Part shown: positions 1 to 58,929 of the stretch, in pieces | Layout: every line of letters starts with the position of its first letter | How positions within the stretch are numbered: position 1 is the stretch's first letter | Assembly (NCBI GenBank): GCA_019694595.1 | Contig: JAIBBQ010000015.1 | Coordinates: forward strand, 1-58,929 | Origin: Myxococcaceae bacterium | GTDB taxonomy: Bacteria > Myxococcota > Myxococcia > Myxococcales > Myxococcaceae | Direction: 5' to 3' | Length of the DNA stretch: 58,929 bases | Translations under genes and position numbers: made by a program | Notes under the pieces: generated by a model | The model's input: only the letters and a program-made list of their open reading frames with translations | Told to the model about the DNA's origin: nothing | Database searches by the model: none

Positions 1-1203
1 GCGGGGGCCTCGAGCCTCGAGCCGCTCGCCGACGCGCTCGCCGCGCAGGTGGTGGCCGCCCACCCCGAGCCGCCCGTCGCCCTCGCCGTCAGCGCGGACG
101 CCGCCGAGCAGGCCCGCACGGTCGCCGCGCTCCTCGCCGCCCGCCTCGCCGCCGCGCACCTCGGCCCCGTCGTCCTCGACGGCACCGCGGAGCAGGCCGA
201 GGCCGCCGCGCGCCAGCGCGACCTGCGCACCCTGGTGCGCCTGCGCCTCGGGCCCCAGGGCGGCCGCGTCCACGCCCGCGGAGACCTGGTCGGCACCTGG
301 GTCAACTTCTGGTCGGGCCGCACGCCCAGCCGCCCACCGCTCGCGGCCGCGCTCGCCGCCTCGGTGCCGCTGGAGAGCGCGCCGGTCGCCCTCGAGCCTG
401 CGGGGAAGGACGCCGGCGCCCTCGAGCTCGAGGTGCGCGTGCTCGCCCCGCTCCCGGCATGGCCCGCCGCCGTCGGCCTGGGCGACACCGACGGCGACGG
501 CACCTTGGAGCCGCTGGTGCTCCTCGAGGAGTCCGCCCTCGTGCTCTCCGCCGATGGAGGCCTGCGCGTTGCCGTCGCGCTCCCGGGCGGGCCCGCGGAA
601 CAGCCGACCCGCGAGCCCTTCGGCGCCATCGCCGCCTCCCGCGGTCAGCTCGCCTTCGTCTCCGGCCGCCGCGCTCCCGGCGCCGAGCTGCCCCTCGACG
701 GGGGCGCGGGCCGGCCGCTCGCCGAGCTCTCGGGTCAGGGGCTCACCCTGCGGCCGCTGGGGAGCCTCGCCGCCTTCGCGCCGGTCGAGTTCCAGGAGCC
801 GGTCGTCACCGCCTCGCCGAGGAATGGGCTCGTCGCGGCGGTGGGCCTCGACACCACCCTGCTGCTGCGCCGGCCGCCCGGTGCCCTCGTGCGCTTGCCG
901 GGCGCGGGCAGCGCGGCGCGCCTCGCCGACCTCGACGGCGACCGCCGCCTCGAGCTCGTCACCACCAGCGAGCGCGTGGCGCCCCCCACCGACGAGCTGC
1001 GCGTCTTCGACGCCGAGGCGCTCGAGCGCGCCAGCGGGCCGCTCGCCGCACAGCCGGTGCGCTGGAAGGGCGCCCTGCCCGCGGGCCGCGCGGTGGTGGT
1101 GGCGTGCGGCGACCTCGACGGCGACGGCCAGGACGAGGTGCTGCTCGGCCTCGGGCTCGCCGACGGCACCGGCCGCCTCGCCCTCGCCCGGAGGGCCCGA
1201 TGA
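1..1203 (+). CDS. FG-GAP/VCBS-like repeat protein (5' partial)
   Basis: The reading frame is open from base 1, so the true start lies upstream; an internal GTG at 49 is possible but less likely. About 400 codons are visible. Three Asp-rich D-x-D-G-D motifs are seen (around residues 162, 311 and 371: DTDGDG, DLDGDR, DLDGDG), each followed by a short hydrophobic strand, as in calcium-binding FG-GAP/VCBS beta-propeller blades. The N-terminal part is Ala/Leu rich with no motif I recognise. The stop overlaps the next ATG (ATGA), which suggests translational coupling with a solute-binding protein and a histidine kinase. A secreted or surface location is inferred; substrate unknown. Confidence 0.75.
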   Translation, partial: AGASSLEPLADALAAQVVAAHPEPPVALAVSADAAEQARTVAALLAARLAAAHLGPVVLDGTAEQAEAAARQRDLRTLVRLRLGPQGGRVHARGDLVGTWVNFWSGRTPSRPPLAAALAASVPLESAPVALEPAGKDAGALELEVRVLAPLPAWPAAVGLGDTDGDGTLEPLVLLEESALVLSADGGLRVAVALPGGPAEQPTREPFGAIAASRGQLAFVSGRRAPGAELPLDGGAGRPLAELSGQGLTLRPLGSLAAFAPVEFQEPVVTASPRNGLVAAVGLDTTLLLRRPPGALVRLPGAGSAARLADLDGDRRLELVTTSERVAPPTDELRVFDAEALERASGPLAAQPVRWKGALPAGRAVVVACGDLDGDGQDEVLLGLGLADGTGRLALARRAR

Positions 1204-2504
1204 GGCGCGCGCCCCTCGCCCTCGCGCTCCTCGCCTCGGCGGCGCTCGCGGCCTCGCGGCCCCGCGCCGGGGGCACGCTCTCGGTGGTCGTCACCGGTCC
1301 GCTGCCTCCCGCCGACCCCGTGGAGCTCACCACCGCCTCCGACGCCGCGCTGCTGCCGCTGTTCGCCGCGCCACTCTGCCGCCTCGAAGGTGAGCGCACC
1401 GTCGGCGTGCTGGTGCGCTCCACCAGCTGGGTCAGCCCCACCGCGCTGCGGCTCGAGGTCCGCCCGGGCAGCCGCACCGCCAGCGGAGAGCTGCTCAACG
1501 CCTCCAAGGTGGCCGCGATGCTGACGCGCGCCAGGCGCACCGCGTCGCCCTACCGCGGCCTCCTCTGGGCGCTGGACACCGTCACCGTCACCGAGAACGT
1601 GGTGCAGCTCAACCTCAAGGCCAGCGCGCCGGAGCTCGAGAGCGCGCTCTGCCACCCGGCCCTGGCCGTGCCGGCGGCCACGCCCACCGCGGTGGGCCCC
1701 TTCGTCCGCGGGAGCGCCCCGCACCTCTGGCTCGCGAACCTGGGCTTCCCTGCCGGCCGGCCGTGGGCCGACGCGCTCTCGCTCACCCAGGCCGACGCCC
1801 GCACCGCCGAGCGCGCCGTCGGCCAGCGTCGCGCCCAGGTGGCGCTCGGCGTGCCGGCGCCGCAGCTCGGCGCCCTGCTGCGCGCGACCTACCTGCGCTT
1901 CACCCCCCGCGCCGTGGAGCCGAGCTTCCGCGCCGCGGTGGAGAGCGTGCTCGACCGCGAGGAGCTCGCCCGCTTCTTCCTCAAGGGCCCCGCCGCCCCG
2001 CTGGTGGGCCTGGTGCCCGGCGTGCCCGCTCCGCCGGCGTCGACCGCGCCGGCCCCGCTGCACCCGCCGCGCACCGTCACCCTGGCCTTCGACCAGGCCG
2101 ACGAGGACCACCGCGCCATCGCCACCCGGCTTCAGGTGAAGCTCGACGCCCTGGGGTACCGGGTGAAGCCGCTGCCGCTCCCGCGGAGCGAGCTGCTGCA
2201 GCGCTGGAGTGACGGCACCCTCGAACTCTCGCTCCACGGCGTGTGGCTCCCGCCCAGCACGCCCGCCGCGCTCGCCGTCGCCGTGGAGCTCGCCACCCGG
2301 GGGAGCACGCCGACGCCGCTCGCCTCGCCCGCGGTGCGCGACGAGCACGCGGGGGCCTTCGCGGCCACCCTGGCGCCCCAGCTCGACCTCCTGCCGCTCG
2401 CCGTGCAGGGCCTCTCGCTCAAGACGGCCGCCGGGCTCGCGGCGCCGCCCCGCGACGCGACCGGGCTGCCGCGCCTCGACGACCTGCCGCTGGGAAACGA
2501 CTAG
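1200..2504 (+). CDS. Extracellular solute-binding protein, family 5-like
   Basis: A 434-residue protein with an N-terminal signal peptide (residues 1-18, ending ALA-A). The body resembles the DppA/OppA family (SBP_bac_5): a G-G-T-L start to the mature chain, a 'VLVRSTSWVSPTALRLEVRP' stretch and an 'AAVESVLDREELARFFL' stretch like the conserved helix of these proteins. It is shorter than typical family members (about 500-550). No permease or ATPase genes are adjacent; it sits between a repeat protein and a sensor kinase, so it may be a sensing partner and not a transporter component. That role is inference. The ATG overlaps the upstream stop. Confidence 0.75.
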   Translation: MRRAPLALALLASAALAASRPRAGGTLSVVVTGPLPPADPVELTTASDAALLPLFAAPLCRLEGERTVGVLVRSTSWVSPTALRLEVRPGSRTASGELLNASKVAAMLTRARRTASPYRGLLWALDTVTVTENVVQLNLKASAPELESALCHPALAVPAATPTAVGPFVRGSAPHLWLANLGFPAGRPWADALSLTQADARTAERAVGQRRAQVALGVPAPQLGALLRATYLRFTPRAVEPSFRAAVESVLDREELARFFLKGPAAPLVGLVPGVPAPPASTAPAPLHPPRTVTLAFDQADEDHRAIATRLQVKLDALGYRVKPLPLPRSELLQRWSDGTLELSLHGVWLPPSTPAALAVAVELATRGSTPTPLASPAVRDEHAGAFAATLAPQLDLLPLAVQGLSLKTAAGLAAPPRDATGLPRLDDLPLGND

Positions 2505-2508
2505 CGCG

Positions 2509-4158
2509 ATGCGCCTGCGCACCTCGCTGGCCCTGGTGTTCGCCGCGCTCTGCGCGCTCCAGGTCGTCGCGGTGGCCCCCTTCGCCCTGCGCAGCCTGGG
2601 CCAGCTCCTCGAGACCCAGCACCGGACCCGCACCCAGGAAGGCCTCGCCGCCGGCCAGGCGGTGCTGGCGCGGCTCGACGCCGACCTCCTCCACACCATG
2701 GACGAGCTCGCCGCGTCCGACGAGGTGGAGCGCGTGGCGAAGGACGCCCACGAGGTGCCGCTCCCCACCCAGGTCGCTCAGGCGGCACCCGGGCTGATGA
2801 CGCCGCGCGCGCTCACCGTGCTCTCGCTGCTCGACGCCCAGGGCCGCACGCTGTCGTCCGGGCACCTGCCGGAACGGCTCTTCGAGAAGGACGAGGCCCT
2901 CTTCGCCGTCACCGCGCTCGCCCCCACCGAAGCCCACGACGCGCTGGTCACCCTCGCCACCCCCGAAGGCCTGGTCACCCGGCCCGCCCGGGTCTGCGCG
3001 CGCCCCGTCGACTTCGGCGAACGGCGGCTGTGGCTCGTGGGCGGGACGCTGCTCGACGACGCCTGGGCCACCCGGCTCGCCTCCTTGCTCGGCGCGCGGG
3101 TGGAAGTGCTGAGCCAGGGCCAGCGCGTCGCCCAGGGCGGCCGGGCCGCGCCGCCCACCTCGCGCCTCACCCTCACCGAGAGCCCCGCCGCCGCGGTGCA
3201 CCTCGACTTCTCCCGCGCCGGCATCGACGCCACCTTCAGCGAGGTGGGCCGCGCCTTCGGGCTGCTCTTCGCCACCGGCCTGCTGCTCGCCATCGCCTTC
3301 GGCGCGGTGCTCGCCCGCCGCCTCACCCGCCCGGTGGAGTCGCTCACCCACGCCGCCCAGGCCATCGCCGGCGGCGCGCTCGACGCCCAGGTGGCCGAAG
3401 GCGGCAGCCGCGAGGTCCGCACCCTCATCCAGACCTTCAACCGCATGACGGCCGATCTCAAGGCCACCACCGAGGCCTTGCTCGCCTCCGAGCGCATCGC
3501 CGCCTGGCAGGAAGTCGCCCGCCGCCTCGCGCACGAGGTGAAGAACCCGCTCACGCCCATTCGCCTGTCGCTGGAGACGCTGCGCGCGCTCGCCGAGCGC
3601 AAGGACGAGCGCTTCGCCGCCACCTTCGAGCGCGCCAGCGCCGCCATGCTGGAAGAAGTGCAGCGCCTGAGCCGCATCGTCGACGAGTTCAGCCACTTCG
3701 CCCGGCTCCCCAGGCCCCGCCTCGAGCCGCTCGAGCTGGTCGCCTTCTGCCGCTCGCTCCTCGAGCTCCACGCGCCGCAGCGGGTGCGCACCGCCCTCCA
3801 CGCCCCTGAAGGCGTGCGCGCCCTGGCCGACAAGGACCTCCTCGGCCAGGTGCTGGTCAACCTCATCAAGAACGCGGTGGAGGCGATGGGCGAGGCGGGC
3901 GGCAGCCTCGAGCTCACCGTGCTCACCGAAGGGGACGCGGCCGTCATTCACCTCGACGACACCGGGCCGGGCTTCCCGCCGGAGCTGCTCCCGCGGGCCT
4001 TCGAGCCCTACGTCACCACCAAGCCGCAGGGCACCGGGCTGGGACTCGCCCTCGCGCGCCGCATCCTCGAGGAGCACCAGGGCTCGCTCGAGGCCACCAA
4101 TCGGCCTTCCGGCGGGGCGCGGCTCACGCTGCGCCTCGGCAGACCGTCAGGCAGCTAA
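2509..4158 (+). CDS. NtrY-like membrane histidine kinase
   Basis: A 549-residue sensor kinase. TM1 is at about residues 7-25, an extracytoplasmic domain follows, TM2 is near 245-265 (FGLLFATGLLLAIAFGAVLA), then HAMP. The HisKA H-box LAHEVKNPLTPI has its phospho-acceptor His at about 342, and the K-N-P-L-T-P-I form is typical of the NtrY/AtoS group. The N-box (NLIKNAVEAM), D-x-G-x-G (DDTGPGF) and G-x-G-L-G-L (GTGLGLALA) motifs are all intact, so an active kinase is expected. It starts 4 bp after the solute-binding protein, so the three plus-strand genes are likely one operon. No response regulator is adjacent; the sigma-54 activator encoded convergently is a possible but unproven partner (it has no receiver domain). 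Confidence 0.9.
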   Translation: MRLRTSLALVFAALCALQVVAVAPFALRSLGQLLETQHRTRTQEGLAAGQAVLARLDADLLHTMDELAASDEVERVAKDAHEVPLPTQVAQAAPGLMTPRALTVLSLLDAQGRTLSSGHLPERLFEKDEALFAVTALAPTEAHDALVTLATPEGLVTRPARVCARPVDFGERRLWLVGGTLLDDAWATRLASLLGARVEVLSQGQRVAQGGRAAPPTSRLTLTESPAAAVHLDFSRAGIDATFSEVGRAFGLLFATGLLLAIAFGAVLARRLTRPVESLTHAAQAIAGGALDAQVAEGGSREVRTLIQTFNRMTADLKATTEALLASERIAAWQEVARRLAHEVKNPLTPIRLSLETLRALAERKDERFAATFERASAAMLEEVQRLSRIVDEFSHFARLPRPRLEPLELVAFCRSLLELHAPQRVRTALHAPEGVRALADKDLLGQVLVNLIKNAVEAMGEAGGSLELTVLTEGDAAVIHLDDTGPGFPPELLPRAFEPYVTTKPQGTGLGLALARRILEEHQGSLEATNRPSGGARLTLRLGRPSGS

Positions 4159-4449
4159 CGCACCACTTCGGACGGAACCAGGTGCAGCTTGCGGGGCCCC
4201 TTCTTCTCCTCGAAGTCGGGCACCGGGTCCTGCGGCAGGGCCGTGGAAGGGTCGCCCGCCGTGCGCGGCCGGAATTCCGGCGGTGGATCCGCGGGCTTGG
4301 AGATGGCGTCGGCCTGCGTCCCCACCGTTCCCGGGGTCTGCGCCTGCGCCTCTTCGATGCCCACGCCGCATCCGGCGAACGCCACCACTGCCAGGATCGC
4401 GACACGCTTCCAGGTCATGGAAGGAAGCATACGCAACACCGATGCCAAC

Positions 4450-4466
<17 letters not shown>
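4155..4466 (-). CDS. Small proline-rich lipoprotein
   Basis: A 103-residue protein. The ATG at 4466 lies 6 bp after a GGAGG and inside the 3' end of the sigma-54 activator gene (17-bp overlap), which suggests coupling. An inner Met, 17 codons on, would give a standard lipoprotein signal peptide (MTWKRVAILAVVAFAGC) with Cys at residue 33 of the longer form. The mature part is polar and Pro-rich with no recognised domain. Its 3' end overlaps the convergent histidine kinase stop by 4 bp. Function unknown. Confidence 0.7.
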
Positions 4467-8136
<3,670 letters not shown>

Positions 8137-8225
8137 GCACCCTCGCTTGCACCGGCTCTCGTGTTGGCGAAGTTCGGCTCCACGACTCCGAACGGCCCCC
8201 GGTGCGACGTCTGGGTCACGCCTTG

Positions 8226-8241
8226 AGCAACCCACATGCCA
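8226..8241 (-). promoter_or_regulatory. Sigma-54 (-24/-12) promoter of the activator gene
   Basis: On the minus strand the sequence reads TGGCATGTGGGTTGCT. This matches the TGGCACG-N4-TTGCW consensus with exact GG-to-GC spacing and a single mismatch in the -24 box. The predicted transcript starts near 8214, leaving a leader of about 80 nt before ATG 8136. The downstream gene itself encodes a sigma-54 activator, so positive autoregulation is likely. Confidence 0.7.
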
Positions 8242-8253
8242 TCAGCGGGGAAG

Positions 8254-8274
8254 GCTCTCGCAACCCCCGAGAGC
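8254..8274. promoter_or_regulatory. Dyad GCTCTCG-N7-CGAGAGC upstream of the sigma-54 promoter
   Basis: A perfect 7-bp inverted repeat with a 7-nt spacer lies about 50 bp upstream of the predicted sigma-54 start site. It could be the binding site of the Fis-type domain of the activator. It has no T-tract, so it is not an obvious terminator. Operator role is inference. Confidence 0.35.
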
Positions 8275-8437
8275 GTCGAGAGGTCTGATTTTCTTCGTAA
8301 TACTTCTTTGGCTATGACAGGGCGCCGAAGGTCACTAGGGCGCCGCTGCCACAGCGCCCGCGAAACCTTGACCGGAACGCGGACGATCAGCCCTGAGGCG
8401 CTCGAGCGACGGCCTTTCGCCGAACGCGAACGCCCGG

Positions 8438-10219
8438 CTAGTCCTTCACCGGCGTGGCCTTGAGCGCGGCCTTGCCGTCCTTCACGTACACCTGGAAGCG
8501 CACCGTCTTGCAGGCGTACTTCGCCACCAGCTGATCCTTGTTCTTGCGCAGCTTGGCGGCGAACTTCTCGAACGTCAGCCCGTCGCTCGGCTCCCCGCAG
8601 CGCTCGCGGGTGGTGACGAACTCCTTGAAGACGTCCTGGAAGTGGGCTTCCTCGCTCACCGCGGTGGGCGCCGCCACGGGCGCCACCGGCGCGGCCACGC
8701 CGACCTTGGCGGTCGCGCTCTGCTGTGCCGGGTTCACCGCGGTCACCTCGCCGGTGTTGCGCGCGGAGGCCCGCAGCAGCTCCTCGGGAATCGCCGACAC
8801 CCGCGTGGCGCTCTCCTCGTCCACCGAGCTCGCCGGACCACCGCCCGCCGCGCTGAAGGGGTCGAAGGCCTGGCCCGCGCGCTCGGTCGCCTCGAAGGGC
8901 ACCGGCGGCCGCGCCATCGGATAGGCCGTGGTCGCCTGGTGCTCCTCGTCGCCCAGGGTGCTGGCGGGCCCGGGCAGCGGCACCGGGGGCGCAGCGCCGA
9001 AGTCCGAGAACGGGTCAGCCGCGGCGGGCGAATGGGGCGAGGTGAAGCCGGGGCTCGTGGGCTCCGGGGCTGACGGCGGCGGCGTCAGCGGCGCCGAGCC
9101 GAACTGGAAGTCGTCGGGGCTCGCCTCGGCCGCCGGGGCAGGCTCGGCCAGCGGCAGCGCCGCCGGGGGCGCGAGCGCCGGCTCCGGGCGGGTCACCGCC
9201 ACCGGGGACGCCGGCGACGACGGCTTGGCCGGCACGCTCATGCCCACGTCGTCGTCTTCCGACGCGCCGCCGGCGAGGGCGGTGAACACCAGGCCGAGCG
9301 CCAGCACCGCCACCAGGAACATCAGCATCGTCTTCTGGCCCCCGGCGAGCGCCTGCATCGCACTCTCCAGCGAGACCACCGCCACCACGTCGAACGGCGT
9401 GCCTTCGAGGCTCTGCCGCGCGGCCACCGACAGCGCCGCCTGGCCGCCCATCGCGTCGCCGCTGGTGAAGTGCGGCAGCCCCAGGGGCCCCAGCGCCATC
9501 GCCATGCCGCGCTCCAGCACCTCGGCCGCGCCCGACCTGAGCTTGAGCGCCGCCTGCACCTTGTCCTTGGGGCCCGCCGAGGCGACGACCTTGCCGTCGG
9601 CCACCAGCCCGAGCGCCGAGACGCCGCCCGCCTTCACCGCCCGGTCCATCGCCGCCGACAGCTCGGCCGCCACCGGCAAGCCGACCACCGCCGCGCCCAC
9701 CGACTTCACCTCGTTCTTGTCGGAGGCAGTCAGCGGCGCCGAGAGGAACAGGTGCGCGGCGCCGAAGGCCTCGGCCACCACGCCCTTGGCCCCGGCCTGC
9801 GCGAGCGCCTTGGCGTCGACGCCTTCGGGCACCGCGGCGCCGTCGCCGGCGCCCTGCGCGGCGAGGCTGCCCACGTCGTTCACCAGCACCACCACCAGCG
9901 CGGCGCGCTGAGCGTCGGTGAGGCCCGCGCCCACGGCGGCGCGCACGGCGTTGAGCCGCTCGGCGTTGGGGGCCTCGGGCTTGAGGCCGGCCTTGGGGCC
10001 CACGTTCCAGCGCGCGGGCCCGTCGGCGGCGAGCAGGCCTGCCTGCAGCGCGGAGCGCATCGATTCCAGCGCCAGCGCCACTTCGGAAGGCGCCCGCGCG
10101 GCGCTCACGGCGCCTTGCTCGACGAGCCGGGCTGCAGCCGCAGGCGCCGACATCGCACCGCCCGCGAGCCACAGCCCCACCGTCACCAACGTGAAGACCA
10201 GGAACTTGAGGCGGTTCAA
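8438..10219 (-). CDS. Envelope protein with MXAN_5187-type C-terminal domain
   Basis: About 593 residues from a TTG start at 10219 (preceded by AGAGGG). This start keeps the N-terminal signal anchor (LKFLVFTLVTVGLWLAGG); an in-frame GTG at 10249 is an alternative. After the anchor comes an extracytoplasmic domain of about 270 residues, a second TM near 295-315 (MLMFLVAVLALGLVFTALAG), a Pro/Ala-rich cytoplasmic linker, and a conserved-looking C-terminal domain (about the last 65 residues, with REKCGE-like 'RERCGEPSDGLTFEKFAAKL'). I recognise this tail as resembling the C-terminal domain named after Myxococcus MXAN_5187. The topology resembles a sensor without an output enzyme. Function unknown. 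Confidence 0.75.
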   Translation of the reverse strand: MNRLKFLVFTLVTVGLWLAGGAMSAPAAAARLVEQGAVSAARAPSEVALALESMRSALQAGLLAADGPARWNVGPKAGLKPEAPNAERLNAVRAAVGAGLTDAQRAALVVVLVNDVGSLAAQGAGDGAAVPEGVDAKALAQAGAKGVVAEAFGAAHLFLSAPLTASDKNEVKSVGAAVVGLPVAAELSAAMDRAVKAGGVSALGLVADGKVVASAGPKDKVQAALKLRSGAAEVLERGMAMALGPLGLPHFTSGDAMGGQAALSVAARQSLEGTPFDVVAVVSLESAMQALAGGQKTMLMFLVAVLALGLVFTALAGGASEDDDVGMSVPAKPSSPASPVAVTRPEPALAPPAALPLAEPAPAAEASPDDFQFGSAPLTPPPSAPEPTSPGFTSPHSPAAADPFSDFGAAPPVPLPGPASTLGDEEHQATTAYPMARPPVPFEATERAGQAFDPFSAAGGGPASSVDEESATRVSAIPEELLRASARNTGEVTAVNPAQQSATAKVGVAAPVAPVAAPTAVSEEAHFQDVFKEFVTTRERCGEPSDGLTFEKFAAKLRKNKDQLVAKYACKTVRFQVYVKDGKAALKATPVKD

Positions 10220-10279
10220 AGCCCTCTGCTTATAACTGCGCGAGAGCACTCCCTCAAGAACTGGTACCGTGGCTTCACC

Positions 10280-10588
10280 ATGAGCGACGGCAAGACCTTC
10301 ACCATCGTCGAGGCCGTGGACGACCCGCTCACCGCGGAGCGGCTCGAAGAAGTGCTGCGCGAAGCGAAGATCGACGCCTTCGTGCGCAACCGCGGCAGCG
10401 CCTCGTCGGCGTCCTTCGAGCCCGCCAGCCCCGCGTACTTCGAGCTCTTCGTGCCCCAGAGCCAGGCCAAGGAGGCCGCCGCCCTGGTCGCCAAGGAGCT
10501 CGAGGCCATCGAGCAGGAAGGCGAGGCCAACGCCAAGGCCGCCGAAGAAGAGATGCTCTCGGGGGAAAACCCCACCCCCGAAGGGTGA
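10280..10588 (+). CDS. DUF2007-like putative signal-transducing protein
   Basis: A 102-residue soluble protein transcribed divergently from the envelope protein gene. The N-terminal half (FTIVEAVDDPLTAERLEEVL, then IDAFVRNRG) matches the pattern of the DUF2007 family: a beta strand, a helix selecting 'coverage' of the previous segment, then an A-F-V-R-N strand. The C-terminus is an acidic helix (EAIEQEGEANAKAAEEEM). Family members are small cytosolic proteins of uncertain role, sometimes called signal-transducing. The start ATG has no strong Shine-Dalgarno. Confidence 0.65.
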   Translation: MSDGKTFTIVEAVDDPLTAERLEEVLREAKIDAFVRNRGSASSASFEPASPAYFELFVPQSQAKEAAALVAKELEAIEQEGEANAKAAEEEMLSGENPTPEG

Positions 10589-10624
10589 AGCGCCTCGTCG
10601 CCTTGGGGGGTGAAGCGCCCTCAC

Positions 10625-13015
10625 CTACTTGAGGGCGTTCATCTCCGCCGCGCACTCGCCCTTGGGAGCGAGCTTCAGGTAGTCCGCCGCGACCAGCTTG
10701 ATGCGGTCGGCGTCCTTGGGGTCGGCGTTCTTCTTGAGGAAGCGCGCGTAGTGGCACAGCGCGGGGTCGTATTCCTTCTCCGCGTTGTACGACTTCTCGT
10801 ACGAATCGCGCGCCTTCTGCTTGTCGCCCTTGGCCTCGAGCAGCTGCGCCATCTCGTCGAAGGCGGTGGCGATGGTCATGGTGTCGCCGATGGCTTCCTG
10901 GGTCGCGCGCTCGAAGTTCTCGATCGACTTCGCGTTGTCCTTCTTCTCGTCGCGGTAGATGCGGGCCAGCGCCATGCGCGCTTCGCCGTTCTTCGACTTG
11001 GGGTCCTTCACCGCGCGCTCGAACTGGCCGATGGCCTCGTCCATCTTCTTCTGCCGGTAGAGCGCCTGGCCGAGCATGGTGATGAGCTTGGGGCTGTCGG
11101 GCACCAGGTTGAGCGCGGTGCGCAGCGCGTCTTCGGCTTCCTTCTCGCGGCCCGGCTTGGCCAGGTACACGCGGGCGAGTTCCACGTGGTAGTGCGCGCG
11201 CTGCCCGTTCATGGCGATCGCCTTCTTCACTTCCTCGGCGGCGCCGTTGACGTTGTCCTCGTAGAGCAGCCGCTTGGCGCGGACCAGGAGCAGCTCGGGG
11301 TTCTGGGAGTCCTGCATGCCCAGGCCCTCTTCCTTGGCGATCTCCGCCTTGGTCTTGCCCGCGTCGGTGGTGACCTGGGTCTCGTCGCCCAGCTTCTTCT
11401 GGAAGTCCTTGTCCGTGTAGAGCGGCAGGTCGTGCGCCACCCGCGAGACGAGGAACGCGCGCACCATGTGGGCCATCGCCAGCTGGCGGGGCGACGGGGG
11501 CGGCTCCGATTCCAGCAGTGACTTGAGGTACTGCGCCGCGGTGACGTAGCCGGCGCCCGGGTCCGGCTGGTCGAGCACGATGAGCGCGGTGCCCAGCAGG
11601 GCCTCGGGGTGACCCTTCTCGCCGCCGCCGCGCCGGGTGTACTTGAGCGCGGTGTTGAAGTGCTTGAGCGCCTCGCCGTCGTTGCCGCGGCGGCGCTGCA
11701 GCGTGCCCAGCGCGACGTACACGCGCGCGTCGTCGGAGGCGAGGATCTGCGCCTTCTCCAGGCTCTCCTTCGCGCGCTCCAGGTCGCCGCCGGCCATCTG
11801 CACCAGGCCCTGGGTCAGGTAGAGCAGCGAGGACTTCTGGTCCTTGGCCTCGAGGTCGCTCACCCGCCCGTCGAGTTCCTTGCGGGCCTCGCTGACCTTG
11901 CCGCCGTACAGCTTGAGCAGCGCCTCGCTCGCGATGGCGTAGGTGAGCGGTTCCTGGCTCTTCTTGGCGTCGGCGAGGTACTCGGTCGCGCGCTGCCGGG
12001 TCGACTCGTCGCCGCCGTGCTCACCCCAGCGAATCACGTAGGCGTACGCGGCGTAGGACGCCGCCAGCCGCGACGAAGGGTCGAGGTTCAGCGCCTCTTC
12101 CGAGAGCTTGGAGGCCTTCTGGTACGAGTCGTACGTGTCGGCCTTGAGCTTGTCCTGCGTCTCGGTGAGGAGCTTGCGGACCTCGCGCGCGACCTTCGCC
12201 CGCCACTGTCCGATGCCGTAGTAGGCGCCGAGCGAGACCGGCACCGCGAAGATCAGGAGGAAGAAGAGGTTGCGGGTGAGCGCGCTGCTCTTCTTCTTGG
12301 GGATGCCGTACTGGCCGGAAGGAACGTCGTAGGTGCCGGAGCCGAGCTCGCTCGACTCGGAGACCGACTCCTCGGTGGGCTGCACGCGGCGCACGGTCTG
12401 GCGCGGCTGCGCGGGCGTGGCGCTCTTGACGGCGGCCCGCGCGCCCGACGGGGCCGCAGGGCGGTTGGGGCTGGTCGCCGCGGGGACAGGCCCGGCGGGC
12501 GCGTCCTGGAGCGCGGGGGGAACTGCGCCCTGGGCCGCTGCGGGAGCAGCCGGGGTGAGCACGGGCGGAGGGGGCGGCGGCGGCGCGGCCTTGGGCGCCT
12601 CGACCTTGAGCTCGGCCATCACCGCCTGGGTGTCGGCGTCGTTGGGGTCGAGCTCGAAGGCCTTGAGGAGCGCGGCCTTGCCGGCGGCATCGCCGCCCTT
12701 GAGCTGGAGCTGCCCGGTCATGCGCAGCGCGGCCTTGTCGTTGGGCGAGACCTGCAGCGCGCCCTGGAGCTCTTCGAGCGCCTTCTTGTCGCGGCCCTGC
12801 TCGGCGTAGACGCGGGCGAGCAGCACGCGAGGGTCGGCCGCGTTGGGGTGGGTCTTCATCCCCTTCTTGCAGACGACCATCGCCTCCATGTACCGGCCGA
12901 GGCCCAGGTAGGCCTCGGCGAGGGGGCGATACGCCTCCGACGCCGGATCCGTGGCGAAGGCGTGTTCGAGTTTCGTGAGCTCTGCAGGGCTCAGTTTCGT
13001 CGCGGTTGCTGGCAT
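10625..13015 (-). CDS. TPR-repeat membrane protein
   Basis: A 796-residue protein with two TPR blocks. The N-terminal block (about 10-140) has canonical repeats such as AEAYLGLGRYMEAMVVCKKG and ARVYAEQGRDKKALEELQGA. A long Pro/Ala-rich segment follows, then one TM helix (about 247-266, LFFLLIFAVPVSLGAYYG), then at least eight further TPR-like units to the C-terminus. The N-terminal block is probably cytoplasmic and the C-terminal block periplasmic. TPR proteins of this type act as assembly scaffolds in myxobacterial motility and secretion; a specific role cannot be read from the sequence. Confidence 0.85.
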   Translation of the reverse strand: MPATATKLSPAELTKLEHAFATDPASEAYRPLAEAYLGLGRYMEAMVVCKKGMKTHPNAADPRVLLARVYAEQGRDKKALEELQGALQVSPNDKAALRMTGQLQLKGGDAAGKAALLKAFELDPNDADTQAVMAELKVEAPKAAPPPPPPPVLTPAAPAAAQGAVPPALQDAPAGPVPAATSPNRPAAPSGARAAVKSATPAQPRQTVRRVQPTEESVSESSELGSGTYDVPSGQYGIPKKKSSALTRNLFFLLIFAVPVSLGAYYGIGQWRAKVAREVRKLLTETQDKLKADTYDSYQKASKLSEEALNLDPSSRLAASYAAYAYVIRWGEHGGDESTRQRATEYLADAKKSQEPLTYAIASEALLKLYGGKVSEARKELDGRVSDLEAKDQKSSLLYLTQGLVQMAGGDLERAKESLEKAQILASDDARVYVALGTLQRRRGNDGEALKHFNTALKYTRRGGGEKGHPEALLGTALIVLDQPDPGAGYVTAAQYLKSLLESEPPPSPRQLAMAHMVRAFLVSRVAHDLPLYTDKDFQKKLGDETQVTTDAGKTKAEIAKEEGLGMQDSQNPELLLVRAKRLLYEDNVNGAAEEVKKAIAMNGQRAHYHVELARVYLAKPGREKEAEDALRTALNLVPDSPKLITMLGQALYRQKKMDEAIGQFERAVKDPKSKNGEARMALARIYRDEKKDNAKSIENFERATQEAIGDTMTIATAFDEMAQLLEAKGDKQKARDSYEKSYNAEKEYDPALCHYARFLKKNADPKDADRIKLVAADYLKLAPKGECAAEMNALK

Positions 13016-13103
13016 TTTCGGAAACGAGCGAGAGCGAGTTTTATGGCACCCGCATTCTGGTCCGTCAATGAATCACGACGATCCAATTGTGGTGCGGAGA
13101 TCC

Positions 13104-13133
13104 TTGACACCATGCAAGCGGCAACGCTACGAG
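13104..13133 (+). promoter_or_regulatory. Sigma-70-type promoter of tRNA-Ala
   Basis: A consensus -35 box TTGACA (13104-13109) is followed after 18 bp by TACGAG (13128-13133), a GC-tolerant -10 box. The expected start is near 13140, just before the leader arm that pairs with the tRNA trailer. No other gene downstream would use it. Confidence 0.6.
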
Positions 13134-13140
13134 CCCGCCC

Positions 13141-13262
<122 letters not shown>

Positions 13263-13263
<1 letters not shown>

Positions 13264-13493
13264 AGTTTCTTTTCCTTCGCCGGCTCCCGCCGCTCAGGAA
13301 GGCGAGGCTGCGCCTCGTCCCAACGAACACGCTCGGATCGAGAGACCGAACGCTCCTGCGTCCCGGAGCGTTCCGAGGGAAGCCCACCGGAGAGGCCGCG
13401 TAGCCTTCGGTCGTTCGATCGGAACCTCACCCGTTGGACGAGGCGCAGCCTCGCCTTCCTGAGTGGAGGCAGCCGACGAAGGAAAGGGAACAG
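13263..13493. repeat. 231-bp long imperfect inverted repeat (MITE- or REP-like)
   Basis: The outer 58 bp (13263-13320) aligns without gaps to the reverse complement of 13436-13493, with a fully identical core of about 30 bp (TCAGGAAGGCGAGGCTGCGC and onward). Weaker symmetry continues inward to a centre near 13378, with an inner hairpin GAACGCTCC/GGAGCGTTC at about 13349. It fills the space between the tRNA trailer and the 3' end of the kinase gene. Short frames in it are symmetry artefacts, not genes. Confidence 0.75.
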
Positions 13494-13496
13494 TTC

Positions 13497-15173
13497 CTAG
13501 ATCCGGCGGATCAGCTCGAAGAGCGCATAGAACACCAGCGCCAGCAGCACCGCGCCGATTCCCCCCAGCGCGATGATCCTCAGGTCGCTCGGCGCCAGCC
13601 GCAGCGGCATCCGCGTCGCCGGAGCGGCGGCCAGCGTCGCCCCTTCCCCGAGGTTCTGCGTCTTCGGCGCGGCCATGCTCTCCGACGAGGACCCCTCGAA
13701 GGTCGGCGGGCCGTCGCTCGAGCGCTCCGGGTCGTCGCTCGAGAGCGTGCGCGCCGCCGCCTCGTCGGGCCGCGGCCGCTCGGCGAGCACCGTCTTGGGC
13801 TGATCTTCGAGCGGCAGCGGCGCCTTCACTTCCCGCTCCACCAGCGACAGCCCGCCCGGCTCGGTCTCCACCGTCTTGTTCTTCTCCTTCGACGGGCGAC
13901 GCACCGCGAGCTCGGTCCGCTCGTACTTCTCGTCTTCCCCCGTCACCGGCTCGGGCCCCGCCACCTCGTCGGTGCGGCCCTTGAGTGGCGACGGCACGCC
14001 CTTCTGCGTCACCAGGTTCTGCCGCGGGGTCCCTCGCACCTCGGCCACCGCGCCGCGCAGGTCGCGGGTGCGGCTCCCCGGCGGGCTGTCGCTGAGTTCC
14101 TCGCCCGGCGCGCGCATGTCGACCGTCTTCCGCGGCGGCGCCGGCAGGTTGACCATCACGTCGTCGAGGTTGGTGCGCGCCGGGTCGCCCAGGAGCTGCT
14201 GGAACTGCTCCAGCCTCGCGGCGAAGTGCCGGCGAATGAAGCGGCCCCGCTCGGCGGCATCCCACGCGCGGCCGAGCACCACCTTGCTCAGGCTCTCGTG
14301 CAGCTCCTTCGCCGACGAGAAGCGCTCCTTGCGGTCGCGCGAGAGCGCCTTGAGCACGATGGCGTCGAGCTTGTCGCCGACCTCGGGGTTCTTGAGCGAC
14401 GGCGGCGCGATGGGCTCTTCCAGCAGGGCGTGAATCTCGTCGGTCCGGCTCCCGCGCCGGAACAGCCGCTGCCCGGTGAGGCACTCGTGCAGCACCACGC
14501 CGAGCGAGAACACGTCGGTGCGCCCGTCGAGCACCTCGCCCCGCACCTGCTCGGGCGACATGTACCCCGCGGTGCCCTTCACCGTGCCCACCTGGGTGCG
14601 CGAGAGCCGGCCTTCCTGCCGCGCGATGCCGAAGTCGAGCAGCTTGGTGGTGCCGTCCGACGACACCATGATGTTCTTCTCCGCGATGTCGCGGTGAATC
14701 ACCGGCCGCGGGTTGCCCATGGGGTCGAGCAGCCCGTGCGCGTAGTGCAGCGCCTGCGCCGTCTCCAGCACCACCCCCACCGTGAAGGCGATGGGAATCG
14801 GCTCCTGCGCGATGGCGCACGCCCGCGCGACCTCCACCAGCGTCGCCCCGGGCACGAACTCCATCACCATGAACAGCTCGCCTTCGTCGTACGAGAGGTC
14901 GAACAGCTGGGCGATGTTGCCGTGACTCAGCGACGCGCAGATCTTCGCCTCCTGCACGAACATGTGCAGGAAGTCTTCCTGGTGGCGCACCGAATCCAGG
15001 ATGCGCTTGAGCACCACCGGCCGCGCGAAGCCCGCCACGCTCTTCTGCACCGCGAGCAGCACCTCCGACATGCCGCCCGCGCCGAGCTTGCACAGCACGT
15101 GGAAGCGGCCGAACTGGCGGCCGCTCCAGCCTTCCAGCGGGAGCTGCGGGAACGGTGCGGCGTCGGCCACCAC
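13497..15173 (-). CDS. Hanks-type serine/threonine protein kinase
   Basis: A 558-residue kinase. The N-lobe has the Gly loop GAGGMSEV (31-38) and catalytic Lys56 (VVLKR). The catalytic loop reads HRDIAEKN (Asp162, Asn167), the Mg loop is DFG (180-182), and the activation segment ends in the APE-equivalent SPEQ. All catalytic residues are present although the usual HRDLKPEN is altered. A low-complexity charged linker of about 200 residues leads to a single C-terminal TM (about 530-552) and a short basic tail, so the kinase domain is cytosolic and tail-anchored. No PASTA or other sensor domain follows. It is transcribed alone toward the inverted repeat and tRNA. Confidence 0.92.
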   Translation of the reverse strand: MVADAAPFPQLPLEGWSGRQFGRFHVLCKLGAGGMSEVLLAVQKSVAGFARPVVLKRILDSVRHQEDFLHMFVQEAKICASLSHGNIAQLFDLSYDEGELFMVMEFVPGATLVEVARACAIAQEPIPIAFTVGVVLETAQALHYAHGLLDPMGNPRPVIHRDIAEKNIMVSSDGTTKLLDFGIARQEGRLSRTQVGTVKGTAGYMSPEQVRGEVLDGRTDVFSLGVVLHECLTGQRLFRRGSRTDEIHALLEEPIAPPSLKNPEVGDKLDAIVLKALSRDRKERFSSAKELHESLSKVVLGRAWDAAERGRFIRRHFAARLEQFQQLLGDPARTNLDDVMVNLPAPPRKTVDMRAPGEELSDSPPGSRTRDLRGAVAEVRGTPRQNLVTQKGVPSPLKGRTDEVAGPEPVTGEDEKYERTELAVRRPSKEKNKTVETEPGGLSLVEREVKAPLPLEDQPKTVLAERPRPDEAAARTLSSDDPERSSDGPPTFEGSSSESMAAPKTQNLGEGATLAAAPATRMPLRLAPSDLRIIALGGIGAVLLALVFYALFELIRRI

Positions 15174-15215
15174 GGTGGCGAGAGTCTAGGCGAAGTTCGA
15201 CCGGCCGCCAGCGGC

Positions 15216-16427
15216 TCAGGCCCCGCCGAGGCGGATCACCCCGTCGGCCGCCAGCGCCGACACCTCGGCCGCGCTGAGGCCGAGCACTGCTTCCAGCACC
15301 GGGCGGGTGTGCTCCCCCAGGAGCGGCGGGGCGCTCGCCTCGGTGCGCGCCTGCGGCAGCGGCGTGTTGAGCAGCTTCAAGGGCCCCGCGGTGGGGTGCT
15401 GCACCTCGAGCACCCGGCCGCGCGCCTTGAGCTGCGGGTGGTCGACCACCTCTTCCACCCGGGCGATGTGCCCCACGGGAATGCCCGCCGCGTCGAGCCG
15501 CTCGACCCACGCCGCCATCGGCGCCTTCGACAGCTCCGCCTGGATGAGCGGGGACAGCGCGGCGCGGTGCTCCACCCGCTTGGGGTTGGTCGAGAAGCGC
15601 GGGTCCGCCGCCCACTCGGCGTGCCCCAGCAGCGCGCTGAAGGCGACGAACTGCTCGTCGTTGCCCACCGCGACGTTCAGGTACCCGTCGCTCGCCCGGA
15701 ACGTCTCGTACGGCGCGATGGACGCGTGCACGTTGCCCAGCCGCTCGGGCTTCTTGCCCGCGTTGAGCGCCGCCGCGGCGTGGAAGGTGAGCACCTGCGC
15801 GGTGGCGTCGAGCATCGCCACGTCGAGGAACGCGCCCTGCCCCGAGCGCTCCCGCTCGTACAGCGCCACCAGGATCGCCTGGAACGCCGCCATGCCGGTG
15901 AGCAGGTCGCTCATCGGCACCCCGATGCGCGTCGGCGGCCCGTCGCTCTGCCCGGTGAGGTGCTGCAGCCCGGAGAGCCCCTGGAGGATCGCGTCGTACC
16001 CGGCCTTGGCCTCGAAGGCCTTCACCCCCTGGTGCCCGAAGCCGCTGATGGCGCAGTAGATGAGCCGCGGGTTCTGTTCCCGCAGCGCCTTGGGGCCCAG
16101 GCCCAGGCGCTCCGCCACCCCGGGCCGGAAGTTCTCCACCACCACGTCGCACTTGGCGGCGAGCGCCTTCACCAGCGCGAGCCCGCGCGGCGACTTCAGG
16201 TTCACCGCCACCGACGCCTTGTTGCGGTTGATGGACAGGAAGTACGTCGACTCGCCGGCCACGAAAGGCGGCCCGAAGGCGCGGGTGTCGTCGCCCTTCT
16301 GCGGCTCTTCGATCTTCAGGACCTCGGCGCCCAGGTCTCCCAGGCACACGGTGCAGAACGGCCCCGACAGCACCCGGGACAGGTCCAGCACCCGAATTCC
16401 GCTCAACGGCCCAGCGCGCTCGCTCAT
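15216..16427 (-). CDS. CaiB/BaiF family (type III) CoA-transferase
   Basis: A 403-residue enzyme of usual family length. Diagnostic stretches are the N-terminal GIRVLDLSRVLSGPFCT, LGAEVLKIEEP, the VVVENFRPGV motif, and GVPMSDLLTG, whose Asp174 matches the catalytic Asp that forms the acyl anhydride in formyl-CoA transferase. It transfers CoA between carboxylic acids in the cytosol; the substrate cannot be told. It may also be an alpha-methylacyl-CoA racemase-like member, but the Asp motif fits a transferase. Neighbours give no pathway context. Confidence 0.88.
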   Translation of the reverse strand: MSERAGPLSGIRVLDLSRVLSGPFCTVCLGDLGAEVLKIEEPQKGDDTRAFGPPFVAGESTYFLSINRNKASVAVNLKSPRGLALVKALAAKCDVVVENFRPGVAERLGLGPKALREQNPRLIYCAISGFGHQGVKAFEAKAGYDAILQGLSGLQHLTGQSDGPPTRIGVPMSDLLTGMAAFQAILVALYERERSGQGAFLDVAMLDATAQVLTFHAAAALNAGKKPERLGNVHASIAPYETFRASDGYLNVAVGNDEQFVAFSALLGHAEWAADPRFSTNPKRVEHRAALSPLIQAELSKAPMAAWVERLDAAGIPVGHIARVEEVVDHPQLKARGRVLEVQHPTAGPLKLLNTPLPQARTEASAPPLLGEHTRPVLEAVLGLSAAEVSALAADGVIRLGGA

Positions 16428-16454
16428 GGGGCGCGCTGGCTAGCACGTTCGCGC

Positions 16455-16473
16455 AGGCCGCAGCTCGCGGCCT
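16455..16473. terminator. Perfect 7-bp hairpin between zinc-ribbon and CoA-transferase genes
   Basis: AGGCCGC-AGCTC-GCGGCCT forms a GC-rich stem with a 5-nt loop, about 30 bp past the stop of the minus-strand zinc-ribbon gene. No T-tract follows, so it may be a weak or Rho-assisted terminator. Confidence 0.35.
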
Positions 16474-16502
16474 CGCCACCGTCCGCTTACGACGCAGGCG
16501 GC

Positions 16503-16940
16503 CTACAGCGCCGCTTCGGCGTCGGCAGGCACAGCGTTCGCCGCGGTGTCGGCGTCGCCGCCGTCGGAGCCCGCGCCGTCGTCGTGCAGCTCCGGCGCCG
16601 CCTCGGCTGCGACCGGCACCGCGGCGACCTGCACCTGCGGCGCGCTCGCCTGCACCTCGGCCGGAGCCTCGGGCTTCTTCTTCGAGCTCGCGCCCGAGCG
16701 GCAGGTGCGGCACCACGGCTGGTTGCGAACCGCGCCGTCCGCCATCTTGCGCAGGCCGAACATCGACAGCGGCTTCATCGACTTGCACTTGAGGCACATC
16801 ATGGTGATGAGCACCTCGTGCCCGTCGGCGTCGTAGACGAGCGACTTGCGGCGCTTGCGAGCCACCTTCGGCGCGTTCGGATCCTTCGCCTTCTTCGGCT
16901 CCGGCTGCGGCGTCAGGTTGGGCGTGACTTTGTACAGCAT
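16503..16940 (-). CDS. Zinc-ribbon protein with basic N-terminus
   Basis: A 145-residue protein starting at ATG 16940, 6 bp after GGAGGAGGG. Residues 1-35 are Lys/Arg-rich. A treble-clef-like zinc site follows: C49-x2-C52 and C77-x2-C80, with conserved-looking spacing residues KPLSMFG and GAVRNQPWCRTC. The last 60 residues are Ala/Pro/acidic and probably disordered. The basic arm and Cys4 site suggest nucleic-acid binding, possibly a myxobacterial regulator; I do not recognise a named family. Confidence 0.75.
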   Translation of the reverse strand: MLYKVTPNLTPQPEPKKAKDPNAPKVARKRRKSLVYDADGHEVLITMMCLKCKSMKPLSMFGLRKMADGAVRNQPWCRTCRSGASSKKKPEAPAEVQASAPQVQVAAVPVAAEAAPELHDDGAGSDGGDADTAANAVPADAEAAL

Positions 16941-17129
16941 GGTGTCCCTCCTCCATTCGCCCGGCGCGGCCGGTTTTCGGCGTGCGACGGGCCCCCCGCC
17001 AAAACGGACGAGGTGATCTGATGTCTGGTGAACGCTAGATCGCCCCCCTGACATCCGGGGCCTGATTCTCGGCCCCAGCGCGATTTCGAGAGTGATTTTG
17101 AGACCTTGGAAATGATCCACTCCGGCCTG

Positions 17130-17170
17130 CCCGGGCGGTGCGGCGCGCCAATTCGGCCCGCACACCCGGG
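17130..17170. terminator. Imperfect hairpin downstream of 5'-nucleotidase gene
   Basis: CCCGGGCGGTGCGG (17130-17143) pairs, with one bulge, with CCCGCACACCCGGG (17157-17170), 36 bp past the stop of the minus-strand gene. There is no T-run. A second dyad, GGGGCC/GGCCCC, is at 17057-17076. The 265-bp gap 16941-17205 holds these and no gene. Confidence 0.35.
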
Positions 17171-17205
17171 AAGGGCATGGACCAGCAACGGCCGAGTGCG
17201 CGCGC

Positions 17206-19020
17206 CTATTTCTCGGTGGTCTTGCTCGCCGCGGCCTGCGCGCAGCCTTCGACGCCGCCCACGAAGCTCAGGCGGCCGGGCTTGGGCGCCGCCACCGGCA
17301 CCTTCTTGCCCTTCCAGTAGCCGACCAGCGCGTCGCGCAGGTTGAGCTCGCGGGAGTCGCCCAGGTCGACCCGGTTCGGCTCGATGGTCGAGAGCACCGG
17401 CCCCAGGCCGTCGCCGCCGCGCGCGAGGAAGTCGGGCATCACCACCCGGTACTGCCGCTTGGGGTCGAGCGCCTTGCCGCCCTCGAGCACCACCGCGCGC
17501 AGGCGGTCGGGCGCCGGGCACTTCGACAGCCGCACCTCGATGCCCGAGACCTGGAAGACGCCCTTCTTGCTGCCGTAGGCGGCCCCGAGGAGCCGCGTCA
17601 GCTCGTCGGCCGACAGCTGCAGGGTGGCGATGGCGTTGTCGAACGGCAGCACCTCGTAGACCGCGCCGTAGGTGAGCTCGCCCGCCTTGAGGTCGGCGCG
17701 CAGGCCGCCCGGGTTGAGCAGCGCCACGTCGGCGCGCTCGAGCGAGCGCAGCGAGTCGGCGAGGAAGTCGCCCAGCGGGCTCTCGCCGTCGTAGTCGCGG
17801 CCCAGCGTGGCCGCCGCGCTCAGGCCCAGCCGCTCTTCCTGCAGCGCGGTGACCTGGGCCAGCATGGGCGCCACTTCCTTCGCCGCGGCGGCGTCGGGCA
17901 CCACCGGCTTGCCGTGGAAGGTGGCCGCGGTGAGCTTCACCTCGGCCTTGGACTTGAGCGCGCGCGCGTCGCAGCTCTGGGTCTCCTCGTCCACCGTCTC
18001 GCAGAGCATCACCGGCTGGCTGATGCGGGTCTGCGCCGGGAGCGGCTTGTGGGTCACCGGGTCCACCGCGAGCGTGATGGTGCTCAGCCAGCGGCCCAGG
18101 CCCGGCGTCTCCACCACCGGGGTGCCGTCGACGAAGTGGGCCATCGCGGCGTGGGTGTGCCCGGCGATGACCGCGTCGAGCGTGCCCGCGGGCAGGCCCT
18201 TGAGCATCTCGAAGACCTCGCCCGAGGCCACGTCGCAGCTCGACACGTCGTGGGGGTCGTCGAGCCGCCCGCACTTGCCGCCGCCGTGCACCAGGGCGAT
18301 GACCACGTCGGCGCCCTTCTCGCGAAGGTGGCGGGCCGCGGTCATCGCTTCCGGCGCCAGCGAGCCGAAGCGCAGCGAGGACACGTTCACCGGCACGGTG
18401 GTGGTGGGGGTCTGCGGCGTGGTGAGGCCGAAGACGCCGATCTTCACGCCCTGGCGGGTGAGCATGAGCTCGCCGTCGCCGTGCAGCCACGCCGGGCGGT
18501 GGCCGGTGTCGGCCTCGTAGATGTTGGTCGACAGCAAGGGAAACCTGGCCTGCGCGATGCGCGCCTTGAGGGCGCCGAAGGCGTCGAGGTCGGGCTTGGT
18601 GGCCACCGAGATGGGGCCCACCGGCCCGTAGTCGAACTCGTGGTTGCCGATGGCCGCGGCGTCGTAGCCGAGCACGTTCATCGCCGCGATGACCGCCGAG
18701 CCTTCGCTCAGGTTCGAGGCCAGCGTGCCCTGGAAGAGGTCGCCGCCGTCGAGCAGCAACAGCCCGCCCGGGTTCTCCGCCCGCAAGATGGCGAGGTAGC
18801 CGCCGAGCACCGCCGCGCCGCCGACCTTCACCTCGCCGCCGGGCACCTTGTCCTTCTGCGACATCACCCAGCCGTGGGTGTCGTTGGTGCCCACCAGGGT
18901 GAGCACGATGGGCCCCGCCACCTTCGCGGGCGCGCCCTTGTCCTCCGGCGTTGACGGCAGCGGGTCCGGGGCCGTCTTGCAGGCCGAAAGCACCAGCGCG
19001 GCGACGAGCAGCGACCTCAT
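17206..19020 (-). CDS. UshA-like 5'-nucleotidase/metallophosphoesterase lipoprotein
   Basis: A 604-residue lipoprotein (lipobox LVLSAC, Cys14). The N-terminal metallophosphoesterase domain has TNDTHG (Asp47, His49), GGD (Asp94), GNHEFD (Asn126, His127) and GHTHAA, which are the dimetal ligands of the 5'-nucleotidase family. The C-terminal part contains the substrate domain with GGLRADL and the DNAIATLQL/SGIEV pattern typical of 5_nucleotid_C. It should release phosphate from nucleotides or other phosphate esters at the cell surface or periplasm. ATG 19020 overlaps the stop of the phytase-like gene (ATGA), and it is the last gene of a five-gene operon. Confidence 0.9.
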   Translation of the reverse strand: MRSLLVAALVLSACKTAPDPLPSTPEDKGAPAKVAGPIVLTLVGTNDTHGWVMSQKDKVPGGEVKVGGAAVLGGYLAILRAENPGGLLLLDGGDLFQGTLASNLSEGSAVIAAMNVLGYDAAAIGNHEFDYGPVGPISVATKPDLDAFGALKARIAQARFPLLSTNIYEADTGHRPAWLHGDGELMLTRQGVKIGVFGLTTPQTPTTTVPVNVSSLRFGSLAPEAMTAARHLREKGADVVIALVHGGGKCGRLDDPHDVSSCDVASGEVFEMLKGLPAGTLDAVIAGHTHAAMAHFVDGTPVVETPGLGRWLSTITLAVDPVTHKPLPAQTRISQPVMLCETVDEETQSCDARALKSKAEVKLTAATFHGKPVVPDAAAAKEVAPMLAQVTALQEERLGLSAAATLGRDYDGESPLGDFLADSLRSLERADVALLNPGGLRADLKAGELTYGAVYEVLPFDNAIATLQLSADELTRLLGAAYGSKKGVFQVSGIEVRLSKCPAPDRLRAVVLEGGKALDPKRQYRVVMPDFLARGGDGLGPVLSTIEPNRVDLGDSRELNLRDALVGYWKGKKVPVAAPKPGRLSFVGGVEGCAQAAASKTTEK

Positions 19021-20414
19021 CCGCCGCGGCTCCGGCGGCGCGAGAGCAGCAGCGCCGAGAGAGCGAGCAGCGCGCCCATCGGCGCCGAGCCACAGCCGCA
19101 CGACGGGCTGTCGCTGGGGAAGCTGACCCCGCCGCCGCCGCCCGGGGTGCCGCCGTCGCGGCCGGTGGTCGGCTTGCCGCAGCCGCCGTCGGCGAGCAGC
19201 GTGGTGCCCGCGTCGCAGCCGCCGGGGGTGACCGAGCCGCCGTCCGACCCGGCGTCGGTGCCCATCATCATCATGCCGCCGTCCGTCATCGTCGTGCCGC
19301 CGTCGCTCTTGCCGATGGGGGTGCGCGGGTCGATGCGCAGGTCGACGGGGAATTTGGGGCTCGCCGAGTTCGCGAGCTCGTCCCAGCGCACCAGCTTGAG
19401 GTTGGGCCCCGACGCGTTGAGCGCGTCGTGCGCCACGAGCAGCCCCTTGTCGTAGCCGAAGCCCAGGCCGATGTTGGCCACCGCGAGACCGCGGCTGCCG
19501 GCGACGCCTTCGCGGCCCGCGCCCGCGTCCAGCGTGAAGCGGCCGATCTCCTTCACCACCTCGCTGATCTCCCCCCACTCGATGGAGAAGATCTGGAACG
19601 TGCTCTCGGCGCTCACCGGGTTGGTGCTGCCGCTGATGAGCAGCGCCCCCGCGTCACCCGTGTTGTAGATGGCGAGCGAGTTGGTGTTGGGCAGCAGGCC
19701 GTTCGAGCCCTGCATGAGCGCGATGGTCCCTTCGCCTTTGTCCGGGTACAGCGGGATCCGGTAGAGGCCGACGTTGTCCACCACCGCCCACAGCCGGCCC
19801 TTGCCTTCGTCGACCACCAGCGCGTTGAACTTGTCGGTGTAGACGCGCGGCGGGTTGATGGGGCTGACCGCCAGCGGCGCCGTCGGGTCACCCTGCTGGT
19901 ATGTCATCAGGTGGCCCTGGTAGTCGCCCACGTACACGTAGAGGCCGCCGTCGTTGGTGCGGGCCATCGCCGCGCTCACCGGCGGATACGGCAGCGTCAC
20001 CGGGCTGCCCACCTGCGACAGCGTGCCCGCGGTGGCGGCGCCGGTCGGGGTGTACAGCAAGAGCTGCTGCGACGCGGTGGTGACGGCCACCACGTCCATC
20101 AGGCCGCCGTTGGCGCGCACCGCGTGGGCCACGTCGATGGCCGTGGTGGGGCCGGGGCCGACCACCGACTGGAAGAGGCCGCCGTCGAGCCGGTACGTCG
20201 AGAAGCCGCCCGAGGCGCTCGAGGGGTCGACCCCCATGATGAGCGCTTCCTTCGCGCTGCCGGGCGCGAGCCAGATGGCGACGTCGCCGCCGGCGGTGGG
20301 GCCGGTGACGAAGGGCGAGGTCTCCCCCGACGCCGAGGCGGCGCCGCTGGGGACCTGTGCGAGCGCGGTGACCGCGCAGAAGGACAACAACCAGGGGAGT
20401 CGAGTCAGCGCCAT
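19017..20414 (-). CDS. Beta-propeller phytase-like protein with MYXO-CTERM tail
   Basis: A 465-residue secreted protein (signal peptide MALTRLPWLLSFCAVTALAQ; GGAGG 4 bp before ATG). The propeller fits bacterial 3-phytase: DGG-VAIW near the start, a VVDEGKGRLWAVVDN blade, GLAVANIGLGFGYDKGLLVA and a NLKLVRWDELA end. The DDPAIW calcium site is altered (GGDVAIW), and the TEG of the E-rich blade is missing, so activity is uncertain. The last 100 residues are a Gly/Asp-rich linker ending in SCGCGS, a hydrophobic helix and RRRSR, which is the layout of a MYXO-CTERM sorting signal that anchors proteins at the myxobacterial surface. The start overlaps the upstream gene by 10 bp. Confidence 0.82.
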   Translation of the reverse strand: MALTRLPWLLSFCAVTALAQVPSGAASASGETSPFVTGPTAGGDVAIWLAPGSAKEALIMGVDPSSASGGFSTYRLDGGLFQSVVGPGPTTAIDVAHAVRANGGLMDVVAVTTASQQLLLYTPTGAATAGTLSQVGSPVTLPYPPVSAAMARTNDGGLYVYVGDYQGHLMTYQQGDPTAPLAVSPINPPRVYTDKFNALVVDEGKGRLWAVVDNVGLYRIPLYPDKGEGTIALMQGSNGLLPNTNSLAIYNTGDAGALLISGSTNPVSAESTFQIFSIEWGEISEVVKEIGRFTLDAGAGREGVAGSRGLAVANIGLGFGYDKGLLVAHDALNASGPNLKLVRWDELANSASPKFPVDLRIDPRTPIGKSDGGTTMTDGGMMMMGTDAGSDGGSVTPGGCDAGTTLLADGGCGKPTTGRDGGTPGGGGGVSFPSDSPSCGCGSAPMGALLALSALLLSRRRSRGG

Positions 20415-21274
20415 GTGGCCTCCAGGAGCGGTGCGGGAATCGAAGGGTCGTCGGGGTCGGCGACCAGGAGCAACTCGAGCGCGCCATCGCGCTCGACGGC
20501 GTGCACGCCTTCCACCTTGTGCACGGGGGTGAGCTGCTCGAGGCGCCGCACGCGGCCGGTGGGCTCGACCACCGCCACCGCGGCCGCCACGCAGGCCCCG
20601 TCGTTGTACGCGTCGGCGGTGTCCTCGCCGGCGGCGGTCAGCAAGAGCGCGCCGTCCTTCAGCGGGAAGAGGTCGGTGGGCGTCAGCGGCACGCCGTTCA
20701 CCTCGCCGAGCGCCAGCGGCACCGCGCGCACGAAGTCGTCGGCCGCCGGCGCCTGGCCCTGCTCGAGCCGACGCGGGTTCACCAGGAAGAGCGCGCTCGG
20801 GGTGCTGCGGTTGCCGCGCTGGGCGAGCCACAGCCCCTGGGGCGTGAGCGCCGCGCCCTCGAGGTTGAGCTCGCTCGTCTCCTGCGCGAGGCGGTCGAAC
20901 AGGGGCCCCAGCTCGAGCATCTCGCTGCGCAGCACCTCGCCTCTGGCCCCCAGCGACACCAGCGCGCCGCGGCGGCGACGCGGCGTGGAGCCCGACGGCA
21001 GGCCGAGGAGCCGGCCGCCCGGCAGCGCCGCGAGGCCTTCGAGGTCGGGCTTCTCGGCCTTCTCCAGCGCGTGCAGCGGCGCGCCCGGCCACAGCGGCAG
21101 GCGGCGGCCCGGCCCCGGGCCTTCGGGAAACACGGTCAGGCACGCCTCGTCGTCGGACACCACGTAGCGCTGGCCGTGGCCGACCCACAGGCCGCTGGCC
21201 GCGGCCACGAAGGGCCGCTCCGAAGGGTGTCCGACCGCGACGTCGAGCACGCGGCGCTGGTGCAGCGAGATCAT
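20405..21274 (-). CDS. DUF6929-like beta-propeller protein
   Basis: A 289-residue protein from ATG 21274, which overlaps the stop of the MopE-type gene (ATGA). No signal peptide is evident. It contains KPDLEGLAALPGGRLLGLPS followed by an R-R-R-R stretch, a pattern I associate with the DUF6929/phytase-like-esterase propellers, and repeated beta-strand segments throughout. It lies directly before the phytase-like gene, so a related role in handling phosphate esters is plausible but unproven. Confidence 0.65.
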   Translation of the reverse strand: MISLHQRRVLDVAVGHPSERPFVAAASGLWVGHGQRYVVSDDEACLTVFPEGPGPGRRLPLWPGAPLHALEKAEKPDLEGLAALPGGRLLGLPSGSTPRRRRGALVSLGARGEVLRSEMLELGPLFDRLAQETSELNLEGAALTPQGLWLAQRGNRSTPSALFLVNPRRLEQGQAPAADDFVRAVPLALGEVNGVPLTPTDLFPLKDGALLLTAAGEDTADAYNDGACVAAAVAVVEPTGRVRRLEQLTPVHKVEGVHAVERDGALELLLVADPDDPSIPAPLLEATWR

Positions 21275-22104
21275 CTCGGGAAGCACCCCGGCGGCAGCTG
21301 CAGCCCCGCATCGCTGCCCGCATCACCCGCGCCGCCATCGGCGTCACCCGCGTCGCTCGCCCCGGCGTCGAGGTCGCCCGCGTCCACCGCGCCGGCATCG
21401 ACGTCACCGGCATCGACGCCGCCCGCATCGCCCTCGCCCGCGTCGGGCGCGCCGGCATCGGGTACGCCGGCATCGAGCTGGCCGGCGTCGGCGAGGCCAC
21501 AGCGGAAGCCGCCGTCGGCGGGGCCGCACGCGCGGTCGAGGCACGCGGGGTCCGCACAGTCGGCGCCGCCCACGTTGTCGTTGTCCACGCCGTCGTCGCA
21601 GCGGGCCTCTCGGCAGGTCCCCGCGAGGCAGCCGTTGCCGGTGCCGCAGACGGTGCCGCAGTTGCCGCAGTGCTGCGAGTCGGTCTGGAAGTCGAAGTCC
21701 TCGTCGGTGAGCCCGTCGCAGTCGTCGTCGCGGCCGTTGCAGAGCTCGGGCCCCGGAAGCGCCAGCGGGACGCAGACGATGCCGCCGTCGCAGACCTTGG
21801 CGCCCATGGCGCAGTCGCCCTTGAGCCCGGTGCTGCAGGTGGTGCCCACCTCGGGGAGGTTGTCGTCCACCGCGCCGTTGCAGTTGTCGTCGAGGCCGTT
21901 GCAGGTCTCGGCGACGCAGGTGCCCTTCTTGTAGCAGTACGCGCCCTTGTCGAAGCGCGGCACGCACTGGAAGCCGTCGCCGCAGTCGCCGTCGGCGGTG
22001 CAGGCGAACTTGCCCTGGTCGGGGTCCACCGACGACTTGCAGCCCACCACCGCGCCCACGAGCGCCCCCACCGCCGCCGCCACCACCACGCCGCGCGAAG
22101 CCAT
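21271..22104 (-). CDS. MopE-type metal-binding lipoprotein with Asp-Ala-Gly linker
   Basis: A 277-residue lipoprotein (Cys22 after AVVG). Two MopE-like motifs are present, CNGLDDNCNGAVDD and CNGRDDDCDGLTDE, as in calcium/copper-binding repeats of myxobacterial surface proteins. Other Cys pairs follow (CGNCGTVCGTGNGC). The C-terminal 90 residues are a repeated D-A-G tract ('VDAGDVDAGAVDAG'), which also makes the DNA locally repetitive. It probably sits on the outer surface. ATG 22104 overlaps the upstream stop (TGATG). Confidence 0.85.
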   Translation of the reverse strand: MASRGVVVAAAVGALVGAVVGCKSSVDPDQGKFACTADGDCGDGFQCVPRFDKGAYCYKKGTCVAETCNGLDDNCNGAVDDNLPEVGTTCSTGLKGDCAMGAKVCDGGIVCVPLALPGPELCNGRDDDCDGLTDEDFDFQTDSQHCGNCGTVCGTGNGCLAGTCREARCDDGVDNDNVGGADCADPACLDRACGPADGGFRCGLADAGQLDAGVPDAGAPDAGEGDAGGVDAGDVDAGAVDAGDLDAGASDAGDADGGAGDAGSDAGLQLPPGCFPR

Positions 22105-23192
22105 CAGAACGAACCTCCCACCACCACGCCCGCGGCGCCGCCGCCGACCGCGGGGGCGACCTGCACCGCCGGCGGCCCCTGGGTGACGTCGAGCACCACC
22201 AGCACCGCGGTGACGATGGCCGCGGCCCCGGCGATGGCGAAGGCCACGTCGGCGATGATGGCGTCCGTCTGGGCCTGCAGCGCGAGCGCCCGGGTGCCCT
22301 GGTAGGTCATCGCCACGGGGTCGAAGCCGCCGAGGAGCGACTTCTCTTCGCCGCGGAACTTCACCGCGAAGCCCAGGCCCACCGCGCCCGCGGCCACCGC
22401 GGCGCCGCCGGCCACCCACACGCCGGGGGAGAGGTGCACGCTCGGCCCTTCGACCTCGGCCTCGGCGCCCTTGCCCTTGGCGACCGTCACGTCGGGGTCG
22501 GCCACCTCGCCGGGCTTGAGCAGCATGCGGATCTCTTCGGAAGTCGTCTTGTTCGGGAAGACGTCGATGAGCCGCACCACCGCGAGGTACTTCTTCTTCT
22601 CCACCCGCACCTCGTACTTGGCGGGGGTGAGCTTGCGCTCCAGCGGGGTGAGGCCGACGAGCTCGCCGTTCACGTAGACCTCGGCGCCCGGCACGGTGGA
22701 GCTGAGCTTGAGCACGCCCTGCAGGTCCTTCTCGCCGCGCAGGAAGGGCGCCACCAGGGCGTTCAGGTCCTTGGTGTAGCGGCGGGACGCGATGAGGATC
22801 TGCCGGTCGACCTCGGTCACCACCGACAGCTGGGGCACGTCGTGGAGCCAGAGCTTGAGGAGGTAGTTCTTCTCGTCGCGCCCGAGCTGCCCGGTGACCA
22901 CCTGCCCCACCTGGCTGCCCAGGCTCGAGAGCGCCGACTGCACGCAGCTGGTGTTGCCGGCGCAGTGGGACAGCTCGGTGAAGTCCTTGGCGGGCAGCCT
23001 GGCGCGCAGCTCTTCCCCGGTGAGCACCGGGCGCTTCATCGCCTTGGCGGCGTCCTGCAGCGCACGGGTGGCCTGGCCGGCGAGGCCGATCATCTGGGAA
23101 GGGCTGTCGACCTCCACGATGATCAGCGCGGGCGCCGGCGCGGGGGCGGCGGCGAGCAGCACGCCCAGGGAAGCGGTCAGGAGCACCGTCAT
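22104..23192 (-). CDS. PEGA-domain exported protein
   Basis: A 362-residue protein from ATG 23192 (signal peptide to about residue 18, LGVLLAAAPA). Residues about 25-130 form a predicted alpha/beta domain with a CAGNTSC loop. A PEGA domain follows (about 155-205; VPGAEVYVNGELVGLTPLER, then a KYEVRVEKKKY strand). Two C-terminal hydrophobic helices (about 260-280 and 310-335) suggest membrane anchoring. PEGA domains are common in myxobacterial surface proteins. It is the first gene of the phytase operon. The ATG lies 26 bp from the divergent RluA start, so both promoters must overlap. Confidence 0.8.
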   Translation of the reverse strand: MTVLLTASLGVLLAAAPAPAPALIIVEVDSPSQMIGLAGQATRALQDAAKAMKRPVLTGEELRARLPAKDFTELSHCAGNTSCVQSALSSLGSQVGQVVTGQLGRDEKNYLLKLWLHDVPQLSVVTEVDRQILIASRRYTKDLNALVAPFLRGEKDLQGVLKLSSTVPGAEVYVNGELVGLTPLERKLTPAKYEVRVEKKKYLAVVRLIDVFPNKTTSEEIRMLLKPGEVADPDVTVAKGKGAEAEVEGPSVHLSPGVWVAGGAAVAAGAVGLGFAVKFRGEEKSLLGGFDPVAMTYQGTRALALQAQTDAIIADVAFAIAGAAAIVTAVLVVLDVTQGPPAVQVAPAVGGGAAGVVVGGSF

Positions 23193-23217
23193 GGTAAGGG
23201 CGCACCATACCCCCTCG

Positions 23218-24174
23218 ATGGCACCGGGCGAATCCACAGGCTTCGTCGACCTCACGTTCACCGTGGAGCCGAACTACGCGGGGTGGCGGCTCGACCGGTA
23301 CCTCTGCGAGAAGATCCGCCGGCTGTCGCGGCAGCGGGTGCAGCGCATCATCGAGAACGACCTCATCTGCGCCCGGAAGCTCAAGCCGTCGACCCTGGTC
23401 ACCCCCGGCCTCACCTTCACCCTGCGCCGCAAGGCGTCACTCGAGCCCGAGGTGCCGGCGCCCGACGCGCTCAAGGTGCTGCACCGCGACGACGCGCTGC
23501 TGGTGCTCGACAAGCCCGCCGGCCTGCCCATTCACCCCACCGCCCGCTACCACGCGGGCACGCTGGTCTCGCAGCTCAAGGCCCGAGGCGAAGACGCCTA
23601 CCCCGCGCACCGGCTCGACCGGGAAACCTCGGGGCTCCTGGTGTGCGCCCGCACGGTGGAAGCGAGCCGCACCCTGATGCACGCCTTCATCGGCGGCGAG
23701 GTGCACAAGGAATACCTCGCCATCTGCGAAGGCCAGCCGCCCGACGACAGCTTCCACGTCGAGGCGCCCATCGCCGAAGGCACCGAGCTCATCCGCATCG
23801 CGGTGCGCATCGACCACCAGGTGGGCAAGCCGGCGCGCACCGACTTCCAGGTCGAGCGGCGCTTCGAGCGCGGGGGCGAGCGCTTCGCGCTCCTGCGGTG
23901 CTTCCCGCGCACCGGGCGGCAGCACCAGATCCGCATCCACTTGCACCACGCCGGCTTCCCGCTGGTGGGCGACAAGATGTACGGGCCCGACCCGGGCTAC
24001 TTCGACCGCTTCTCCAAGCACGCGCTGGAACCCGAAGGGTGGGCCCGGCTGCGCCTGCCGCGCCACGCGCTCCACGCCGCCCGCCTGTCGCTCGCGCACC
24101 CGGTGAGCCGCGCGCCGCTCGCCTTCGAGTCGCCGCTGCCCGCGGACCTCGATGCCTTCCTCGACGGGCCTTGA
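23218..24174 (+). CDS. RluA-family 23S/tRNA pseudouridine synthase
   Basis: A 318-residue enzyme. An S4-like RNA-binding domain (about 10-75; RLDRYLCEKIRRLSRQRVQR) precedes the catalytic domain with motif AHRLDRETSGLLV, whose Asp is the universal pseudouridine synthase nucleophile, then KEYLAIC and the RTGRQHQIRIHLHHAGFPLVGD motif of the RluA/RluD group. Complete and probably active on rRNA; exact target position cannot be read. Confidence 0.93.
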   Translation: MAPGESTGFVDLTFTVEPNYAGWRLDRYLCEKIRRLSRQRVQRIIENDLICARKLKPSTLVTPGLTFTLRRKASLEPEVPAPDALKVLHRDDALLVLDKPAGLPIHPTARYHAGTLVSQLKARGEDAYPAHRLDRETSGLLVCARTVEASRTLMHAFIGGEVHKEYLAICEGQPPDDSFHVEAPIAEGTELIRIAVRIDHQVGKPARTDFQVERRFERGGERFALLRCFPRTGRQHQIRIHLHHAGFPLVGDKMYGPDPGYFDRFSKHALEPEGWARLRLPRHALHAARLSLAHPVSRAPLAFESPLPADLDAFLDGP

Positions 24175-24221
24175 AAAAACTTCCGGGCAGCCCCCCCGGC
24201 GCCATGGCCGGAAGGCTGCCC
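24174..24221 (-). terminator. Intrinsic terminator of the dihaem lipoprotein gene
   Basis: On the minus strand a stem GGGCAGCC/GGCTGCCC (8 bp, 24185-24192 with 24214-24221) is followed by GGAAG and a run of six T (24174-24179). Alternative pairing CTTCCGG/CCGGAAG is possible. It lies between convergent genes and overlaps the RluA stop codon. Confidence 0.6.
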
Positions 24222-24258
24222 CACGTGCCCCACGCCGCGGCATCGAGCCGCGACGGAC

Positions 24259-26247
24259 TTACAGGGTCTTCAGGTACGCGAGCAGGTCGGAGCGCTGGCC
24301 TTCGCTCAGGCCGCTGGTGCGCCCGTGGCGGTCGCCGTCGTCGCGACCGATGCGCTCTTCCAGGGAGAAGGCCGAGCCGTCGTGCAGGTACGGCGCCGAG
24401 CGGGCGAGGCCCAGCAGCGACGGCACGTTGATGCCCTTGGTCATCACCACGCCGTTGTCCGGGTTCGCGCCGGAGTGCACCAGGGTGCCCACGTCGGCGT
24501 TGGTGTTGTTGGTGAGCGCCTCGCCGGTGTGGCAGCTGTTGCAGCCCGCCGAGGCGAAGACCGCCGCGCCGCGCTGCTGCTGCTCGGTGAGCTCGGGCTT
24601 CCTGTACGGGTTGGCCGGCGCCGGCAGCGAGTCGATGTAGCTGGCGATCTGCCCGGCGATCTTGTCGCCCACGCCGCGGCCGCCCATGCGCTCGCGCACG
24701 GTGTGGTCCATGAAGGCGCCGAGCGAGGGGAACTCGCCGCTCCAGTGGTACGGCGCGGTGGCGAAGATCTTCCGGCCGGCGAGCGCGGGCGTCTGACGCG
24801 GCCCGTCGGGGAAGCTCCACACGTGACCGTCGTCGCGGCCCGCGAGGTGGCAGGTGCCGCAGGACACGTTGGTGGCGCTCGAGCTCATGCGCTCGTCGAT
24901 GGCGTCGAAGAACAGCCGGCGGCCGGCGGCGAGGTCGGGGGTGAGCGTGTCGCTCGCCACCTGGATGGGCTTCTGCATGTTGACGACCTGGGCCGCGTCG
25001 CCCTTGCCCTGCGCCTGCAGCAGCTCCACGCGGTGGTCGAACTGGCTGTACACGTAGGCCGACAGCCCGTCCTTGGTGAGCGCGATGCCGTCGGGGCCCG
25101 CGCCGACCTGCACCACCGAGCGAATGGTGGTGCCGGTGCTCTTGAAGTCCACGTCGGCGCCTTCGCGGCGGTAGACGGGCATCACCGAGACGTTCGAAGT
25201 CTCCTTGCTCACCACGAAGACGAAGCTGCCGGTGGCGTCGATGGCGGCGACGGTCGGGCCCTGGATCGGCCGGCCGGTGGTCGCGGCGGCGAGGGTCGAC
25301 GCGGGGAAGTCCTTCTTCGAGGAGTTGCCCGAGCTCGAGCCCGAGCCGAAGCAGGAGCCCAGGTCGTCGACCGCGGGGGTCGCGCCGCCGCTGCCGGTGT
25401 CGACCGCGAGCAGACCCGCGGTGGCGACCGCGCCGATGTTGCACGGCCCGCCGCCCGAGTAGTACCCGCCCGAGAGCGACGGGCGGCGGCCGATGGCGGC
25501 CTCGCGCGCCCACACCAGCGGCACGAAGGCGCGGGCGCCGTCGGGGGTGGCCACCACGTCGGCCAGCGCACGCGCGCGGAAGGTCACCGAGCCGGAGCTC
25601 GAGCCGCTGCCGTTCGCCAGCGCCGTCTTGTTCGCTTCCTCGTAGACGCCGATCTTCGACTGCAGCACCTGCGGGGTCTTGAGGTCGACTTCCACCACCT
25701 CGCCCGCCTTGTAGAGCGAGACCAGCGCGCGGTCGCCCACCACCGCCACGCCGCGGGGCTCCGCGCCCACCGGCAGCTCCCACACCGGCGAGAGCGTCTT
25801 GGTGTCGATGGCGGTGAGGGTGCCGAAGTCGGCGGTGTCGCGGGTGGTGGCGCTCACCACGAGCAGCGACTTGCCGTCGTTGGTGAGCGACAGGCCGTAC
25901 GGCTCGAGGCCGACCTGCACCTTGGCCGCTTCCTTCCAGTCGCCGCGGCGGATGACGCTCACCGTGCCGTCGCCGGTGTTGCTCACGTAGATGGTGTCGT
26001 CGGGGCCGACCAGCACCCGCGCCGCGCCCGCGCCGACCTGCACCTGGCTGACCTTGGTCTGGCTCTTGGTGTCGATGACGTTCAGCGTCGCGCTGTCGGT
26101 GTCCACCGCGTACAGGAAGGCGTCGTCGGTCGACAGGGCGAGCGAGCCGGCGGCGCGTGACCGGCTGGCCGCTTCCTGAGAGCCACAGCCGAAGGACAGC
26201 GCGGCGGCGAGCGCCCCGAGCACCAGCGAACGAGAGAGGACCGACAT
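24259..26247 (-). CDS. Beta-propeller/dihaem cytochrome c lipoprotein
   Basis: A 662-residue lipoprotein (lipobox LSFGC) with AGGAGG 6 bp before ATG 26247. Residues 45-420 are YVTN-like propeller repeats (for example LYAVDTDSATLNVIDTKS and IYVSNTGDGTVSVIRRGD). The C-terminal 230 residues carry two CxxCH haem sites (CGTCH 463-467 and CNSCH 569-573) in the arrangement of dihaem cytochrome c peroxidase/MauG-type domains, with a conserved-like NVPSLLGLARSAPYLHDGS stretch. Propeller-dihaem fusions are known in many proteobacteria, often without proven substrate. Probably an outer-membrane or periplasmic electron-transfer or peroxidase protein. Confidence 0.85.
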   Translation of the reverse strand: MSVLSRSLVLGALAAALSFGCGSQEAASRSRAAGSLALSTDDAFLYAVDTDSATLNVIDTKSQTKVSQVQVGAGAARVLVGPDDTIYVSNTGDGTVSVIRRGDWKEAAKVQVGLEPYGLSLTNDGKSLLVVSATTRDTADFGTLTAIDTKTLSPVWELPVGAEPRGVAVVGDRALVSLYKAGEVVEVDLKTPQVLQSKIGVYEEANKTALANGSGSSSGSVTFRARALADVVATPDGARAFVPLVWAREAAIGRRPSLSGGYYSGGGPCNIGAVATAGLLAVDTGSGGATPAVDDLGSCFGSGSSSGNSSKKDFPASTLAAATTGRPIQGPTVAAIDATGSFVFVVSKETSNVSVMPVYRREGADVDFKSTGTTIRSVVQVGAGPDGIALTKDGLSAYVYSQFDHRVELLQAQGKGDAAQVVNMQKPIQVASDTLTPDLAAGRRLFFDAIDERMSSSATNVSCGTCHLAGRDDGHVWSFPDGPRQTPALAGRKIFATAPYHWSGEFPSLGAFMDHTVRERMGGRGVGDKIAGQIASYIDSLPAPANPYRKPELTEQQQRGAAVFASAGCNSCHTGEALTNNTNADVGTLVHSGANPDNGVVMTKGINVPSLLGLARSAPYLHDGSAFSLEERIGRDDGDRHGRTSGLSEGQRSDLLAYLKTL

Positions 26248-26515
26248 GTGCTGCCTCCTGGGAACGACCTTGTCCGACAACCGTGCTCCACGACACCCGG
26301 CCGAAAGGCTGACATTCCTGCCGTGGTGGGTCAGGCAGTGACGTCACCCAACCCTTCGATATTCATTGGCTCTGCGAGACCCCTGGTCCTGCGTACCCCC
26401 GGAAAATGCAGCAGTCGTGCCGCCCCCGGGGGTGTGTCGACGTCGTCTGATGGGTTGCCCTGGGGCGCCAAGGCGATCAACTGTGGACTGCTCGCCTGAA
26501 ACCTAAGCACCTCCC
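26248..26515. promoter_or_regulatory. Divergent promoter region with palindrome GTGACGTCAC
   Basis: A 268-bp region between the dihaem lipoprotein (minus) and the histidine kinase (plus). It holds a perfect 10-bp palindrome GTGACGTCAC (26338-26347) and TTGTCCGACAA (26270-26280) just before the minus-strand gene. Either could be an operator. No clear sigma-70 or sigma-54 pair was found and there is no gene. Confidence 0.35.
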
Positions 26516-28036
26516 ATGGCCAAATCGCAAACCGTCGACCTGCTGAGCTTCAGACGGACCTTCACCCTGGTCATCGCGCTGCTGGTGATTCCGTCGGCGG
26601 GTCTCTCGGGCTTCGGCGTGCTGGCGATCACCAACGCGCGCGCGGCGGTCGAGAAGAAGGTCGAGCAGGTGTGGCGTGGGCGGCTGGCGACGATGGCGAC
26701 CGCGCTGGAGACCGACCTCGCGGCGGCGCGCATCGAAGGCCGCGGGCCGCTCTCGCTGTCGGCGGGCGGCGAGAGCCTGCTCGAGGCCACCTTCCGCCTC
26801 GGCCCCGAGCCGCGCGGGGTGGAGTCGACCGACCCGAAGCTCAAGGCGGCGGTGACCAGCCTGGAAGCCCAGCTCGCCTCGGTCCCCGAGCGGCCGCTCT
26901 TCTTTCCGTACGCCACCCCGCAGGGCACCGCGGTGCTGGCGGCGGTGCGGGTGGACGACCACCTGGAAGGCGGCCGGGTGTCGCTCGCCGCGCTGGAGCG
27001 CCTGCTGGGCCGCCACGCGCCCGCGGATCTCCCGGCCGAGGAACGGGCGCGCTTCCGCATCGAGCCGCTGCAGCGCGAGTCGCCCGAAGGCGTGCTGGGC
27101 CGGGTGGCGAACGGGGTGGCCGAGGTGCGGGAAGCCGCGCTCGGCGAGCCCGAGCTCGGCGCGTACGCGCTCGACGGCGCGCTGCTCGGCTTCCGGCTGG
27201 TGGCGCACGCGCAGGGCATCGACCCGGTGGCGCAGGCCTCGAGCCGCAACCGCACGCTCTACGGCATCCTGCTGGGGGCCTTCTACGTGGCGATGGTGAG
27301 CGGGGTCATCTACACCGGCCGCACGCTGTACCGCGAAGCGCGGCTGTCGCGGCTCAAGACCGACTTCGTGAGCCTGGTGAGTCACGAGCTGCGCACGCCG
27401 CTCACCTCGATTCGCATGTTCATCGACACCCTGGCGATGGGCCGGGTGAAGAACGAGGCCGAGACCAAGGAAGTGCTCTCGATGCTCTCGCGCGAGACGG
27501 CGCGGCTGTCGGAGATGATCGAGACGGTGCTCGACTGGTCGCGCATCGAGCGCGGGCGCAAGCAGTACGACCGCCAGATGACCGAGGTGGCCCCGGTGGT
27601 GGCCGCGGCGGTGGACGCCTTCAAGGCCCAGCGCCACGGCCTGCCGTACGCGCTCTCCGTGGAAGTCCCCCAGGGCGTGCCTCGGGTGAACATCGATTCC
27701 GCCTCGGTGGCGGGCGCGATCTTGAACCTGCTGTCGAACGCCTACAACTACACCGGCGACGACAAGCAGCTGCGGCTCACCGTGCGGCACGAGCGGCGCA
27801 AGGTGCTGGTCGCGGTGCAGGACAACGGCATGGGCATTCCCCGCCGGGAGCGGAAGAAGATCTTCGAGCGCTTCTACCGGGTCGACAACCGCCTGAGCCG
27901 CAGCACCGAAGGCTCGGGCCTGGGCCTGTCCATCGCGCAGCGCATCGTGCAGGCGCACGGCGGCGAGCTCACCGTCGAGAGCGAGCTGGGCAAGGGCAGC
28001 ACCTTCACCATTCACCTGCCGGTGGCCGCGGAGTAA
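26516..28036 (+). CDS. Membrane sensor histidine kinase
   Basis: A 506-residue kinase. TM1 at about 17-38, a 200-residue extracytoplasmic sensor region of unknown type, TM2 at about 245-265, then HisKA directly (no HAMP is obvious), with phospho-acceptor His290 in [13 protein letters not shown]. The ATP-binding domain has N-box [16 protein letters not shown] and GSGLGLSIA, all intact. AAACCTAAGCACCTCCC precedes the ATG. It is followed after 15 bp by an OmpR-type regulator, its evident partner. Confidence 0.92.
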
Positions 28037-28051
28037 GGGGCCTCCGAACCC

Positions 28052-28735
28052 ATGGCCGAGCAACCGCGAATCCTGGTGGTGGAAGACGACCTCTCCATCC
28101 TCACCGGGGTGGCGATGAACCTCCGGTACGAAGGGTACGAGGTGCTGCAGGCGCAGGACGGCCGCGACGGGCTGCAGAAGGCGCTCGACGAGCAGCCCGA
28201 CCTGCTGATCCTCGACGTGATGCTCCCGCGGCTCAACGGCTTCGAGGTGCTGCGCGAGCTGCGCGGGCGCGGGCTCACCATTCCGGTCGTCATCCTGAGC
28301 GCGAAGGGCCAGGAGCTGGACAAGATCACCGGCCTCAACCTGGGCGCCGACGACTACGTGGTGAAGCCGTTCGGCTTGCAGGAGCTGCTCGCGCGGGTGA
28401 AGGCGGTGCTGCGGCGCCAGCAGCGGGAGACGGCGACCGTCACCTTCGGCGACGTGGTGGTCGACCTGCGCGCCCGCAGCGTGACGCGCCACGGAAAGCC
28501 GGTCGACCTCACCGCGCAGGAGCTCAAGGTGGTGCTCCACTTCGCGAGCCACCCCGGCCGCACCTTCTCGCGCGACGAGCTGCTCGCGGCGGTGTGGGGC
28601 TACGGCTACGAAGGCACCGCGCGCACGGTGGACAACTTCATCAGTCAGCTGCGCACCAAGCTCGAGCCCGACTCCGATGCGCCGCGCTACCTGGTGACGG
28701 TGCGCGGCCAGGGCTACCGGCTCGACGTGAGCTGA
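28052..28735 (+). CDS. OmpR/PhoB-family response regulator
   Basis: A 227-residue regulator. Receiver with acidic pocket E11-D12-D13, phospho-acceptor Asp55 (LLILDVMLPR), and Lys105 (YVVKPF). The C-terminal winged helix-turn-helix contains the family pattern ELLAAVWGYGYEGTARTVDN and the final YRLDVS strand. It pairs with the kinase 15 bp upstream. The signal sensed is unknown; the nearby phosphate-scavenging operon makes a phosphate role conceivable, but nothing in the sequence proves it. Confidence 0.93.
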   Translation: MAEQPRILVVEDDLSILTGVAMNLRYEGYEVLQAQDGRDGLQKALDEQPDLLILDVMLPRLNGFEVLRELRGRGLTIPVVILSAKGQELDKITGLNLGADDYVVKPFGLQELLARVKAVLRRQQRETATVTFGDVVVDLRARSVTRHGKPVDLTAQELKVVLHFASHPGRTFSRDELLAAVWGYGYEGTARTVDNFISQLRTKLEPDSDAPRYLVTVRGQGYRLDVS

Positions 28736-28751
28736 CCGGAGCGGACGCGAC

Positions 28752-29261
28752 TTACTTCGCGGCGCCGACGGCCTTGGCCAGCCGCGCGAGGAAGGTCTTC
28801 GGCTCGAGGAAGGTGACCTCCACGAAGCCGAAGCGCAGGCGCATGCTGTCGCCGACCTGCGCGCGCTCCTGGGGGGCGATCTTCCGGCCCGCGACCCAGC
28901 TGCCGTTCTTGCTCTCGGCGTCGACCACCACCCACTTGCCGGCCTTGGCGTCGTTCTGGAGGTAGGCGTGGAAGCGGCTCACCGAGCCGTCGTCGATGAC
29001 GATGTCGTTGGTGTCCACCCGGCCCACGGTGACGCCGAACACGAAGGGGTTGGCGGCGCCCACCACCTTGCGGACCTCGAGCACCATGGCGTCGCCGCCC
29101 GCGGGCCGCGACTGGGCGGTGCCGGTGAGCGTCGGCAGCGCGGGGTCGGCCGCACGGCTGGTGGGCGTTTCCCAGACAAGCACCGGACAGTCGAGCGAGC
29201 GCTCGAGCTCGGCCCGGTTCGACAGAAAGCGCCGCGCGTATTGTGAGAGCCCCTGCCCCAT
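28752..29261 (-). CDS. FHA-domain protein
   Basis: A 169-residue protein from ATG 29261 (a GTG three codons upstream is an alternative). The FHA fold covers about 75-155: VTVGRVDTNDIVI (conserved G-R and N), SVSRFHAYL (the S-x-x-H pTreonine-binding pair), SKNGSWVAG (N-G) and a final strand. All key residues are present, so it should bind phosphothreonine, probably from Hanks-type kinases like that at 13497-15173. The N-terminal 60 residues have no recognised domain. It ends 16 bp from the convergent response regulator. Confidence 0.85.
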   Translation of the reverse strand: MGQGLSQYARRFLSNRAELERSLDCPVLVWETPTSRAADPALPTLTGTAQSRPAGGDAMVLEVRKVVGAANPFVFGVTVGRVDTNDIVIDDGSVSRFHAYLQNDAKAGKWVVVDAESKNGSWVAGRKIAPQERAQVGDSMRLRFGFVEVTFLEPKTFLARLAKAVGAAK

Positions 29262-29284
29262 GCGGCGCACACTAAGATGCCTTC

Positions 29285-29545
29285 ATGCACCGGCGCTACA
29301 CGATCCATCGCGATGGCGATCTCCTCGTCGAGGAGCTCGACGCTTCCGGCAAGCCCATCGACCCCGAGCCCGTGCCGGCGGAAGACCGGCTCCCCATCGA
29401 GCTCACCCTGCTCGCCCCCGACGGCGACGCCAACGCCAAGGCCGCGCTGATGGACCTCGTCGAGCTGGCGCTGGAGATGGAGCTGGAGGACGAGGGCGAC
29501 GCCAAGAAGCGGCCCAAGAGCTTCAAGCTCAACGTGCTGAGCTAG
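29285..29545 (+). CDS. Small acidic protein of unknown function
   Basis: An 86-residue protein with GC-rich codon use like its neighbours. It has beta-prone N-terminus (RRYTIHRDGDLLVEEL) and an acidic helix (ALMDLVELALEMELEDE). The ATG is 23 bp from the divergent FHA gene start, so little room exists for a leader; TAAGAT at 29273-29278 could be a -10 box for a nearly leaderless transcript. No family recognised. It ends 8 bp before the convergent Ig-like lipoprotein gene. Confidence 0.55.
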   Translation: MHRRYTIHRDGDLLVEELDASGKPIDPEPVPAEDRLPIELTLLAPDGDANAKAALMDLVELALEMELEDEGDAKKRPKSFKLNVLS

Positions 29546-29553
29546 TACTCAGA

Positions 29554-30993
29554 CTACTGGGCAGGTAAAACTATCTTCCCCGAGACGGTAGAGGCTCCTG
29601 GGAAGGAAATCCGGAATCGAAGTGCCCCTTCGGTCGCATCGAACTGGTTGCTGGGGCCAGTCGCTCTTATTGGAACATCCCAATACGTCCCCGCATCGAG
29701 AAGGAAATGATCAGGTGTAGGGCCGGCAAACTCGAATGCATTGAGTGGGGCACCGGGGTCGACTTCCAAGGCAGACACAAGACAGTCCGAGAACAAGGAC
29801 GGGTTCACAATTCGGATTGACTGCTCGGAAATGGCGCCTGCGTCGAGGTGTTGGAAGGTAAGGGTGGTTGGCTCAAGGCCCACGACACAAGGGGGAAAAA
29901 GCTTCGACTCGAACGTCACACGAAGTTCGTACACCCCGGCGTCTCCGTCGTTGCTTTCAATCAACACTCGAAAGTCCTTAGGTCCCAACGAATGTGGGTT
30001 GGCTTCCAGTGCTATGCGCGCGCCATTGCCAGGCTGGATATGGCTTTCGGACCCCACCAACGTCGCCTTGAGTTCATCCGCGTTTCCAGAACTTGCCACG
30101 ACGGAGACTTTTGTGATGTTTAGGGCCGTGCCACCATCGCTCTTGGGATTGGGGACGACATCGTTCACCACGTGGGCATATCTAAGATCACCCCAGTTGC
30201 CGTTGGCGAAAAAGGCGGTGACTGGAAAATCAACTGTGGTCTCAGCCCAAAGAGCATGAGGACCACCCTCGATTCCCCTGAGAAGGATCTGGTGGCGTCG
30301 CCCAGTGACGTCAGTCTCAAATTGGAGTGTTCCCTCGAAGTATCCAGATGTCTGCGGCGCAAACTGAACTGGAACAAGCAGGGGCTGTTCGGGTGTTATC
30401 GTTACCATTTCTGCCCCGGCGTCATTTGGGCTCAATAGCTGAAAATACTTGCCAGAGACGCCAATGTTCGAAACGACTACGCGGTCGACTTGCGAATGAA
30501 TTCCTATTTTCAGCGTCTTCGAGTGATCAAGCCTTACTTGTCCAAAGTCGACTGGCGAAGAGAATGAGACATCCGATCCTACGCCACGACCGCTCAGCGT
30601 TAGCCGCACGCCCCCACAATCGCCGCGTTGCACCTGCGAGAACGTAACCTGCGGGTCCGCATTGATTGGGGTGAAATGCACAGCGACGGTGCCCTGACGC
30701 CCAGGTGGCAGCGTGAGAGATGCAGGGTCCACCGCAAATGCGCTATTGGTTGGAGCTGAGAAGCTGTAACTTGCCTCAACAGTTCCCGAGTTGCTGAGCG
30801 CAAACTGACGCTCAGCTCGCACACCAATGATCACGGGGCCGAATTCCAGCGACGCGTTAGCTGGGCATGGGGCCGGTGCCTCGATGTTCAGAAGGCCGTC
30901 GACGACCTGCTTGCCACTACCAGAGCAGCCAGAGAGAGACAGCAAGGCCCATCCGGCCTGAATTGCCATCAGGGCCTTGCGGGTAACCGACAT
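29554..30993 (-). CDS. Ig-like (choice-of-anchor D/ASH) lipoprotein
   Basis: A 479-residue lipoprotein (lipobox LSLSGC, Cys23). It has tandem Ig-like modules of about 100 residues, each with the pattern 'L-x-F-G-x-V-x-V-G ... x-N-S-G' (LEFGPVIIGVRAERQFALSN, VDFGQVRLDHSKTLKI, LTFQHLDAGAISEQSI), as in choice-of-anchor D or ASH/Hydin-type domains. Codon use is clearly AT-richer than the neighbours. It follows the fibre-like gene after 2 bp, so the two are co-transcribed. A role in cell-surface or appendage structure is likely; exact role unknown. Confidence 0.8.
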   Translation of the reverse strand: MSVTRKALMAIQAGWALLSLSGCSGSGKQVVDGLLNIEAPAPCPANASLEFGPVIIGVRAERQFALSNSGTVEASYSFSAPTNSAFAVDPASLTLPPGRQGTVAVHFTPINADPQVTFSQVQRGDCGGVRLTLSGRGVGSDVSFSSPVDFGQVRLDHSKTLKIGIHSQVDRVVVSNIGVSGKYFQLLSPNDAGAEMVTITPEQPLLVPVQFAPQTSGYFEGTLQFETDVTGRRHQILLRGIEGGPHALWAETTVDFPVTAFFANGNWGDLRYAHVVNDVVPNPKSDGGTALNITKVSVVASSGNADELKATLVGSESHIQPGNGARIALEANPHSLGPKDFRVLIESNDGDAGVYELRVTFESKLFPPCVVGLEPTTLTFQHLDAGAISEQSIRIVNPSLFSDCLVSALEVDPGAPLNAFEFAGPTPDHFLLDAGTYWDVPIRATGPSNQFDATEGALRFRISFPGASTVSGKIVLPAQ

Positions 30994-30995
30994 GC

Positions 30996-32324
30996 CTACT
31001 TCTCAAGGACCGACGTTGAAGGCTGAACGATCGCTAGCGATCGACTCTTCCCAAAAGACTCGGGGTTCAAATAGCGCCCGACGGCCTGCGGCTCCTTGGG
31101 CTCCTCAACAACGATCGGATTCGATTTGGCATACGCATCATGGCGAATACCAGTAACTTGCCACGACACCTTCAAGCCGGGCCTGCCGCCTCCAATCTTG
31201 AAGTGACCATTGGCAATCTCGCTCTGAACGAAGACTGGCGAATACCCACCAACGCATGTGAGTTGATATCTAAATTCCTCATTGAGGGCCTCGAACCAGT
31301 CCGGCATGGTCACATCTGCCGTGCCGTCCGCGCCGACAGTCACGATTCCATCGTAGATGTTCTTCATGTCGGGCGATTCGACGAAGGAATGTGACAAATA
31401 CTTTGTTGTTGGGGCGAGCGGATGATCGATCTTGAAACTGCCCGCGCTCTTCGAGAGCGTTCCGTTCACATGCACCCGCCCGGTGAAGAGTCCGGCAAAA
31501 CCAGTGCAACCGCTGCCGTTGCACGTGTTGTCGCCGTAGATTGCAACTCCATTCGAATTCGTAAAACCGGAAACTCCGTAGCCTGAGTAGTCGTTTTCCC
31601 CAAACACTGATGCCAAAGAGCTAGAATGAGTCGTTCCCACAACGCCATGTCCGTATGTTGACGCCCCAAAGACACCGTCAGCCCACGAGCCATTCGATGA
31701 GTTGCCGCCATAAACCCCGGGAGCCGAAGTAGATCCACTTGCACCCCAGACTCCGTAGGTCGTGTCACTCTGGGCCTGCATGCCGATATTATTAGTTGAA
31801 ATAAAGTTTCCGCCAATACCCTTGGAGACGCCTCGAACTGCAGCGACAGCGGCTGAACTTGCCAGTGTTTCGGCGTAAATTCCGTACTTGTCGCCAATTG
31901 TGTGTATGCCGGCGTTGGCGCCAGAATCAAGAGTGTGGGCAGAGACCTCGAGGCCGTTTTTGCCTGCTGTTTGCGTTTCAATCACGGCACCAGCATCTGG
32001 ACCGTAAGCATACAATCCGATCGAACTAGAGTTCGTGAAAAACCCAGCATAGATGCCGCGCGTCGAGTGCCCATAGACTCCAGTACCCTGACTGCTGTCG
32101 CCATAGACGCCTGCCCCCTTGTCTGCTGCCCCCTCGACGCCAAAACCGCCTACAGGTGACGTTGATACGCCGTAGATTGCCCCGGGTGAGAAGTCTGTCG
32201 TGTTCGTGTTGGTGACGGTGAACGCAATGCCAGACGTCGAAGTGCTCCCTGAATACGGCAGCGTCTGCGCATTTGCGATTAGCGAGCTAAATGCAATAAC
32301 AATAAGAACAGGCCTGCTCTTCAT
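30996..32324 (-). CDS. Secreted repeat protein with G-V-Y-G repeats and C-terminal surface domain
   Basis: A 442-residue secreted protein (signal peptide MKSRPVLIVIAFSSLIANA, cleaved before QT; GGGGGAG before ATG). Residues 40-290 hold many G-x-x-G repeats such as GAGVYGDSSQGTGVYGHS and GVWGAS, predicted to form a beta-solenoid. The C-terminal domain (about 310-425; SHSFVESPDMKNIYDG, TMPDWFEALNEEFRYQLTC, KVSWQVTGIRHD) resembles a tail found on large surface proteins of several phyla. Lower GC than the flanks suggests horizontal acquisition. It may build a fibre or adhesin with the Ig-like lipoprotein. Confidence 0.8.
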   Translation of the reverse strand: MKSRPVLIVIAFSSLIANAQTLPYSGSTSTSGIAFTVTNTNTTDFSPGAIYGVSTSPVGGFGVEGAADKGAGVYGDSSQGTGVYGHSTRGIYAGFFTNSSSIGLYAYGPDAGAVIETQTAGKNGLEVSAHTLDSGANAGIHTIGDKYGIYAETLASSAAVAAVRGVSKGIGGNFISTNNIGMQAQSDTTYGVWGASGSTSAPGVYGGNSSNGSWADGVFGASTYGHGVVGTTHSSSLASVFGENDYSGYGVSGFTNSNGVAIYGDNTCNGSGCTGFAGLFTGRVHVNGTLSKSAGSFKIDHPLAPTTKYLSHSFVESPDMKNIYDGIVTVGADGTADVTMPDWFEALNEEFRYQLTCVGGYSPVFVQSEIANGHFKIGGGRPGLKVSWQVTGIRHDAYAKSNPIVVEEPKEPQAVGRYLNPESFGKSRSLAIVQPSTSVLEK

Positions 32325-32519
32325 CTAAGACTCCCCCGCTTGTGTGTGGTAGTCACTCTGTCATACGCGGCATTGGACTTCGCTGACCGGTCAACCTGAA
32401 GCTAGCGCAGATGCTGCGCATCTGGCTCCTCTCAATGCAGAACTCGGACGACGAGGTTGAGGGGAAGTATCTAAGCATCGAGCGCCCAATACCAGAAGCA
32501 CCGGGCTGGAGTCGTACCG
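32325..32519. other. Intergenic region with palindrome and hairpin
   Basis: 195 bp of lower GC. Contains a perfect palindrome TGACCGGTCA (32384-32393) upstream of the fibre-like gene, and a CAGATGC-TGC-GCATCTG hairpin (32408-32424). The 50 bp next to the following gene end reads like eroded coding DNA but gives no recognisable match. No intact gene is seen. Confidence 0.45.
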
Positions 32520-32933
32520 CTACCCGGTGAACGACAGCTCACCCAGGTCGGCGAGCGACGCCACGAAGTCGGGCGCAGGCAGCGACGGGTCGTTCTCGGT
32601 GAGCAGCCCCTGCGCGTGCTCCGCGGGCTGCGGCACCGTGAGCGCCACCGGGGCACGCTGGGCAGGCTCGAAGCCGTCGACGAAGCGGGACGCCTTGAAG
32701 GTCTGGGCACTCGAGGGCAGCTCGGCCGGCGCAGCGCCGGTGACGAACTGGCTGGCGCGCACGCCGCGGTCGTACGCCTCGAAGCCGTCCGACAGCCAGC
32801 GGTCGAGCCGCACCACGGCCTGAACCGGCTGTTCCTTGGGGCGGACCTTGCCGACGCGCGAGGCGTCCTCGGTGTCGGGGACCGACAGCCGCAGGGCGTC
32901 GAACCACCGGGAGAACGCGTTGATCGGACTCAT
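32520..32933 (-). CDS. Hypothetical soluble protein
   Basis: A 137-residue protein with high-GC codon use unlike the adjacent island, from ATG 32933 (an upstream in-frame GTG is possible). It has no signal peptide or TM. There are short Pro-containing motifs (ALTVPQPAEHA, NDPSLPAPDF) but no recognised domain. It marks the right boundary of the lower-GC island. Confidence 0.6.
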   Translation of the reverse strand: MSPINAFSRWFDALRLSVPDTEDASRVGKVRPKEQPVQAVVRLDRWLSDGFEAYDRGVRASQFVTGAAPAELPSSAQTFKASRFVDGFEPAQRAPVALTVPQPAEHAQGLLTENDPSLPAPDFVASLADLGELSFTG

Positions 32934-33007
32934 GCCCACGAGAGGATTCTCGCGCCGTTGGCCCTGCCAGTTGCGGCAGCTCGAGAAGATCCCGACGGAT
33001 CAGCCGC

Positions 33008-33715
33008 TTACAGGTTCACGTCGTACGGGAAGCGGTAGTGCAGCTTGAGGTACGCGAAGGCCGCGAGGCACATCATGGTGTCGAAGGGCCCGAAGCCGAA
33101 CTCGCCCATCTTCTGCGGCACGTAGGCCTGACCGCCGCCTCCCAGGCTCACCAGGAAGCGCTCGCCGGTGAAGATCTCCACCGAGAATTCGAGGTCCACG
33201 CCCGGCCGCAGGAAGTGGGTCTGCGGCGCTTCCACCCGGTCGGAGTGCACGAAGATGTACGTGAGCAGCACCCCCGCCTCGAGCGCCACGCGCGGCGGCG
33301 GGCGCTGGCCCCAGCCGTGCGCCGAGCCGCCCCCGGTGGAGAAGAGCGTCAGGCCGAACGGCCGCCAGGTGATGCCGTACATGCCCACGCCGCCGAACGC
33401 GTCGAGCTTGGGCGAGATGTAGAGGTAGCGCGGGATGAAGATGGAAGGGCTGATGCGCAGCTCCTTGATGCCCTGCGCCATGCCCCGGTACTGCGCCGGC
33501 ACCCGGTCGATGTTCTTCTCGATGAGCTGGTGGTCGACGATCGCCTTCACGTCGAACAGGAGCCCGAAGTGCGGCACCGCGCCGCGCACCTGCTGGGGCG
33601 GCCCGAAGAACCAGGTGCCCATCGGGCCCGCGCTCACGTCGACAGGCACCTCGATGCCCGCGAAGGCCGGCGCCGAGAGCAGCGCTGCGAGCACCGCGAC
33701 GACGCGCACGCTCAC
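33008..33715 (-). CDS. Exported protein, probable outer-membrane beta-barrel
   Basis: A 235-residue protein. The start chosen is GTG 33715, whose sequence GTGA overlaps the stop of the monooxygenase-like gene and gives a clean signal peptide (MSVRVVAVLAALLSAPAFAG). A longer form from 33745 lacks support. Alternating hydrophobic/aromatic strands (YGITWRPFGLTLFS, LKLHYRFPYDVNL) end in a short strand with terminal hydrophobics, typical of barrels. No family recognised. It is likely the last gene of the operon with the copper/haem lipoprotein. Confidence 0.65.
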   Translation of the reverse strand: MSVRVVAVLAALLSAPAFAGIEVPVDVSAGPMGTWFFGPPQQVRGAVPHFGLLFDVKAIVDHQLIEKNIDRVPAQYRGMAQGIKELRISPSIFIPRYLYISPKLDAFGGVGMYGITWRPFGLTLFSTGGGSAHGWGQRPPPRVALEAGVLLTYIFVHSDRVEAPQTHFLRPGVDLEFSVEIFTGERFLVSLGGGGQAYVPQKMGEFGFGPFDTMMCLAAFAYLKLHYRFPYDVNL

Positions 33716-34998
33716 GGCTCGGTCGAGAGGATGTTGGCGACGCACATCTCCTCGTCGCTGTTCTCGCCCCAGTTGACGTCGGTGAGCTGCTGCTGGCCGG
33801 GCTGCATCCTGGCCTGGGAGTTGTCGAAGGTGCAGCTCAGGTGGAGCTTGTCACCGGGCTCGAAGCGCAGCGGCGTGTCCAGGTAGTACTCGATCTGCCA
33901 GTGGAAATCCCACGCGGGCACGTCGAGCACCTTGATGGAGGTGCCGTTCGCCTTGTTGAGCCACAGCTGACCGTGCACGCCGAGCCGGTGCATGTGGAAC
34001 ATCACCGCCTCGAGGTTGAAGCCGTTGTCGAGGTTGAGCGGCGAGCCGAGCAGGCGGAAGAAGTCGCGCGGGTCCGACTGGTACTGGTGCACCACCTCGC
34101 TCTGCCCCGCGGGGATCTTCATCTGCCCCGCGACCCAGGCGACGTTGAGGTACGGCTGGTAGGCCGCGCGGCGCTGCGCCTTGGGCTCCAGCTTGAAGTG
34201 CAGCTTGGTCAGGTCCTGCGTCTTGGTGTCCTGCACGTTGTAGTGGAGCTGCAGCACCACCGTGGCGCCCTTGGGCACCTCGATGCCCATGCCGCGCGGG
34301 AAGCTCACCCCCTGGTACCCGGGGATCCACGCAGTGATGAGCTGCACCGCGAAACTCTGGTCGTGCTTGCCGAACGGGCCGCCGAAGCAGCTGTAGCCGG
34401 GCCCCGCCTCTTCCTGGTCCCACTGGTGCGGCAGATCCGCGGCGTCGGGCGGCACCAGGTACAGCGCGATGTGGTGCACCATGCGGGTGTTGCCTGGCTC
34501 GGCGTCGAAGCCGGTGACCGCCATGGTCTGCGCCTGCGGCCAGGTGAGCGGGAAGCAGCGGTAGTCGTCGGGCGCCTGCGTCGGCGTGTACGCCTCGGGC
34601 ATCGCCAGCGTGAGGTCGGTGCGGTCGAGCCCGCCGCCGATGGGCGCGAGCTGCACCGTGGGCTTCGCCTTGGCGTCGCCTTCCGGCATGCCGGCGTTCA
34701 CCCAGTCGCTCAGCACCTTCTTCTGCGCGGCGGTGAGCGACGGGTCGCGCAGGTAGTGCACGTCGGCCGCGCCCGCCCGCCAGGGCGGCATCGTGCCGCT
34801 CTCGGTCGCCGCCACCATCGACGCGCCGTAGGTCTTCGCCTGCGCGTAGCTGTCGAGCGCGAAGGGTGCGATGCCGCCCGCCACGTGGCAGTTCACGCAG
34901 CGCCCTTCGAGCAGGGGCTTCACGTCGGCGTGGTAGGTGACCCCCGCCGGAGCGCAGGCCAGCGACGCCAGCAATGGAAGCAGCGGGAGCGCGCGCAT
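33712..34998 (-). CDS. Copper type II monooxygenase-like lipoprotein with c-type haem
   Basis: A 428-residue lipoprotein (Cys15). The N-terminus bears one haem c site, CVNCH (34-38), in a small cytochrome-like domain. The rest matches the PHM/DBM (copper type II, ascorbate-dependent) core: His175-His176 in RMVHHIALYLV and His252 in LQLHYN for the CuH site, His335-x-His337 in FHMHRLG and Met418 in DEEMC for the CuM site. All six copper ligands of the peptidylglycine monooxygenase pattern are thus present. It may oxidise C-H bonds with electrons delivered by its own haem. Substrate unknown. AGAGG precedes the ATG. Confidence 0.85.
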   Translation of the reverse strand: MRALPLLPLLASLACAPAGVTYHADVKPLLEGRCVNCHVAGGIAPFALDSYAQAKTYGASMVAATESGTMPPWRAGAADVHYLRDPSLTAAQKKVLSDWVNAGMPEGDAKAKPTVQLAPIGGGLDRTDLTLAMPEAYTPTQAPDDYRCFPLTWPQAQTMAVTGFDAEPGNTRMVHHIALYLVPPDAADLPHQWDQEEAGPGYSCFGGPFGKHDQSFAVQLITAWIPGYQGVSFPRGMGIEVPKGATVVLQLHYNVQDTKTQDLTKLHFKLEPKAQRRAAYQPYLNVAWVAGQMKIPAGQSEVVHQYQSDPRDFFRLLGSPLNLDNGFNLEAVMFHMHRLGVHGQLWLNKANGTSIKVLDVPAWDFHWQIEYYLDTPLRFEPGDKLHLSCTFDNSQARMQPGQQQLTDVNWGENSDEEMCVANILSTEP

Positions 34999-35053
34999 CG
35001 GGCGACCTCTCTTCGGTGAGGGCCGCAGGTGTACGTCAGCGCCGCCGCCGGGC

Positions 35054-36460
35054 TCAAGCTGGCGCGGCGGGCTCGGCCTTCGGCAGCGACAGCCCCACCA
35101 CCGCGCCGCCGCCGTCGCGCGCGCGGGCGAACACCGTGCCGCCGTGGGCTTCCGCGATGCGGCGCACCAGGCTCAGGCCGAGGCCCAGGCCTTCCTTGGT
35201 GCGGTCGCCCTGCGCGAAGGCCTCGAAGCGCTGCGCGGCCTCGCCCTGGGGCAGGCCGGGACCGCGGTCGTGCACCTCGAGCACCACCCCGCCTTGCTCC
35301 GGCCGCAGCAGCACCAGGTCGGCGCCGCCGGCGTGCTTGCGCGCGTTGTCGAGCAGGTTGACCAGCGCCCGGGACAGCAGCGTGGGGTCGGCGTTCACCA
35401 GCGGCAGGCCTTCTTCCGCCTGCAAGAGCTCGGGGTCGAGCGCGAGGCGCTCGAGCGCGTCGACCGCCACCTGGCGCACGTCGGTGGCGCGCAGCGACAG
35501 GGCGCCGAAGTCGACGCGCGACTTGGCGAGCAGCTCGCCGACCAGCGCGTCCATCTCCGTCACCTCGCGGTCGAGGTCGTCGAAGGTCTTGGTGGTGGCG
35601 CCGCCGTCGCGGGCGAGCTCGCTGATGAGGCGCACCCGGGCGAGCGGCGTGCGCAGCTCGTGAGAGACCGCCGCCAGCAGTTCCTTCTGGTCCTTGAGCT
35701 GGCGCTCGAGGTGCGCGGCCATCTCGTTGACCGCCTGGGTGACGGCGCCGATCTCGTCGGGCATGTGCCAGCCGAGCTCGGCGCGCGCGCTCAGGTCGCC
35801 GGCGCCGATGCGCTTGGTGACCTGGGCGAGCTCGTCGAGCGGCCGCGCGAGGCGCCGGGCGATGGCGCCGGTGGCGAACCAGAAGAGCAGCACCACCACC
35901 GCGATGCCGGCGATGGGCCGCCAGGGCGCCGGGGCGTGACCGCCGAGGCACACCCGCACCTGTCCCAGCGCCTGCCCCGCGCGCACCACCGGCAGCTCCA
36001 AGGCCGCACGGCGGCAGTCGTCGCCCGCCTGGGTGAGCACCGCGCCCTGCGGGTCCTTGAGCACCACCGACGCCCCGAAGGCCTCGTGCAGCTCGCGGGT
36101 GTACGCCTCGCGCGCCGCGGGGTCGTCCCAGGTGCGCTCGAACTGGGCGCCCATCCACGCCTTGCTCTTCGCCACGTCGGGCGTCCACCAGGTGCCGCCG
36201 GCGTCGTCGAAGCGGGCGAGTGCGCCCATCACCAGCGCCGCGGCCAGGGTGGCCATGAAGACGGTGCCGCCCATCCAGAAGAAGAGGCGGCGGCGCAGCT
36301 TGGTGCGCACGTAGCGGCCCAGCGGCCCGAGCCTTCGGCGGCGCATGTGCCGCCAGCGGTGGAAGCGCGCCGCGTCCTCGGGCGACCAGTGGTGGTGCGC
36401 CCAGGGCGGCCAGTGGTGGTGGCCGCCGTGCTCCTCGTCGTGGCGCGTGCGGCGGCCCAT
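35054..36460 (-). CDS. Sensor histidine kinase with His-rich N-terminus (Cpx-like)
   Basis: A 468-residue kinase. Before TM1 (about 56-80, FFWMGGTVFMATLAAALVMG) is a cytoplasmic His-rich arm (HHHWPPWAHHHW). A periplasmic domain with two Cys follows, then TM2 (about 175-195), HAMP, HisKA with His267 ([13 protein letters not shown]), N-box NLLDNARKHA, DRGPGL and GLGLGLSLV. It is complete. It begins 9 bp after the response regulator stop. The context (CpxP-like protein in the same operon) suggests envelope or metal stress sensing. It is not orthologous to CpxA in any way I can prove. Confidence 0.9.
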   Translation of the reverse strand: MGRRTRHDEEHGGHHHWPPWAHHHWSPEDAARFHRWRHMRRRRLGPLGRYVRTKLRRRLFFWMGGTVFMATLAAALVMGALARFDDAGGTWWTPDVAKSKAWMGAQFERTWDDPAAREAYTRELHEAFGASVVLKDPQGAVLTQAGDDCRRAALELPVVRAGQALGQVRVCLGGHAPAPWRPIAGIAVVVLLFWFATGAIARRLARPLDELAQVTKRIGAGDLSARAELGWHMPDEIGAVTQAVNEMAAHLERQLKDQKELLAAVSHELRTPLARVRLISELARDGGATTKTFDDLDREVTEMDALVGELLAKSRVDFGALSLRATDVRQVAVDALERLALDPELLQAEEGLPLVNADPTLLSRALVNLLDNARKHAGGADLVLLRPEQGGVVLEVHDRGPGLPQGEAAQRFEAFAQGDRTKEGLGLGLSLVRRIAEAHGGTVFARARDGGGAVVGLSLPKAEPAAPA

Positions 36461-36469
36461 GGCGTTTGC

Positions 36470-37141
36470 TCATTCCTTCGCCAGCACGTAGCCCACGCCA
36501 CGCACCGTCTTGATGAGGCGGCCGTCGTCGCCGAGCTTCTGGCGCAGGTGGCTGATGTGCACGTCGACGGTGCGCTCGCCCACCACCACGTCGCTGCGCC
36601 CGGCTTCCTGCAGCAGCGCGTCGCGGGGCACCACCCGGCCCGCGCGGCGCACCAGCGCGGCGAGCAGGTCGAACTCCAGGCCGGTGAGCTCGACCGCCTG
36701 CCCGCGCATGCTGACGGTGCGGGCGGACACGTCGAGCTGCACGTCGCCGACCTTGAGCTGCTCGGCCATCGTCTCCGGCCGGGCCCGGCGCAGCACCGCG
36801 CGCAGGCGGGCGAGCAGCTCCCGCGGCGAGAAGGGCTTGGCGACGTAGTCGTCGGCGCCGAGCTCGAGCCCCACCACCCGGTCGGTCTCGTCGCCGCGGG
36901 CGGTGAGCATCAGCACCGGCACCGCGCTCTTCTGGCGGATGCGGCGGCAGACCTCGAGCCCGTCCATGCCGGGCATCATCACGTCGAGCAGCACGGCGTC
37001 GAAGAGGCCCTGGTCGAGCGCCGAGAGGCCCTTCGGCCCGTCGCCGGCGTGGGTCAGGGTGACGCCGTTCTGCTTGAGGTACGACTCCAGGAGCTCGGGG
37101 AGCCGTGGGTCGTCGTCGATGAGCAGCACGCGGAAAGACAT
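36470..37141 (-). CDS. OmpR-family response regulator (Cpx-like)
   Basis: A 223-residue regulator from ATG 37141. Receiver: acidic residues D9-D10-D11, phospho-acceptor Asp53 (AVLLDVMMPG), Thr80, Lys102 (YVAKPF). The C-terminal winged helix contains ELTGLEFDLLAALVRR and the TVDVHISHLRQKLG recognition helix. Its partner kinase follows after 9 bp. Direct GTGAA repeats upstream of the operon (38236-38273) are candidate binding sites. Confidence 0.92.
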   Translation of the reverse strand: MSFRVLLIDDDPRLPELLESYLKQNGVTLTHAGDGPKGLSALDQGLFDAVLLDVMMPGMDGLEVCRRIRQKSAVPVLMLTARGDETDRVVGLELGADDYVAKPFSPRELLARLRAVLRRARPETMAEQLKVGDVQLDVSARTVSMRGQAVELTGLEFDLLAALVRRAGRVVPRDALLQEAGRSDVVVGERTVDVHISHLRQKLGDDGRLIKTVRGVGYVLAKE

Positions 37142-37200
37142 GGGGCGCGCCGTCACTCTATGCCCCGCCCCGGCCAACGCCGAGGCGGGACTTTCGAGGC

Positions 37201-37611
37201 TCACTTGGCGGCCGGTGCCTGCGGCACCACCACGGTCTGCGGCGCGGCCTGCGGGAGCACCAGCGTCTGCGGCGCGGCGGCCGCCTGGGGCACCACCACC
37301 ATCTGCGGCTGGGGCGCGGCGGCGCCGTTCACCGGCACCACCACGCGCAGCGGCGCGGGGGCGGCGGGCGCCGCCGGAGCCTGCGGCACCACCACCGTCT
37401 GCGGCGCGGCCACCGGCGCAGCGACCGGCGCGGGCGCGGCCGCGGGCACCTCGAAGCGGCTGTCCGGCCCCTCACCGCGCTCACCGCGCCAGCGCTCTTC
37501 CCAGCCGCTGCCGCGGCACTCGCCGTGGCGGTGGTGGGCGAGCCGGGCGAACGCCGAGCCGTACCCGAAGACGACTCCCATACCGAGCAACACCATCAGT
37601 CCCTTGCGCAT
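37201..37611 (-). CDS. Exported Pro/Gln/Val repeat protein
   Basis: A 136-residue protein with an N-terminal signal/anchor (MRKGLMVLLGMGVVFGYG), a short basic His-containing stretch (LAHHRHGECRG), then a low-complexity domain of repeats like QTVVVPQAPAA. AAAGGA lies 8 bp before the ATG. It is the second gene of the Cpx-like operon. The repeats suggest an extended cell-wall-spanning segment. No family recognised. Confidence 0.65.
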   Translation of the reverse strand: MRKGLMVLLGMGVVFGYGSAFARLAHHRHGECRGSGWEERWRGERGEGPDSRFEVPAAAPAPVAAPVAAPQTVVVPQAPAAPAAPAPLRVVVPVNGAAAPQPQMVVVPQAAAAPQTLVLPQAAPQTVVVPQAPAAK

Positions 37612-37641
37612 GACGTTTGTCCTTTTCTTTCGTGTGAGTGG

Positions 37642-38163
37642 TCAGAGGTTGACGGCGCCGGTGTGAGCGAAGCGGCCGTGGTGGTGGTGGGCGTGGCCGT
37701 GGCAGTGCCGGCCGCCGTGGTGCCAGCCGCCGCCGAAGCGCGGGCCGAATTCCATGAACTGCGCGACCTGCGCGCGCTGCTCGGGGTCGAGCGCCTCGTG
37801 AATGGCTTGCATGTTGGCGAGCATCGACTTCTTGAGCTCTTCCAGCGCGGCCTGCTGCTTGTCGAAGGTGTCCTTCACCGCGGCGGTGTCGAACGCCTCG
37901 CCGCGGAAGGCGCGGGCGAAGTCGGTGCGCGCGCCCATCAGCTCGCTGCGCAGCGCCTGCCCCTTGCGCTCGAGGTCGTCGAACGCGTCACCGATGACCT
38001 TCTCCTGACCGGGGGTGGTGCCCAGCCGCTCGAAGATGCCGCGGAGCATCCAGCGGCGGCGGTGCCCGCCCTGCCAGCCTCCGCCGAAGCGCCCGTACCG
38101 CCCGTGCTTCGCGACCTTGATGAGCCCCACCAGACACAGCGTCCCGACGATGAACCCGAACAT
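37642..38163 (-). CDS. CpxP/ZraP-like periplasmic metal-stress protein
   Basis: A 173-residue protein from ATG 38163 (GAGGAGG 6 bp before). An N-terminal membrane anchor (GFIVGTLCLVGLIKVA) precedes a helical domain like the CpxP/Spy/ZraP fold: an 'LTPEQ'-type start (GTTPGQEKVI), two long amphipathic helices, and LDPEQRAQVAQFME near the end, which matches the second LTxxQ motif. The C-terminus is His-rich (GRHCHGHAHHHHGRF). In this family such proteins buffer metals and dampen the cognate kinase. It heads an operon with a Pro/Gln-rich protein, regulator and kinase. Confidence 0.82.
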   Translation of the reverse strand: MFGFIVGTLCLVGLIKVAKHGRYGRFGGGWQGGHRRRWMLRGIFERLGTTPGQEKVIGDAFDDLERKGQALRSELMGARTDFARAFRGEAFDTAAVKDTFDKQQAALEELKKSMLANMQAIHEALDPEQRAQVAQFMEFGPRFGGGWHHGGRHCHGHAHHHHGRFAHTGAVNL

Positions 38164-38235
38164 GTACCGCCTCCTCGACTGCGCTGACGGCACCGGGAGT
38201 GGCGCCGCCTTCGAGGAAGACAGTAGGGAGCGGGT

Positions 38236-38292
38236 GTGAAGGGACTGTGCGGCTGGCGGTGAAGAAGTGTGAAGCCGTTCACCCGCCAGCCG
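38236..38292. promoter_or_regulatory. GTGAA direct repeats and hairpin upstream of the CpxP-like operon
   Basis: GTGAA occurs at 38236, 38259 and 38269; the last two are one helical turn (10 bp) apart, as expected for OmpR-family operators. The same segment folds as GGCTGGCGG-TGAA against TTCACCCGCCAGCC (one bulge). Distance to the CpxP-like ATG is about 100 bp. The operator role is inference. Confidence 0.4.
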
Positions 38293-38316
38293 CCCTGCCG
38301 TCACATCACAGCGAAA

Positions 38317-38529
38317 TCACAGGCCGAACTGGGCGCGCCCGAAGGTCTGGGTGCCGACTTCCTGGCTCAGCGTCTGCGGAGCGACCCGGCGATCGTCGTC
38401 GACCGGGTCCTGGGCCTGGGCCTGGGCCGACACCTGCGGGTGCCCCGTCTTCTGCTGCGAGGTGACGGCGCAGCCGCCGAGCACGGAGAGCCCCAGCAGC
38501 GGGAGCAACAGCCTGGTGGTGGTGGTCAT
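38317..38529 (-). CDS. Small lipoprotein
   Basis: A 70-residue lipoprotein: lipobox VLGGC (Cys20), then 50 polar Gln/Asp-rich residues without structure. AAGGAG lies 8 bp before the ATG, and a promoter is visible 60 bp upstream. Function unknown. It is transcribed toward the Cpx-like operon. Confidence 0.7.
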   Translation of the reverse strand: MTTTTRLLLPLLGLSVLGGCAVTSQQKTGHPQVSAQAQAQDPVDDDRRVAPQTLSQEVGTQTFGRAQFGL

Positions 38530-38596
38530 CGTTCCTTCTCCTTTGGGGACAGCGGGTGATGGGGAGAAGGTACGGCCCGGCCAATTGTTCGTAAAT

Positions 38597-38625
38597 TTGA
38601 TAAATTTTCGTCAAAACTTCGACAA
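38597..38625 (-). promoter_or_regulatory. Sigma-70-type promoter of the small lipoprotein
   Basis: Minus strand: -35 TTGTCG, 17-bp spacer, -10 TATCAA, in the most AT-rich patch of the area, giving a leader of about 60 nt. The box is flanked by an inverted pair GTTCGT/ACGAAC that could bind the LysR-type regulator encoded upstream. Operator role is inference. Confidence 0.5.
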
Positions 38626-38640
38626 AACGAACATCGCCGA

Positions 38641-39546
38641 TCAGGCCTTCGAGGCCTCGAGCAGGCGCGGCGCGGCCTCGAGGAGCGCGATCACCCCCGA
38701 GTGCTTGAGCCGGCGCTCCACGGTGATGGCGTAGAAGCGTTCTTCGACGCCGTCGGCGACGCCGATGGAGTCGAGCCCGAACTGCGACTTCACGTCGGCC
38801 AGCACCGCGGCGGGAATGGCGACGGCGCCCCAGCCGGACTCGGCGAAGGTCTTGAGGAGCGCGCTGTCCTCGGCCTCGGCCACCACGCGGGGGCGCACCT
38901 TCTTCGCCTCGCACCACGCGTCGAGCGCGCGGCGCAGCGAGGTGGCGGCGGTGGGGAGCACCACCGGCACGTCGGTGAGCGACTGGGGGAAGCCCCGGCG
39001 CAGCGAGCGCGCCATCGTCGGCGTGGCCGCCCACACCACGCCGGTGCTCCCCAGCAGGTGACCGTAGGCCTTCACCGCGACCGACGGGGGCACCGGCGCA
39101 TCGGAGATGACGAGGTCGAGCTCGTGGACCGCGAGCTGCGGGAGGAGCCGTTCGGGAACGTCTTCGTGGCAGACGATGCGGAACTTCCCGCCTTGCATGA
39201 TGGGCGCGAGCAGCCGCCGGGTGATGAGCTTGGGCACCACGTCGGACACGCCGACCGTGAGCACCTGGGGGCGATCGCTGGGCAGCCCCTTGACCGCGTC
39301 GACCAGCTCGCGGCCGAGACCGAAGATCTCTTCCGCGTACCGGTAGACCACCCGGCCTTCCTCGGTGAGCGAGAGCCGCCGGCCGCGCTTCTCGAACAGC
39401 GCGGTGCCCAGGCGATCCTCGAGCAGCTTGATCTGCGTGCTGATGGTGGGGTGCGAGACCCGCAGGATCTTGGCCGCCGGCCCGAGCCCACCTTCGCGCG
39501 CGGTGAGGAAGAAGTAGAGGAGGTGGTGGTAGTTGAGCCATTCCAT
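38641..39546 (-). CDS. LysR-family transcriptional regulator (NhaR-like)
   Basis: A 301-residue regulator of usual length. The N-terminal helix-turn-helix (LNYHHLLYFFLTAREGGLGP, then SHPTISTQIKLLE) with the N-Y-H-H-L-L-Y-F opening and VVYRYAEEIFGLGREL is closest to NhaR. The effector-binding domain follows. NhaR-type proteins respond to sodium/pH, but target genes here are not obvious; it lies just upstream of the small lipoprotein gene on the same strand. Confidence 0.88.
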   Translation of the reverse strand: MEWLNYHHLLYFFLTAREGGLGPAAKILRVSHPTISTQIKLLEDRLGTALFEKRGRRLSLTEEGRVVYRYAEEIFGLGRELVDAVKGLPSDRPQVLTVGVSDVVPKLITRRLLAPIMQGGKFRIVCHEDVPERLLPQLAVHELDLVISDAPVPPSVAVKAYGHLLGSTGVVWAATPTMARSLRRGFPQSLTDVPVVLPTAATSLRRALDAWCEAKKVRPRVVAEAEDSALLKTFAESGWGAVAIPAAVLADVKSQFGLDSIGVADGVEERFYAITVERRLKHSGVIALLEAAPRLLEASKA

Positions 39547-39596
39547 CGAAGGCGTCTTCTACGGGCTTTCTCCCACCGCCGCACCTGCCCGCGCCT

Positions 39597-40046
39597 TCAC
39601 TGCGCCAGCGGCAGGTTGCTGCGCAGCGCCTGGATCCAGAACAGCTCTCGCGCGTCCCACACCGGGCGCCCGTCGACCGCCGCCACCGCTTCCGCCCACT
39701 CCAGCACCCGGGCCCGCGTCTGCAGCCCGGCGCGGGTGTCGGCGGTGAGCGCGCGGAGCGCCCGCAGCGCAGCCCAGCGCCGGTGCGGCGGCAGACGGGC
39801 CTCGAGCAGCCGCTCCAGCACCGCGCGGCCCTGGCGCACGCTGAAGAGCGGCACCTGGCAGCAGGCGTTGAGCCAGGCCGCCACCGTCTCCACGTAGGCG
39901 TCGAGCAGCGCGCGCTCGTTGGGCTGGACGACGCCGTCCGCCCACGCCGTCTCCACGACGGGAATCAGCTCCGCCCAGTAGACGTCCGGTCCCTGCAGCC
40001 CCAGCGCTCGCAACGCCCGCTTCGCAGCCTCTCGTTCGGTGGTCAT
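39597..40046 (-). CDS. TerB-like helical protein
   Basis: A 149-residue all-helical protein from ATG 40046. The segment VYWAELIPVVETAWADGVVQPNERALLDAY has the E-x3-A-D-G-x4-E arrangement of the TerB/DUF533 group (metal-binding acidic residues). No signal peptide. The family is linked to tellurite/metal stress and phage defence in other bacteria, but this is a lone gene. Divergent from the diguanylate cyclase. Confidence 0.6.
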   Translation of the reverse strand: MTTEREAAKRALRALGLQGPDVYWAELIPVVETAWADGVVQPNERALLDAYVETVAAWLNACCQVPLFSVRQGRAVLERLLEARLPPHRRWAALRALRALTADTRAGLQTRARVLEWAEAVAAVDGRPVWDARELFWIQALRSNLPLAQ

Positions 40047-40164
40047 GGGCGCAAGGTGACGCCCGACCATCACGTCCGCAATTCGAAAGTTTCTAAGTCA
40101 ATCGTTCGTTTTTTGTACGGTCGATTCGGGAGTATCCGGGCGAGGCCGTTTGTAGTCCTGGGCC

Positions 40165-41031
40165 GTGCACTTCGTGTCCCCTGCCCCCGCTCGCTCCCCG
40201 CGCACCGCGCTGCTGGACCACGGGCTCACCGCGGTGGCCGTCGCCGCCATCGCCTGGGTCGAAGACGCGACCCGCGACGAGCTCGAGGTCTCGGGCTTCT
40301 TCCTGCTCCCGGTGTTGTGGGTCACCCGCCGCCGCGGCGCGGGCGCGGGGGTGGCGTGGTCGCTGGTGGTGGCCGGCACCTGGTTCACCGTCGACCGCTG
40401 GTCGCGGCAGGACGTGGTGTCGCCGCTCGTGCTGGCAGCGAACCAGGTGGTCCGGCTGGTGGTGAACCTCGCCGCGGTGCGGCTGCTGACGTGGGTGGAC
40501 CAGGCCCGGCGCGACGCCGAGCGGGCGAGCGAGACCGACGCACTCACCGGGCTGCTCAACCGCCGCGGGTTCTGGAGCGCGGCCGCGCGGGAACTCGAGC
40601 GCCAGCGCCGTACCGGAGAGACCGTGACCGTCGCCTGTCTCGACCTCGACGGCTTCAAGGCGCACAACGACGCGCGGGGGCATGCGGCGGGCGATCGCGC
40701 GCTCCAGGAAGTGGCGCGGATTCTCCGCCTGGAACTGCGGGCGACCGACGTGACGGCCCGGCTGGGCGGCGACGAGTTCGTGGCGCTGTTGCCGGCGACC
40801 TCCCCTCAGGTGGCGGAGCGCGTGCTCGGGCGGCTGCACCAGGCCCTCGGCGCAGCGCTGGCGTCGTGCAGCCCGGGGGTGGGGGTGAGCATCGGCATCG
40901 CCAGCTGCCCCCGCGCGCCCGCCTCGCTCGACGCGGCGCTGCGCCTCGCCGACGCGGCGCTCTACCGCGCGAAGCGCAGCGGAAAGAACCGCCTGGTCAG
41001 CACCGCCGACGAGCCGGCCATCGCCTCGTGA
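40165..41031 (+). CDS. Membrane diguanylate cyclase (GGDEF)
   Basis: A 288-residue protein. About four N-terminal TM segments (15-115) lead to a GGDEF domain with intact active site GGDEF (201-205) and an inhibitory site RATD (192-195) exactly five residues before it. It should make c-di-GMP, with product inhibition. GTG start at 40165 (a second GTG is three codons on). Its stop (TGA) overlaps a possible GTG start of the ABC gene, so it is the first gene of the type I secretion operon. Confidence 0.9.
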   Translation: MHFVSPAPARSPRTALLDHGLTAVAVAAIAWVEDATRDELEVSGFFLLPVLWVTRRRGAGAGVAWSLVVAGTWFTVDRWSRQDVVSPLVLAANQVVRLVVNLAAVRLLTWVDQARRDAERASETDALTGLLNRRGFWSAAARELERQRRTGETVTVACLDLDGFKAHNDARGHAAGDRALQEVARILRLELRATDVTARLGGDEFVALLPATSPQVAERVLGRLHQALGAALASCSPGVGVSIGIASCPRAPASLDAALRLADAALYRAKRSGKNRLVSTADEPAIAS

Positions 41032-41045
41032 GCCCCCGTTCCCCC

Positions 41046-43151
41046 ATGCATCCCCTCGACGACAGGAGCAGCGTGTCCTCGCCCCCCACCCCGGAGCCCT
41101 TGACCCTCGACGTTCCCGAGCTGCGCCGCCGCATCGCCCGTGCGGTCGAGCAGGTGGCCGACGTGCTGGACATCGCGGTCGACCCGGTCTCGGTCCGCCG
41201 CGTGGTCCGCGGGCTCGCCGGCACGTCTGCGCTCGACCGCGCGGGAACGCTCGCGTGCTTCGAGCGCGTGCTCTCGGCGCTCGGCATGTCCGCCCAGCGC
41301 GTGGAGCTGGACCCGAGGTCGCTCGACGCCATCGAGCTGCCGGTGCTGTCCATCGACCGGCCGGGACTCGCGGTCCTGCGCCGCCAGGGCCGGCGCTTCG
41401 AGCTGCTCGAGGAGCACGGCAGCCGCGACTGGTACGGCGCCGAGGCGCTGGTGGGCCACCTGCCGGCCGCTCCACTGGGCACCTGGCTGGTGGCCGCGCC
41501 GGCGGCCCCCATGGCGGCCCTGCGGCACCAGGCGGGCGTCGGTCGCCGCCTGTGGCAGCTCGCGCGCCTCGAGCGCGACGACCTGATGGTGGTGCTGCTC
41601 TTCGCGGCGGGCGCGGGCTTGGGCTCGCTCGCCACGCCCATCGCGGTGCAGACGCTGGTCGCCTCGGTCGCCTTCGGCACGCTGCTGCAGCCCATCGTGG
41701 TGGTGTCGCTGATGCTGCTGGCGGCGCTCGGCTTCCAGGCGACGCTGCAGGCGCTGCAGGCCCGGGTGGTGGAAGGCATCAAGGAGCGGCTGCTGGTGCG
41801 CACGGCGCTCGACCTCGCGCACCGGATTCCGCGGGTGCGGCGCGACCGGCTCGACGCAGGCTTCGGCCCCGAGACCATCAACCGCTTCTTCGAGGTGGTC
41901 GGGCTGCGCAAGGCCGCCGGGGTGCTGCTGACCGACGGCGTGGCCACCGTGCTGCAGGTCGCCGTGGGGCTCCTGGTGCTGGCCTTCTACCACCCGGCGC
42001 TGCTGGCCTTCGACGTGCTGCTGGTGGCGCTGCTGGTGGTGGTGCTCGCCTTTCCCGCCCGGCGCGCCTTCGAGAGCAGCCTCGAGGAGAGCAGCGCCAA
42101 GTACGCCATCGCGGCGTGGCTGCAGACGCTCGCCCGCCGCGGCTCGGTGTTCCGCAGCGCGGCCGGCGCCGAGCTCGCCACCGACCGCGCCGACGCGCTG
42201 GTGCGCAGCTACCTCGTCGCGCGGCGCCGCCACTTCCGCACCCTCTTCGGCCAGACGGTGGGCACGCTCGCCATCCAGGTCTTCGCCAGCGCGGCCCTGC
42301 TCGGGGTCGGCGGGTGGCTGGTGATTCGCACCGAGCTGACGCTGGGGCAGCTGGTGGCGGCCGAGCTCATCGTGGCCGGCGTCGCCGGGGCCATCGGCAA
42401 GCTCGGCAAGCTGCTGGAGCGCAGCTACGAGCTGCTCACCTCGCTCGAGAAGCTCGGGCACGTGGTGGACGAGGAGCTCGACACCCCGGTGGCGGGCGAG
42501 CCCATTCCGGGCCAGGGCCCGCTCGAGGTTCGCGCGGTGGAAGCGTCCGACGGGGCGCTGCCGCCGGTGAACCTGCAGGTGGCGGCGGGCGAGCACACCG
42601 CGGTGGTCGGCCCCGAGGCGCACCAGCTCGCGGAATGGCTCGGAGCGCTGCGCCTGCCGCAGCGCGGCCTGGTGCTCTTCAACGAGGTCGACGTTCGTCA
42701 GCTCTGCGCGCCGCGCCTGAGGGAGTCGCTCGCCATGGTGCACGCCGACGACGTCTTCGAAGGCACGGTGGCCGAGAACGTGACGCTCCACCGCCCCGAA
42801 GTCTCCGCCGCGCGGGTGCGCGAGGTCCTCCAGGCGGTCGGCCTGCTCGACGAGCTGCGCGCGCTGCCCGACGGGCTCGACACCCACCTCGCCCCCGGCT
42901 TGCCGGTGCTCAGCGAAGGCCAGGTGCTCCGGCTGCAGCTGGCCCGCGCCATGGCCGCGTCGCCCAGGCTGCTGGTGGTCGACGACACGCTCGAGGTGCT
43001 GCCGGTGGACCTGCGCTCGCGCTGTGCCGCGGCGCTCGCCGACCCCGCCGCGCCCTGGACCCTGGTCGCGCTGGTGCGCGACCCCACCTCGACGCTCGCG
43101 CGCGCCTGCCGCCGCACCGTCGACCACACCGGAGCCGAAGCCCATGAATGA
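41046..43151 (+). CDS. Type I secretion ABC exporter with degenerate ATPase and C39-like domain
   Basis: A 701-residue half-transporter. N-terminus (about 70-155): a C39-peptidase-like domain lacking catalytic Cys and His. Then six TM helices (about 175-410). In the nucleotide-binding domain the Walker A loop reads GPEAHQLA (522-529) with no Gly-Lys-Ser, Walker B ends D646-D647 instead of D-E, and the H-loop is VRDP (about 677-680) with no His; only the signature LSEGQ (622-626) is kept. Reading frame and codon use are otherwise normal. GTG 41073, preceded by AGGAG, is an alternative start, and GTG 41028 another. It overlaps the HlyD gene by 8 bp. Export by ATP hydrolysis is doubtful. Confidence 0.85.
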   Translation: MHPLDDRSSVSSPPTPEPLTLDVPELRRRIARAVEQVADVLDIAVDPVSVRRVVRGLAGTSALDRAGTLACFERVLSALGMSAQRVELDPRSLDAIELPVLSIDRPGLAVLRRQGRRFELLEEHGSRDWYGAEALVGHLPAAPLGTWLVAAPAAPMAALRHQAGVGRRLWQLARLERDDLMVVLLFAAGAGLGSLATPIAVQTLVASVAFGTLLQPIVVVSLMLLAALGFQATLQALQARVVEGIKERLLVRTALDLAHRIPRVRRDRLDAGFGPETINRFFEVVGLRKAAGVLLTDGVATVLQVAVGLLVLAFYHPALLAFDVLLVALLVVVLAFPARRAFESSLEESSAKYAIAAWLQTLARRGSVFRSAAGAELATDRADALVRSYLVARRRHFRTLFGQTVGTLAIQVFASAALLGVGGWLVIRTELTLGQLVAAELIVAGVAGAIGKLGKLLERSYELLTSLEKLGHVVDEELDTPVAGEPIPGQGPLEVRAVEASDGALPPVNLQVAAGEHTAVVGPEAHQLAEWLGALRLPQRGLVLFNEVDVRQLCAPRLRESLAMVHADDVFEGTVAENVTLHRPEVSAARVREVLQAVGLLDELRALPDGLDTHLAPGLPVLSEGQVLRLQLARAMAASPRLLVVDDTLEVLPVDLRSRCAAALADPAAPWTLVALVRDPTSTLARACRRTVDHTGAEAHE

Positions 43152-44466
43152 AGCCCTGCCCAGTGACGTGCTCACCGGCGCCCGCGCCGTCGCCACCCTG
43201 GTGCGCACCCCGCGCGCCTTCGCGGTGCTGGCCCGCCTTCTGGCGGCCGGTGGCGCCGCCCTGCTCGTCGCCCTGGTGCTCGTGCCCTGGCAGCAGAACG
43301 TCACCGGGACCGGGCGGGTGGTGGCGCTCGCCCCGGTGGAACGCCAGCAGGTGGTGACCGCTCCGCTCGAAGGCCGGGTGACCCGCTGGCTGGTCCGCGA
43401 AGGGAGCGTGGTGCGCAAGGGCGAGCTGTTGCTCGAGCTCACCGACAACGACCCCGACATCTTGCGCCGGCTGGAGCAGGAGCGCGACGCGCTCGACGAC
43501 CGCAAGGCCGCCGCGGTGGCGCGCGCCCAGTCGCTGCGGGCACGCCAGCGCGCGCTGCTCACCTCGAAGGACGCCGCCATTCGCGCCGCCGTGCAGCGGG
43601 TGGGCATGGCCAAGGACCGCACCCGCGCCGCCCAGCAGGCGCTGGAGGTGGCGAAGGCCGCCCGGGAGACCGCGCGGAAGAACCGCGAACGCCAGGCGGC
43701 ACTCCACGAGCAGGGTCTCACCAGCCGGCGCGCGCTCGAGCTCGCCGAGCTCGACGAGGTGAAGGCGGCCACCGACGTGGAGCGCGCGGCGGCCACGCTG
43801 CAAGCGGCGTCCGGCGAGGAGTCGGCCCTCGACGGCGACCGGCAGAAGGTCGAGAGCGACGTCGCCGCGGCGGTGGAAGACGCCCGCGCGTCCGAGGCCA
43901 CCGCGATGGCGGAGGAGGCGTCGACTGCCGCGGAGCTCGCCCGGCTCGACGTGCGCCTGGCGCGCCAGTCGACGATGGAGGTGCGCGCCCCGCTCGACGG
44001 CACGGTGCTGCGCATCGCCACCACGCAGGGCACCGCCTTCGTGAAGGCTGGCGAGCCGCTCCTGGTGCTGGTGCCCGACACGACCGAGCGCGCGGTCGAG
44101 ATCTGGCTCGACGGCAACGACGTGCCGCTGGTGGCGGTGGGCCGCGAGGTGCGGCTGCAGTTCGAAGGGTGGCCGGCGGTGCAGTTCAGCGGCTGGCCGT
44201 CGGTCGCGGTGGGGACCTTCGGAGGGCGGGTGGTGCTGGTCGACGCCAGCGACGACGGCCAGGGCCGCTTCCGCATCCTCGTGCAGCCGGAGCGCCAGGA
44301 AGACTGGCCCAGCGCGCCGTACCTGCGGCAGGGCGTGCGGGTGAACGGCTGGGTGCTGCTCGACCAGGTGCGCCTCGGCTACGAGCTGTGGCGGCGCTTC
44401 AACGGCTTTCCCCCGGCGCTCAAGTCGCCCGGAGCGCCTCCGGCGCAGAAGGAGAAGGCGTCGTGA
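43144..44466 (+). CDS. HlyD-family periplasmic adaptor
   Basis: A 440-residue membrane fusion protein. One TM (about 31-50), a lipoyl/barrel-sandwich half (TAPLEGRVTRWLVREGSVVRKGELLLELTD), a long coiled-coil arm (about 100-290), the second lipoyl half (MEVRAPLDGTVLRIATTQG), and a beta-barrel domain. It links the inner-membrane ABC protein to the TolC-like protein. Overlaps on both sides (8 bp upstream, 4 bp downstream) show tight coupling. Confidence 0.9.
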   Translation: MNEALPSDVLTGARAVATLVRTPRAFAVLARLLAAGGAALLVALVLVPWQQNVTGTGRVVALAPVERQQVVTAPLEGRVTRWLVREGSVVRKGELLLELTDNDPDILRRLEQERDALDDRKAAAVARAQSLRARQRALLTSKDAAIRAAVQRVGMAKDRTRAAQQALEVAKAARETARKNRERQAALHEQGLTSRRALELAELDEVKAATDVERAAATLQAASGEESALDGDRQKVESDVAAAVEDARASEATAMAEEASTAAELARLDVRLARQSTMEVRAPLDGTVLRIATTQGTAFVKAGEPLLVLVPDTTERAVEIWLDGNDVPLVAVGREVRLQFEGWPAVQFSGWPSVAVGTFGGRVVLVDASDDGQGRFRILVQPERQEDWPSAPYLRQGVRVNGWVLLDQVRLGYELWRRFNGFPPALKSPGAPPAQKEKAS

Positions 44467-45839
44467 AGGCTGCCCTGCTCCAGGTGCTGCTGGCGGCGGG
44501 CGGTGTGGGCGCGCTGTCGCTCGAAGAGGTGCTCGCGTCCGCGGAGCGCGCCTTCCCGGCGCTGGCGGCGGCCCAGGCCGACCTCGAGACAGCCGACGCC
44601 GAGGCGCTCGCCGCCCGCGGCGCCTTCGACCCGGTGTGGAAGACGCGGGCCACGGGAGTGCCGGTGAGCGGCTACCCCCAGGCGCGCGTGGACAGCGTGG
44701 TGGAGCTGCCCACGCCGCTGTGGGGCGCCAACCTCTTCGCCGGCTACCGGCTCGGCGCCGGCAAGGTGCAGCCGTACTACGGGGAGCGCGAGACGCTCGC
44801 CGGGGGCGAGGTCCGCGCCGGGCTGTCGATTCCGCTCCTGCGCAACGGCCCCCTCGACCGCCGCCGCGTCAACGAGGCCAAGGCCGAGCTGGGCCAGGCG
44901 GTCTCCGGCCACGCGCTCGAGCAGCAGCGGCTCGAGGTGCGCCGGGTGGCGAGCCAGCGCTACTACGAGTGGCTCGCCGCCGGGGCCCGCCGCGACGTCG
45001 CCCTGGGGCTCCTGCGGCTCGCCGAGGAGCGCGACGCCCAGCTCGCCACCCGCTCGAAGGCCGGCGACGTGGCGACCGTCGACCAGCGCGACAACGCGCG
45101 CTCGGTGGCGCAGCGCCGGGCGCAGGTGGCGCAGGCCGAGCGTGCGCTCCAGCAGGCGGCGCTCGAGCTGTCGCTCTTCGTGCGCGACGACGCGGGGCGC
45201 CCGGTGGTCCCGGCCCCGGAGCAGCTGGGGCCGCTGCCCTCGCTCGCACCGGCAGGCCCGTCGAAGGCGCCGGCGGACCTCGGGCACCGGCCCGACCTGC
45301 AGCGCCTCGAGCGGCAGCTGGCGCAGGCGCGGCTGGAGCTCGAGCTCGCGCGCAACCAGCTGTTGCCGGCGCTCGACTTCTCCGCGGCTGCGAGCAAGGA
45401 CCTGGGCGGGCTGCCCCGGCCGGAGCTCGCGGCTTCTGCCCCGGCGGAGCTCGAGCTCTCGCTGACGCTGGAGGTGCCGCTGCGGCTGCGGGCCCCCGAA
45501 GGGCGGTTGCGGGCGGCCGAGGCCGCGGTGCGCAAGCTCGAGCGGCAGCTCCAGCAGGCCTCCGAGCGCGCCGCGGTGGAGGTCGCCGATGCGCGCTCGG
45601 CGCTGACCGCCGGCCTCGAACGGCTGGAGCTCGCCCGCGAGGAGGTGGGCCTCGCCCGGCAAGTGGAAGAAGGAGAGCGGGTGCGCTTCTCGCTCGGCGA
45701 GTCGAGCCTGCTGTTCGTCAACCAGCGCGAGCAGGCGACGGCGGAGGCGCGCCAGCGGGAGCTCGACGCCTGGCTCGACGGCCTGCGCGCGGCGGCGAGC
45801 CTGAAGGCGGCGCTCGCCGAGGCGACCTCGAAAGGCTGA
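44463..45839 (+). CDS. TolC-like outer-membrane efflux protein
   Basis: A 458-residue protein from GTG 44463, overlapping the HlyD stop (GTGA). It has a signal peptide (residues 1-18, ending GALS) and two OEP repeats of long helices and barrel strands (for example AKAELGQAVSGHALEQQRLE and RLERQLAQARLELELARNQL). It completes the ABC-HlyD-TolC set. Confidence 0.9.
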   Translation: MKAALLQVLLAAGGVGALSLEEVLASAERAFPALAAAQADLETADAEALAARGAFDPVWKTRATGVPVSGYPQARVDSVVELPTPLWGANLFAGYRLGAGKVQPYYGERETLAGGEVRAGLSIPLLRNGPLDRRRVNEAKAELGQAVSGHALEQQRLEVRRVASQRYYEWLAAGARRDVALGLLRLAEERDAQLATRSKAGDVATVDQRDNARSVAQRRAQVAQAERALQQAALELSLFVRDDAGRPVVPAPEQLGPLPSLAPAGPSKAPADLGHRPDLQRLERQLAQARLELELARNQLLPALDFSAAASKDLGGLPRPELAASAPAELELSLTLEVPLRLRAPEGRLRAAEAAVRKLERQLQQASERAAVEVADARSALTAGLERLELAREEVGLARQVEEGERVRFSLGESSLLFVNQREQATAEARQRELDAWLDGLRAAASLKAALAEATSKG

Positions 45840-45858
45840 CGCCTCCCCGGCGAACTGC

Positions 45859-46281
45859 TTACAGCGTGACCGCGCCCACGAAGCGCGAGGCGCCCACCAG
45901 ATCCAGGGTGCGCTTCGACGACTCGAGGTCGGAATCGCCGAGCTGCACGCAGAGCAGCGCCGCGTCCGCCGCCAGCGCCACCGGGATGCCGGCGGGGTTG
46001 GAGATGACCGAGTCGAGGAGGACGATCGCCAGGCCGCCCGAGGCGACGTGGGTGGTCATGTCGATGATCAGCCGCGAGGCGCCCTGGAGGTCGGCCCCTT
46101 CGGCGCTGATCAGCTTGATGGGGCTGTCCTTGTGAATCGCGGCGATCTGCGCGAGCGACTTGGCGACCTGGGCGGCGCTCCCGCCGGCGTGGGCGGGCAG
46201 CACGGCGAGCGAGCTCCAGTCGCGCTTGAGCGTGGCGAACCACAGGCGCTGCAGCTCGTTGGAGACGGCGGGTGCGGCCAC
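45859..46281 (-). CDS. BY-kinase/CpsD-like protein lacking the P-loop
   Basis: A 140-residue protein from GTG 46281, 2 bp after the receiver stop. The fold follows CpsD/BY-kinase: the Walker A position reads LPAHAGGSAAQVAKS with no G-K-S/T, and a Walker B-like strand LAIVLLDSVISN is followed by the conserved IPVALAADAALLCVQLG. No C-terminal Tyr cluster is present. It is therefore probably non-catalytic and may regulate polysaccharide export by protein contact. That role is inference. Confidence 0.65.
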   Translation of the reverse strand: MAAPAVSNELQRLWFATLKRDWSSLAVLPAHAGGSAAQVAKSLAQIAAIHKDSPIKLISAEGADLQGASRLIIDMTTHVASGGLAIVLLDSVISNPAGIPVALAADAALLCVQLGDSDLESSKRTLDLVGASRFVGAVTL

Positions 46282-46283
46282 GG

Positions 46284-46673
46284 TCAGGTGCCTTCCATGA
46301 CCGAGCGCACGGCCTTGGTGAAGTCGGCGCGGGTGAACGGCTTGATGAGGTACAGCCGCGCGCCGAGTTCCTCGGCCTGGGCCCGGTCCTCGGGCAGGGA
46401 GCGGGCGCTCATCATCAGCACCGGCGTCTGGGTGACGCCGCTCGAGCGCAGGAACTCGAGCACGTCGTAGCCGCTCGACTCCGGCAGCATGAGGTCGAGC
46501 ACGATGAGGTCGAAGGGCCGCTCCTTGAGCGTGTCCATCGCCTTGCGGCCGTCGGGGGCCTCGAAGACCTCGAGGTCGAGGAGCTTGAGGTACCCGGCCA
46601 CCAGCTTGCGCAGGGGCGGGTCGTCCTCGACGAGCAGCACCGACTTCTTGGGTTTGGCGCTCACCGTCACCAT
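46284..46673 (-). CDS. Single-domain response regulator
   Basis: A 129-residue receiver without output domain. Acidic residues E16-D17-D18, phospho-acceptor Asp60 (LIVLDLMLPE), Ser89, Lys111 (YLIKPF). All residues needed for phosphorylation are present. Its start overlaps the barrel gene stop by 7 bp and the BY-kinase-like gene follows by 2 bp, so the pair are co-translated and may act together. No partner kinase is adjacent. Confidence 0.9.
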   Translation of the reverse strand: MVTVSAKPKKSVLLVEDDPPLRKLVAGYLKLLDLEVFEAPDGRKAMDTLKERPFDLIVLDLMLPESSGYDVLEFLRSSGVTQTPVLMMSARSLPEDRAQAEELGARLYLIKPFTRADFTKAVRSVMEGT

Positions 46674-47920
46674 GCTCCCTCACTGCGCAGCGTGAACCCC
46701 AGGCCGACCAGCCACTGCACCTGAGGCGCCTGGGGCGAGCCGTCCAGCGCGGGCCCCAGGAACAAGGTGGCATGTCTAGCGCTGAGATCGACCCGCCACC
46801 AGCGCGCTCCTTCATAGCCTGCTCCGGCCTCCAAGTAGGTGGTCGCGAGGTTGCCCGACCCGGTCCCGAAGGCCTGGGTGGCCCCCGCCCGGGCATAGGT
46901 CGAGAAGTCGCGCTGGAGCGTCACCGTCACCGAGCCCTGGCCGTCGGCCCGCTCGTAGACCAGCGCCAGGAAGCGGTCGACGAAGGGGGCCAGGTTGCCC
47001 GAGAGGTTCAGGTCCACCGACGCCGTGCGCCACTCGAGCCGGTGCGACAAGGACAGCCGCCCCGCGGGCATCACCGCGGCGTTGGGGAGCACCGCCGCCG
47101 GCCCCAGCGTCACCATCGGCCCCCCCGGAGGCTGGTTCACCAGCTCGTCGAAGGGCGCCCGGTTGCCGACCGCGGTGGCCAGGCCCAGGCCCGCCTCGAA
47201 GGTGGTGCGCGGCCCCAGGAGCGTGCGCCAGCCCACGTCGAGCTCGCCGGACAGCACCTGCGCCAGGGTGGTGAAGATGGAGTACCGCAGCTGCGCCTGC
47301 ACCAGGAAGAAGTCGGTGGGCGTGGCGGTCCACACCACCCGCGAGAGCGCCCGCGGCGAGAGCTGGATGGGCAAGAACCGGCGCGAGTCCGCGTCGGAGC
47401 CGCCGCCCCAGGTGTAACCGAGCTGGAAGACCCACTGCGCGGAGCGGGTGAGGTCGTGCTCGAAGCCCACCGTGGCGTCGCCCGACAGCTCGCGCACCTG
47501 CCCCACCAGCCGCACCGGGTCCAGGGTGATGGCGGTGCCCTGCGTGCGCTGGATGGTCGAGAGGTCGAGCAACCCCTGCGACAGCGAGCCGGTGCCCAGG
47601 AAGCGCCAGCCGGCCACCGGCCGCCACTCGAGGTCGGCGCTCGCGCGCTGCGAGTAGTCGAAGCGCGGCGACAGCCACGGCTCGCGGAAGCGGAAGCTGG
47701 GGAAGTAGCCCAGGCCGATGGACCAGCCGGGCGCGGCGAGCACCGCCGACAGCCTCGGCGCGAGCTCGAGGTCGCCGGCCACGGTGGTGGCCAGGTCGAG
47801 CGCGGTGGGCGTGCGCACGCGCACGTTGGTCTGCAGGTCAGCGCGCCAGGTGAGGCGCGTCTGCCCGAAACCTGCGCCCGCGACGAGACAGCTCAGGGCG
47901 ATGAGCGCCCGGTACGTCAC
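46667..47920 (-). CDS. Outer-membrane beta-barrel of polysaccharide export (Wzp-like)
   Basis: A 417-residue protein with signal peptide (residues 1-19). About 18 alternating amphipathic strands (for example WSIGLGYFPSFRFREP, FQLGYTWGGGSDADS, VTVTLQRDFSTYA) end at the C-terminus in VGLGFTLRS. It is adjacent to and overlaps (ATGA) a short OPX lipoprotein lacking a membrane-spanning C-terminal segment. In Myxococcus such short OPX proteins work with a separate integral barrel; this pair fits that layout. Confidence 0.75.
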   Translation of the reverse strand: MTYRALIALSCLVAGAGFGQTRLTWRADLQTNVRVRTPTALDLATTVAGDLELAPRLSAVLAAPGWSIGLGYFPSFRFREPWLSPRFDYSQRASADLEWRPVAGWRFLGTGSLSQGLLDLSTIQRTQGTAITLDPVRLVGQVRELSGDATVGFEHDLTRSAQWVFQLGYTWGGGSDADSRRFLPIQLSPRALSRVVWTATPTDFFLVQAQLRYSIFTTLAQVLSGELDVGWRTLLGPRTTFEAGLGLATAVGNRAPFDELVNQPPGGPMVTLGPAAVLPNAAVMPAGRLSLSHRLEWRTASVDLNLSGNLAPFVDRFLALVYERADGQGSVTVTLQRDFSTYARAGATQAFGTGSGNLATTYLEAGAGYEGARWWRVDLSARHATLFLGPALDGSPQAPQVQWLVGLGFTLRSEGAW

Positions 47921-48525
47921 TCGACGAGCACCACGTCGCCGGCGCGCAGGGTGAACGAGGCCGCCTTGCCCTGGGCGCGGGAGAGCGCCTCGAAGGTGAA
48001 GTAGATGCGGGTCGGGTTCTCACCGGACTTGAGCGAGCGCATCACGAAGATGTCCTTGCGCGCGAAGGTGGTGAAGCCGCCGCTCTGCGCGAGCGCCTGC
48101 AGCACTCCGGCGGAGGAATCGACCACGTAGACGCCGGGGCGGGCGACCTCGCCCAGCACGGAGATCTGCACCGTGCGCTGCTCCTCGAGCGAGATGGTGA
48201 CCACCGGGGTGTTGATGAAGTCCTTGAGGCGGGTCTGCAGCTGCGCCGAGAGCACCACCGGGGTGTAGCCGGCCGCCACCACGTCGTTGAGGAAGGGCAG
48301 CGAGATCTTCCCGTCGGCGCGCACGCGGGGCCGGGCCGACATCTGGTCCTGGTTGAAGACGCGCACGTGGAGCAGGTCGCCCGGGCGGATGACGTATTCC
48401 GCGTCCTGCGGCGACGGGTCCTTGAACTCGTCGACCGAGGTGTACACGCCGAGGTCGTGCTTGCAGCCGGCGAGCAGGAGCGCCGCGGCGAAGGCGGCGA
48501 AGGCGCTACGAGACTTGAGGCTCAC
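47917..48525 (-). CDS. Short OPX (Wza-like) polysaccharide export lipoprotein
   Basis: A 202-residue lipoprotein (lipobox LLLAGC, Cys21). Poly_export domain (about 40-110; YVIRPGDLLHVRVFNQDQMS and DGKISLPFLNDV) and one SLBB-like domain (about 115-195; VQISVLGEVARPGVYVVDSS) are seen. It lacks the C-terminal helix that spans the outer membrane in E. coli Wza, which is also why it is short. It starts 20 bp inside the end of the flippase gene. Confidence 0.9.
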   Translation of the reverse strand: MSLKSRSAFAAFAAALLLAGCKHDLGVYTSVDEFKDPSPQDAEYVIRPGDLLHVRVFNQDQMSARPRVRADGKISLPFLNDVVAAGYTPVVLSAQLQTRLKDFINTPVVTISLEEQRTVQISVLGEVARPGVYVVDSSAGVLQALAQSGGFTTFARKDIFVMRSLKSGENPTRIYFTFEALSRAQGKAASFTLRAGDVVLVE

Positions 48526-50041
48526 GTTTCCTCCGGGAAGCTTCCTTCATGAAGCCGGTGAGTTCCCGCGGGTCGACCGCGCGAGTCACCAGCACCAGCA
48601 CCAGGTACACCGCGGCGTCGATGAGCACCCGCACCAGGCCGCGGGCCGCGTCGACCCCCGCCTGCCGCAAGGCCACGTCGACGCCGATGACCACCGCGCA
48701 GACCGCGAGCGTCTTGGCCATCATCACCACCGTGCGGCGATCGAACCCGCGCTTGCCCATCATCACCAGCATGGTGATCGCCACGCCGCCTTCGGTGGCG
48801 ATCTGCACGGTGGCGCACGCCGCGCCCCCGCCGGAAGCGCCCAGCCAGTGGATGGCAGGGAGAATGAGCACCACGTTGGCGACCATGTTGAGCACCAGCC
48901 CGGCGAGCGAGATGCGCATGAGCTGCCAGGCGCGGTTCTCGATCTGCAGCACCATGGCGCTCATGATCGACACGTAGATGAACAGGTAGATGGGCGAGAG
49001 CAGCCGCAGCGCGAGCGCCGCCGGCGCGTACGCCGGGCCGTACATGAACGACAGCAACGTCTCGGCCCCCACCCCGAGCGCGAGCGAGATGGGAATGGCG
49101 AACACCATCACCAGCTCGACGCTGCGCTTCACCAGGGTGTCGTATTCCTTGGGGTCGTTGTCCCGCGCGCGGGTGAGCAGCGGCATCAGCACGCCGTAGA
49201 GCAGCGGCGTCACCAGCATCGACAGCCCGCCCAGCGCGGCGGCGGCGCCGTACCAGGCCGTCTCCTGCTTCGCGCCCGCCTCGCCGAGCGGCCCTTCGGC
49301 GAGCACGCTCAGGATGAAGACGTCGAACTTGTTGTAGACGGTGTGGAAGATGTTGTTGAGGTAGTACGGCAACGTCGCGGTGATGATCACCTTCGAGGGG
49401 GTCCACCCGAAGTTGGCGATGGTGAGCCCCATGTGCACCCGGCACAGCCACCAGCAGACCAGCGCCTTGATGAGCTCGCTCACCAGCATCGACACCGCGA
49501 TGGCTTCCACCCCGTAGCCGAGGCGCACCCCGACCAGCGAGCCGGCGGCCCACAGCACCTTGGTCACCACGTTGATGACCGACAGGCCGGTCACCGTGGT
49601 GTTCGACTGCAGGAGCGCCGCGAAGGTGAAGTTCAGCGCCATGAAGAACTGGGTCGCCGCGAGCAGCCACACCAGCTCGTCGAAGTCGGAAGTGCGCCCC
49701 GTCACCGACATGGTGAGCAACATGCCGATGGTGATGGGCACCATGAGCAACAGCCGCAGCATCAGCGTGCTGCCGAAGAAGTCGTTGGCGTGCTTCGGCC
49801 GCAGGGGGATTTCCTTGCGGACGTAGGCATCGATGCCCAGCCCGAGCACGATGCACCAGGTGGCGGTGAAGCCGTCGGCGGCGTCCAGCGGCCCGAAGGC
49901 GCCCGCGTCCATCGAGCGGCGCAGCAGGGGGCGGATCAGGAAGCCGATGATGAGCGTGGTGCCGAGCGAGCCGCCCAGCTTGGCGAGGTTGCGGACCGCG
50001 ACCTGCAGGTCCCGCTTCGAGCTGGTTGCCCCGTCAGCCAT
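48506..50041 (-). CDS. Wzx-type polysaccharide flippase
   Basis: A 511-residue polytopic protein with about 14 TM helices in the MATE/MOP arrangement (for example GGSLGTTLIIGFLIRPLL and YYLNNIFHTVYNKFDVFILS). Family PST/Wzx flips undecaprenyl-linked repeat units. It is the first gene of a minus-strand operon flippase-OPX-barrel-receiver-BY-kinase-like. No Wzy polymerase or Wzc co-polymerase is found in this window; they may lie elsewhere. Confidence 0.88.
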   Translation of the reverse strand: MADGATSSKRDLQVAVRNLAKLGGSLGTTLIIGFLIRPLLRRSMDAGAFGPLDAADGFTATWCIVLGLGIDAYVRKEIPLRPKHANDFFGSTLMLRLLLMVPITIGMLLTMSVTGRTSDFDELVWLLAATQFFMALNFTFAALLQSNTTVTGLSVINVVTKVLWAAGSLVGVRLGYGVEAIAVSMLVSELIKALVCWWLCRVHMGLTIANFGWTPSKVIITATLPYYLNNIFHTVYNKFDVFILSVLAEGPLGEAGAKQETAWYGAAAALGGLSMLVTPLLYGVLMPLLTRARDNDPKEYDTLVKRSVELVMVFAIPISLALGVGAETLLSFMYGPAYAPAALALRLLSPIYLFIYVSIMSAMVLQIENRAWQLMRISLAGLVLNMVANVVLILPAIHWLGASGGGAACATVQIATEGGVAITMLVMMGKRGFDRRTVVMMAKTLAVCAVVIGVDVALRQAGVDAARGLVRVLIDAAVYLVLVLVTRAVDPRELTGFMKEASRRKREPQVS

Positions 50042-50189
50042 CGCCAGGGAGTCTCGTAGCCCGGAACGGGAATTCCCAGAAGGACTTCAAGGGGGAGCGC
50101 CGAAAGACCCCGACCGCGCGCCGGCCGCGCGACATGGTCCGCTCCCGCGCGTCGTCCGGTATGACCGCTGGACCGAAGGGAGCACACCG

Positions 50190-50549
50190 ATGCGCTGCGC
50201 GATGCTGCTGGGGCTGTTGTGCTGGCTGGGCTGCGGTGGTGGTGGTGGGTCCACCGCGGTGTGCGACCGGCTGGGCAGCGCCGCGACGCACCTCAAGGAC
50301 GTGCTGGCGAAGTGTCCAGGCTCGGGCGACGCCGCCATCACCACCTTCAACGCGAGCGTCTGCAGCATGAACCTCTCGAAGTGCAGCGGCTCGGAGCAGG
50401 CCACGCTCGACCTGCTCGCCCAGTGTGACCAGCAGATCGCCGCGTGCGGCTCCGCCGCCGACCGTCAGACGGCGCAGGCCGCCGTGGAAGCGTGCGCCGC
50501 CAGGGTGAACGGGCTCAGCCAGGACTGTCTGCGGGCCATCTCCGGCTGA
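50190..50549 (+). CDS. Cys-rich small lipoprotein (copy 1)
   Basis: A 119-residue protein with lipobox WLGC (Cys15) and a Gly-rich linker. The mature part has nine or so Cys at spacings shared with copy 2 (VCDRLGS, KC, SVCSMNLSKC, QCDQQIAAC, EACAARV, DCLRAISG), suggesting a disulfide-bonded helical fold. No family recognised. It lies on the opposite strand within the polysaccharide cluster. Confidence 0.75.
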   Translation: MRCAMLLGLLCWLGCGGGGGSTAVCDRLGSAATHLKDVLAKCPGSGDAAITTFNASVCSMNLSKCSGSEQATLDLLAQCDQQIAACGSAADRQTAQAAVEACAARVNGLSQDCLRAISG

Positions 50550-51029
50550 CGGCGCCGCGACATCCCTTGGAGCTCCAGCCAGGCCCGAGGTCGTTTCGGA
50601 GCGGCTCCGCCCACGCTTGCGAACCCTGAGCGCCTGCAGGTCCTGGGGTAAGACCCGTCGAAACCGGGGGAAGACACCGATGCGCTTCGCGATGCTGCTG
50701 GGTCTGCTGTGCTTGCTGGGCTGCGGGTGCGGTGTCTGCGACCGGCTCGGGAGCGCCTGGTCCCACATTGTCTACGTGCGGACGAAGTGTCCGCCCGGGG
50801 GGCACGGCAACATCAACCTCTTTGACCCGAACGTCTGCAGCGCGTTCGTCTCGAAGTGCAGCAGCTCCGAGCTGGCAACGGTCGACCAGTTCGTGCAGTG
50901 CATCCATCAGATTGCCCCGTGCGCCTCCGAAGCCGACCAGCAGTCGGCGGAGACGGCCATGAGGGCGTGCTTCACCAAGGTGGTGACAGGGGTGAACCAG
51001 GACTGTCTGCGGGCCATCTCCGGCTGACG
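50519..51029 (+). repeat. Duplicated 33-bp 3' ends of the two Cys-rich lipoprotein genes
   Basis: Thirty-three identical bases occur at 50519-50551 and 50997-51029, covering the end of each gene and its stop. Similarity continues through the signal-peptide region of both genes. This marks a tandem duplication of a unit of about 480 bp with the middle diverged. Confidence 0.8.
50680..51027 (+). CDS. Cys-rich small lipoprotein (copy 2)
   Basis: A 115-residue paralogue of the preceding gene: the same signal peptide (MRFAMLLGLLCLLGC) and DCLRAISG ending, the same Cys framework (VCDRLGS, KC, NVCSAFVSKC, QCIHQIAPC, RAC), but different loops. Identity is highest at both ends and low in the middle, suggesting selection for diversification. 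Function unknown. Confidence 0.75.
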   Translation: MRFAMLLGLLCLLGCGCGVCDRLGSAWSHIVYVRTKCPPGGHGNINLFDPNVCSAFVSKCSSSELATVDQFVQCIHQIAPCASEADQQSAETAMRACFTKVVTGVNQDCLRAISG

Positions 51030-51042
51030 CGGGGAGCGGCCC

Positions 51043-52437
51043 TCAGCTCGCGCCGCGGCCGGTGAGCACCACCGGCACGGTCTTCAAGATGAGGTTGATG
51101 TCGCCCTTGAGCGACCAGTGGTCGATGTACTGCATGTCCAGGTACATCCACTGCTCGAAGGAGATCTGGTTGCGGCCCGACACCTGCCAGATGCAGGTGA
51201 GGCCCGGGCGCACCGACAGGCGGCGGCGCTGCCACGCCTCGTACTTCGCCACCTCGGGCGGCACCGGCGGGCGGGGGCCGACGACGCTCATGTCGCCGCG
51301 GAGCACGTTGATGAGCTGGGGCAGCTCGTCGATGGAGAACTTGCGGATGAAGCGACCGATGCGCGTCACGCGCGGGTCGTTCTTCATCTTGAACACCGGG
51401 CCCGACTGCTCGTTGAGCTTCTCGAGCTTGGCCTTCAGCTCCTCGGCGTTCACCACCATGCTGCGGAACTTGAGCATGTTGAACGGCTTGCCGTGCAAGC
51501 CGGTGCGCACCTGCTTGAAGAAGATGGGGCCGCGCGAGGTGAGCTTGATGATGATCGCCACGCCGGCGAGCAGCGGGAAGAGCAGCCACAGCGCCACCGC
51601 CGACGCCACGATGTCGAACAGGCGCTTGATGGCCATCTGCGACGGCTTCACGTCGATGGAGACGTAGTGAATGTACCCGTCGGCGATGGCGCGGCTCGCC
51701 ACCGGGCGCGCGCGGTCGAGGCGGAAGCTGTAGGCGGGCAGCGCGAACGGCAAGCCGAACTTCTCGCAGACCTTGATGGCCGCCTGCATCGCCTCGGCGT
51801 GCTTGAGCGTGCTGCCGGCGATGTACACCTCGCTCACCGGCACGGTGCGCAGGATGCCTTCGAGCTCGCCCACGGTGCCCAGGAAGCTCGCCTTGAGCGC
51901 GTCGGGCCGCTGCTCGTCGTCGAAGCGCAGGAAGCCCGCGACGTGGCGGCGCCCCTTGCGCTGGATGTCCTCGCAGGTGATGCGGCCCATCGGCCCGGTG
52001 CCGATGATGAGCACGTCATCGAGCGGGCCTTCGCTCGCGGCGAGGTGGCGGAAGATGCCCACCCGCAAGACGAGCGCCACCGGCCAGACGGTCATCAGGA
52101 ACTGCGGCACGCGCGGCAGGCTGGTCGACTCGGGGCCCACCAGCGTCACCACCGTGAGCACGGTGGTCACCGCCAGCACCAGGATGCTGACCAGGGCGAT
52201 GTCGTCCATCACCTCGCGCTCGGCGCCGGGGTCGTAGTGGCGCAGCGCGGTGGCGGTGATGAGCCACACCGCGCTCGCCGCCACGCCGAACCACACCAGC
52301 TCGGCGTGCACGGTGCCATCGGTGCGGCCGCTCCACATCGCGGCGATCATCACCGACGCCAGCAGCCACACGAGGTCGATGCCCAGGTTGAGCTTCGACG
52401 AGAGGCCTGGGGCGAAGCTGCCCTGGGCGGGGGTCAT
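51043..52437 (-). CDS. Polyprenyl glycosylphosphotransferase (initiating enzyme)
   Basis: A 464-residue WbaP/EpsZ-type protein (start ATG 52437; GTG 52446 possible). Four to five N-terminal TM helices, a CoA-binding-like Rossmann region (DVLIIGTGPMGR), a fifth TM, then the catalytic domain: RLFDIVASAVALWLLFPLL, KLTSRGPIFFKQVRTG, FKMKNDPRVTRIGR, SIDELPQLINVLRGDMS and GRNQISFEQW. It transfers a sugar-1-phosphate to undecaprenyl phosphate to start repeat-unit assembly. It is divergent from the WecG/TagA transferase. Confidence 0.92.
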   Translation of the reverse strand: MTPAQGSFAPGLSSKLNLGIDLVWLLASVMIAAMWSGRTDGTVHAELVWFGVAASAVWLITATALRHYDPGAEREVMDDIALVSILVLAVTTVLTVVTLVGPESTSLPRVPQFLMTVWPVALVLRVGIFRHLAASEGPLDDVLIIGTGPMGRITCEDIQRKGRRHVAGFLRFDDEQRPDALKASFLGTVGELEGILRTVPVSEVYIAGSTLKHAEAMQAAIKVCEKFGLPFALPAYSFRLDRARPVASRAIADGYIHYVSIDVKPSQMAIKRLFDIVASAVALWLLFPLLAGVAIIIKLTSRGPIFFKQVRTGLHGKPFNMLKFRSMVVNAEELKAKLEKLNEQSGPVFKMKNDPRVTRIGRFIRKFSIDELPQLINVLRGDMSVVGPRPPVPPEVAKYEAWQRRRLSVRPGLTCIWQVSGRNQISFEQWMYLDMQYIDHWSLKGDINLILKTVPVVLTGRGAS

Positions 52438-52639
52438 CGCTGGCACCTGTCGGGGGAAGTCCGCATGGTCAGAAGTGGCCGTGGATTATCGACGCTTCGA
52501 GGCTGCTTGTGAGTGTTAGGCGCTTTCACTTCCTGATTCCACTTGCGCCTCAACACGTTAGGAGTTCTCGAGGTCAATAACACACCGCGTCAGGACCTCG
52601 TCAACCCCGCCGCCCGGGCCGCTGGTAAGGAAGCGGCCC

Positions 52640-53419
52640 ATGGCTCAACCCCAGCGGCGGCTGGTCATCGGTCAGGTCCCCATCGACGTCATCACCTTCG
52701 ACGGCGCCCTCGACGCCATCGAGGCGCTGGTCGAGGCCAAGGCCGGCGGGTACGTGGTGACGCCCAACATCGACCACGTGGTGCTGGCGGAGTCGAACAC
52801 CGCCTTCCGCGACGCCTACCAGGGCGCGGCGCTCTCGCTGGTCGACGGGCAGCCCCTGGTGTGGGTGAGCAAGCAGGTCGGCGAGCGGCTCCCGGACAAG
52901 ATCTCCGGGTCGGACCTCATCTGGCCGCTGCTCGAGCGCGCGGCGAAGAAGCAGTGGCGCGTCTACTTCCTCGGCGCGGGCCCGGGCGTCGCCGAGAAGG
53001 CGGCCCAGGTGGTGCGCGAGCGCTACGGCACCAACGTGGTGGGCTGCGATTCGCCGATGGTGCCCAAGGACGCGCAGCCCGAGGCGATGAAGGCGGTCTT
53101 CGACAAGCTGAAGGCCGCCAAGCCCGACGTGGTGCTCTTCGCGCTCGGCGCGCCCAAGCAAGAAGTGCTGATGCACCGCTGCATGGCGCTCTACGCGCCC
53201 GCGGTCGGGCTGGGCATCGGCGCGGGCCTCGACTTCATCGCCGGCACGGTGGCGCGCGCCCCGGTGTGGATGCAGCGGGCCGGCCTCGAGTGGGCGTACC
53301 GGCTCTCGCGCGAGCCCAAGCGGCTGTGGCGGCGCTACCTCGTCGACGACCCCAAGTTCCTCGTCATCCTCGCGCGCACGCTGCGCCGGCCGATGGGCGA
53401 GCGGGTCACGGAGCGCTGA
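52640..53419 (+). CDS. WecG/TagA/CpsF-family glycosyltransferase
   Basis: A 259-residue enzyme of usual length with AAGGA before ATG. Family features: VVTPNIDHVV near the N-terminus, ALSLVDGQPLVW, GSDLIWPLLE, VYFLGAGPGVAEKAA, and ALGAPKQEVLMHR with GIGAGLDFIAGTVARAPVWMQRAGLEW near the end. It probably adds the second sugar (ManNAc-type) to the lipid-linked unit on the cytosolic face. It overlaps the photolyase start (TGATG). Confidence 0.92.
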   Translation: MAQPQRRLVIGQVPIDVITFDGALDAIEALVEAKAGGYVVTPNIDHVVLAESNTAFRDAYQGAALSLVDGQPLVWVSKQVGERLPDKISGSDLIWPLLERAAKKQWRVYFLGAGPGVAEKAAQVVRERYGTNVVGCDSPMVPKDAQPEAMKAVFDKLKAAKPDVVLFALGAPKQEVLMHRCMALYAPAVGLGIGAGLDFIAGTVARAPVWMQRAGLEWAYRLSREPKRLWRRYLVDDPKFLVILARTLRRPMGERVTER

Positions 53420-54900
53420 TGGCGTCGGTCGCTTCGACGGTGCCTGCGGTGCGGCGGCGGCGGCTCAACGAGGCGCCCGGCCGCAAGGAAGGCGACTACG
53501 TCCTCTACTGGATGACCGCGGCGCGGCGCACCAGGAGCAACTTCGCGCTCCAGCACGCGGTGGAGCTCGCGCGGGGCCTCTCGAAGCCGCTGGTGGTGCT
53601 CGAGGCCTTGCGGGTGGGCTACGCCGACGCCAGCGACCGGCTGCACCGCTTCGTGCTCCAGGGCATGGCCGACAACCGCGCGCGCTTCGCCAGGAAGCCG
53701 GCCACGTACCTCGCGTACGTGGAGCCGTCGCCCGGCGCCGGCAAGGGCCTGCTCGAGGCGCTGGCCGCCAAAGCCTGCTGCGTGGTGACCGACGACTTCC
53801 CCTGCTACTTCCTGCCGAAGATGACGGCGGCCGCGGCGGCGCGCCTTGAGGTCGCGGTGGAAGCGGTCGACGGCAACGGCCTGTACCCGATGCGGGCCAC
53901 CGAGCGCGTCTTCACCACCGCGCACTCCCTGCGGGTGCACCTGCAGAAGGAGCTCAAGCCGCACCTCTCCGAGCTGCCGGCGGAAGACCCGTTCAAGGGC
54001 GTGAAGCTCCCCGCGCTGGAATCGCTGCCCAGGGGGCTCGAGCGCGAATGGCCCATGGCGAGCGACGCGCTGCTCGAAGCGACGCCCGCTGCGCTGGCGG
54101 CGCTCCCCATCGACCACACGGTGGGGCCGGCGGTGCTCCAGGGCGGCAGCGAGGCGGGCGAGGCGCGCATGGCGTCGTTCGTCGCCGAGCGGCTCGCGCG
54201 CTACGAGGAAGACCGCAGCGAGCCCGAGCTCGAAGGCACCAGCGGGCTCTCGCCGTATCTCCACTTCGGCCACGTGGCGGTGCACGACGTGTTCCGCGCG
54301 GTGGTGAAACAGGAAGCCTGGAGCGTGGAGTCGCTGGGCCCAAGCAACGGCGGCAGCAAGGCGGGCTGGTGGAAGATGTCGGCGCCCGCCGAGGCGTTCC
54401 TCGACGAGCTCATCACCTGGCGCGAGCTCGCCTACAACATGGCGAGCCACCGGCCCGACGACTACTTCCGCTTCGACTCGCTGCCCGACTGGGCGCAGAA
54501 GACGCTCAAGGCCCACGAGCGCGACGAGCGGCCTCACCTCTACACGCTGGACGAGCTCGACCAGGCGAAGACCCACGACCCGCTGTGGAACGCGGCGATG
54601 GGGCAGATGAAGCGCGACGGCTGGTTCCACAACTACATGCGCATGCTCTGGGGGAAGAAGATCCTCGAGTGGTCGCCCAGCGCCGCCGAGGCACTCACGC
54701 GCATGGAGCGCCTGATGAACCGTTACTCGCTCGACGGCCGCAACCCCTGCAGCTACTCGGGCTACTTCTGGGTGCTCGGCCGCTACGACCGGCCGTGGGG
54801 CCCGGAACGGCCCATCTTCGGCGCCATCCGCTACATGTCGAGCGACAACACCGCGCGGAAGTTCTCGGTGAAGAAGTACGTGGAGAAGTACGCGCCGTGA
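53419..54900 (+). CDS. phr: Class II CPD photolyase
   Basis: A 493-residue protein. Antenna-domain opening [23 protein letters not shown]-domain motifs [43 protein letters not shown], and [20 protein letters not shown] with [12 protein letters not shown]: a class II pattern. It repairs cyclobutane pyrimidine dimers in light. It starts on the stop of the WecG gene and is followed by dtd with a GTGA overlap. Confidence 0.9.
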
Positions 54901-55343
54901 GAGCGCTGCTCCAGCGGGTCACCTGGGCCAAGGTGGAAGTCGACGGCCAGGTCGTCGGCGAGATCGGCCCGGGGATGCTGGCGCTCGTCGGCGTGGGCCA
55001 GGGCGACACCGAGGAAGACGTGGAGTGGCTGGCCGCCAAGGTCGCCGCGCTGCGCATCTTCGAGGACGACCAGGGGAAGATGAACCGCTCGCTCCTCGAC
55101 ACCAGCCGCGCGCTCCTCGCGGTCAGCCAGTTCACGCTCTACGCCGACACCCGGAAAGGCAACCGGCCGAGCTTCGTGGGCGCCGCGCCGCCGGACGAGG
55201 CGAAGCGGCTGTACGAGCGCTTCTGCGAGCAGGCGCAGGCGCTCGGCCTCACCGTGGCGCGCGGCATCTTCGCGGCGGACATGAAGGTGAGCCTGCTCAA
55301 CGACGGGCCGGTCACCATCTCGCTCGACTCCATCGCGCGATGA
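54897..55343 (+). CDS. dtd: D-aminoacyl-tRNA deacylase
   Basis: A 148-residue enzyme from GTG 54897 (GTGA overlap with photolyase). Family motifs: [34 protein letters not shown], and [11 protein letters not shown] containing the Gly-cis-Pro element that checks chirality. Full length. It hydrolyses D-aminoacyl-tRNAs and mischarged Gly-tRNA-Ala. Confidence 0.95.
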
Positions 55344-55774
55344 AGCTCTGGGCGCTCCTCGCGGCGGCGTCGCTCAATCTCTACCTCCTGGGCGTGATGG
55401 TGCTCTTCGCGGCGGTCGTCTACCCGCAGTTCGCCAGCGTGGACCGGGCGGTGTTTCCCCCGCTCTACCAGGCGTTCACCGCGCGCATCCCGGTGCCGGT
55501 GGTGCTCTTCGAGTTCCTGGCCTTCTTCAGCACCCTGGTGCTCTACGCCGCCCGGCCCGACGCGGTGCCGGCGTGGCTGGTGCACGCGGTGGTGGCGCTG
55601 GGCGTGGCCTACTTCGCCATCACCTTCGGCTGGCACCTGAAGACCCACGCGGTGCTGGGCCAGGGCGACAACTCCGCCGAGGTGCTGCGGCGGCTGCTCG
55701 CGAGTCAGTGGGCGCGCACCGCGGTGCACGCCGCGCGGGTCGGCCTGCTCGCCTGGGCGCTCGCGCTGCGCTGA
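55340..55774 (+). CDS. Four-helix membrane protein
   Basis: A 144-residue protein with four TM helices (about 7-27, 50-70, 77-97, 122-142), overlapping dtd (ATGA). The topology resembles DUF1772/DUF4149-type small membrane proteins, with 'VVYPQF' and '[13 protein letters not shown]' segments. Function unknown. Confidence 0.7.
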
Positions 55775-55803
55775 ACGTCACCCCGGGCCAGTATGACTGG
55801 CGC

Positions 55804-58929: not shown

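Follow-up and report, generated by a model that had tools for sequence, protein, structure and literature searches.

Does a small kinase-like protein encoded directly behind a phosphorylatable receiver act together with that receiver, as a switch that replaces tyrosine phosphorylation in the control of polysaccharide export, or does each of the two serve another partner in the same pathway? The question is raised by a gene pair on the minus strand of the window, which here means the whole stretch of 58,929 nucleotides that was analysed (Myxococcaceae bacterium, contig JAIBBQ010000015.1). The pair and the export genes beside it are as follows.

45859..46281, minus strand: predicted ecpK orthologue, a stand-alone BY pseudokinase of 140 aa with a GTG start (fold and 39% identity to EcpK).
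46284..46673, minus strand: predicted epsW orthologue, a single-domain response regulator of 129 aa with an ATG start (Pfam Response_reg, 1.7e-25).
46667..47920, minus strand: epsX-like outer-membrane beta-barrel export protein (NCBIfam EpsX NF041842, E 2.6e-26, below cut-off).
47917..48525, minus strand: epsY-like periplasmic polysaccharide export (OPX) protein (Pfam Poly_export and SLBB; NCBIfam EpsY, E 4.4e-72, below cut-off).
48506..50041, minus strand: Wzx-type flippase (Pfam Polysacc_synt_3 and Polysacc_synt).
51043..52446, minus strand: epsZ-like phosphoglycosyl transferase (Pfam Bac_transf, 1.5e-69; NCBIfam EpsZ, 742 bits, cut-off 800).

The original prediction had the 140-residue protein translated 2 bp after a receiver in a polysaccharide export setting; both open reading frames are indeed present, with the GTG of the 140-aa frame 2 nt past the TGA stop of the receiver, and export genes lie upstream on the same strand in the order EpsZ-like, Wzx flippase, EpsY-like, EpsX-like. 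The 140-aa frame is not a chance one, because relatives (E <= 1e-6) are present in 107 of the 145 genomes of the order. The spacing suggests that the pair is co-transcribed at the end of the exopolysaccharide (EPS) export gene run. A convergent run on the plus strand (40165-45839), comprising genes for a GGDEF diguanylate cyclase, an ABC transporter, and HlyD-type and TolC-type proteins, stops 20 nt short of the ecpK 3' end. Also on the plus strand, between the flippase gene and epsZ, are two tandem, mutually similar small genes (50259-50549 and 50680-51027) for putative lipoproteins with a CDRLGSA motif.

The receiver, as read from its sequence, has an acidic pair (D17/D18), the phospho-acceptor D60, S89, and K111. 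Its best NCBIfam model is EpsW (NF041866) at 114.9 bits, below a cut-off of 200 bits that is reached in just 39 of the 145 genomes of the order; the NCBIfam EpsW, EpsV, EpsX, EpsY, and EpsZ models are each the best-scoring of their kind here, all under their strict cut-offs. Like EpsW of Myxococcus xanthus (PMC4671073; PMC12802240), the receiver is a single domain with an intact phosphorylation site and follows epsX; it differs from that protein in falling under the EpsW equivalog cut-off and in having no epsV behind it. At the level of sequence the receiver is taken as the EpsW orthologue. M. xanthus EpsW is phosphorylated by DifE, with D58 required (PMC4671073), and proximity labelling together with a heterologous assay indicates that EpsW~P acts post-translationally on the phosphoglycosyl transferase EpsZ, activating this first enzyme (PMC12802240, mBio, November 2025). 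The EpsZ-like protein of the window matches the solved WbaP structure over the catalytic domain only.

The 140-residue protein had been read as a CpsD-type fold that lacks the Walker A lysine and the tyrosine cluster, and both halves of that reading hold. The first strand is followed by PAHAGGSA, without a GK[ST] Walker A, and the protein contains no tyrosine; the Walker A, A', and B consensus and the Tyr-rich tail are absent, and a single Walker B-like aspartate is retained (D90, after the third strand, IVLLDSV), which is nearly invariant among 20 relatives. The aligned EcpK-family sequences have no GK[ST] either. AlphaFold2, given a 14-sequence alignment, predicted a five-stranded alternating alpha/beta, BYK-like Rossmann fold (pLDDT 85.7; 64-68 for the other four models). 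When this model was compared with the PDB by Foldseek, the top 45 matches were all BY-kinase domains (Wzc, Etk, CapAB, VpsO), the best of them Wzc 3la6 (E 1.8e-4, probability 1.00); VIA-align gave Z 15.1 for CapA1B1 and 14.7 for Wzc, with 138-139 of 140 residues aligned, the next families being TM0796, SRP GTPases, and MinD at Z about 10.

This kinship is seen by structure and was not revealed by sequence-only searches: Pfam returned 0 families for the protein and chance matches only for its 20 relatives, NCBIfam nothing but a weak MreB match, and the PDB sequence search only designed ankyrins and weak MreB/MinD matches. CapB/CpsD and the kinase domain of Wzc share the fold over its full length (Z 12-15) but carry Walker A, A', and B and a tyrosine cluster, whereas the 140-aa protein has neither P-loop nor tyrosines; with no GK[ST] at the Walker A position and without the Tyr cluster, it does not qualify as an active BY-kinase (a CapB/CpsD/Wzc domain). 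The fold match and the lost motifs together bear out the proposal that a kinase-dead protein of BY-kinase fold substitutes for the tyrosine kinase in polysaccharide export.

That idea, though right, was already in print: a 2025 paper describes EcpK (MXAN_7447, also WzeX), a BY pseudokinase that belongs to the EPS pathway of M. xanthus (PMC12004946). EcpK is required for EPS, stabilises the co-polymerase EpsV, and binds it by two-hybrid assay; the proposal is that EcpK serves as a scaffold in place of phosphorylation, and its Glu59 is predicted to contribute to anchoring the tail of EpsV (PMC12004946). In a homologue from M. xanthus AM003, a TTG lies exactly 14 codons above the ATG, and positions 52, 59, and 131 are glutamates; since the start codon and E52/E59/E131 agree with the published description (PMC12004946), this homologue is EcpK. 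The 140-aa protein matches it at 52 of 135 positions (39% identity, E 1e-32) and is assigned from this alignment as the EcpK orthologue. In a scan of named genomes, based on an alignment of five sequences, EcpK relatives were found in Archangium, Hyalangium, Citreicoccus, Corallococcus, and Myxococcus. A typical Myxococcus ecpK also occurs in a public record under the title Comamonas sp. KCTC 72670, which has probably been misnamed or is a mixed assembly.

The protein of the window and M. xanthus EcpK (PMC12004946) have in common the fold, the lost Walker and Tyr motifs, the EPS pathway genes, and a genome in which the PCP partner EpsV lacks a BYK domain. They differ in length, the former being 32 residues shorter and ending at the equivalent of residue 155 of 172, so that the Lys/Arg-rich C-terminal helix is missing; that helix is found in M. 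xanthus EcpK and several orthologues and is not defining. Glu59 is replaced by Gln (Q45), and ecpK lies directly behind epsW here, whereas in M. xanthus it is in a second cluster. HfsB and HfsA of the Caulobacter holdfast system are likewise a stand-alone BY pseudokinase and a PCP-2 without kinase domain (described in PMC12004946); they serve another polysaccharide in another lineage, and the likeness to EcpK/EpsV is drawn from the published description.

The candidate EpsV is encoded elsewhere in the source genome (7.3 Mb in 394 contigs, 99% complete). One Wzz-type protein exceeds the Pfam cut-off, on another contig (C164): an EpsV-like protein of 494 aa (408 bits to NF041864, below the strict cut-off), with a tail that ends WQVEKKLGIPVLADIRQV, without a BYK domain. 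Its gene adjoins a glycosyltransferase gene and one that, read by eye, would encode a Wzy polymerase. No canonical stand-alone BYK was found in this genome by a TIGR01007 search; an active kinase elsewhere that serves EpsV was considered and rejected, as the TIGR01007 matches are MinD/FlhG/ParA-like and below cut-off.

Across the 145 genomes of the order, EcpK relatives were found in 107, EpsV in 113, and EpsW (counted at E <= 1e-22) in 100. EpsV is also present in 105 of the 107 EcpK genomes, a script count that omitted some genomes and was corrected by hand for G052, G073, G080, and G084; the two without it are G085 and G052, the latter a marginal case. EpsW directly adjoins EpsV in 71 of 86 cases, and the distance between EcpK and EpsV is 1-6 kb in 36 cases and 6-60 kb in 37; the usual order in Archangium and Hyalangium, identified by name, is receiver, EpsV, EcpK. 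EcpK is adjacent to EpsW in 8 loci only, mostly in one small clade. In G020 a single open reading frame of 662 aa matches EpsV in one part (E 4e-69) and EcpK in another (E 4e-19). This fusion (contig C22, L053:6848-8836, minus strand) has no Walker A lysine in its EcpK-like domain; about 2.2 kb from it on the same contig is another EcpK relative, this one stand-alone. A receiver-EcpK fusion was not seen among the loci studied.

These data bear on the most durable of the other explanations, in which phosphorylated EpsW binds EcpK directly and thereby controls EpsV assembly and export. In its favour, only 2 nt separate the two genes here, four related genomes have them overlapping by 4 nt, and both products work in one pathway; even so, such a switch is unlikely. 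Adjacency is confined to the 8 loci, EpsV is both the usual neighbour of EpsW and the usual companion of EcpK, and the fusion joins EcpK to EpsV, not to a receiver. One family (f5) keeps EcpK and EpsV with no convincing EpsW relative at E <= 1e-22. In M. xanthus, proximity labelling of EpsW pointed to EpsZ, and EcpK is not named among the phosphorylation-dependent hits (PMC12802240). Of the pseudokinase/receiver switch first proposed, the role of the pseudokinase in export is therefore supported and the receiver as its partner is not: a search for fused or paired homologues yields the EpsV-EcpK fusion and a pair that adjoins mostly in one clade. With adjacency as its sole support, the receiver-pseudokinase switch is not supported.

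The adjacency of the two genes has a probable explanation in their history. A tree places five of the adjacent-pair genomes (G000, G021, G005, G033, and G019) in one group (support 87/89), with a further one, G012, apart from it, and in all five epsV is on a different contig. In most relatives the epsV-glycosyltransferase-wzy block separates epsW from ecpK. With that block at another place here, the contact between the two genes is best taken as a remnant, with close coupling kept since, as the 2-nt spacing in the window and the 4-nt overlaps between receiver stop and ecpK start in four of these genomes suggest. EpsW-EcpK as a translationally coupled pair in one clade may be a new, if small, point. 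It is improbable that the coupled proteins form a functional complex in this clade, in which a receiver-bound pseudokinase would link EpsV assembly, in addition to EpsZ, to Dif-type signalling.

Two members of this group (G033 and G019; loci L037 and L038) and G140, all of the same family, have genomes of 2.1-2.7 Mb (88-99% complete) that still hold EpsW, EcpK, and EpsV. Elsewhere in the order, G008 has a second pair of receiver and EcpK-like genes, divergently oriented, near a second epsZ-like gene (L057:9108-10394, contig C3), separate from its main eps cluster on contig C4.

The short protein is very unlikely to be a decaying or truncated ecpK product that no longer works: it is shorter than M. 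xanthus EcpK and lacks the C-terminal helix and Glu59, but its reading frame is intact, it is 67-72% identical to the G005 and G021 relatives along its whole length, many relatives in other genera likewise stop soon after the last strand, and the predicted fold is complete. An unrelated P-loop-derived (MinD/ParA-like) protein that merely resembles BY-kinases can be practically dismissed: Z is about 9-10 for MinD, SRP GTPases, and ParA, well below the 12-15 of the BY-kinases, whose matches cover residues 1-140, and both the orthology to EcpK and the existence of a fusion with an EpsV-like protein assign the 140-aa protein to the co-polymerase kinases.

The preferred reading, in which EcpK and EpsW serve different partners in one pathway, is very probably correct. 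The 140-aa EcpK would be a lone BY-kinase domain in which nucleotide binding and tyrosine phosphorylation have been lost. Its most likely docking site is the short cytoplasmic tail of EpsV, which is encoded on another contig, and its most likely role is that of a scaffold in EpsV assembly; polymerisation and export of EPS would then need no tyrosine phosphorylation. Beside it, phosphorylated EpsW most likely activates EpsZ, the first enzyme. The fold, the missing motifs, orthology, gene order, co-occurrence, and the EpsV-EcpK fusion were observed in these genomes, and the EcpK-EpsV and EpsW-EpsZ interactions are carried over from M. xanthus.

The pair consists of known parts of the EPS (slime sugar) machinery, and the observation made at this locus is real and already explained in M. 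xanthus. What is added is, first, EcpK in a further lineage, where the protein takes a minimal form without C-terminal helix or tyrosine. Second, the partnership of EcpK and EpsV described in the literature gains independent support from their almost complete co-occurrence and from a natural fusion. EpsW and EcpK can, moreover, become one translationally coupled unit, in which it would cost little to learn whether two regulators of the same pathway ever come into contact.
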